A stretch of DNA of 47,019 nucleotides, from the NCBI GenBank assembly GCA_017881315.1, contig JADGRB010000009.1, forward strand, positions 1 through 47,019, in the 5' to 3' direction. Under the pieces are notes generated by a model. The model made no database searches. It was not told the origin of the DNA and saw only the letters and a list, made by a program, of their open reading frames with translations. A program made the translations under genes and the position numbers. Shown here one piece after another: positions 1 to 47,019 of the stretch. The DNA is from Pseudomonadota bacterium (GTDB taxonomy: Bacteria; Myxococcota_A; Polyangia; Fen-1088). Every line of letters begins with the position of its first letter. The stretch's first letter is position 1.

Positions 1-207
1 CCCTGGGAGGGTCCCCTGGCCCCCCCGCGAAGAGTCCCGCCGGGCGGAGCCCGTCGGTACTCACGCGATCAAGTAGGGGACCCTGGGAGGGTCCCCTGGT
101 CCCCCCGCGAAGAGTCCCGCCGGGCGGAGCCCGTCGGTACTCACGCGATCAAGTAGGGGACCCTGGGAGGGTCCCCTGGCCCCCCCGGGTCTCACGCGAT
201 CAAGTAG
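1..207. repeat. 80-bp tandem direct repeat, two full copies (1-80, 81-160) and one internally shortened copy (161-207); continues off the left edge
   Basis: Positions 1-80 and 81-160 differ at one visible base (c/t at 20/100). Third copy keeps both ends but lacks about 29 bp. Each contains the inverted repeat GGGACCCT-ggg-AGGGTCCC. Confidence 0.95.
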
Positions 208-218
208 CCGACCTTGGG

Positions 219-1403
219 CTAGGTGGCTCGGCCGCTTTCCAGGTGAATCTCGGTGATCTCGGGAGGAGCACCGAGGCGCATGGGCGGTCCCCAATATCCG
301 GTCCCCCGACTCACGTAGATCTGCGAATCGCCGCGCCGGTGGAGGCCGGCGATGAACGGCTGTTGCAGCTTGACCAGATATCCAAAAGGCCAGACCTGGC
401 CGCCGTGGGTGTGACCGGAGAGCTGCAACCCGACGTTGAAGGGGTCCGCGTCGAAGAGCATGCGCGGCTGGTGCGCGAGAAGGACCAGCTCGCGCCGGGG
501 ATCGCGGCCGGCGAGCGCCTGGGTCAGCGCCTGCCGCGTATCCAGGCCGCCGTAATGGACGGCGGAGCGATCGTCAATGCCGGCCAGATCGAAGCTGGAC
601 GTCCCATTGCCAATCGAGATCCGCTCGTTTCGCAATACGCGAATGCCGAGCCGGGGCAACTCGTTCAGCCAGCTCACCGGATCTGAGAAATACTCGTGAT
701 TGCCGGTAACGAAGAACACGCCGTGGCCGGCGCGCAAGTTCGCCAGTGGCTCGACCAAATGGCCGAGCTCGCTCACACTTCCGTCAACGAGATCTCCGGT
801 GATTGCCACCAGGTCGGGCCCGAGAGCGTTCGTTCGGCGCACGATGTCTTCGATGAAGGCTCGGCCGATCGTTGCCCCGACGTGCACGTCGGTGATCTGG
901 GCAATCCTGAACCCATCTTGGGCGCGCGGTAGCCGATCGAGCCGCACGCGCACGCTGTGGACACCTATGGGTCCACGGGCCGAGTGGATTGCCGCCAGTG
1001 TCGAACCTGAAACGGCCAACGCCACACTCGATGCGATGCCGCGCGCCAGAAAAATGCGGCGCGCAGGCAGATCGGGATCGATGGCCGTCGCCCCAACGAT
1101 CCGTCGGCCGAGCGCCATCAACAGCCGCGCGATGTCCGTCGACAAGAGGGAGACAAAAGACAGAAACATGACGCCCATCCAGATATAGGCGGGCCAACCC
1201 AACGCCTGCCGAATTCCCGGATGCCCGCGACCCAGGACCAGTGCGGCGGGAATGCTGGCCGCGAGCAGAACCAGAAACCCGGTGGCGATCGTTTTCCACG
1301 GCGCCGCCACCTCTGGATCCCGGATCAAGCGAGCCCACAGGTAGTAATGAATTCCGGCGAGCAGACAGAGCGCGACGACAATGAACGTTAGAAATCGACT
1401 CAT
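219..1403 (-). CDS. Membrane-anchored metallophosphoesterase (calcineurin-like, YkuE type)
   Basis: Several N-terminal hydrophobic segments, then QITDVHVG, GDLVDG, GNHEYF and SGHTHGGQ motifs. Confidence 0.9.
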   Translation of the reverse strand: MSRFLTFIVVALCLLAGIHYYLWARLIRDPEVAAPWKTIATGFLVLLAASIPAALVLGRGHPGIRQALGWPAYIWMGVMFLSFVSLLSTDIARLLMALGRRIVGATAIDPDLPARRIFLARGIASSVALAVSGSTLAAIHSARGPIGVHSVRVRLDRLPRAQDGFRIAQITDVHVGATIGRAFIEDIVRRTNALGPDLVAITGDLVDGSVSELGHLVEPLANLRAGHGVFFVTGNHEYFSDPVSWLNELPRLGIRVLRNERISIGNGTSSFDLAGIDDRSAVHYGGLDTRQALTQALAGRDPRRELVLLAHQPRMLFDADPFNVGLQLSGHTHGGQVWPFGYLVKLQQPFIAGLHRRGDSQIYVSRGTGYWGPPMRLGAPPEITEIHLESGRAT

Positions 1404-1450
1404 GGGCGGTCCGTCTTGACATGCACAGGCCTGGAATCAAGCCTTTTGCG

Positions 1451-1479
1451 TTGCACCGCCGATCGTTCGAGGCTAGTGT
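1451..1479 (+). promoter_or_regulatory. Candidate sigma-70 type promoter TTGCAC-N17-TAGTGT
   Basis: Motif and 17-nt spacing, 21 bp upstream of the SD-preceded ATG at 1500. Confidence 0.4.
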
Positions 1480-1499
1480 GCGCCGCCACAAAGGGGGAG

Positions 1500-1862
1500 A
1501 TGATGCCAAAGAAGTCCGATATTCAAGATCTCGTGCAACAGTTCGTCGATAGTTTGTCGTCATTGATCGAGCAGGACACGGTGTCGCGCGCGCGGGCGGC
1601 GGTGCTGAACGCATTCGGAGGCCACGCGTCTGCCGGAGCCCTGCGAGGCGCCGGTCCGGCGAAAGCAGCCGTAGTCGGCCGCCTCGGTCGCAAGCGCCGC
1701 AAGGGGCCCATCCAGCTCTGTCCCGTCCCCGGCTGCTCCAATCGGGCAGCCCCGGTGTTCGGGATGGTCTGCTCGAAGCACAAGGATTTGCCGAAAGCCG
1801 AAATCAAGAAGTTCCGGGAGGCGCGGCGCGCCCAGAAGCAGAAGGTCAAGAAGGCCGCCTGA
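1500..1862 (+). CDS. Small basic protein with a single CPVPGC...CSKH putative zinc knuckle
   Basis: ATG at 1500 preceded by aaggggga; C-terminal LCPVPGCSNRAAPVFGMVCSKHKDLPKAEIKKFREARRAQKQKVKKAA. Confidence 0.7.
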   Translation: MMPKKSDIQDLVQQFVDSLSSLIEQDTVSRARAAVLNAFGGHASAGALRGAGPAKAAVVGRLGRKRRKGPIQLCPVPGCSNRAAPVFGMVCSKHKDLPKAEIKKFREARRAQKQKVKKAA

Positions 1863-1877
1863 GGCTATTCCGTCCGA

Positions 1878-1937
1878 CCCGGCCCGGTCCGTTCGGAAAT
1901 GGGCCGGGCTCGGGGTGACCCAAATGGGCCCAGTTTT
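1878..1937 (+). terminator. Candidate terminator: GC-rich inverted repeats followed by GTTTTT
   Basis: CCCGGCCC (1878-1885) / GGGCCGGG (1901-1908), and alternative TGGGCC/GGCCCA pairing followed by a T run, just after the 1862 stop. Confidence 0.4.
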
Positions 1938-1946
1938 TCACGGCCG

Positions 1947-1971
1947 GTGTGGCGTGGGCGCCACGTCACAC
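1947..1971. promoter_or_regulatory. 25-bp imperfect palindrome GTGTGgCGTGGgcgCCACGtCACAC (candidate operator)
   Basis: Direct reading; 10 of 12 arm positions pair, with flanking GGCCGG/CCGGCC extending the symmetry. Confidence 0.6.
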
Positions 1972-2023
1972 CCGGCCGCCCTGGTCCATTCGGGAAATCC
2001 GTAGCGATTTCAGGTCGCTGGCG

Positions 2024-2039
2024 TTGGCACTGCCGTTGC
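2024..2039 (+). promoter_or_regulatory. Candidate sigma-54 (-24/-12) promoter TTGGCACTGCCGTTGC
   Basis: TGGCAC and TTGC boxes with exact GG-N10-GC spacing, 35 bp upstream of the ATG at 2074. Confidence 0.55.
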
Positions 2040-2073
2040 GAAGGCTTCCGGACCGAAGCCCAAGGAGGCGTGC

Positions 2074-2823
2074 ATGGCCATTGCGACCGCAACACTCGAT
2101 TTCGATTCCTACGGTAAGTTGATGAGGCCGGCCTTGCCGGTCGAGGTACCCGGCCTGGAGGCGCTCAGGTCGTGTCCCCAACTCCAGCGCGCCCCCGTCG
2201 AGGCGCTGCGGGCGATCGCGCGTGATGCGAGTCTCCGAACCCTGAATCGTGGCGCCACCATCGCGGCGCAGGGCGGACGCCTCGACGCGGCCATCTTGGT
2301 GGTTCGCGGGAAGATTCGGGCCGTCTGCCGCGCGGTCAACGGTCGGGAGATTTCGGTGGAAATGTTCCGGCCCGGAGATCTCATCGCCGACGGGGCGCTG
2401 GCCCCCGAGACGCTCCTGGCCAACGATTGGGAGGCGGTCGAGGCCTCGACCTTGTTGATGATTCCGCGCGAGGCACTTCTGTCGTGCTTGCGCGCCGAGC
2501 CCGAGCTCGCGCTGGCCCTTGGGGCAGAGCTGGTCGCACGCCTGGAGCGCTCGAAACAACTGGCGACCGGTCTGGCGCTGGCGGGGGTTCAGGAGCGTGT
2601 CGTGTCCAGATTGGTCGCGATCGGCCGGCAAGATGGGACGCTGGGTCCCGAAGGGCTCCTCATCCGGAATCGACCGACGCAGCAGGAGCTGGCCAACCAG
2701 ATCGGCGCCTGCCGTGAGACGGTCTCTCGCACGGTCTCGGAACTTGTCCGGCAGGGGTTGCTCACGCCACGTGGCCGCTCCCTGCTGGTCAGCAAGCAGC
2801 TGGTCGAGAACACCACCGCCTAG
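2074..2823 (+). CDS. Crp/Fnr family transcriptional regulator
   Basis: Cyclic-nucleotide-binding fold (RGATIAAQGGRLDAAILVVRGKIRA...) and C-terminal Crp-type HTH (PTQQELANQIGACRETVSRTVSELVRQGLL). Confidence 0.9.
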   Translation: MAIATATLDFDSYGKLMRPALPVEVPGLEALRSCPQLQRAPVEALRAIARDASLRTLNRGATIAAQGGRLDAAILVVRGKIRAVCRAVNGREISVEMFRPGDLIADGALAPETLLANDWEAVEASTLLMIPREALLSCLRAEPELALALGAELVARLERSKQLATGLALAGVQERVVSRLVAIGRQDGTLGPEGLLIRNRPTQQELANQIGACRETVSRTVSELVRQGLLTPRGRSLLVSKQLVENTTA

Positions 2824-4146
2824 GTGCCGAGCGGCGAGCCGTGGCGGGAGGATCCGACTATCTCCGGCGGAATCATTGACGCTGCGGCGTACGCGGGCGA
2901 AACTTTGCAGGGCTTGGCCAGCCAACCCAAAGTCGCCGGAGCGGCGGCAGAAGGGACCTTCGTCCCCTTTGCCGAAGTCGACATTCGCACCTCCATCCGT
3001 CCGACGGTGGCCGAGATCGATCTGGGCGCCGTCCAGCGGAACCTGTTGCGCTTCCGGCACGTGATCGGGCGGGAGGCGGCGATCTTCGGGGTCGTCAAGG
3101 CGGACGCCTATGGACACGGTGCGGTGCCGGTGGCCCGGGCCCTCGAGCCGCTGTGCAACGTCCTGGCGGTCTCCCTGGTCGAAGAAGGTCTCGAGCTGCG
3201 CGCGGCCGGAATTCGCGCACCCATCCTGGTGCTCGGCGCGTATTACAATCGGCACCAGGACGACGTTCTGGCCGAGAGGCTGACCCCGGTGATCTACGAC
3301 CGAGGCGATCTGGACAGGTTCGCGGCGGCCGCCGCTCGCCGGGGCCAACGGGTCGACGTGCACATCAAGGTGGATACGGGGATGAGCCGCCTCGGGATCC
3401 CCATAACCGATCTGGACGCGACCTTGGCCCGCTTTCGCGATCTGCCGTCGCTGCGGCTGGCGGGGCTCTGCACCCACTTCGCATCGGCCGACGTACCGGA
3501 CCCACGCACGACCGAGGAGGCCCTCGGTCGTTTCGAGGCCGTTGTCACCCGGGTGGGGCAGGCGGGCTTCCAGGATCTGGTCCGTCACGCGGCCAACAGC
3601 GCCGCGGCCGTGCGTTTTCCGCACGCACGCCTCGACGCGGTCAGGCCCGGCCTGGCACTCTATGGCGCGATGCCATCGGAAACCGTCCCGCTGTCCGGCC
3701 TGGAGGGCGCGCTGTCGCTGAGGACGCGGGTCATGGCGGTGCACCAGATCGCGGCGGGAACTGCGGTGAGCTACGGCGGGCTCTGGCGGGCGTCGCGTCC
3801 CTCTCGGGTGGCCACCCTGCCGATCGGCTACGCCGACGGGTACCCGCGCCACGTCCGCGACGCCGCCGTGCTGCTGGGCGGCCGTCGGGTTCCCATCATC
3901 GGCGCTGTCTGCATGGACATGTTGATGATCGACGTGACCGATCTGCCGGAGGCCGCGCTGGGCGGCGCGGTGACGTTGATCGGGCGGGACGGGACAGAGG
4001 CCATCACCGTCGACGACCTCGCGGGCTGGGCCGGGACCGTGAGCTACGAGATTCTGTGCGGCATCTCGAAGCGGGTGCCGCGCGTCCTGCGCGACGCCGC
4101 GGTCACCCCGCTCGGCCCGACGTCCACTCCGACGGCCACCCCATGA
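2824..4146 (+). CDS. alr: Alanine racemase (start uncertain; N-terminal part before IRPTVAEIDLGAVQ may not be translated)
   Basis: EIDLGAVQRNL, VVKADAYGHGAVP (PLP Lys), HIKVDTGMSRLG, RPGLALYG, GAVCMDMLMIDVTD. Confidence 0.93.
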   Translation: MPSGEPWREDPTISGGIIDAAAYAGETLQGLASQPKVAGAAAEGTFVPFAEVDIRTSIRPTVAEIDLGAVQRNLLRFRHVIGREAAIFGVVKADAYGHGAVPVARALEPLCNVLAVSLVEEGLELRAAGIRAPILVLGAYYNRHQDDVLAERLTPVIYDRGDLDRFAAAAARRGQRVDVHIKVDTGMSRLGIPITDLDATLARFRDLPSLRLAGLCTHFASADVPDPRTTEEALGRFEAVVTRVGQAGFQDLVRHAANSAAAVRFPHARLDAVRPGLALYGAMPSETVPLSGLEGALSLRTRVMAVHQIAAGTAVSYGGLWRASRPSRVATLPIGYADGYPRHVRDAAVLLGGRRVPIIGAVCMDMLMIDVTDLPEAALGGAVTLIGRDGTEAITVDDLAGWAGTVSYEILCGISKRVPRVLRDAAVTPLGPTSTPTATP

Positions 4147-4982
4147 GCACCGCATCCGTCGAGGGCCCGTCCGAGCCCCAGCTCGGCGTCGGCGCCGCGC
4201 TGATCGACGCCGCGCTCACCCCGGTACGCGGGATCTTCTCCTATATCGGCGATCATGCCCTCCTGCTGGGGCTGGCGCTGGCGGCCCTGTTTCGAAAGCC
4301 GTTTCGCCTGCGGCTGTTTCTCGAGCAGATGGAGTTCGTCGGCGTGGGGTCGCTGACCATCATCGTCCTGGTCGGATTCTTTTCGGGCGCGGTCTCCGCC
4401 CAGCAGGCGATCGCCGCGCTCCGGATCTTCAACCAGGAGCGTTTCGTGGGCGCGACCGTCGGGCTCTCGCTGGCGCAGGAGCTGGCGCCCGTCTTCACGG
4501 CGCTCATGATCGCGGCGCGCGCCGGGTCGGGGATGGCGACCGAGCTCGGCTCGATGCGCATCACGGAGCAGATCGACGCGCTCACCACCTTCGCGGTCGA
4601 TCCGGTTCAGTACCTGATCACGCCGCGCGTGGTCGCCACGGTCCTGATGATGCCGATCATGACCATGGTCTTCAACATCGTGGGCCTCTTCGGCGCCTAC
4701 CTCTACGCGATCTTCCTCGAGCATATCGATCTCGGGCAATTCATCGAACAGTTCACCTACTGGACCGACCCCAAGGACTACATCATCGGTGCGGTCAAAT
4801 CCGCGGTCTTCGGCGTGACCCTGTCGGTCGCCGCCTGCTTTCAAGGTTTCAACGTGCGCGGGGGCGCCAAGGAAGTGGGGCTTGCCACGACACAGGCCGT
4901 GGTTGCAGGCTCGGTTTCGGTTCTGGTGTCTGACTATTTCCTGATCGACATCTTCCATATTCTTTGGCCCTACAAATCGTGA
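4143..4982 (+). CDS. mlaE: MlaE family ABC transporter permease
   Basis: LAQELAPVFTALMIAARAGSGMATELGSMRITEQIDAL; ATGA overlap with alr. Confidence 0.93.
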   Translation: MSTASVEGPSEPQLGVGAALIDAALTPVRGIFSYIGDHALLLGLALAALFRKPFRLRLFLEQMEFVGVGSLTIIVLVGFFSGAVSAQQAIAALRIFNQERFVGATVGLSLAQELAPVFTALMIAARAGSGMATELGSMRITEQIDALTTFAVDPVQYLITPRVVATVLMMPIMTMVFNIVGLFGAYLYAIFLEHIDLGQFIEQFTYWTDPKDYIIGAVKSAVFGVTLSVAACFQGFNVRGGAKEVGLATTQAVVAGSVSVLVSDYFLIDIFHILWPYKS

Positions 4983-5827
4983 ATTCGCCGCGCGCCTCCG
5001 CTCCCGCTTTGGCCGCGCCGTCTGGCGGGCAGGGCGATCCCACCAAGCGCGACGAGCGCTGGCAGATCCGCGTGCGCGGGCTGCAAAAGACCTTCGGTCC
5101 CCAGCACGTCTTGCGCGGCATCGACCTCGACATCGAACGGGGACGGACCAACATCGTCATCGGCGGTTCCGGGCAGGGAAAATCGGTGCTGATGAAGCAC
5201 CTCATGGGGCTGCTCAAACCGGACGCCGGTCAGATCTGGGTGGACGGGGAAGACATCGTGCCTCTCGGCACCCAGCAGATGGGTAGGCTGCGGCGCAAGT
5301 TCGGGATGGTGTTTCAGTATGCGGCGCTGTTTGATTCGATGAACGTGGTCGAAAACATCGCGTTCCCGCTGATCGAACGCTACCACCTGTCGACGGACGA
5401 GATCATGACGCGGGTCCGCGATCTCCTGAAGCGGCTCGATCTCGCCGGCGTGACCGGCATCGAGGAGAAGTTTCCTCCGCAGCTTTCGGGCGGCCAGCGC
5501 AAGCGCGTGGGCCTGGCCCGTGCGCTCATCGATCGGCCGGAGATCTTGCTCTACGACGAGCCGACCACCGGGCTCGATCCGGTGGCCGCCAAGAACGTCG
5601 ACGAGATGATCACTCGAACCGCCGACGACTTCGGCGTCACCTCGGTGGTGATCTCGCACGACATGGCGTCGACGTTCCGGATCGGCGATCGGATCTCCAT
5701 GCTCGCGGGCGGCAAGATCATCGTCAGCGGCACCTCGGAAGAGGTGCTGGCCAGCCGGCTGCCCGAGCTGCGCGAGTTCGTCGAGACCTCGGGCGTGGCG
5801 GCGGCTCATCCGGGTGCGCACCCGTGA
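4964..5827 (+). CDS. mlaF: MlaF family ABC transporter ATP-binding protein (start uncertain)
   Basis: Walker A GGSGQGKS, signature LSGGQRKR, Walker B LLYDEPTTGLDP, adjacent mlaE and MCE gene. Confidence 0.93.
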   Translation: MALQIVNSPRASAPALAAPSGGQGDPTKRDERWQIRVRGLQKTFGPQHVLRGIDLDIERGRTNIVIGGSGQGKSVLMKHLMGLLKPDAGQIWVDGEDIVPLGTQQMGRLRRKFGMVFQYAALFDSMNVVENIAFPLIERYHLSTDEIMTRVRDLLKRLDLAGVTGIEEKFPPQLSGGQRKRVGLARALIDRPEILLYDEPTTGLDPVAAKNVDEMITRTADDFGVTSVVISHDMASTFRIGDRISMLAGGKIIVSGTSEEVLASRLPELREFVETSGVAAAHPGAHP

Positions 5828-7359
5828 GGCGCAGCTGGGCCTCGGTGACGGTCGGCCTGCTGGTGGTCATCGTGGGGGCGATCAGCTACTTCCTGATCCG
5901 CTCGACCAGCGAGCACACCTCTGGATCGAAGGGCATCAAGGTCTGGGGACTGTTCCACGACGCCTCGGGCCTGTTCGAGAAGTCGCGCGTGCAGACCGCC
6001 GGCATCTCGGTCGGTGAGATCGATAAGCGCGAGCTGGATCCCGCCACCGCCCGCGCCCGAGTCACCATCAAGATGTTGCCGGGCATCACGATGTACGAAA
6101 ATGCGGTGGTCTCCAAGAAATCGGCCTCCCTGCTGGGCGAGTACTATCTGGAGATCGATCCGGGCACGCCGTTCGCCGAGGTGAAGGGCCAGCCCAAGGC
6201 CATGCGCCAGCTCAAGGACGGGGATCAGATCCTCAACGTGCGCGAGCCCACCGCGCTGGGGGACATCATGGCCGACGTGGGGGCGCTGCTGCCGATCCTG
6301 CACGACATCCTGGACGACGTGCACAGGCTGACCTCCGGCACCGTCACGGACATCGCCGAGAACATCAACAAGCTGATCGAGAGCAACGCGGACACGCTCG
6401 GTCGCCTCCTGACCCGCGTCGACACGATCGCCGCCAACGTGGAAGGGGTGACCAGCACCGAGGCGGGCGACGTCAAGGAATCGATCAAGAACGTCCGCGA
6501 GATCACCGAGTCGATCAAGTCGCTCATCGGCACCACCCAGGGCCAGGTGGCGGGCACCGGCACCAAGGTCCAGGGATCGATCGATCGCCTGCAGTCGACG
6601 CTCGACAACCTCGACAAGACCATGAAGAACATGGAGACCGTCACCGGCCGCCTCGAGAGGGGCGAGGGGACGGCGGGCAAGCTGCTCACCGACGACGCGA
6701 TCGCCAACAACATCGAGAACATCACCGAGGACGCCAGCGGCTTCGTCCGCGGCATCACCAAGCTCCAGACCGTCGTCGGGCTGCGCACCGAGTACAACTT
6801 CATCTCGAACGGGGTGAAGAACTACCTCTCGGTCCAGCTCATACCCCGCCCAGACAAGTTCTATCTGATCGAGCTCATCGAGGACCCGCGCGGCTACTCG
6901 AGCACCGCCCGCACCGTCACCAACAGCTCGTTGACGGGCAGCAGCTCGGCGACCACGGTGACGACCACCAATCAGCTTCGGTTCTCGCTCATGCTGGGCA
7001 AGCGCATTGGTCCGGCGGCCTTCCGCTTCGGCATCAAAGAGTCGACCGGAGGCTTCGGGGGCGATCTCTACATGCTCGACGATCGACTCAGCCTCTCCGT
7101 CGACGTCTTCAACTTCGCGGCCTCGAACGTCGGTCAGTACCCCCGCGTGAAGGGCACCCTGTCTTGGGATGTCTTTAGCACCAAGACGTTCTATGTGGTC
7201 GCCGGCGCCGACGATCTCTTGAACTACACGCGCCCGAAGGCCGGCGCCGGCGGCGGCTTCGACTATTTCCTCGGGGCCCAGCTCAGCTTCAACGACCAGG
7301 ACCTCAAGTCCTTGCTCCTCTTCGGCGGCGGCGCCGCCGCGGGCAGCGCGAGCAAATGA
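5824..7359 (+). CDS. mlaD: MCE/MlaD family protein with long C-terminal beta-rich domain
   Basis: N-terminal TM, MCE domain (VWGLFHDASGLFEKSRVQTAGISVGEI... LLGEYYLEIDPG), helical segment, then a beta-barrel-like region. Confidence 0.9.
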   Translation: MRRSWASVTVGLLVVIVGAISYFLIRSTSEHTSGSKGIKVWGLFHDASGLFEKSRVQTAGISVGEIDKRELDPATARARVTIKMLPGITMYENAVVSKKSASLLGEYYLEIDPGTPFAEVKGQPKAMRQLKDGDQILNVREPTALGDIMADVGALLPILHDILDDVHRLTSGTVTDIAENINKLIESNADTLGRLLTRVDTIAANVEGVTSTEAGDVKESIKNVREITESIKSLIGTTQGQVAGTGTKVQGSIDRLQSTLDNLDKTMKNMETVTGRLERGEGTAGKLLTDDAIANNIENITEDASGFVRGITKLQTVVGLRTEYNFISNGVKNYLSVQLIPRPDKFYLIELIEDPRGYSSTARTVTNSSLTGSSSATTVTTTNQLRFSLMLGKRIGPAAFRFGIKESTGGFGGDLYMLDDRLSLSVDVFNFAASNVGQYPRVKGTLSWDVFSTKTFYVVAGADDLLNYTRPKAGAGGGFDYFLGAQLSFNDQDLKSLLLFGGGAAAGSASK

Positions 7360-7432
7360 GATGGGAGCCCGACGGGAACCTGGGATCGGGGCGGGCTCTG
7401 CCTGGGTCGAAACGCCCGGTTTGGCGCTACGC

Positions 7433-7460
7433 TTGACTCCGGGGGCGTGCCTCCTATAGT
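7433..7460 (+). promoter_or_regulatory. Sigma-70 type promoter TTGACT-N16-TATAGT for the yceD-rpmF-plsX-fab operon
   Basis: Near-consensus -35 and -10 boxes, 16-nt spacer, in the gap before the operon. Confidence 0.7.
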
Positions 7461-7501
7461 AACTCACCCTCCGCCACCCGGTCGGTGGCGTTTCGTCAAC
7501 A

Positions 7502-8026
7502 ATGCGCTTTAAGATCAATGAGATCGGCACCGAGGGGCTGCCGGTGAACGTGACCGTGACGGCCGATTGGGTGGCCGCCGCTTGTCCCGATCTCGAGGCG
7601 CGTCCTGGTCCGTCCGGACTGACGCTGCGGGGCCGGCTCGACAAGACCGGCGACGACTACCTGCTGCGGGCCGAGCTGCGTGGCCCGATGGAGACGACCT
7701 GTGCGCGCTGTCTGGAGCCGGCGCGCCTGGCGCTCCAGCTGCCGCTCGCCGTGACGTTCGTCTCCGCCGATGCCGACGACGCGGATGACGACGAAGACCC
7801 GGATCTGGTGACCTTTCAGGGCGGAGAGATCGACGTCGGAGACGAAGTCCGCGACGAGATTCTGCTCGCGATTCCCATCAATCCGCTCTGCAAGACGGAT
7901 TGCCTGGGTCTGTGCGGCGTGTGCGGAGGCAATCGCAACCTCGTCGCCTGCGGTTGCCGGACCGAGACCGCGCCCTCCGTGCGTCTCGCGGCGCTCGCCA
8001 AGATCAAGCTGCCAACCCAACACTAG
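7502..8026 (+). CDS. yceD: DUF177/YceD family protein
   Basis: CARCLEPARLAL and CKTDCLGLCGVCGGN motifs; immediately upstream of rpmF. Confidence 0.88.
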   Translation: MRFKINEIGTEGLPVNVTVTADWVAAACPDLEARPGPSGLTLRGRLDKTGDDYLLRAELRGPMETTCARCLEPARLALQLPLAVTFVSADADDADDDEDPDLVTFQGGEIDVGDEVRDEILLAIPINPLCKTDCLGLCGVCGGNRNLVACGCRTETAPSVRLAALAKIKLPTQH

Positions 8027-8039
8027 AAAGGTACGTACG

Positions 8040-8234
8040 ATGGCCGTTCCGAAGCGAAGACAGTCCAAATCCCGATCCGCGATCCGGCGCGCGCAGGTCA
8101 TGAAGTTGCCGGTGCCGAACTACGTTCCCTGCCCCCGCTGCGGCGAGCCGAAGCTGACGCACCGGATGTGCGCGGGTTGCGGTTACTACAAGGACCGGCT
8201 GGTGATCGAGCCCAAGGAAGAAGAGCAAGCGTGA
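8040..8234 (+). CDS. rpmF: 50S ribosomal protein L32
   Basis: MAVPKRRQSKSRSAIRRAQ... CPRCGEPKLTHRMCAGCGYY. Confidence 0.97.
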   Translation: MAVPKRRQSKSRSAIRRAQVMKLPVPNYVPCPRCGEPKLTHRMCAGCGYYKDRLVIEPKEEEQA

Positions 8235-8290
8235 CGCGCCGGCCATCGGCATCGGATCGCGGCGACCGAGGTCGCTGAGGTCCCGCGATC

Positions 8291-9358
8291 ATGCCGCGTA
8301 TTGCCGTCGATGCCATGGGGTCCGACGCCGCACCTCGCGTAGAGGTGGAGGGTGTCGTGGCCGCCGTGCGCGCGCGCGGCATGGAGGTGATCCTGGTCGG
8401 CGACGAGACGCGCCTGCGCGCCGAGCTCGACGCCGTTGGCGCCAAGCGTGAGCCGATCGTGGTGCGCCACGCGCCGGACGTCATCACCATGCACGACTCG
8501 CCGTCGATGGCGGTCAAACAGAAGAAGAAATCCTCCATGCGGGTCTGCTTCGACCTGGTGAAGGCGGGCGAGGCCGACGCGGTGGTCTCCGCCGGCAACT
8601 CCGGCGCCATGATGGCCTGCGGGATGTTCGTGCTCGGTCGCCTTCCGGGCGTCGAACGCCCGGCCATCGTGACGACGTTTCCGACGCGGGCCGGGGAGTG
8701 CGCGCTGCTCGACATGGGCGCCAACGTCGATCCCAAGCCGGCGGTGCTGGCGCAGTTCGGGGTCCTCGGCGCCGTATACGCGCGGCTCCTGCACGGCAAG
8801 ACGCGACCCAAGGTGGGACTCCTGTCGAACGGTTCGGAGGAGCACAAGGGGACACCGCTCACCCGCGAGGCTCATCAGATCCTGGCGCGCGCCGACTCGG
8901 CGGCCAACACCGACTTCAGCTACGTCGGCTACGTCGAAGGGCGCGACATCTTCAAGGGCGAGGTCGACGTGGTCGTCACCGACGGATTCACCGGCAACGT
9001 GGTGCTCAAGTGCGTGGAGGGCGCGGCCGAGACCATGCTCGGGATGGTGCGCGAGGAGGTCTCGCGCTCTGGGATCCTGGCCAAGGTCGGTGCGGCGCTG
9101 ATGACCGGCGCGCTCCGGCGCCTCCGCAAGCGGACCGACTACGCCGAGCACGGCGGCGCGCCGCTGCTGGGCGTCGACGGGATCGCGCTCATCTGTCACG
9201 GCGGGTCGACCGTCCCGGCGATCAAGAACGCGGTCTATGTCGCCGATCGCTTCGCGCAGATCGGGCTCGGCAAGGAGCTGTCCGCCGCCGTCGCGCGCAA
9301 CCTTTTCCTGTGGGAAGGGGCGCCCCCCGGCGCATCGGGCGCCGAGGCAATCTCGTGA
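8291..9358 (+). CDS. plsX: Phosphate acyltransferase PlsX
   Basis: IAVDAMGSDAAP, SAGNSGAMMA, DMGANVDPKP, VVTDGFTGNVVLK. Confidence 0.97.
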   Translation: MPRIAVDAMGSDAAPRVEVEGVVAAVRARGMEVILVGDETRLRAELDAVGAKREPIVVRHAPDVITMHDSPSMAVKQKKKSSMRVCFDLVKAGEADAVVSAGNSGAMMACGMFVLGRLPGVERPAIVTTFPTRAGECALLDMGANVDPKPAVLAQFGVLGAVYARLLHGKTRPKVGLLSNGSEEHKGTPLTREAHQILARADSAANTDFSYVGYVEGRDIFKGEVDVVVTDGFTGNVVLKCVEGAAETMLGMVREEVSRSGILAKVGAALMTGALRRLRKRTDYAEHGGAPLLGVDGIALICHGGSTVPAIKNAVYVADRFAQIGLGKELSAAVARNLFLWEGAPPGASGAEAIS

Positions 9359-10350
9359 TTCGAAGTCGCATCGTCGGGACCGGTCGCGCCGTCCCGACGA
9401 AGGTTCTGACCAACGCCGATCTGATGCGGATGGTCGACACCTCCGACGCCTGGATCGTCGAGCGCACCGGCATTCGAGAGCGACACATCCTGGAGCCGTC
9501 GCTGGCGGCCAGCGACCTTGCGACCGAGGCCGGTCGGAAGGCTTGTGACAAGGCCGGCATCGCCCCGGCGCTGGTCGACTGCATCATCGTCGGGACGGTC
9601 ACCGGCGACTGCCCCTTTCCGTCGACCGCGACCTTCGTCCAGAAGAAGCTGGGGGCCCGGCCGGGCAGCTGCGCGTTCGATCTCTCGGCGGCCTGCGCCG
9701 GGTTTCTCTACGGGATGTCGATCGCCGACGCGTTCCTGCGCGTGGGGCAGTTCAAGCACGTGCTCGTGATCGGCGTCGAGGTCCTCTCGCGCATCACCGA
9801 CTGGACCGATCGCGGAACCTGCATCCTGTTCGGCGACGGGGCCGGCGCCGTGCTCATGACCGCGGGCGACGACGGGGGCGCCAGCCCGCGCGGCCTGCTA
9901 TCGACCCATCTTTTCGCCGACGGCGGCCTCACCGACATCCTGCTCCAGCCGATCGGCGGGAGCCGCGAGCCGGCCACGCCGGAGAACCTGGCCACCAAGC
10001 GCCACTTCATCCAGATGAACGGCCGGGAGGTCTACAAGCACGCCGTTCGCAACATGGCGGCAGGCGCGCGAACGGCGCTGGAGGTCAATGGCCTCAAGGC
10101 CGACGACGTCGCCTGGGTAGTCGCCCATCAAGCGAACATCCGGATCCTGGAGGGCGTCTCGGATCGGGTCGGGATTCCGATGTCCCGTTTCTTCACCAAC
10201 GTCGATCGCTACGGGAACACCTCGTCGGCGTCGGTCCCCACCGCCCTCGACGAGGCCCTCGAGATGGGCAAGATCAAGCAGGGCGATCTGCTGCTGTTCG
10301 CGGCGCTCGGCGGCGGTCTCACCTGGGCCTCGGCTGCGGTGAGGTGGTGA
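9355..10350 (+). CDS. fabH: 3-oxoacyl-ACP synthase III
   Basis: WIVERTGIRERH, DLSAACAGFLYG, VAHQANIRI, GNTSSASVP; GTG start overlapping plsX stop. Confidence 0.97.
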   Translation: MIRSRIVGTGRAVPTKVLTNADLMRMVDTSDAWIVERTGIRERHILEPSLAASDLATEAGRKACDKAGIAPALVDCIIVGTVTGDCPFPSTATFVQKKLGARPGSCAFDLSAACAGFLYGMSIADAFLRVGQFKHVLVIGVEVLSRITDWTDRGTCILFGDGAGAVLMTAGDDGGASPRGLLSTHLFADGGLTDILLQPIGGSREPATPENLATKRHFIQMNGREVYKHAVRNMAAGARTALEVNGLKADDVAWVVAHQANIRILEGVSDRVGIPMSRFFTNVDRYGNTSSASVPTALDEALEMGKIKQGDLLLFAALGGGLTWASAAVRW

Positions 10351-11327
10351 GCGTGACGCCGGCGGGCGCGATCGCCTTTCTCTTCCCTGGCCAAGGCTCC
10401 CAGAAAGTGGGAATGGGCCGGGACCTCTGCGAAGCGCACGCCGAGGCGCGCGCGGTTTTCGCCGAGGCGGACGCCGCTCTCGGCTTCGCTCTGTCGAAGA
10501 TCTGCTTCGAGGGTCCGGAGTCGGATCTGCTGCTCACCGCGAACGCCCAACCCGCGATCCTGGCCACCAGCATCGCCGCCCTGCGCGTGCTCGCCGCGCG
10601 ATCGCCGGTGCCGCCGCTGGCGGTCGCCGGACACTCGCTCGGTGAGTACAGCGCGCTGGTGGCGGCCGGGGCCCTGCGTTTCGATGACGCCGTTCGCCTG
10701 GTCCACCTGCGCGGCAAGTTCATGCAGGAGGCGGTGCCGCCGGGCGTGGGCGCGATGGCGGCGATCCTGGGCCTCGGCGCGCAAGAGGTCGACGCGGTCT
10801 GCCGCGAGGTCGCCGGCGACGAGGTGGTCAGTCCCGCCAACCTGAACGGCGGCGGGCAGGTGGTGATCGCGGGTCACGCGGCGGCCGTCGCGCGCGCCTG
10901 CGTGGCGGCCAAGGCCCGCGGCGCCAAGCGCGCCATTTCGCTGGCCGTGAGCGCCCCCTTCCATTGCGCGCTCATGCAGCCGGCCGCCGATCGGCTCGCG
11001 CGCGAGCTGGAGCAAGTCGAGATCACGGCGCCCGCCTGGCCGATCGTCACCAACGTCGAGGCCGAGCCCAACTCCGACCCCGCGCGCGTACGCGAGCTGC
11101 TGACGCGCCAGGTGACCGCGCCCGTTCGCTGGGAGGAGTCGGTTCAGCGGCTCAGCGCGATGGGCGTGGCCAGCGCCGTCGAGGTCGGTTTCGGGAATGT
11201 GCTGGCGGGCCTGGTGCGCCGGATCGCGCCCGCCCTCCCGGTTCATGCGGCGGGCGACGTCGATTCGATCGCGGCGCTGGCGGGCCTCGGCTGCGGGGCG
11301 GTGCCGAAGGAGCAACGCCATGCGTGA
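10344..11327 (+). CDS. fabD: Malonyl-CoA:ACP transacylase
   Basis: [34 protein letters not shown]. Confidence 0.97.
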
Positions 11328-12072
11328 GCTCGAAGGCAAGGTCGCGCTCATCACCGGCGGATCGCGCGGCATCGGGCGCGCCATCGGGATCGCGCTCGGG
11401 AGTCTGGGCGCCAAGGTGGTGCTGAACTACACCGCCAACGAGACCGCCGCCAACGAGGCCGCCGCCGCGGTCGGCGCGGCGGGCGGCGTGGCGGTCACCA
11501 AGCGTTTCGACGTGGCCGACGCCACCGCGGTCGAGGCCGCCTTCAAGGAGGTGATCGGCGCGGAAGGGGGATTGCACATCCTCGTCAACAACGCCGGCGT
11601 CGCGGTCAACGCACTGGTCCTGGGGGGCAAGGACGCGGACTGGAAGCGGGCGATCGACGTCAATCTGAACGGGACATACTATTGCTGTCGGGCCGCGCTG
11701 CGCGCGCTCATGAAGGCCCGCGAGTCCGGGCGCATCATCAACATCACCTCCATCACCGCCGAGAGCGGCTCGGCGGGACAGGCCCCGTACGTGGCGGCGA
11801 AGGCCGGGATCATCGGCCTCACCAAGACACTGGCGCGCGAGTACGCCTCGCGGGGCATCACCGTCAACGCCGTGTCACCCGGCTACATAGAAACCGACAT
11901 GACGGCCAGCGAGCTGCCGGAGGCGCGGCGCGCGGACCTCCTCAAGACGATTCCGCTGGGGCGCGTCGGAAAACCGGACGAGGTCGCGGCCGCCGTCGCG
12001 TATCTTGCTAGTCGGGGCGCGGCCTACGTCACCGGGCAAGTCTTGCGCGTCAACGGCGGACTTTTAATGTAA
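11320..12072 (+). CDS. fabG: 3-oxoacyl-ACP reductase
   Basis: [41 protein letters not shown]. Confidence 0.96.
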
Positions 12073-12136
12073 GGTACGCCGCTCATCCGCCCGAAACACG
12101 TGTCGAAACACAAGTCAGCGAGAGGACAGACAGACC

Positions 12137-12376
12137 ATGGCCGAAGATTTTGAAGACAGGGTCAAGAAGATCATCATCGAGCAGCTCGAGGTGTCGCCCG
12201 ACAAGGTGAAGCCCGAAGCCTCGTTCGCCGAAGACCTGAAGGCCGACTCCCTGGCGGTCGTCGAGCTGGTGCTGGCGCTGGAAGAAAATTTCAAGATCGA
12301 GATTCCCGACGAGGACACCGAGAAGATCAAGACTGTCGGGGACGCCATCAACTACATCAAGTCGCACGCGAAGTAA
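12137..12376 (+). CDS. acpP: Acyl carrier protein
   Basis: 79 aa, phosphopantetheine site ADSLAVVEL. Confidence 0.97.
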
Positions 12377-12412
12377 GCAACGCGGCCGTCGCCGCTCGGG
12401 AGAAAATCGCGA

Positions 12413-13657
<1,245 letters not shown>

Positions 13658-13661
13658 ATCC

Positions 13662-13737
13662 GGGACCCTGGGAGGGTCCCGGGCCTCCCGCGAAGAACTC
13701 CGGCGGGCAAAGCCCGCCTCCGTTCACGCGACCAGGC
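13662..13737. repeat. Diverged dispersed copy of the 80-bp repeat at 1-207, between convergent 3' ends
   Basis: Identical GGGACCCTGGGAGGGTCCC (13662-13680), shared CCCGCGAAGA, GGCGGGC-aaa-GCCCGCC (13702-13718) and TTCACGCGAcCA tail. Likely a bidirectional terminator or REP-like element. Confidence 0.85.
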
Positions 13738-13741
13738 GCGC

Positions 13742-13957
13742 CTAGCTCTTGAGCTCGGCTTCGGCGCGAACCCAGTCTTGGCTGGCATAGCCGTCGACCG
13801 CGCCGCGTTCGAGGTAGAGCTCGTAGGATCGCTTGGCGATCTGATCGTGGGTAGGAGCCGGCGTGGCCGCGACCGCCGCCTTGCTTGGCGCCGCCTTGAC
13901 CGCTTTTGGTGCCGAGACCTTGTCCCCCTTCACTGTCTTCCGCCCGGTGGTTTTCAT
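13742..13957 (-). CDS. DUF2934 domain small protein
   Basis: 71 aa from ATG at 13957; IAKRSYELYLERGAVDGYASQDWVRAEAEL. Confidence 0.8.
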   Translation of the reverse strand: MKTTGRKTVKGDKVSAPKAVKAAPSKAAVAATPAPTHDQIAKRSYELYLERGAVDGYASQDWVRAEAELKS

Positions 13958-13965
13958 GAACCGAT

Positions 13966-13994
13966 CATATAAAGCGGTCGGTCGCCGCGTGCAA
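13966..13994 (-). promoter_or_regulatory. Candidate promoter TTGCAC-N17-TATATG placed 8 nt from the start codon
   Basis: Reverse-complement reading of 13966-13994; A-rich tract upstream. Confidence 0.5.
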
Positions 13995-14054
13995 AAAAAA
14001 CTGCCACAAAAAAGCTTCCAAACGGGCCCCCGGCGTCCCGTCGACCTGCCCGAT

Positions 14055-14084
14055 ACGTTCGGGTGACACTTCGGAAACGTTCGG
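14055..14084. repeat. Direct repeat ACGTTCGG x2 (14055-14062, 14077-14084), 22-bp period
   Basis: Exact 8-bp match about two helical turns apart in the intergenic region. Confidence 0.5.
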
Positions 14085-14093
14085 CCCACACTT

Positions 14094-14402
14094 CTAGGTG
14101 GCGCTGGCCTCGGCGGAGAGCAGCTCGTCTTCCTCTTCCAGCTCGTCGACGATCGCCACGATCAGGCGGGCGGCCAGCTCCCGCGGTCGGCCCACCGTAC
14201 CGGCCATGATCTCGGCGAGGGTGAACGACCAGCGTCGATCGCGCATCGCCCAGTCCAAAATTTCGAGCGGCGCCTCGATGCGCCGCCGCGCCATCTCGTG
14301 CATTTGCGTTTGCGGCTGTCGCCCGAAAGGTCCTGGCGTGCGTCGCTCCGCCTGGAGATCACGGATGAGACCGGTGAGCTGCTGCGGTTCGGGCTTCTCC
14401 AC
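14094..14402 (-). CDS. Hypothetical protein, 102 aa
   Basis: GTG at 14402 preceded by AGGAGG; charged, no recognised domain. Confidence 0.65.
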   Translation of the reverse strand: MEKPEPQQLTGLIRDLQAERRTPGPFGRQPQTQMHEMARRRIEAPLEILDWAMRDRRWSFTLAEIMAGTVGRPRELAARLIVAIVDELEEEDELLSAEASAT

Positions 14403-14584
14403 GGGACCTCCTCGAAAGTTGCCACGAGGTCGAGATCGCAAAGGGACGGAAAAGCGAAACGAGAATCTAGGTGACCCAGAACGGTCAGAGTCTTCGATCG
14501 ACAATTTTCGTCGGGAGATTTCTTTCCGAGTCGAAAGCCATTTCATCACTTTCGGAACGCGGCGGCCACATGAATCGACGCGGC

Positions 14585-15964
14585 TCAGCCGGCGACCGCG
14601 GCTTCGACCGCCGAGATGGATTTTGGGATCGCATCGGTCAGGACCTCGCGGCCGCTCTCGGTGACCAGCACGTCGTCTTCTATCCGGATTCCGCGGACAT
14701 CGGCGAAGGCCGCCAGGCGCTTGCGGTCGAGCCGGTCGCCCGCCACGCGGGTCAGCGCCTCATCCTCGAGAATGGCCGGCGCCAGGTAGATTCCGGGTTC
14801 GATCGTGATCGCCATTCCCGGCTGGAGATCGCGGTCTAAACGCAGCGCACGCAAGCCGAATTCCTTGGCGCGCTCGCGGCCCGGGGCGTAGCCGGCGCGA
14901 TCGCCAAGATCCTCCATGTCGTGGACGTCCAGCCCCAGCAGATGGCCGATCCCGTGGGGGAAGAGCAGCGCGACGACGCCGTCGGCGGCGAGCTCGATCG
15001 GATTGCCCCGCAGGATGCCCAGATCGACCAGGCCGGAGGCCAGGCTCTGGGCGGCCAGCAGGTGGACGTTGCGGTAGCGCGTCCCGGGCGTCACCCCGGC
15101 GATCGCGCGTCGTTGCGCTTCGAGGACCACCTCGTAGAGCTCGCGCTGGGTGGACGAAAAGTGACCTGAGACCGGCCAGGTGCGCGTCACGTCGCCGGCC
15201 CAGCCGCCCGGCGTCTCGGCCCCGACGTCCGCCAGCAGCAGATCGCCATCGCAAAGCTCGTGATCGTAACGCTCGCTGTGCAGGACCTCTCCGTGGGGCG
15301 TCACGATCGAAGGGTAGGCGCAGGTCATACCGCGTGCGATGAACACAGACTCCATCGCGGCCCGGACGGCGGACGCCGTACGACCTGGGCGGGTCGCCGC
15401 CATCCCGGCGCGGTGCGCCTCGGCGGTCGCCTCCGCGGCAAGTCGGAGCTCGGCCACGGCGGCCGCATCGTGGTGCAGCCGCAGCTCGATCATCGCGTCG
15501 GCGAGTGGGGCGTCCAGCACGTCGATGACACCGCGGCGGATCTCTCGCCCGAGAAGGCGGCTCTGCTCGAGGCAGGTCTCCACGTCGGGCGCGGAGAGTG
15601 TGGCCACGGCCCGACCGCGCACGCTGGCCGGCAGCCGGGCCAGGGGTCGCACCGGACAGCCGGTCGCGGCCGCCACGTCTTCGAATGACGGGGGGACTCC
15701 CTCCCACAGCGCCTGGTCGGGCTGTGGTTCGGGCAGATAGAGCGTGAACGCGGCGCCGTCGTAGACCGCGACCGCCCCCCGCAGCGGTTGTCCGAAGAGG
15801 TACAAGAAATGGCTGCTGGCGCGGTATGGGTAGAGGTTCGCCGCGTAGTTGCGGGGGCGCGGCAGGCCGGCCGCGATCAACGCGGGGCGCTTGCCGAGCA
15901 GCGTCGCCAACCGTGCCCGCCGCGCCTCGTGCGCCTGCCGGCTCTGCGAATCGAAGGGGGGCAT
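14585..15964 (-). CDS. pepP: M24 family aminopeptidase P (Xaa-Pro aminopeptidase)
   Basis: Metal-site context LLADVGAETPGGWAGDVTRTWP, HGIGHLLGLDVHD, GMAITIEPGIYL. Confidence 0.92.
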   Translation of the reverse strand: MPPFDSQSRQAHEARRARLATLLGKRPALIAAGLPRPRNYAANLYPYRASSHFLYLFGQPLRGAVAVYDGAAFTLYLPEPQPDQALWEGVPPSFEDVAAATGCPVRPLARLPASVRGRAVATLSAPDVETCLEQSRLLGREIRRGVIDVLDAPLADAMIELRLHHDAAAVAELRLAAEATAEAHRAGMAATRPGRTASAVRAAMESVFIARGMTCAYPSIVTPHGEVLHSERYDHELCDGDLLLADVGAETPGGWAGDVTRTWPVSGHFSSTQRELYEVVLEAQRRAIAGVTPGTRYRNVHLLAAQSLASGLVDLGILRGNPIELAADGVVALLFPHGIGHLLGLDVHDMEDLGDRAGYAPGRERAKEFGLRALRLDRDLQPGMAITIEPGIYLAPAILEDEALTRVAGDRLDRKRLAAFADVRGIRIEDDVLVTESGREVLTDAIPKSISAVEAAVAG

Positions 15965-15996
15965 CGCCCCAGTATAGACGTGCCCCAGGCCACCCT

Positions 15997-18654
15997 CTAA
16001 CGTCGCCGGGGAGCCGACGGTGGTGGCGGCCGCGCGGTCGCACCGTCCTCCGGCCAGGGGTGCCTCGGGTAGCGACGGCCGAGCTCGCGCCGCAGGGCCG
16101 GGTAGTGCTGAGTCCAGAATCCGGCGAGATCGCGGGTCACCTGGACCGCGCGGCCGTTCGGCGCCAGGAGGTGCACGGTGAGCGGCACCCGTCCCCCGCC
16201 GATCGTCGGTGCGGCTTCCGTTCCGAAGAAGTCCTGCAGGCGTGATTCGATCCAGGGTGGGGCGTCTTCGTCGTAGTGCACCGGCACCGACCGGCCACCG
16301 CCGAGCTTGATCTGTGTGGGGGCCAACCGATCGAGCGCGCGGCGCGCCTCCCCCGGCAGCGCGCTCAGGATGGTCGCGCCCAGATCGGCATCGGGTGCCG
16401 AAAGCTCCGCAAAGCTCCGCCGCCCGACGCAGCCGAGCCGCACCAGATCCGCGACCGCGTCGGTGCCGAGGTCGGGAAGCGGCGACTCGGGGGCCGCCTG
16501 CCGCGCGAAGCGCAGCCGGCGCAGCAGCGGCGGGATCGCGTCGCCGCCCGGAAGCCGATCGATCCCGCGCGCGAGCGCCGCCGCGGCGAGCAGGCGCGCC
16601 GTTTCCTGGTCGGGGGGCGCCGGCTCGACACGCTCGTCGAGCATGAGCGCGCCAAAGCGTAGGCCGGTGGTGCGCTCGACCCGTTCGGTGTCGGGGTCGA
16701 AGGCGCGGCGATCGATCTCCTCGATCCGATCGGAAAAAAGGTCGAGCAGCCACTCAGGCTCGATGATCGAGCCGAGACGGATGACCGGCGCGCGGGCGCC
16801 GAGCCCCTGGCTGCGCCGATCCTCGACGTCGATCGCCACCAGCCAGTTGCCGGCCGGCTCGAACCCCAGCTCGGCGCTGCCGCCGGCGGCCAGCACCACC
16901 GTTCGCGCGCCGGCCTCGCGCCGCCGCGCCACCCGATCGGGAAACGCGGCCAGGATCGCCAGGCGAAGCCCGCGCGTCTCCGCGGCGCCGTCTTTCGGCC
17001 GCTCGCGACTCTCGAGGGCGGCGGTGAGCTGCCGGCGAACGCGCCCCACCTCGTCGGCGGCGCGACCGTCGATCTCCAGTCGCCGCAGCGCGCCCGAGCT
17101 GAACCGCGCCACCTCTCCTTCCCGGTAGAGATCGACGAGATCGACGAGATCGGCGCCGCGATCGAGCTTTGCGCCGCGGCTCGGGGCGAACGGCGTGCGG
17201 GCCGTGGTGCGGATGTCGCGCTCGGAGACCAGCGCGGCGGCCAAGGCTGCCGCGTCGCCGGCGCCACGCGCTTCTCCCTCGACCACCAGCCGGGCGAGCC
17301 GCGGGTGGACGGGAAACCGGAGCATGCGGCGACCGACCGCGGTGAGGCGTCCCGCCGCCGCGCCATCCTCGTCGATCGCGCCCAGCCGTCCCAGCAGCTC
17401 GCGCGTCGCGCCCCAGGCCGTGGCGGGCGGCGCCTCGAGCCAGGCCAGCGCGTCGGGATCGGCCACCCCCAGCGCGGCCAGCGTCATCGCGAGCTCTGCC
17501 AGATCCGCGCGCGCGATCTCGGGCGGATCGTAGAGCGGTCGTCCCTCGAAGTCGTGGCGGCTATAGAGCCGCAACGCGCGGCCCGGACGGGTACGCCCGG
17601 CGCGCCCGGCCCGCTGTTCGGCCGCCGCCTGGCTGATCTTGGCGAGCGCCAGCGTCGGCAAGCCGGTCCAGGGCGAATGCGAGGCGACGCGCGCGAGGCC
17701 CGAGTCGATGACCGCCACCACGCCGTCGATCGTCACCGAGGACTCCGCGACGTTGGTCGCGAGCACCACCTTGCGCCGGGGGGCTGGGGCCACGGCGCGC
17801 GCCTGATCCTCGAGCGACATCTGCCCGTGCAGAGGCAGGATCGCGAGCTCGGCGGCGCCGGGCAGCTCGCCGAGCGCGACCTGCGCCCGCCGGATCTCGG
17901 CGGCTCCTGGGAGAAATACCAGCAGATCACCGTCTTTCTCCTCGTGCAGGAGCCGGCGCACGGCGGCCGCGATCTGGCGTTCGAGGGGGCGATCGTCCTT
18001 GGTGCGGTCCGCGGGCAGGTGCTCGATCGCGACCTCGAACCGCCGGCCCGCGCTGCGCACCACGGTCGCGCGTCCGGCCGCGCCGGCCAAGAAATCGCGC
18101 ACCGCCCCGCTCTCGAGCGTGGCCGACATCGCCACCACCGCCAGGTCGGGGCGCGCGCCCGCGCCCGGCACGGTCGCCGAGCGGGGGCCGCGCAGGTGGC
18201 GCAGCCAGGCCAGGGCCAGATCGGTCGCCACATGTCGCTCGTGCAGCTCGTCGAGCACGAGCGCCGACACCGTGCGCAGCTCGGGATCGGCGAGCAGGCG
18301 CCGCACGAACAGCCCCTCGGTCATGAAACGCAGGCGGGTCCTGGGGCCGCCCGCCTCGTCGAAACGAACGCTGTAGCCGACGGTCTCCCCGACCGGCTCG
18401 CCCATCTCGGCGGCCACCCGTGTGGCGGCCAGGCGCGCCGGCAGACGTCTCGGCTCGAGCACCCAAATCTCGCCCCGGCGCCCGGTGCCGGTGTCCAGCA
18501 GGGCGCGCGGGACGCGGGTGGTCTTTCCGGCTCCGGGCGGCGCCTCCACCACCACGGCGCCGTCGCTCTCGACGCCGGCGACGATATCGGGCAGGGCGGC
18601 GTCAATGGGCAGCGGCGTCAAGCTGGGACCGCCGACCGTCGATGAGGTTGACAC
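15997..18654 (-). CDS. hrpB: ATP-dependent helicase HrpB
   Basis: APPGAGKTTRVP, DELHERH, SATLESGAV, NVAESSVTIDGV, QRAGRAGRTRPG and C-terminal HrpB domain. Confidence 0.93.
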   Translation of the reverse strand: MSTSSTVGGPSLTPLPIDAALPDIVAGVESDGAVVVEAPPGAGKTTRVPRALLDTGTGRRGEIWVLEPRRLPARLAATRVAAEMGEPVGETVGYSVRFDEAGGPRTRLRFMTEGLFVRRLLADPELRTVSALVLDELHERHVATDLALAWLRHLRGPRSATVPGAGARPDLAVVAMSATLESGAVRDFLAGAAGRATVVRSAGRRFEVAIEHLPADRTKDDRPLERQIAAAVRRLLHEEKDGDLLVFLPGAAEIRRAQVALGELPGAAELAILPLHGQMSLEDQARAVAPAPRRKVVLATNVAESSVTIDGVVAVIDSGLARVASHSPWTGLPTLALAKISQAAAEQRAGRAGRTRPGRALRLYSRHDFEGRPLYDPPEIARADLAELAMTLAALGVADPDALAWLEAPPATAWGATRELLGRLGAIDEDGAAAGRLTAVGRRMLRFPVHPRLARLVVEGEARGAGDAAALAAALVSERDIRTTARTPFAPSRGAKLDRGADLVDLVDLYREGEVARFSSGALRRLEIDGRAADEVGRVRRQLTAALESRERPKDGAAETRGLRLAILAAFPDRVARRREAGARTVVLAAGGSAELGFEPAGNWLVAIDVEDRRSQGLGARAPVIRLGSIIEPEWLLDLFSDRIEEIDRRAFDPDTERVERTTGLRFGALMLDERVEPAPPDQETARLLAAAALARGIDRLPGGDAIPPLLRRLRFARQAAPESPLPDLGTDAVADLVRLGCVGRRSFAELSAPDADLGATILSALPGEARRALDRLAPTQIKLGGGRSVPVHYDEDAPPWIESRLQDFFGTEAAPTIGGGRVPLTVHLLAPNGRAVQVTRDLAGFWTQHYPALRRELGRRYPRHPWPEDGATARPPPPSAPRRR

Positions 18655-18754
18655 GACAGGGCAGAAGCTCGCACAGCGGGGACGTTTGGGTGGGTAAAGC
18701 GACCACACCGATGAGAAATCCAAAGTCGCATCTTGCGATAGACTACCGGACGCG

Positions 18755-21700
18755 ATGATTCGCTGTCCCAGCTGCGGGCGGCGCCTGAGTGACGCGGCCG
18801 CGGTCTGCGTGGTGCATGGCGCGCCACCGCCGGCTGCTGCCGCCGCTCCGGCGGACGACACGACGCCTTTTGTCGTTCCGACCCCCGATCTGCCGGTCTT
18901 CCGGGTGCGCCGCACGCTCGGCCAAGGGGGATTCGGCGCGGTCTTCCTGGCGGAGCGGATCTCCGACAGCCAACCCGTGGCGATCAAGGTGGCGCGCTCC
19001 GACAACGCGACCGCCGGCGAGAGCCTGATGCGCGAAGCGCACGCGCTGTCGGCGATCGGCGTGCCCCATGTCCCGGCGGTCTACGAGCGCGGCCTTCTCG
19101 ACGACGGGTCGGTCTACGTCGTGATGGAGTTCGTGCGGGCGCCGATCCTGGCCGATCGGCTGACGGCGCTGAGTGGCCCGATGTCGCTGGACGAGTTCGC
19201 GCGCGACGCGCTGGCGATCTTGGCGGTGATCGAAGTGGCGCACGGGCGCGGCTTCGTGCACTGCGATCTCAAGCCGGAGAACGTGTTCGTCGACGAAAAG
19301 TTTGGCGCCAAGCTGTTCGATTTCGGGCTGGTGCGCAGTCTCGACAAGAGCGCCGAGCGGGTGGAGTCGACCAAGGAAGAGGCGCCGGCCGGCACGCCAG
19401 AGTACATGTCGCCCGAGCAGTGCGAGGGGCGGCTCGAGATCGATGCGCGCAGCGACATCTACGCGTTCGGCGTGATCCTCTACGAGATGCTCTGCGGAGC
19501 GCCACCCTTCTGGGGAAATACGGCCGAGGTGCAGCAGAACCACCGGAGCCGGCGCCCCCCGGCGCTGTCGCGGCGGGTGGAGGTGGCGGTCGTGCTCGAG
19601 GACGCGATCATGCGCTGCCTGGCCAAGGATCCCGATCGGCGCCCGCAAAGCGCGGCCGATCTGCGGCGCGCGCTGCAAGCGGGAATCGCGGCCGAGCGGG
19701 CGCGATGCGACGCCGCGGCGATGCCGGCGGCCGGCGGGCCGATCGGATCGGTCGGATCGGGCGCGGCGTCCGCGACGGCGTCGGCCCAGGGGGCGGCGAA
19801 ACCGGCGGCGCCTGCCCGCGAGCGACGGGCGGTCGCGCTGCTGTTCTTCGAGAGCAAGAGCAACGTCGCGTCGGTGCGGGAAGCCGGAAGCGGCGTCGGT
19901 GCCCAGCTGGCCCACAGCGCGGGCGCCCAGTACGTGCTGGCGTTCGGTCACGAGGTCGGGGACAACCCGACCCGGGCGGCGGCCACGGCCGGCGAGATGA
20001 TCGTCGCGCGCGGGTTCGCCCAGCATGTCCTGGTCGATCTGGCTTCGGTCTCGATACAGGCGCGCCCGGACGGATCGCGCCGCTACCAGAGCCCGCTGTT
20101 CGCCAAGAAGGAACAATATCCGGGCGAGACCGATCCGCGCGGCGTCCTGCTCTCGGCCGCCGCGGTGGAGGTGCTCCCGGACATCGCGGTGGAGCCGGTG
20201 CCCGGGCGCGCGGGCGTGTCGCTCCTGCAGAAGGCGGAGCAGGCGGGCGAGCGGACCACCACCCGCATGGGTGTGGCCCCGCTGGTCGGCCGGGACGATC
20301 TGCTGCGCACGCTCCTCGCGACGGCGCGCGCGGCGGCGGGCGGCGCGCGGCCGACGATCGTCACCCTGCGCGGCGAGGCGGGTTACGGCAAGACCCACCT
20401 GGCGCAGATGTTGGTGCAGCACCTCGAGGTGTTGCCGAACCTGCAGCTCATGTTCGTGCGCGCCAAGGAGGTCCTGGGCGGGGTCGGGGAGCAGACCACC
20501 CGCGAGCTGCTCTCGGCGACGCTGTCGCTCCCCGTCGCGGCGCCGGTCGATTTCGGGCGCGCGCTCTTGGCAGAACGCCTGGGCGCCGATATCGCCAAGG
20601 AGGTCTGGGGCGGCGTGGCCGTCGCGATGGGGTGGGCGCCGCCCGAGCATCCCGAGCTGCGGGCGCTGGCCGCCGCGCCGGGCGCGCTGCGCTCGGCGGC
20701 CGCGCGCGCCGCCGGCGAAGGGCTGCGTCTCAAGGCGCGCGGACGGGCGCTGGCGCTGGTGGTCGAGGACGCGCACTTCGTCGACGAGACGGCGCTCGAC
20801 GCGATCGAGTACGCGGCGCTGGCGGAGGCGGGCTCGCCGATCTGGGTCTGCATGGTGGGCCGGCCGGCGTTCGGGCGTGGGCGGACCGGGTGGGCGACCC
20901 GCGCGGCCGAGCGCCAGGAGCTGACGCTGCCGCCGCTCGAGCCCGCCGCGGCCGCCGAGCTGGCCCGCCGCCTGCTCTCACCGGCCGAGAACGTGCCCGC
21001 CAGCGCGCTGGCCCGCTTGGCCGCACGCACCGAGGGCATCCCGATGCTGCTCGTCGAGCTGGTCCGCGGCCTCAAGCGCGACGGCCTGGTGCGCCGATCC
21101 GGCAAAGGGCAGAGCTGGACGCTGGCCACCGACGAGCTCGATCGGCTGCCGGATCTGCCGCTCGTGCAATGGCTCGCCAGCCGTGAGACGGAATCGCTGC
21201 CGCCCGATCTGATGGCGCACGCCCGGCTGGCGTCGGTGCTGGGCGCGGAGTTCAGCAGCGAGGAGATCGAAGGGGTGCTGCAGGAGCTCGAGCGGGCCGG
21301 CGCCTGGACGGAGACCCAGCTCGACGCGGGGATCGGCGTCCGGCGTCTCGCCGAGAGCGGCATCCTCACGCAGCACCGGGGAGGCCGAGTCGGTTTCCGC
21401 CACGCCTTGCTACGCGACACCGTCTATCAGTCGGTTCCCGCGCCCCAGCGCGAGATCATCCACGGCGCCGCCTACGAATATTATCGGCGGCAGGATCGTC
21501 TGGCCGACACCGCGCGCCTGCCGCCCATGGCCTTCCACGCGGCGCGCAGCGGCCTCAAGGTCGAGGCGGGGCAGCTCTATCTGGATCTGGCCGCGCGCTC
21601 CCGGGCGCGTCACGCCTACCTCGACGCCGAGATGCTCTACAAGAACGCCATCGAGAACCTGGCGGCCGACGACCAAACCGGACAGCTCACGGCGTCGCAG

Positions 21701-22885
21701 GGGCGGGCCCAGATGCGGTTTCGGCTGGGGCGACACGACGACGCGCTCAAGGACTTCGCCGAGGCGCTCTCGCGGGCCCGGCAATCCGACGCCAAGCAGG
21801 CCCAGATCGACATCCTGCTCGACGAGGGGGTGGTGCTGGATCTGAGCCGCGACTGGCCACAGGCGGAAGCGGCCACCGAGGAGGCGGCCGCGCTGTTCGC
21901 CGCCACCGCCGCCCTGCGCACGCCGGTCGTCGAATCACGGCTGCTGATGGCGCGCGCGCGCAGCCTGCTGCGGGCCGACAAGCTCGCCGAGTCGGCGCTG
22001 CTTTTTCGCCAGGCGATCGCGGTCTCGGAGCCGCTCGGTGAGGAGTCTTACGAGGCATACACGACCAGCCTCTCGCACGGCGGATACGTGGCGGCGTCGC
22101 TGGGGCGATTCGACGAGGCCGAGTCGCTGCTGTCCCGCGCGCTGCAGGTGTTCGAGGAGCACGCCGACATGTTCGGGATGTGCGCCGTGCTCGTGAACCG
22201 CTGCACGCTGTCGTTCTTGACCGACAACATCGATCGGGTGCTCGCCGACTACGAGCGGACCTTCCACCTGGCGCGCGAATTCGGGATCTCGCTGATCGAG
22301 ACGCTGTGCGTGCGGGATCTCGGCGAGGTCTACTTGATCCTCGGGCAGCCGGCCCAGGCGGAGCCCTACATCCGGCGCGCCCTCGAGACGTACACGCAGA
22401 CGATGGGCGCGTCGAACGCCCGGGTGGTCAACTGCGAGGTCCAGCTGGCACGCCTCAAGTGGTATGGCGGTGACGTGGAGGTGGCGGCCGAGATCGTGGG
22501 CCGGGTGACGGCGCAGCAGGCCGAGGCGCAGGCGGCCAGCCAGACCGATTCGCTGCTCACCGCCAGCGAGCGTCTCGCCCTGGATCAGGTGGGGCTGGCG
22601 CTGCGCCAGGCGCCCGCCGCCGACTTCGACGCGCTCATCGCCCGCGGACGCGAGCTGGCCCTCCAACCGCAAGACATCGTCGAGCTGATGGAGTGGAAGG
22701 GGTTGGCGGCGGTGCGCGCGGGCCGTCGCGCCGAGGGGATCGCCGTGCTGCAGGAGACGCTGGCGCTGGCCGAAGGTACGGCGCGGCTCACCCTGGATCG
22801 CATTCGCCGTCAGCTCACGCTGGCCGGGGAGCCGGGCGGGCCGCCGGTGCCCGGTGCGGCGTCCGAAGCGAGAGGCGCGAGCTAG
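18755..22885 (+). CDS. Zn-ribbon / Ser-Thr protein kinase / degenerate cyclase-like linker / AAA-type ATPase / TPR multidomain protein
   Basis: CPSCGRRL; GQGGFGAVF, AIKVA, HCDLKPENV, DFGLVR, GTPEYMSPEQ; GEAGYGKTHL; C-terminal TPR-like helices. Confidence 0.92.
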   Translation: MIRCPSCGRRLSDAAAVCVVHGAPPPAAAAAPADDTTPFVVPTPDLPVFRVRRTLGQGGFGAVFLAERISDSQPVAIKVARSDNATAGESLMREAHALSAIGVPHVPAVYERGLLDDGSVYVVMEFVRAPILADRLTALSGPMSLDEFARDALAILAVIEVAHGRGFVHCDLKPENVFVDEKFGAKLFDFGLVRSLDKSAERVESTKEEAPAGTPEYMSPEQCEGRLEIDARSDIYAFGVILYEMLCGAPPFWGNTAEVQQNHRSRRPPALSRRVEVAVVLEDAIMRCLAKDPDRRPQSAADLRRALQAGIAAERARCDAAAMPAAGGPIGSVGSGAASATASAQGAAKPAAPARERRAVALLFFESKSNVASVREAGSGVGAQLAHSAGAQYVLAFGHEVGDNPTRAAATAGEMIVARGFAQHVLVDLASVSIQARPDGSRRYQSPLFAKKEQYPGETDPRGVLLSAAAVEVLPDIAVEPVPGRAGVSLLQKAEQAGERTTTRMGVAPLVGRDDLLRTLLATARAAAGGARPTIVTLRGEAGYGKTHLAQMLVQHLEVLPNLQLMFVRAKEVLGGVGEQTTRELLSATLSLPVAAPVDFGRALLAERLGADIAKEVWGGVAVAMGWAPPEHPELRALAAAPGALRSAAARAAGEGLRLKARGRALALVVEDAHFVDETALDAIEYAALAEAGSPIWVCMVGRPAFGRGRTGWATRAAERQELTLPPLEPAAAAELARRLLSPAENVPASALARLAARTEGIPMLLVELVRGLKRDGLVRRSGKGQSWTLATDELDRLPDLPLVQWLASRETESLPPDLMAHARLASVLGAEFSSEEIEGVLQELERAGAWTETQLDAGIGVRRLAESGILTQHRGGRVGFRHALLRDTVYQSVPAPQREIIHGAAYEYYRRQDRLADTARLPPMAFHAARSGLKVEAGQLYLDLAARSRARHAYLDAEMLYKNAIENLAADDQTGQLTASQGRAQMRFRLGRHDDALKDFAEALSRARQSDAKQAQIDILLDEGVVLDLSRDWPQAEAATEEAAALFAATAALRTPVVESRLLMARARSLLRADKLAESALLFRQAIAVSEPLGEESYEAYTTSLSHGGYVAASLGRFDEAESLLSRALQVFEEHADMFGMCAVLVNRCTLSFLTDNIDRVLADYERTFHLAREFGISLIETLCVRDLGEVYLILGQPAQAEPYIRRALETYTQTMGASNARVVNCEVQLARLKWYGGDVEVAAEIVGRVTAQQAEAQAASQTDSLLTASERLALDQVGLALRQAPAADFDALIARGRELALQPQDIVELMEWKGLAAVRAGRRAEGIAVLQETLALAEGTARLTLDRIRRQLTLAGEPGGPPVPGAASEARGAS

Positions 22886-22947
22886 CCGCGCGCCCGGAAG
22901 ATCACCGCCGGCGCCGAAATCGACGCCGTCCCGGGTAGGATGGTGGC

Positions 22948-23733
22948 GTGCCGCCCGCCATCGAGGCCCGCGATCTGACGTTTGCCTACCCGGGAATGCC
23001 GACGCCGATCTTCTCGCGGCTGTCGTTCTCGGTGGCCGCGGGGGCTCGCTGCCTTCTGCTGGGGGCGAACGGAGTCGGCAAGAGCACGTTGCTCCGGATC
23101 GTCGCCGGGCGTCACCTGATCGCCCCCGACGCCCTGCGTGTGCTCGGTCGTCCGGCATTCGAAGACACGACGCTGGCCGGCGAGGTGGCTTTTCTGGGCG
23201 GGCCGTTTCCGTTCTCGGCCGACATCAGCGTCGCGGAGATTCTGGCCGGGCGGCGGGGCGTCGATCCCGTGCGCCGGGCGCGGGTCATCGAGATCCTCGA
23301 CGTCGATCCCGCCTGGCGCATGCACCGGGTCTCCGACGGGCAGCGCCGGCGGGTTCAGATCCTGCTCGACCTCGAGCGGACGCTCAAGCTGGTGCTGCTG
23401 GACGAGGTGACGGCCGAGCTGGACGTGCTCGCGCGCGCCGATCTGCTGAGCTTTCTGCTCGAAGAGAGCGTCCAGCACGGGCTCTCGGTGGTCTACGCCA
23501 GCCACGTTCTCGACGGGCTCGGCGACTTCGCCACCGATCTGCTGTTTCTTTCTCCCGGCCGGCTGCGCTGTCTGCTTCCCATGGGCGAAGCGCTGGCGAT
23601 CGCGGAGCGGCTCGGGCCGAGTGTGGGAGCCGGCTCGCCGCTGCACCGGCTCTGTGCACGCTGGATGCGCGAGGATCGAGATGCCGATCGGCCGACCGCA
23701 CGCGCCCCCGGTCCTCCGCCCCGAGATTCGTGA
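22948..23733 (+). CDS. ABC ATPase, CAF16/ABCI-like
   Basis: GANGVGKSTLLRI, VSDGQRRRVQILLDL signature, LVLLDEVTAELDVLARADLL, VVYASHVLDGL. Confidence 0.85.
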   Translation: MPPAIEARDLTFAYPGMPTPIFSRLSFSVAAGARCLLLGANGVGKSTLLRIVAGRHLIAPDALRVLGRPAFEDTTLAGEVAFLGGPFPFSADISVAEILAGRRGVDPVRRARVIEILDVDPAWRMHRVSDGQRRRVQILLDLERTLKLVLLDEVTAELDVLARADLLSFLLEESVQHGLSVVYASHVLDGLGDFATDLLFLSPGRLRCLLPMGEALAIAERLGPSVGAGSPLHRLCARWMREDRDADRPTARAPGPPPRDS

Positions 23734-23767
23734 AGCAACCGGTTTGAACCGCGGTAGTCTGTGCCGG

Positions 23768-24439
23768 ATGGACATCTCCCCGGACCAGGTTCAGCGCGCG
23801 TTGCTCGCGCTGGCCGCGTTCGTCATCTCGGTGTCGGTGCACGAGTTCGGACACGCCTTCGTCGCGGACCGGCTCGGCGATCGGTTGCCACGCATGCAGG
23901 GGCGGCTGACCTTGTGGCCGGTCGCGCACATCGATCTGATCGGGACGATCGTGATGCCGCTGGTCGGCGCGCTCTTGCCGGGCGGGTATCCGCTCATCGC
24001 CTGGGGCAAGCCGGTGCAGACCAACCCGCGCAACTACACCGCGCGGCTGCCCCGGCGGGTCGGTCACATGCTGGTGTCGCTGGCCGGGCCGGCGATGAAT
24101 CTGCTGCTGGCGATCTTGGTCTCGATCGTGTTCATCCTGCTCGGCAAGAGCGGGAGGCTGCCGCCGGCCGTGGCGACGGTGCTGCTCCGGTACGTGTTGG
24201 CGCTGAACTTGGTCCTGATGTTCTTCAACCTGATTCCGTTGCCGCCGCTCGACGGGGGGGCGGTGCTGGCGGCGATCCTGCCGGACTCCCTGCAGTTCAT
24301 CCCGCGGGCGCTGGAGCGCTACGGCATGATCCTGTTCTTCATCCTTTTCCTGTCGGGGGTGCTGGGCGTGTTCATGCGCCCGGCCTACGCGCTCATCGGA
24401 CTCTGGTCCGAGGCGCTCCGACGCTTCGTGGCGGTATGA
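23768..24439 (+). CDS. Site-2 protease family (M50) membrane metalloprotease
   Basis: VHEFGHAF and NLIPLPPLDGG motifs with multiple TM segments. Confidence 0.9.
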   Translation: MDISPDQVQRALLALAAFVISVSVHEFGHAFVADRLGDRLPRMQGRLTLWPVAHIDLIGTIVMPLVGALLPGGYPLIAWGKPVQTNPRNYTARLPRRVGHMLVSLAGPAMNLLLAILVSIVFILLGKSGRLPPAVATVLLRYVLALNLVLMFFNLIPLPPLDGGAVLAAILPDSLQFIPRALERYGMILFFILFLSGVLGVFMRPAYALIGLWSEALRRFVAV

Positions 24440-25282
24440 GCGCCGAGGGTGGCAACGCCTATCGGGTTGCGCTCCCCGAGTTCGAGGGGCCGCTCGATCT
24501 GCTCTTGCACCTGTGCAAGACGCACGAGATCGACATCGTCAACATCCCGATCGCCTTCGTCACCGAGAAGTACCTGGAGTACCTGGACGTGATGCAGTCG
24601 ATGCCGTTCGACGTGGCGGCCGACTACCTGGTGATGGCCGCGACGCTGGCCTATCTGAAGTCCCGCGAGCTGGTCCCCGCGCCCGAGCCGCTCGATGTGG
24701 CCGGCGACGACGACGAGCTGACCCTCGACCCACGCGAGGAGCTGATCCGCCGCCTGCTCGAGTACCAGAAGTACAAGGACGCCGCCGAGAAGCTGGGCGG
24801 CCGCCCCATCGAGGGGCGCACGGTCTTCGGCCGCGGCGCGCCGATCTCGTCCGACGAAAAAGAGGCTCTGCTCAGCGATCAGTCGGTCTGGAAGCTGATC
24901 GAGGCGTTCGGCAAGATCCTGGAGAAGACCGGACAGCGGCTGACCCACGACGTGGTGGTCGATCGGATCTCGATCGGCGATCGCATGGGGCAGCTCCTCG
25001 ACCGGATCGACACCGGGGGCGGCTCGTTCCAGTTCGAGGCCTGCTTCGATCTGTCGCTCCCCGAGCCCGAGCTGCGGCATCAGATCGTGGTGACGCTGCT
25101 GGCGATCCTCGAGATGGCGCGTCTCAAGATCGTTCGCGTCCTGCAGTCGCCGAGCGACGAGACGTTGTTCATCACGCAGACGGCCGGCATGTCGCTGGAA
25201 GCGGCCCGCCAGATCGCCACGACATCCGCGGTGGGCGAAGACCCCACCCGGCAGGAGGGCGAAAGCGCCACCGAGGAGAAGA

Positions 25283-25296
<14 letters not shown>
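24436..25296 (+). CDS. scpA: Segregation and condensation protein A
   Basis: [39 protein letters not shown] overlap with upstream gene; scpB downstream. Confidence 0.94.
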
Positions 25297-26347
<1,051 letters not shown>

Positions 26348-26352
26348 CGCCC

Positions 26353-27063
26353 GTGCGGTTGCAGCGGTTCTTGGCGCAGGCGGGGATCTCCTCGCGGCGG
26401 AAGGCGGAGACGCTCATCGCGAGCGGCGCCGTGCGCGTCAACGGCGTCGTGGTGAGCACGCTCGGCTCGACCGTGGGCTCGCACGATCGCGTCGAGGTGG
26501 AGGGGCGCCGGGTGGTGGCCGATACGCCGACCTACCGCCTGCTGCTCAAGCCGCGCGCCTGCCTAGCCACCTTGGTGAAAGACGGCAAGCGGCCGACGCT
26601 GGCGCGCTATGTCCGCGACGCCGAGCCGGGGCTGCGGGTGGTGGCCCCGCTCGATTTTCCGGCCGAGGGGGTGGTGCTCTTGACCAACGATGGGGCGCTG
26701 GCGCAGGCCATGACCAAATCGGGCAAGGTGCCGATGACCTATCACCTGAAGCTGCAGGGGATCGTGGGCGACGACGACGTCGAGCGCCTGCAGCGCGGCT
26801 GGCGCTGGGAGGGCCGGGCGATCAAGCCGGCCTCGGTGGCGCGGCTGGCGGTCACCGAGAAGAACACCTGGGTCGAGATGGTGGTCTCCGAGGCGCGCCC
26901 GCGCGCGCTCAAGGGGGCCGGCGACGTCATCCGCCATTCGCTGCTCAAGATCTCCCGCGTGCGCCTGGGCGGCCTATCGTTCGAGGGCCTGGCGATGGGC
27001 GGTTGGCGCGATCTCACCAAGGCCGAAGCGGCCGATCTGCGCCGCCGCGCCGGGGTGGAATAG
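26353..27063 (+). CDS. rluB: RsuA/RluB-family pseudouridine synthase
   Basis: S4 domain RLQRFLAQAGISSRRKAE; APLDFPAEGVVLLTNDG variant of the catalytic motif. Confidence 0.87.
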   Translation: MRLQRFLAQAGISSRRKAETLIASGAVRVNGVVVSTLGSTVGSHDRVEVEGRRVVADTPTYRLLLKPRACLATLVKDGKRPTLARYVRDAEPGLRVVAPLDFPAEGVVLLTNDGALAQAMTKSGKVPMTYHLKLQGIVGDDDVERLQRGWRWEGRAIKPASVARLAVTEKNTWVEMVVSEARPRALKGAGDVIRHSLLKISRVRLGGLSFEGLAMGGWRDLTKAEAADLRRRAGVE

Positions 27064-27096
27064 GGATGGAATGGTGATAAATATGCGCGGGTATCG

Positions 27097-28659
<1,563 letters not shown>

Positions 28660-28661
28660 GC

Positions 28662-29942
28662 ATGCGCCTCCTTCTGGTTGGGTCGGGTGGACGCGAGCAT
28701 GCGTTGGCTTGGAAGATCGCCGGCAGCCCGCTCTGCGAGCGGCTGCTGGTCGCGCCCGGCAACCCGGGGATCGCCGGTTTGCCCAAGACCACCTGCATCC
28801 CGATCGCCGCCGAAGCGGTCGCCGAGCTGGTCGCGATCGCCGTCGCCGAGCACGTCGATCTGGTGGTCTGCGGGCCCGAGTCGGCGCTGGCCGCCGGCCT
28901 GGGCGATGCGATGCGGGCCGCCGAGGTCCCGTTCTTCGGCCCGTCGCGCGCCGCCGCCGAGATCGAAGGCTCGAAGGCCTTCGCGAAACGGCTCATGCGG
29001 GATGCCGGTGTGCCGACGGCGGCCTTCGGCGTCTTCGAGGAGCTGCCGGCCGCCGAGGCCTTCATCGACGCGCAGCCGGGCCCGGTGGTGGTCAAGGCCG
29101 ATGGGCTCTGCGCGGGAAAGGGGGTGGTGGTCGCCGCCACCGCCGCCGAGGCCAAGGCCGCCGCGCGCGGGATGCTGAGCGGGCGCGCGTTCGGCGCGGC
29201 CGGCGCGCGCATCGTGATCGAGGAGCGCCTGTCGGGCCGAGAGATCACCATGATGGCGCTGTGCGACGGCACGCGCCTGACACCGCTCCCATCTTCCGAG
29301 GACCACAAGGCGGTCGGGGACGGCGACCAGGGACCCAACACCGGCGGTATGGGAACCATCTCCCCGTCGCCGCTGGTCGACGAGGCGCTGACGCAACGGA
29401 TCTTGGAGACGCTGTTCCTTCCGACGGTGCGCGCCCTGGCCGAGGCCGGACGACCGTTCCAGGGGCTCCTCTATGGCGGCCTCATGTTGACCCCCGATCG
29501 CGGTCCGATGGTGATCGAGTGGAACTGCCGCTTCGGTGATCCGGAGACGCAATCGGTACTCATGCGCTTCGACGAGGACCTGGTCCCTTGGCTTGCCGGC
29601 GTGGCGACGGGGGCGATGCCGCCCGGCAAGCCGCGGGTGCGGCCGGGCGCCGCGATCTGCGTCGTACTTGCCTCGGCGGGTTATCCGGCCGCGCCACGAT
29701 TGGGCGACGCGATCACCGGCCTGCCGGCCGCCGCGGACGATCTGACGGTCTTCCACGCCGGCACCCGCCGCGACGCCGATGGGCGCTTGCTGACCGCGGG
29801 CGGGCGTGTCCTCGGCGTGACGGCCAGCGGCGCCGACCTCGACGCCGCGCGAGCCCGCGCGTACGGTGCGATCGAAAAGATTCATTTCGATGGGATGCAC
29901 TTTCGCCGGGACATCGGCCTGCGAGGACAAAGGAGCTCATGA
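28662..29942 (+). CDS. purD: Phosphoribosylamine-glycine ligase
   Basis: [58 protein letters not shown]. Confidence 0.97.
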
Positions 29943-30466
29943 GCGACAAGAGCGACAAGACTGAAAACGATCGGATCGACGTGGCCGTGATGATGGGATC
30001 GAAATCGGATCTCGAGACCATGCGTCCCGCCTCGCGGGCCCTGGAGTCGCTCGGCCTCAAGGTCGAGATGCGCGTGCTCTCCGCCCACCGGACGCCGGAC
30101 GAGACGGCTGCGTTCGTCAAGGAGGCCGTCCGGCGGGGCGTCAAGGCGTTCATCTGCGGCGCGGGCGGCGCGGCCCATCTCGCCGGCGCGGTCGCGGCGC
30201 ACACCACCCGCCCCGTCATCGGCGTCCCGATTGCCGGCGGATCGCTGGGGGGATTGGATGCGCTCCTCTCGACCGCGCAGATGCCGCCCGGCATGCCGGT
30301 CGCGACGGTGGCGGTGGGGGGCGCGGAGAACGCCGGTCTGCTGGCGGGGCAGATCATCGCCCTTGGCGACGAGGCGGTGGCCGCGCGGGTGGAGGCGGAG
30401 CGGCTGGCCCGCCGCAAGAAGGTGCTGGAAAGCGACGCGGAGGTCCGCGGCGAACGGAAGCGTTGA
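29939..30466 (+). CDS. purE: 5-(carboxyamino)imidazole ribonucleotide mutase
   Basis: VAVMMGSKSDLETM, VLSAHRTPDE, GGAAHLAGAVAAHTTRPVIGVP. Confidence 0.95.
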   Translation: MSDKSDKTENDRIDVAVMMGSKSDLETMRPASRALESLGLKVEMRVLSAHRTPDETAAFVKEAVRRGVKAFICGAGGAAHLAGAVAAHTTRPVIGVPIAGGSLGGLDALLSTAQMPPGMPVATVAVGGAENAGLLAGQIIALGDEAVAARVEAERLARRKKVLESDAEVRGERKR

Positions 30467-31092
30467 GGACGCTGAAGGTGAACGTGGTCGATTCGCCCGA
30501 CCCCATTGACCGCGAGATCTCGTCGGCGATCGCCGCGCTTCGGCGCGGGGAAGCCGTCGCGTATCCGACGGAGACATATTACGGTCTCGGCGTCGACGCC
30601 TTCGACGAGCTGGCGCTGGCACGGTTGCAGGTCATCAAAGGGCGCGGCGACAAGGCGATCTCGCTCTTGATCGAGGGGGACGAAATGCTGGCGCGCCTGT
30701 GCGGGGAGGTTCCGCCCCGGGCGGTCGCGCTGATGCGCCGCCACTGGCCCGGCGCGCTCACCATCGCGATCCCGGCGCGGGCCGGGCTCCCCGCGGCGCT
30801 GATCTCCGACGGGTGCGTCGCCGTCCGCCAGTCGTCGCATCCGATCGCCCGCGCGCTCTGCGCGCGCTTCGGCGGGCCGATCACCACCACCAGCGCCAAC
30901 CGGGCGGGCGAGCCTGCGGCCACCAGCGCCGAGGAGGCACGACAAGCCCTGGGCGGCGCTTGCCACATTTTGGACGGTGGCGCGACGACCGGTGGGTCGC
31001 CCAGCACCCTGGTGCGGGTCCGCGGGGAGCGGGTCGAAATCTTGCGTCGCGGCGCGATTGAAATCACGCCCGACGAGGCGCCGCGATCGTGA
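30463..31092 (+). CDS. L-threonylcarbamoyladenylate synthase (Sua5/YciO/YrdC)
   Basis: AVAYPTETYYGLGVDA, KGRGDKAISLLI, PGALTIAIPAR, TTTSANRAGEPA. Confidence 0.92.
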   Translation: MRTLKVNVVDSPDPIDREISSAIAALRRGEAVAYPTETYYGLGVDAFDELALARLQVIKGRGDKAISLLIEGDEMLARLCGEVPPRAVALMRRHWPGALTIAIPARAGLPAALISDGCVAVRQSSHPIARALCARFGGPITTTSANRAGEPAATSAEEARQALGGACHILDGGATTGGSPSTLVRVRGERVEILRRGAIEITPDEAPRS

Positions 31093-31112
31093 GATAGTGG
31101 GGCCAAGCGGGC

Positions 31113-32411
31113 GTGGCCGACATCGTTCCATTCGCGGGGCTTCGCTACGATCCAGAGCGGGTCGGCGATCTTTCGCGCGTCCTGGCGCCGCCCTACGATG
31201 TGATCGGGGAGGCGGAGCGCGCCGCGCTGGAAGCGCGCCATCCGCAGAACGTGGTGCGGATCGAGCTGCCTCGGGGCGACGACGACACGCGCTACGCCGA
31301 GGCGGCGCGGCTGCTCTCGGCCTGGACCGCCGAGGGCGTCCTGCGCGCCGACACGACGCCGTCTTTCTACGTCTACGAGCAGGACTTCGATTGGGGCGGG
31401 CGCCGGCACACGCGCCGCGGCTTCTTCGCCGCCGTTCGCCTGGAGCCATTCGAGCGGCGGGTGATCCTGCCGCACGAGAAGACCCTGTCGGGACCCAAAG
31501 AGGACCGCTTGCGGCTCATGCGCGCGACGCACACCCAGATCTCGCCCATCTTCGGTCTGTTTCGCGACCCCGACAGCGCGGCGCGCGAGGTGATCGACGG
31601 CGCCACCTCGGTGGTGCCCACCGTCGACACGACCACGCCCGATGACATCCGGCATCGCCTGTGGCGGCTCGGCGCCGCGCCGGCGATCGCGCGGTTGACG
31701 CAGGTCCTCGCGGCCAAGCAGATCCTGATCGCGGACGGCCACCACCGCTACGAGACGATGCTGGGCCTCGGTCCCGAGCTGCGCGCGCTCGACTTCGCGG
31801 CGGGCGGGGCGGCGGCCGACTTCGCGATGATGTTCCTGGCGCGCGCCGAGGATCCCGGTCTGCTGGTCCTGCCGACCCATCGCCTGCTGCGGGATCTACC
31901 CGACTTCGATTTCCCGGCGCTCTGCGCCGCCGCCGCACCAGCGTTCGACATCGTCGAGGGGGACGAGGCGACGGCCGAGGCGATCGAGGAGCGCCTGGGG
32001 CGCGAAGGGACCGGCGGGGTGGTCTTCGCGGTTCGGGTGCCGGGCCGGGCGACGACCACCTGGTTCACGCTCAAGTCCTTCGTCGACCTGTCGGCGCTGG
32101 GCCCGCCGGCGCTGCGGAAGCTGGACGTGACGGTCTTGCACGGCGTGATCTTGGGATCGTTGCTCGGCATCGACGCCGCCGCGATGGCCAGCCAGTCCTT
32201 TCTGGCCTACACGCACGTCACCGCCGAGGCCCTGGCGCGCGTGGGCAGCGGCGAGGTGCAGGCCGCGTTTCTGATGAACGCGACCAAGGTCGAAGAGGTG
32301 CTGGCGGTCTGCGAGGCCGGCTTCGTGCTGCCGCAGAAGTCGACCTTCTTCCAGCCCAAGCTGGCGACCGGCCTGCTCATGTACGGCCTCGACGGTCCGG
32401 CGCCGCGCTAG
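31113..32411 (+). CDS. DUF1015 family protein
   Basis: PFAGLRYDPERVGDLSRVLAPPYDVI, IADGHHRYETML. Confidence 0.9.
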   Translation: MADIVPFAGLRYDPERVGDLSRVLAPPYDVIGEAERAALEARHPQNVVRIELPRGDDDTRYAEAARLLSAWTAEGVLRADTTPSFYVYEQDFDWGGRRHTRRGFFAAVRLEPFERRVILPHEKTLSGPKEDRLRLMRATHTQISPIFGLFRDPDSAAREVIDGATSVVPTVDTTTPDDIRHRLWRLGAAPAIARLTQVLAAKQILIADGHHRYETMLGLGPELRALDFAAGGAAADFAMMFLARAEDPGLLVLPTHRLLRDLPDFDFPALCAAAAPAFDIVEGDEATAEAIEERLGREGTGGVVFAVRVPGRATTTWFTLKSFVDLSALGPPALRKLDVTVLHGVILGSLLGIDAAAMASQSFLAYTHVTAEALARVGSGEVQAAFLMNATKVEEVLAVCEAGFVLPQKSTFFQPKLATGLLMYGLDGPAPR

Positions 32412-32449
32412 GACGGGGCGCCGAGGTGCAGGTGCAGGGACGCGCGCAG

Positions 32450-33184
32450 ATGCACGGGGAAGACAGCGGCGTCACCACCGACGCGCTCCTGCGGGGCCGC
32501 GTCCGCCTGTTTCAACCCGCGCGGGGTGCGCGGGTCAGCCTCGACCCGGTGCTGCTGGCTGGCTTTTTGGCGCCACCATTCGGGAGGTTTCTGGACATCG
32601 GCTGCGGGACCGGCGCGCTGGCGTTCCTGCTCCTGGCGCGGGATGAGGCGGCGACCGGTCTGGCGGTCGAGCTGCAACCAAAGCTCTCGGCCCTGGCCGC
32701 GCGCGGGCGCGACGAAAACGGGTGGCGTGAGCGGCTCGAGATCCTGGGCGGCGACGTGCGGGCCCTCGCCGCGACGCTGGGCGCCGGGCGGTTCGATCTG
32801 GTCGCGACCAATCCGCCCTACCGAACCGTCGACGAAGGCTTGCCGTCGCCCATCCCGGAGCGGGCGCTCTCCCATCACGAGATCGCGCTGGCGCTTCCCG
32901 AGTGGCTCGATGTCGCCGCTCGCACGGTTCGCCCGGGCGGTCGGGTTGCCGCCATCCTGCCGGCGTCGCGCACCATCGATCTCTGCGTCGAGATGCGCGC
33001 GCGCGATCTGACGCCGGTGCGTCTACGGACCGTTCACCCCTACGCCGATCGACCGGCGTCGCGAATTCTGGTGGAGGCCGAGCGCGCCGGCCGGAAACCC
33101 CTCACCATCGAGCCGCCCCTGGTGCTTCACGTCGAAGGCGTCCGCTACACGCCCGAAGCCCTGAGCCTCCTCGGCGAGGACTGA
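32450..33184 (+). CDS. Class I SAM methyltransferase, tRNA1(Val) TrmN6-like (upstream GTG at 32426 possible)
   Basis: FLDIGCGTGALAFLL and NPPY motif (VATNPPYRTVDEG). Confidence 0.85.
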   Translation: MHGEDSGVTTDALLRGRVRLFQPARGARVSLDPVLLAGFLAPPFGRFLDIGCGTGALAFLLLARDEAATGLAVELQPKLSALAARGRDENGWRERLEILGGDVRALAATLGAGRFDLVATNPPYRTVDEGLPSPIPERALSHHEIALALPEWLDVAARTVRPGGRVAAILPASRTIDLCVEMRARDLTPVRLRTVHPYADRPASRILVEAERAGRKPLTIEPPLVLHVEGVRYTPEALSLLGED

Positions 33185-33188
33185 GGCG

Positions 33189-34085
33189 TCAGGGCGGCGG
33201 GGGCGGGGACGCGGTCGCCGCCGGGGGCGCCGCTGCCGCGCCGGCCGGTTCCTTGGTGAGGGCGTCGTCGATGGGCGGCAGATCGTCGAGGTTCGGGACC
33301 AGCGTGATCTCGATGCGGCGATTCTTGGCCATGTTGTCGCTCGAGTCGTTGGCGGCGACCGGCGACTGGTCGGCGTAACCGGCGGCCGAGAGGCGCTTGG
33401 GTTCCATGCCGGCGCCGATCATGAAGTTGGTGACCTCGACCGCGCGGGCGGTGGACAGATCCCAGTTCGACCGGAAGCGCTTGGATTTGATGGGCACGTT
33501 GTCGGTGTGGCCGGCGACCTGAAAGTTGCGGTTGGGGAGCGACTTGAGCACGGCCGTCACCTGGGTGAGCGCGTCCTTGCCCTCGGGCTTGAGGTCGGTC
33601 TTGCCCGGGTCGAACAGGATCTTGTCGCCCAGACGCACGATCATCCGGTTCTCGCGGATCTCGACCTGCAGCTTGCCCGCGTCGGTGAGCGCCTTGAACT
33701 GCGTGACCAGCTTGCGGAACTGCGCCGCGCGCGCCTCGGCCTGCGCCTGCGCCTTCTTCAGCTCCTCCATGCGCTTTTGAGCCTGCTCGAGCTCGCCGCC
33801 CAGGTTACCGCGCTCGGTTTCGAGGCGCGACACGTCCTGGCCCAGCGAGGAGAGCTTGTTGGAGAGCACGGTCACGCGCGCGTCGCGGGAGGCCACGTCC
33901 TTCTTGTGCTGGGCGCGTTCCTTCTCGAGATCGCTCTCGGTCGCCGCCAGCTTCTGCTTCTGGGCGTCGCGGTCCTTGACCGTCGAGTTGTAGAGATCCT
34001 CGTCGATGCCGCAACCGAGGCCGCCCAGCGCGGTCGCCAGCGTCACGATCGCGACCACCATCTGGAGCTGCTGGTCTCTTCTCAT
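33189..34085 (-). CDS. OmpA-family lipoprotein with coiled-coil
   Basis: LGGLGC lipobox, coiled-coil, VAGHTDNVPI and NRRIEITLVP OmpA motifs. Confidence 0.9.
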   Translation of the reverse strand: MRRDQQLQMVVAIVTLATALGGLGCGIDEDLYNSTVKDRDAQKQKLAATESDLEKERAQHKKDVASRDARVTVLSNKLSSLGQDVSRLETERGNLGGELEQAQKRMEELKKAQAQAEARAAQFRKLVTQFKALTDAGKLQVEIRENRMIVRLGDKILFDPGKTDLKPEGKDALTQVTAVLKSLPNRNFQVAGHTDNVPIKSKRFRSNWDLSTARAVEVTNFMIGAGMEPKRLSAAGYADQSPVAANDSSDNMAKNRRIEITLVPNLDDLPPIDDALTKEPAGAAAAPPAATASPPPPP

Positions 34086-34399
34086 CGAGTCCCTCCTTTG
34101 CCGCGCGGGGTGGGTCTTCCAGAGGCCGTCGCGCCGAACACCCGGTCGAGGATGGCGTCGACCGCCGCAGCGCCGATCGGGCTCGGCCCGGGCGCGAAGT
34201 CCCAGTCGAGATTCGCCAGCAGGCGGGTGCGGGCCCAGTCGCGTCCGTGGCCGAGGCGGTGGAGCAAGCCGGCGCGGTCTTCCAGCTCCGTCCGGTACAT
34301 CCCCTCCCGGCGCCCCTGCTCGATCTTCGCGCGCCCGCGGCTCGGTCGGGAATCCAACCAGTCGAACGGCGGATCGGATCGCGAAGGGGCCTTCGGCAT
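34082..34399 (-). CDS. Hypothetical protein, 105 aa
   Basis: ORF sits between mazG and the OmpA gene with a 4-nt overlap; no recognised domain. Confidence 0.55.
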   Translation of the reverse strand: MPKAPSRSDPPFDWLDSRPSRGRAKIEQGRREGMYRTELEDRAGLLHRLGHGRDWARTRLLANLDWDFAPGPSPIGAAAVDAILDRVFGATASGRPTPRGKGGTR

Positions 34400-34405
34400 C
34401 GCCCG

Positions 34406-35263
34406 CTACTCTAGACCTTCGGCGCGCTTGGCGGCTTGCCAAAGTCGCTCTTGCTCGTCGGGCGAGGCGTCGGCGACGGCGCGCCCTTGCTCGGCCAGCG
34501 TCCGCTCGACGTGACCGAACCGGCGCGCGAAGCGATCGGTCGAGTCGCGCAGCGCCTGCTCGGCGTCGAGACCCATCCGGCGAGCCAGGTTGACCGTCGA
34601 GAACAGCAGATCGCCGAGCTCGCGCTGCATCTGCGCCCGATCGCCGCCCCGGCGGGCCTCGTCGAGCTCCCGCAGCTCCTCGTCGATCTTGGCGCGGGGA
34701 CCGTCGGCGTCGGTCCAATCGAAACCGACCGCGCCCGCCTTTTCGCCCGCCCGGGTGGCGCGCAGGAGGGCCGGCGCGCTCCGGGGGATCCCGTCCAGCG
34801 CGCCGTGCTTTCCCTTCTCCGCCTTCTCGGCGGCCTTGAGCTTGGCCCAGTTGGCGAGCACGTCGCCGGCGTCCTTGGCGACGACATCCCCGAAGACGTG
34901 CGGGTGCCGGCGCACCAGCTTGGCGACGATCGCGCGCGCGACGTCGTCGATGCCGAACTTCCCCTCGGCGAACCGAAGCTCCGACTGGAAGACGATCTGC
35001 AACAGCAGATCGCCCAGCTCTTCGCGGTGATCGTCGGCGTTGCCGCTGGCGAGCGCGTCGACCACCTCGTAGGTCTCCTCGACCAGATAGGGGACCAGCG
35101 TCTCCAGCGTCTGCTCGCGATCCCAGGGGCAGCCGTCCGGCGCCAGCAGGCGCTGCATCAGGCCGCACAGCTTGGTCACCTCCGCGCCCGTCTGTTTGCC
35201 CGGCAGCGGCGCGAGATCGGGGAGCGCCACGGGCGGGGGTGAGCTCGGCACGGCGGGCAGCAT
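34406..35263 (-). CDS. mazG: Nucleoside triphosphate pyrophosphohydrolase
   Basis: LLAPDGCPWDREQTLETL, EETYEVVDAL, EELGDLLLQIVFQ, RRHPHVFGD. Confidence 0.95.
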   Translation of the reverse strand: MLPAVPSSPPPVALPDLAPLPGKQTGAEVTKLCGLMQRLLAPDGCPWDREQTLETLVPYLVEETYEVVDALASGNADDHREELGDLLLQIVFQSELRFAEGKFGIDDVARAIVAKLVRRHPHVFGDVVAKDAGDVLANWAKLKAAEKAEKGKHGALDGIPRSAPALLRATRAGEKAGAVGFDWTDADGPRAKIDEELRELDEARRGGDRAQMQRELGDLLFSTVNLARRMGLDAEQALRDSTDRFARRFGHVERTLAEQGRAVADASPDEQERLWQAAKRAEGLE

Positions 35264-35319
35264 AACGCGTTTGGGTGGAGGTTTGAACGCGCCCGACCCG
35301 CGTGCTATCTCGATGGACG

Positions 35320-36309
<990 letters not shown>

Positions 36310-36324
36310 GGTAATCTGGGGCCC

Positions 36325-37974
36325 GTGAGCGAGCCGGGAGCGCCACCCACCGAAGAACAGGCTGCCGCGGAGCGATCCCGTTACGAGCTGTCGCAGCTGG
36401 TCGCCACCTCACGGGCGCTCGCCTCGGAGCGGGACATCGGCAAGCTGCTGGCGCTGATCCTCGAGTCCTGCCGACAGGTGACCGGCGCCGATGCGGGCAG
36501 CGTCTACGTGATGGAGGACGACGAGGCGACCCCGCCGCAGAAACGCCTGCGGTTCATGCTGTCCCAGAACGACTCCATCAAGATCGACTTCAAGGAGTTC
36601 ACGCTGGCCGTCGACGAGAAGTCGATCGTCGGACAGTCGGTGCTCTCCGGCCAGCCGATCAACATCGCGGATCTGGCCCGCTTGCAAGACCAGACGACGG
36701 GCACTATCGGATTGGCGGCCCAGGCCGCTCCAGCTCGGCGCACGCCGACGCTGCGCCACAACCGCAGCTTCGACGACAAGACCGGGTACCGGGCCCGCTC
36801 GATGCTCACCGTGCCGATGCTGTCGGCGATGGGCGAGGTGATCGGCGTCGTCCAGCTCATCAACAAGAAGCGCGACCCGCGCCGGGCGCTCGCGCCCGCC
36901 GAGATCGAGGCCGAGGTGATTCCCTTCGACCAGCGGGCGGAGGAGCTGGCGCTGGCCTGGGTCGCGCAAGCGGGGGTCTCCCTGGAAAACGCGTTGCTCT
37001 ACGACGAGATCCGCAAGCTGTTCGACGGCTTCGTCGACGCGGCCGTGATCGCCATCGAATCCCGCGATCCGACCACCTCCGGTCACTCGCGTCGGGTGGC
37101 CACCTTGTCGGTGGAGCTGGCCAAGAAGATCGACGCCATCCCCGACGGATCGTTCGCCGACGTGCGCTTCACCGAAACCCAACTGCAGCAGATCGAGTAC
37201 GCCGGCGTGCTGCACGACTTCGGCAAGGTCGGCGTGCGCGAGAAGGTGCTGGTCAAGGCCAAGAAGCTCTACGAAGAGGACCGGCAGCTGGTCAAGCTTC
37301 GCTTCTCGTACATCAAGAAGGCGCTCGAGGTGGAGCATGCCGAGCGCAAGCTGCGGGTCGCGCTCGAGCTTTCGAAGAGCGATCTGCCGGCGCGGTTCGG
37401 CGAGATCGACGCGGAGCTGGGGCGGCGGATGGACGAGGTCGACGAGGCCTGGGCCTTCGTCAATCGGGTCAACGAGCCGACCGTCCTGGATCAGGGAGGG
37501 TTCGAGCGCCTGGTGGAGATCGCGGGGCTGGTCTATCTGTCGCCGAGCGGGGAGCTGCATCCCTATCTGGAGAGCGACGAAGTGGCGGCGCTGCAGGTGC
37601 GCCGGGGAAGCCTGACCGAGATCGAGCGGGTCGAGATCGAGCGCCACGTGGTCAACACCTACAAGTTCCTGAGCACCATCCCCTGGGGGCGGCGCTACGC
37701 CGACGTGCCGCGGATCGCGGCCGCGCACCACGAGTACCTGAACGGCACCGGGTATCCGCATCACCTGGGCGCTGGCGAGATCCCCATCGAGTCGCGGATC
37801 ATGACCATCGCCGACATCTTCGACGCGCTGACCGCCTCGGACCGACCGTACAAGAAGGCGGTGCCGATCGATCGGGCGCTCTCGATTCTCGAATCCGAGG
37901 TCAAGGCCGGCAAGTGCGACGCGCAGCTCTTCCGCGTGTTCGTCGACGGCGAGGTCTACAAGAAGGTGATCTGA
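36325..37974 (+). CDS. GAF domain plus HD-GYP-like phosphohydrolase
   Basis: GAF region, GHSRRVATLSVEL, HDFGKVGVREKVL, HHEYLNGTGYPHHL, IADIFDALTASDRPYKKA. Confidence 0.9.
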   Translation: MSEPGAPPTEEQAAAERSRYELSQLVATSRALASERDIGKLLALILESCRQVTGADAGSVYVMEDDEATPPQKRLRFMLSQNDSIKIDFKEFTLAVDEKSIVGQSVLSGQPINIADLARLQDQTTGTIGLAAQAAPARRTPTLRHNRSFDDKTGYRARSMLTVPMLSAMGEVIGVVQLINKKRDPRRALAPAEIEAEVIPFDQRAEELALAWVAQAGVSLENALLYDEIRKLFDGFVDAAVIAIESRDPTTSGHSRRVATLSVELAKKIDAIPDGSFADVRFTETQLQQIEYAGVLHDFGKVGVREKVLVKAKKLYEEDRQLVKLRFSYIKKALEVEHAERKLRVALELSKSDLPARFGEIDAELGRRMDEVDEAWAFVNRVNEPTVLDQGGFERLVEIAGLVYLSPSGELHPYLESDEVAALQVRRGSLTEIERVEIERHVVNTYKFLSTIPWGRRYADVPRIAAAHHEYLNGTGYPHHLGAGEIPIESRIMTIADIFDALTASDRPYKKAVPIDRALSILESEVKAGKCDAQLFRVFVDGEVYKKVI

Positions 37975-37976
37975 GC

Positions 37977-38435
37977 GTGCCCGTTTCGACGCTCGTCCGC
38001 GGGCGCGCGGGTCGTGCTGTCGACGCCGGCGTGCGCCGTAGGGTCGCGGCGCGGGTGCGGGTCGCGTTGCGCGCGCTCGGCCGCGCCCGGTCGTCCGCCA
38101 CGCTGGTCTTCACCGACGACGACGAGATCCGCGCGCTGAACCGCGACTACCGCAAGCACGACCGCGCGACCGACGTGCTCAGCTTTCATTTGCAGGAATT
38201 GGCGGGCGAGACCGATCCGGCGGGCGACGGGATCGCGCTCGGCGACATCGTCATCTCGGTCGAGACCGCCCGGCGCCGCGCCCACGGCCGCCGCCTGGGC
38301 GCCGAGCTGGAACGCCTGGCCATCCACGGCCTCTGCCACCTGTTCGGCCACGACCACCAGAAGAAGGCCCAGGCCGCGCTGATGTTCGCGCTCGAGCGGC
38401 GCCTGCGAAGGCTGCCGCTCGAACGCACGGGGTGA
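37977..38435 (+). CDS. ybeY: Endoribonuclease YbeY
   Basis: NRDYRKHDRATDVLSF and HGLCHLFGHDH metal site. Confidence 0.93.
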   Translation: MPVSTLVRGRAGRAVDAGVRRRVAARVRVALRALGRARSSATLVFTDDDEIRALNRDYRKHDRATDVLSFHLQELAGETDPAGDGIALGDIVISVETARRRAHGRRLGAELERLAIHGLCHLFGHDHQKKAQAALMFALERRLRRLPLERTG

Positions 38436-38437
38436 AC

Positions 38438-39199
38438 CTACGGGCGCCTGCGGGTCGGGAGCGGGAACGGGGTCATGTTGGTCATGGCCGCGGTGCCGCT
38501 GTCGTTGACGACGCTGCAGGTCGAGTCGAACATCGCGCAGGTCGCCGATTGCATGGGGCCGGAGTTGCCGCCTCCGTCCGTCGCGAAGAACGCGTTCAGG
38601 CTCGCCGCGGTGATCGAGCTACAGCTTGGTACCGCGGCAAAGTACTGGAGGTCGGCGGTGATAAGCTGGTTGATGCAGGTGGTGTAGTCGGCCACGGTCG
38701 CCTGGCAACTGGACGGTATCGACGCGATGTTGCAGGTTCCAGAGCTGGTGCAGGTGCCGGCGTCTGCGCTGGTCGCGGCGCAATCTGCTCGAAGCTGGGC
38801 GTTGGTCGCAGAGGGATTGAAGGACAGGTCGGAGTCAGCGGCCAGGAGGCCAAAGAACGGGGCCTCCGCGTCGCAGATGGTCGGCGCTTCCGCGCGGCCG
38901 AAGTTCCCAATGTCGTTGCAGAGCTGGGTTTGCTGACTGCTGGTCAGACCCGTCAGCTTGGTGCCGCCGGGCACGCTGGTGGTGAACGTGCCGCTGGTGT
39001 TGCCGCTCCCCGTGGTCCCGCCGCTCCCCGTGGTCCCGCCGCCTCCTGCTCTGCCGGCCGATCCGGTGGTGCCGGCCGATCCGGTGCTGCCGCCCTTGCC
39101 GGTATTTCCCCCGGTTCCTCCGCTGCCGCTGCTGCTTCCGCAGCCAACCAGCGCCGCGATCGTCAGAACAACCCCACACCCCAAGATCTTGCTGTGCAT
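38438..39199 (-). CDS. Cys-rich lipoprotein with Gly/Ser/Thr low-complexity linker
   Basis: LVGCGSSSGSGG lipobox, GTTGSGGTTGSG repeats, about a dozen Cys downstream. Confidence 0.8.
   Translation of the reverse strand: MHSKILGCGVVLTIAALVGCGSSSGSGGTGGNTGKGGSTGSAGTTGSAGRAGGGGTTGSGGTTGSGNTSGTFTTSVPGGTKLTGLTSSQQTQLCNDIGNFGRAEAPTICDAEAPFFGLLAADSDLSFNPSATNAQLRADCAATSADAGTCTSSGTCNIASIPSSCQATVADYTTCINQLITADLQYFAAVPSCSSITAASLNAFFATDGGGNSGPMQSATCAMFDSTCSVVNDSGTAAMTNMTPFPLPTRRRP
39004..39088. repeat. 18-bp-period in-frame repeats encoding the Gly/Ser/Thr linker
   Basis: ccgctccccgtggtcccg at 39004-39021 and 39022-39039; tgccggccgatccggtg at 39053 and 39071. Confidence 0.85.
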
Positions 39200-39206
39200 T
39201 CGTCGT

Positions 39207-39237
39207 GTCTCCCGTTTTTAAAGTTAACTCGGGAGAC
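39207..39237 (-). promoter_or_regulatory. 5'-UTR hairpin that would sequester the SD of the lipoprotein gene
   Basis: Perfect 8-bp stem GTCTCCCG/CGGGAGAC with 15-nt AT-rich loop; GGGAG SD-like arm is 7 nt from the ATG. Confidence 0.55.
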
Positions 39238-39304
39238 TTTCGCACGAGTCGACGGCGTCCGACAGTGATCGCGATCGGGTGGCGGCGCCAGAACTTTGGC
39301 GCGC

Positions 39305-39499
39305 TCAGAACCGCATGCCGCGCTTGGCGCGGTAGAGGAACCACTTCCAGGTCAGGTAGCCGGCGCCGGCGGCGGCCGGGATGATGAGGAAGGTGCTGGC
39401 GCTGGCGACCCCCAGAAGGACCGTCCCGCCCCACGCCGCCGCCGCGTAGATCCCCTTCTTCTTGGCTTCCGCCTTGTCGCGCGCGATCAAGCTGTCCAT
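39305..39499 (-). CDS. Small membrane protein, 64 aa
   Basis: Two hydrophobic stretches after a basic N-terminus; no known domain. Confidence 0.6.
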   Translation of the reverse strand: MDSLIARDKAEAKKKGIYAAAAWGGTVLLGVASASTFLIIPAAAGAGYLTWKWFLYRAKRGMRF

Positions 39500-39554
39500 G
39501 CGGCCTCCCCCTCAAAGATGCCATTGCGAGCGCGCGGGCGCCATCTGGCCCCTC

Positions 39555-39938
39555 TCAATTCAGAAGCTGGGGCTGATTCAGGCGGAAGGGCGCGATCTCG
39601 GCCTCGAATTTGTCGCCCTCGCTGGTGACCATCTGGTAGCTGCCGCGCATGGTTCCCGCGGGCGTGGCGATCACGCACCAGCTGGTGTATTCGAATTCTT
39701 CGCCGGGACGGAGCACCGGCTGCGCGCCAACCACCCCTTCGCCCCGGACCTCCTGCACGGCGCCGTGGGCGTCCGAGATGATCCAGTGGCGGCTCTTGAG
39801 CTGCGCGGTGACCGTCCCACGGTTGGCGATGTTGACCGTGTACGCGAAGGCGTACTGCCGCGCGGAGATTGACGAGCGCTCGGCCATGTACTCGCTGCGG
39901 ACCGTGACCAGAATTCCCTGGGTGAGCACAGACGACAT
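39555..39938 (-). CDS. apaG: ApaG (DUF525) domain protein
   Basis: YAFAYTVNIANRGTVTAQLKSRHWIISDAHG, GEGVVGAQPVLRPGEEFEYTS, GTMRGSYQM. Confidence 0.93.
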   Translation of the reverse strand: MSSVLTQGILVTVRSEYMAERSSISARQYAFAYTVNIANRGTVTAQLKSRHWIISDAHGAVQEVRGEGVVGAQPVLRPGEEFEYTSWCVIATPAGTMRGSYQMVTSEGDKFEAEIAPFRLNQPQLLN

Positions 39939-40010
39939 GGGTGTTTGCTCGACAACGTGCCAAAATTGCGCGATGCATTCAAGGGCCACCATGGAGACGG
40001 TCTCTTCCCG

Positions 40011-40967
40011 ATGAGCGGCGTCGCGATCGCCGGTGCCACCGGCCTGGTCGGGACCGCCCTGGCGGCCTCCTGCGCGCGCGACGGGATCCCGGTCTCCGCG
40101 CTGGTCCGCAACGTCGCCCGTGCCGCCGAGCTCTTGCCGGCGGCGACCCTGCACGCCTGGGATGCGACCCGCGGCTCGCCGCCCGAGGCGGCCTTCGCGG
40201 GCGTCGAGGTGGTGGTGAATCTGGCGGGTGAATCCATCTCGAGCGGCCGCTGGACCGAGGCGCGCAAGAAGCTCCTGCGCGACAGTCGGGTGGTCGGCAC
40301 GCGCGCGCTGGTCGATGGCCTGCGCGGCCTCACGGACCGGCCGAAGCTCCTGATCTCGGCCTCCGGGACCGGGGTCTACGGCGACCGCGGCGCCGAGATC
40401 CTGACCGAGACGGCGGCGGCGGGGCAGGGCTTCCTCGCCGAGCTGGCGCGGGACTGGGAGGCGGAGGCGATGAAGGCCACCGAGATCGGCATGCGGGTGG
40501 TGATCCTGCGCAACGGCGTGGTGCTGTCGAAGGGCGGCGGCATCCTGCGCAAGATTCTTCCGCCGTTCCGGCTCGGGCTGGGCGGCAGGATCGGCAGCGG
40601 CGCCCAGTGGATGCCCTGGATCCACCTGGAAGATGAGATCGGGTTCATCCGCTACGCGATGGCCCACGAGTCGGTGCAGGGGGCGTTCAACGCGGTGGCG
40701 CCCGAGCCCGCCACCAACGGAGAGTTCGTGCGGGCGGTCGGCGAGGCACTGGGCCGCCCGACGGTCCTGGCCGCGCCCGCCTTTGCGCTGCGCCTCGCGC
40801 TCGGGACGATGACCGACGAGGTGCTGCTGGCCAGTCAGCGCGCCATGCCGGTCCGAACGCTGGAGACCGGGTACGCCTTCCGCCACCCCTTGCTTCGTCC
40901 GGCGCTGGTCGAGTTGCTGGCGAAGAGGCGCGATCCGGAAGCCGCCGCGGCGGCCAGCTCCACCTGA
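40011..40967 (+). CDS. TIGR01777 family NAD(P)-dependent epimerase
   Basis: GATGLVGTAL, VNLAGESISSGRWTEARKKLLRDSRV, SASGTGVYGDRG, WIHLEDEI. Confidence 0.93.
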   Translation: MSGVAIAGATGLVGTALAASCARDGIPVSALVRNVARAAELLPAATLHAWDATRGSPPEAAFAGVEVVVNLAGESISSGRWTEARKKLLRDSRVVGTRALVDGLRGLTDRPKLLISASGTGVYGDRGAEILTETAAAGQGFLAELARDWEAEAMKATEIGMRVVILRNGVVLSKGGGILRKILPPFRLGLGGRIGSGAQWMPWIHLEDEIGFIRYAMAHESVQGAFNAVAPEPATNGEFVRAVGEALGRPTVLAAPAFALRLALGTMTDEVLLASQRAMPVRTLETGYAFRHPLLRPALVELLAKRRDPEAAAAASST

Positions 40968-40975
40968 GAGATCAC

Positions 40976-42691
40976 ATGGCGCGCATCCTCCTCGTCGACG
41001 ACCAGCCCGGTGGGGCACGCGCCGCCATCGAGAAGGTGGCCCGCGCGGCCAAGGCCGGCGAGATCGAACGGGTGGAGTCGGCCCCGGCGGCGCTGGCGCG
41101 GCTCGACGCGCAGCCCTACGATTTTGTGCTCCTGCCGCCCGAAGGGCTGCGGACGGCGCTCACCGGCGGATTGCGCAGCGGCGTCGACGTCCTGCGCGAG
41201 ACCTTCGACGTGTTCGAGGACGGGGTGTGTCTGGTGGCCCCCGACGGCACGCTCGAGGTCGCGAACGCGATGGGCACGCGGCTCTACGACGGCGGGCTGC
41301 GCCCCGATCTGCAGGCCGCGGCGCGCGACGCGATCACCCGCGGCGTCACGGCGGATCGCAGCCTCTCCGGAGGCGGGCGGGCCTTCGCGGTGCGCGCCTA
41401 CCCGCTGCCCGGGCGGGGCGCGGTGCTCTACGTGCGCGACGCGACCGACGAGCGGGAGCGCGAGATCGGACGTCTCCAGGCCGAAAAGCTGGCGTCGATC
41501 GGCTTGCTCGCCGCGGGCGTCGCGCACGAGATCAACAACCCGGCGGCCTTCGTGCTGGCCAACCTCGAGGCGCTGGCGGGTCACATGCGGCTCATCGAAG
41601 AAAAACTGCGCGACCTGCCCGACGGGGGGGCGACGCGCCTCGCGCTTGCCGATCAGCTCTTCGAGGCCAACGCGATCTTGCAGGAGTCGAAGGAGGGGAT
41701 GGCGCGGATCCACCGGATCGTGCGCGATCTGGCCGCGTTCTCGCACACCGACGAGGACACCAGCGTTCCAATCGACGTGAACGCCGCGGTCGAATCGGCG
41801 CTCAGCATGCTGCGCACCGAGCTCAGGTACCGCGCGCAGGTCGAGCGCGACTTCTCGGCCACCCGGATGGTGCGCGCCAGCGCCGCGCGCCTCGGCCAGG
41901 TGTTTCTGAACCTGATCTTGAACGCCGCCCAGGCCCTCGACGAGGCGGACGCGCGGCGCAATCGGGTGCGCGTGCGGACCTTCGACGACGGCGCCAGCGT
42001 GGTCGTCGAGATCTCCGACAACGGCCCGGGGATCCAGGCGGAGATCCTCCCCCGCATCTTCGAGTCTTTCTTCACCACCAAGCCGCGCGGGATGGGGACC
42101 GGGCTGGGGCTGCCGATCTCGCTGGGTATCGTGCGGGGGCTGGGCGGCGAGATCGTGGTCGAGAGCCGCAACGGGGAAGGGGCGACGTTCCGGGTCCGCC
42201 TGCCGGCCGACGAGACGATCGCGCCGGTCGTGAGCGCCCCCGCGCCCGTGACGATCCGCGCGCGCGGCTATCAGCGACGCCGCATCCTGGCCGTCGACGA
42301 CGAGCCACTGCTCCTCAAGGCCTACCGGCGAATGCTCGGCGACGCGCACGAGCTGGCGACCGCGCTGGGCGGGCACGAGGCGCTGCGCATCCTCGAGCGT
42401 GACGCCGCGTTCGACGTCATCCTGTGCGACCTGCAGATGCCCGAGATGTCCGGCGTGGACCTGTACGCGACCGTGCGTGAACGCTTCCCCGCGCTGGGTG
42501 AACGGTTCGTGTTCGTGACCGGCGGCGCCTTCTCCAGCGACGCGCGGCGCTTCCTGGAGGAGACGGTGGCGGCCGTGATCCAGAAACCGTTCCGGCTCGA
42601 GGATCTGCTGGCGCTCATCGAGCGCGCCGCCCGGGGATCGGAACCCGTCCCCCCGACCTCCTCGAAGTCGCCCGCGTCGCGCCTGAGCTGA
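40976..42691 (+). CDS. Hybrid sensor histidine kinase (degenerate REC / PAS-like / HisKA-HATPase / REC)
   Basis: GVAHEINNPAAF H-box, NLILNAAQAL N-box, GTGLGLPIS G-box, C-terminal ILAVDDEP...VILCDLQMPEMSG. Confidence 0.92.
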   Translation: MARILLVDDQPGGARAAIEKVARAAKAGEIERVESAPAALARLDAQPYDFVLLPPEGLRTALTGGLRSGVDVLRETFDVFEDGVCLVAPDGTLEVANAMGTRLYDGGLRPDLQAAARDAITRGVTADRSLSGGGRAFAVRAYPLPGRGAVLYVRDATDEREREIGRLQAEKLASIGLLAAGVAHEINNPAAFVLANLEALAGHMRLIEEKLRDLPDGGATRLALADQLFEANAILQESKEGMARIHRIVRDLAAFSHTDEDTSVPIDVNAAVESALSMLRTELRYRAQVERDFSATRMVRASAARLGQVFLNLILNAAQALDEADARRNRVRVRTFDDGASVVVEISDNGPGIQAEILPRIFESFFTTKPRGMGTGLGLPISLGIVRGLGGEIVVESRNGEGATFRVRLPADETIAPVVSAPAPVTIRARGYQRRRILAVDDEPLLLKAYRRMLGDAHELATALGGHEALRILERDAAFDVILCDLQMPEMSGVDLYATVRERFPALGERFVFVTGGAFSSDARRFLEETVAAVIQKPFRLEDLLALIERAARGSEPVPPTSSKSPASRLS

Positions 42692-42711
42692 GACGCGTGG
42701 GCGGAGGATCC

Positions 42712-43113
42712 ATGCGCCCCCGCAAGTTGGTGGTGGCCGCCCTGGTGCGGCGGGACACGCGGATCCTGATGTCGCGACGTCGCGCCGATCAGCCGATGCC
42801 CAACCTGTGGGAGTTTCCCGGCGGCAAGGTCGAGCCCGGCGAAGCGCCGGTCGCCGCGCTCGCGCGCGAGGTGCGTGAGGAGCTCGGCTGCGACATCGAG
42901 GTGGGCGGCATCCACGACGTGGTCTTCCACGCGTACCCCGAATTCGATCTGGTCATGCTGGTTTACTCGGCGACCATCGTCCGGGGCACGCCGCGCGCCC
43001 TGGAGGTCGCCGAGGTGGCCTGGATCGAAGCGACGCACGTTCCGTCGCTCGATCTCCTCCCCGCCGACACCCCGCTGGCGCTGGCCCTGGCGGGCACCCA
43101 AGCGGGCGACTAG
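42712..43113 (+). CDS. NUDIX (MutT-like) hydrolase (GTG at 42697 also possible)
   Basis: Nudix box GGKVEPGEAPVAALAREVREELG. Confidence 0.92.
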   Translation: MRPRKLVVAALVRRDTRILMSRRRADQPMPNLWEFPGGKVEPGEAPVAALAREVREELGCDIEVGGIHDVVFHAYPEFDLVMLVYSATIVRGTPRALEVAEVAWIEATHVPSLDLLPADTPLALALAGTQAGD

Positions 43114-44672
43114 CTCGCGTCGGCGGTGGGCGCGTCGGGCGTTGGCCCGTCCGCCGTCGGCTCGGTCGGCGCCTGCGCGTCTGCCGCGGGCTCGGTCGGC
43201 GCCGATGCCGCCGGCGTCGCGATCACGCCGGGGTGGCGGAGCGCCTCGCGTTCGATGGCGCGGGCGGCTTCGGTCGCGTCGCGCTTGCACGCGCCGCACA
43301 TGCCGGGCGCGGCCCAGGCGCCGAGGTGGGTCTGAAGCTGGCTCTCGGGCGGCCAGTAGATCGGCGTCCCGCAGGTCTTGCAGGGGATCTCGATGGTCTT
43401 CTTGTCTTTGAGGAAGTCGCTGCAGACCTGACAACGCCGCTCGGGCGGCCGGATCTCGCGCCGGCGCTTCTTCTTCCCTTTCTTGCCGACGTTGCCCACA
43501 TTGCCCACGCGGACGACCTGGCCAGGGACGCTGCCCGGCGCGGCGCCGCCCGCGGCCAGCGCCTCGGCACCGGCCGCAGGCTCGCCCGCGGCGACGACGA
43601 CGACCGGCGCCTCTCCTTCATCTTCGCCCTTGTGGGTGGGACGAACGCCCGCCGCGAGCTGCGCCGCCTTCGCCCAGGTCCAGGTTCCGTCGCAGTTCTC
43701 CGTCTTGCACGGGAGCTGCCGGTCCTCGAGATCGCCGATCTCCTTGGCGCAGTTTTCACAGTACTGCGGATAGGGATCGCCGGTCTTGCCGCGCACCGCG
43801 CGCGCGAGCTGACCGCCCCGCTTGTCGAGCCAGGTCCCCTTGCAGCCGCTGCGCCGGCAGGGCCGCTCCACGTCTTTGAGCGCCTGGTAAATCGAGATGC
43901 AGCTGTCGCACATCCGGTGCGGCGCCTTGGGCGTCGGCTTGCCGGCCAGGCAGGCGTCGAGCTGATCGCTCCGCGTCCAGGTCCAGGTCTTCTTGCAGCC
44001 CGAGGTCCGGCAGCGCACCGGGCGATCGGCGATCGCGCCGAAGGCCGCGTCGCAGGTCTTGCACATCCGCCGCGGCGGCTCGTTGGGCAGCCCCTGCGCA
44101 TAGGCCTGGATCTGCTCGTCGGCCGACCAGGACCATTTCTCCTTGCAGCCGTTGATGCCGCAGTTGGTGTTCCGATCCTTGAGCTTGCGATAGACGCCTT
44201 CGCACTGGTCGCAGCGCAGCGTCGGATCGCCGAGCTCGGTGTCGGGCGCGCCAGCGACCAGCTGGGCCTGCCGGGTGAAGACCGCCGACCGCACGCAGCC
44301 CGGCACCGCGCAGGGCAGCGGCCGATCGGAGAGCGCGCTCAGCTTCTCCTCGCAGCCATCGCACAGCCGGTGCGGCGGCTTGCGGTTGTTGGCCGCGGCA
44401 ACCACCTGGTCGGAGGCCTTCCAGGTCCACTTGCCCTCGCAGCCCGGTCGATCGCAAGGCCGCAGGGCGTCGGTCGCCTTCGCGAAGACCTGCCGGCAGG
44501 GATCGCACATCGAAGATGCGGGATCGGACGGATCGGCGGCGCCGCGCCCGCCCAGCTTGTTCCCCACCTTGGCGCTGGCCATCGAGATCCAGGTGCGGAC
44601 GCAGCCGGGCACGGAGCAGGGCGAGGACTTCGCCCCCAGTCGATCCGCAAGTGTGAAACCGCCGAGACCCAT
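43110..44672 (-). CDS. Tandem four-cysteine module protein (about eight putative zinc-binding modules)
   Basis: Seven C-x4-C...C-x2-C units and one C-x2-C...C-x2-C unit with recurring W-x-W and DQ; acidic/Pro-rich C-terminus. ATG at 44672 (track uses GTG at 44675). Confidence 0.85.
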   Translation of the reverse strand: MGLGGFTLADRLGAKSSPCSVPGCVRTWISMASAKVGNKLGGRGAADPSDPASSMCDPCRQVFAKATDALRPCDRPGCEGKWTWKASDQVVAAANNRKPPHRLCDGCEEKLSALSDRPLPCAVPGCVRSAVFTRQAQLVAGAPDTELGDPTLRCDQCEGVYRKLKDRNTNCGINGCKEKWSWSADEQIQAYAQGLPNEPPRRMCKTCDAAFGAIADRPVRCRTSGCKKTWTWTRSDQLDACLAGKPTPKAPHRMCDSCISIYQALKDVERPCRRSGCKGTWLDKRGGQLARAVRGKTGDPYPQYCENCAKEIGDLEDRQLPCKTENCDGTWTWAKAAQLAAGVRPTHKGEDEGEAPVVVVAAGEPAAGAEALAAGGAAPGSVPGQVVRVGNVGNVGKKGKKKRRREIRPPERRCQVCSDFLKDKKTIEIPCKTCGTPIYWPPESQLQTHLGAWAAPGMCGACKRDATEAARAIEREALRHPGVIATPAASAPTEPAADAQAPTEPTADGPTPDAPTADAS

Positions 44673-44736
44673 CACGAAAGCCCACTATGCTGACGAAAGG
44701 GCAGCCGCGGCGCAAGGCGAATTGCGCGGGGGTGGC

Positions 44737-44765
44737 TTGCGCCGGCGCGGTGCCAAGGGTAGACA
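44737..44765 (+). promoter_or_regulatory. Weak candidate promoter TTGCGC-N17-TAGACA for tig
   Basis: Motif spacing only; leader would be very short. Confidence 0.25.
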
Positions 44766-44780
44766 AACCCAGCTTTAACC

Positions 44781-46169
44781 ATGCAGATCACGATCGAAGA
44801 CCTCTCCCCCGTCGAGAAACGCGTCGAGTTCGAGCTTCCTTGGTCCGACGTCGCTCCCAAGCTCGACAAGGCTTACGATGCCCTGCGGCGTGGCGTGCGC
44901 CTCCCCGGATTCCGGCCCGGCAAGGTGCCGCGGGCCCTCCTGGAGCGGATGTACCGCCGCCAGGTCGAGGACGACGTGGCCCGGGAGCTGGTCGAGCACT
45001 CGCTGGGGCAGGCGATCCAGGAGAACCAGATCCAGCCGGTGGCGCCACCCGCGGTGGCCGAGATCGAGATCAAGACCGGCGAGCCGTTCAAGTTCTCGGC
45101 CCGGGTCGAGGTCCGCTCGCAGGTCACGCCGCAAGACTACGCCGGGATCCCGGTGTCGCGCCGGCCGCCCAAGGTGACGGACGAGCAGGTCGCCGAGGCG
45201 CTCGAGGGTTATCGGCGCCGACTCACGCAGTTCAAGGCGGTCGAAGGGCGCAAGGTGACGGCCGAGACGGATCTGTTGCAGGTCGAGCTGTCGGGGCGCG
45301 TGGGCGAGCACAAGATCAAGCGGCGCGAGGTGCTGGTCGATCTGGAGGACGACACCAGCGGCCCGTTGCCAGGCCTGGCGGGACGGCTCCGGGGCAAGCC
45401 GATCGGCGGCGACCACATCGAGGTCGACTACACGCTACCGGCCGAGGGGCCGGCCCCCGAGCTGGCGGGGCGCCACGTGCACCTGCACGTCACCATCAAA
45501 GAAGCCCGGCAAAAACAGGTCCCCGCGCTCGACGACGAGCTGGCCAAGGACACCGGCGAGGCCGAGACGCTGGACGGCCTGCGCGCCAAGGTCCGCGAGA
45601 AGCTGATCGAGGCCGACCAGCAGCGGATCAAGCGGGAGGTCTCCCAGGCGCTGGTCAAGGAGATCATCAAGCGCAACGTGTTCCCGGTCGCGCCCGCGCT
45701 CATCGATCGCTACGCGCAGGCGATCGTCAAGCGCGCCAAGAACCAGCTCATGATGATGGGCGTCGACGTCGAGGGGGTCGACGACCAGACGATGCGCGGC
45801 GAGATGCAGGTCGAGGCCGAAGAGGAGGCGCGGGGGGCGATCCTCTTGCAGGCCATCGCCGAGCGCGAGGGGATCACCGCCGGTGACGCCGACCTCCAGA
45901 AGCGGATCGCCGAGCTGGCGGCCGCGCGCAACGAGAACCCCAAGCAGCTCCGCGCCGAGCTGGAGAAGGACCACCGGATCCACCAGATCGAGGCGCAGAT
46001 CCGGGAGCAGAAGACGCTTGATATGCTGATCTCGCAGGCTAAGATCACCGACGGCGAGCCGGTGTCCTCGTTGATCGTCACGCCCGAAGAGGCGCGGCGG
46101 GAGGCACAGGCGGCGCAAAAAACCGGCCCGAAGCCCGGCCCGAAGAAGAAAAAGGACCCCACCCCATGA
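44781..46169 (+). CDS. tig: Trigger factor
   Basis: [27 protein letters not shown]-terminal domain; followed by clpP and clpX. Confidence 0.95.
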
Positions 46170-46801
46170 GCGAGTTCGACGCACCTCCCCCCGCGATCCG
46201 GAACTTCATCATTCCGACGGTCATCGAGCAGACCCACCGGGGCGAGCGCGGCTGGGACATCTTCTCGCGCCTGCTCAAGGACCGGATCATCTTTCTCGGC
46301 ACGGCGGTCGACGATCAGGTCGCGAACATCGTCATCGCGCAGCTGCTCTTTCTCGAGAGCGAAGATCCCGACAAGGACATCATGCTCTACATCAACTCCC
46401 CGGGCGGGATGGTGACGGCCGGGATGGCCATCTACGACACCATGCAGTACGTGCGGCCCGACGTGGCGACGTTCTGCATGGGGCAGGCGGCCTCGATGGG
46501 CGCGTTCCTGCTGGCGGCCGGCGCCAAGGGCAAGCGGTTCTCGCTGCCGCACGCCCGGATCCTGATTCACCAGCCGCTGGGTGGGTTCTCGGGGCAGGCG
46601 ACCGACATCGACATCCACGCCAAGGAGATCCTGCGGACCCGCGACAAGCTCAACGAGCTCCTGGTCAAGCACACCGGCCAGCCCATGGAGCGGATCAAGT
46701 CCGACACCGAGCGCGACTACTTCATGAGCGCCATCGAGGGCAAGGAGTACGGCCTCATCGACGAGGTGCTCATCCAGAAGCCGACCGGACCGGTGAAGTA
46801 G
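46166..46801 (+). CDS. clpP: ATP-dependent Clp protease proteolytic subunit
   Basis: [52 protein letters not shown]. Confidence 0.98.
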
Positions 46802-46847
46802 CGCTGGCGCTCGCCGTTGGGCGGGTGCGTGTGCTACATTTTTATTG

Positions 46848-47019
46848 GTGCCGACCGAGCGCAAGCGCGACGATCACGGGAACCTCTCTTGCTCTTTCTG
46901 CGGGAAGAGCCAGAAGGAGGTCAAGAAGCTGATCGCGGGGCCCACGGTCTACATCTGCGACGAGTGCATTGGCCTCTGCAACGACATCATCGCTGAAGAG
47001 GTGGAGAAGGACGAGCCGT
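46848..47019 (+). CDS. clpX: ATP-dependent Clp protease ATPase subunit ClpX, N-terminal fragment (runs off window)
   Basis: My translation from GTG 46848: [57 protein letters not shown]. Not in the ORF track because of the edge. Confidence 0.93.

Follow-up and report, generated by a model that had tools for sequence, protein, structure and literature searches.

Extended arrays in which metal-stabilised fingers follow one another are generally regarded as a eukaryotic feature. The C2H2 arrays of TFIIIA and CTCF carry many metal modules per chain at regular spacing, and treble clefs stand in tandem within one chain in LIM domains and nuclear receptors (PMC4999995). In the canonical treble clef, the knuckle and the helix are separated by a primary beta-hairpin (PMC4999995). 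The zf_Tbcl domain (PF13451, "Probable treble clef domain") combines two Cys pairs with an aromatic residue past the first knuckle, a conserved Gln and a Pro/Arg approach to the second knuckle. A literature search for PF13451 or tandem zf_Tbcl arrays returned nothing. The window, i.e. the whole stretch of 47,019 nucleotides that was analyzed, encodes a protein that resembles zf_Tbcl in all these respects, but the zf_Tbcl proteins examined had one domain each, whereas this protein has eight in tandem, seven of them with a C-x4-C first knuckle. It shares with TFIIIA and CTCF the number and regular spacing of its modules; those proteins differ in being eukaryotic and in their C2H2 fold and ligands, and the structural comparison with Foldseek gave an E value of 0.17 and a probability below 0.1. 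The LIM and nuclear-receptor arrays comprise two units as opposed to eight, and no sequence match to them was found.

The gene is located on the minus strand at 43110..44672 (ATG at 44672, stop included) and encodes 520 amino acids. Start and frame were kept in relatives, and those belonging to the window's family have the same start Met. A plus-strand ORF at 43233-44693 overlaps the gene; as the conserved frame is that of the GC-rich gene on the minus strand, this ORF was regarded as its shadow. No paralogue of the array gene was present in the window's own genome. Upon inspection of the sequence no N-terminal signal peptide was evident, and the protein is presumably cytoplasmic. As a whole, the protein carries a modest net charge (from +5 to +21 among the aligned relatives), and the modules of the window protein are near neutral apart from modules 5 and 7.

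Cysteine makes up 33 of the 520 residues, and all but one of them (32/33) sit in register as eight quartets. The knuckles that the first-pass annotation had read from the DNA were all recovered, both the first ones (PCSVPGC, PCDRPGC, PCAVPGC, NCGINGC, RCRTSGC, PCRRSGC, PCKTENC, and PCKTCG; 8/8) and the second ones (CDPC, CDGC, CDQC, CKTC, CDSC, CENC, CQVC, and CGAC; 8/8). Modules 1-7 follow the pattern C-x4-C...C-x2-C and module 8 the pattern C-x2-C...C-x2-C. Successive first knuckles are 54, 48, 50, 50, 51, 50, and 109 residues apart. All modules are encoded on the minus strand. Module 1 (residues 15-68, 44469..44630) is of the C-x4-C type with C19, C24, C56, and C59; in the window's family it has neither W-x-W nor the DQL position. 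Then come module 2 (residues 69-116, 44325..44468; C73, C78, C104, and C107), module 3 (residues 117-166, 44175..44324; C121, C126, C154, and C157), which in the window protein has lost the aromatic pair, module 4 (residues 167-216, 44025..44174; C171, C176, C204, and C207), module 5 (residues 217-267, 43872..44024; C221, C226, C255, and C258), the one that was modelled singly, and module 6 (residues 268-317, 43722..43871; C272, C277, C305, and C308). Module 7 (residues 318-426, 43395..43721; C322, C327, C414, and C417) is interrupted by an insertion (residues 345-409, 43446..43640, minus strand) that is predicted to be mostly disordered, with pLDDT below 50 at residues 358-398. The final 16 residues of this insertion form a Lys/Arg patch, NVGKKGKKKRRREIRP (43446-43493, minus strand). 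Module 8 (residues 427-475, 43248..43394; C431, C434, C459, and C462) is the zf_Tbcl-related unit with a C-x2-C first knuckle, and is followed by a low-complexity Pro/Ala/Thr tail (residues 476-520, 43113..43247, minus strand) with AlphaFold2 pLDDT mostly below 50.

Other features ascribed to the modules needed correction. A W-x-W segment had been assigned to each of them; it is strict in modules 2, 4, 5, and 7, and modules 1, 3, 6, and 8 read TWIS, SAVF, TWLD, and PIYW, respectively. The DQ/QL position, also thought to be general, is missing from module 1. The long Ala/Gly- and Lys/Arg-containing linker had been placed between modules 7 and 8. It lies inside module 7 instead, between PCKTENC and CQVC, and modules 7 and 8 directly adjoin with no linker between them. 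Beyond the cysteines, many other residues of the modules are conserved, among them Trp, Gln, Gly, and Pro-Pro-Arg.

The suspected resemblance of the last unit to zf-trcl (now PF13451, zf_Tbcl) was borne out. Compared with zf_Tbcl sequences (seven in alignment A4), module 8 gave an hhalign E value of 1.3e-8 at a probability of 95.5%, and 8 of 10 module-8 sequences matched PF13451 with E values no higher than 1, the lowest being 4.4e-6. For modules 1-7 the comparison with zf_Tbcl yielded E 7e-5, an E value for a single comparison, and a probability of 63%; with their C-x4-C first knuckles, 2 of 16 such modules matched PF13451 at E up to 1. Modules 1-7 and module 8 matched each other with E 1.2e-5 (probability 81%). 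A plain hmmscan of the window protein did not list PF13451, its best score being 12.8 bits at module 4, under the cut-off of 24. Two homologues exceed this cut-off (L026, 47.1 bits; L029, 24.4 bits), and most of those tested fall short of it. By profile comparison, module 8 was thus shown to be related to zf_Tbcl, and modules 1-7 are, as judged from their sequences, probably more distant variants with a first knuckle two residues longer. Two further loci contain frames (226 amino acids in L093, 346 in L095) with a single zf_Tbcl, a low-complexity stretch and a second CxxC...CxxC unit; the stretch in L093 consists of repeated YRSPGFKEYEGI-like units.

Searches of the window protein against Pfam, NCBIfam, PHROGs, and PADLOC returned nothing useful, and none of these collections has a family that describes the array, in line with the earlier view that a tandem x4-knuckle array is unusual; a per-module match to a characterised tandem family was not found either. 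Matches to OSTMP1 and CHORD in the window protein were far under cut-off and were judged to be chance. Several relatives matched FYVE (best E 2.5e-6), and one of them just reached the cut-off of 27.8 bits; these matches were set aside, the aligned stretches crossing module borders. The PDB sequence matches to REF6, ZNF410, YY1, and RPB12 reflected weak likeness in Cys pattern only. What is new in the protein is its architecture and the knuckle variant; the underlying zinc domain is of a known kind.

AlphaFold2 prediction on alignment A3 gave pLDDT values of mostly 85-95 for the modules, below 50 for the insertion, and a pTM of 0.46, so that the mutual orientation of the modules is unsure. Each predicted module consists of a strand, a knuckle, a strand and a helix, followed by a helix that starts with the second Cys pair. 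Prediction of module 5 alone agreed (pLDDT 80). The ligand layout of a treble clef was seen in the prediction, the first Cys pair lying at the turn of a hairpin and the second at the start of a helix. The primary beta-hairpin was absent from the module as predicted by AlphaFold2 both within the whole protein and alone; a helix takes its place. Neither the whole model nor a single module retrieved a PDB entry in Foldseek searches at E up to 0.001, short domains being hard for this program. The modules are described here as treble-clef-like domains of predicted fold.

Conservation of the array was evident from the 21-sequence alignment A3. Even with relatives at 31-38% identity included, 31 of the 32 Cys columns proposed in the first-pass annotation were invariant, the exception being C107, which is Asp in L043/L044; the relatives conserve the quartets. 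Comparison with L041, the nearest relative (87% identity), gave dN/dS values of 0.13 for the modules and 0.35 for linker and tails, and comparison with L042 gave 0.27 and 0.43. All are NG86 estimates only, as YN00 gave very high dS for L041. These data show purifying selection on the module part of the gene. The invariance of 31 of 32 Cys columns and the module dN/dS of about 0.13 show that the Cys quartets are not a product of chance.

Arrays with seven plus one modules in this order also occur, at about 31-38% identity, in a clade of Verrucomicrobiota and in Myxococcota that do not belong to the window's family. When modules 1-7 of the window protein were compared with those of eight distant relatives, 50 of 20,000 random permutations equalled or exceeded the mean same-position score, and the share of best module matches that fell at the same position was 37-65%, against an expectation of one in seven (about 14%). 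This showed that the modules retain positional identity across lineages. Because distant relatives share position-specific modules, the octet either is older than the split of the lineages or was transferred whole. In the tree, the 16 rows of verrucomicrobial type form one side of a single branch with support 100/100; as the tree is unrooted, L127 forms a long branch and some rows include part of an SGNH domain, it does not separate descent from transfer. The pattern suggests an old, conserved binding protein.

Of the 59 genomes searched, which comprised the window's own and those of its relatives, 28 gave a match. Within the window's family (f1) this was the case for 16 of 17 listed relatives, and six other families of the same class (f5, f6, f7, f8, f15, and f19) had matching members. 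Outside f1 the gene is patchy, since 14 of 379 genomes sampled from the phylum were positive. A scan of named genomes by pattern found 26 loci, all in metagenome-assembled genomes, and overlooked distant verrucomicrobial members, so that counts elsewhere are no proof of absence. The labels were Myxococcota, Myxococcales, Polyangia or Deltaproteobacteria, with one each for Proteobacteria, Verrucomicrobia, and Lentisphaeria; in the tree, the locus labelled Proteobacteria groups inside f1. Of 289 genomes from the phylum to which the Lentisphaeria genome belongs, here termed Verrucomicrobiota after its named members, 18 were positive. Viral contigs, phages and plasmids gave no match, and a mobile or viral origin was rejected on this ground. 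Neither PHROGs nor PADLOC placed the protein in a phage or anti-phage defence family.

Four forms of the array could be distinguished. Form A is the compact 7+1 array of about 400 residues from several Myxococcota families. Form B, that of the window's family, adds an insertion of 55-106 residues to module 7, which is compact and uninterrupted in relatives outside this family. In 18 of 18 form B proteins, the window's included, the last 16 residues of the insertion contain 6-11 Lys/Arg, and this patch abuts the second knuckle of module 7. Form C has six modules with a Lys/Arg-rich insertion in module 3 (L028, L031, L064, L065, and L066). The insertion was measured by script in four of the five; L064, read by eye, has the same feature, and L065 is cut at its start. 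Two form C proteins with putative start codons, L031 (1009-3258) and L066 (5668-7626), bear N-terminal RG/RGG tracts and long insertions of Ala/Glu plus Lys/Arg in module 3. In a further protein, L027, module 5 contains a basic insertion.

Form D is verrucomicrobial, with the 7+1 array fused C-terminally to a domain matching SGNH/GDSL hydrolases (PF13472), which is absent from the window protein. The scores were above the cut-off of 32.9 bits for L060 (41.9 bits; domain at 1700-2491) and L063 (39.8 bits; 7255-7995), and SGNH-like domains were also located at the C termini of the array proteins in L116-L129. In the alignment, the block I motif GDS, which holds the catalytic Ser, has become GDE or GDD in 16 of 16 form D proteins, the Ser being replaced by Glu or Asp (L123 reads GDE on alignment). 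For this reason the SGNH domain of form D is probably not a working hydrolase.

The genome neighbourhood differed between lineages. In the window a Nudix gene (42697..43113, plus strand; PF00293, 70.2 bits) is the convergent neighbour and is kept in most of the window's family; its end and that of the array gene at 43110-44672 overlap by 4 bases. Beside it, at 40976-42691, lies a histidine kinase gene with a C-terminal receiver domain; this adjacency is kept in part of the family, in some cases with a second kinase-like gene behind. On the other side, the trigger factor gene tig (44781..46169, plus strand; PF05697, PF05698) is divergent and is followed by clpP (46166-46801; PF00574). The tig-clpP neighbourhood is kept within the window's family only, and a general functional link was rejected on this basis. 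Form D genes have an OmpA-type lipoprotein gene and a MutT-type Nudix gene downstream on the same strand at 10 of the 15 loci with enough downstream sequence (L060, L063, L117-L120, L122-L124, and L128; L116 was excluded, its contig ending there). Other Myxococcota loci had neither the tig-clpP/Nudix nor the verrucomicrobial context. That Nudix genes lie near the array gene in both phyla may be due to chance, and the gene at 42697-43113 is not claimed as a functional partner. MtaB-like radical-SAM genes upstream (L061, L062) and a RecN-like gene downstream (L059) recurred too rarely to be considered. No neighbour conserved across phyla pointed to RNA or DNA metabolism, and no metal transporter or regulator was seen beside the array gene.

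We propose, at a probability of roughly 0.45, that the protein is a cytoplasmic, zinc-stabilised binding array with nucleic acid, foremost RNA, as a likelier partner than protein. Nucleic-acid binding of whatever kind, a sequence reader included, is slightly more probable than not. The four cysteines of each module would bind a single structural metal ion, presumably Zn2+, at the core of its fold. The C-x4-C variant would have been duplicated long ago into modules 1-7, each of which then turned position-specific. The array would present a multivalent surface on which every module offers an aromatic/basic hairpin and a helix, and eight weak contacts would add up to one high-avidity interaction with a long footprint. 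The identity of the metal, its presence once per module, the exposure of these surfaces and the multivalent binding are inferred. Among partners, RNA would come before DNA and both before protein. In the window's family the flexible spacer with its Lys/Arg patch at the second knuckle of module 7 could provide additional electrostatic anchoring, and in the verrucomicrobial relatives the serine-less SGNH domain could supply a second binding site. Nucleic acid is placed ahead of protein because Lys/Arg patches lie beside knuckles in three branches, namely in module 7 of the window's family, module 3 of the six-module form and module 5 of L027. These inserts, not necessarily independent of one another, share a structural place, before a second knuckle, though in different modules. 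The RG/RGG tracts of L031 and L066 likewise give indirect support to nucleic acid.

Several observations count against the proposal as a whole: the modest net charge, the near-neutral modules, the lack of a cross-phylum neighbour from RNA or DNA metabolism and of a significant Foldseek relative, and a primary beta-hairpin that was not predicted. GC-rich genomes often carry Lys/Arg-rich tracts, and basic low-complexity stretches can arise in them without any nucleic-acid partner, which weighs against it too. Treble clefs, moreover, bind proteins and lipids too (PMC4999995). It is possible, if less probable, that the array is a protein-protein scaffold, its modules serving as docking units for one or several proteins and the SGNH domain and spacers as further docking elements. 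Treble-clef domains often mediate protein interactions (PMC4999995; PMC4275035), position-specific modules are expected of distinct docking sites, the loss of GDS in 16 of 16 verrucomicrobial SGNH domains is consistent with a binding role, and the mostly near-neutral modules of the window protein fit as well. A scaffold, however, would not account for the RGG tracts and Lys/Arg patches seen across three branches, and no neighbour conserved across lineages suggests what would dock.

The fixed number, order and positional identity of the modules would also fit register-dependent reading, in which the tandem octet recognises one extended RNA or DNA site in the manner of a sequence-specific multi-finger protein. 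We consider this unlikely: neither a target nor a regulatory context was found, the likeness to CTCF and TFIIIA by Foldseek is not significant, and with a single gene per genome no shared regulon is known. If true, the octet reader would be a bacterial counterpart of TFIIIA/CTCF-type arrays in working principle, not in ancestry, and kept in two phyla. With 32 Cys ligands within one small protein, about eight metal ions per chain could instead be held as a zinc store or buffer, like a folded metallothionein. Positional identity and conserved Trp, Gln, Gly, and Pro-Pro-Arg would be needless for storage, however, and the absence of a metal transporter or regulator next to the gene likewise makes this role improbable.

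A nucleic-acid-binding array remains our preferred interpretation. The lineage-specific additions, i.e. the basic spacer, the RGG tract and the serine-less SGNH domain, offer handles on the partner. The C-x4-C variant broadens the range of the zf_Tbcl-type zinc domain, and a fixed, position-specific octet in bacteria that has no name in Pfam, NCBIfam, PHROGs or PADLOC points to a conserved multivalent binder.
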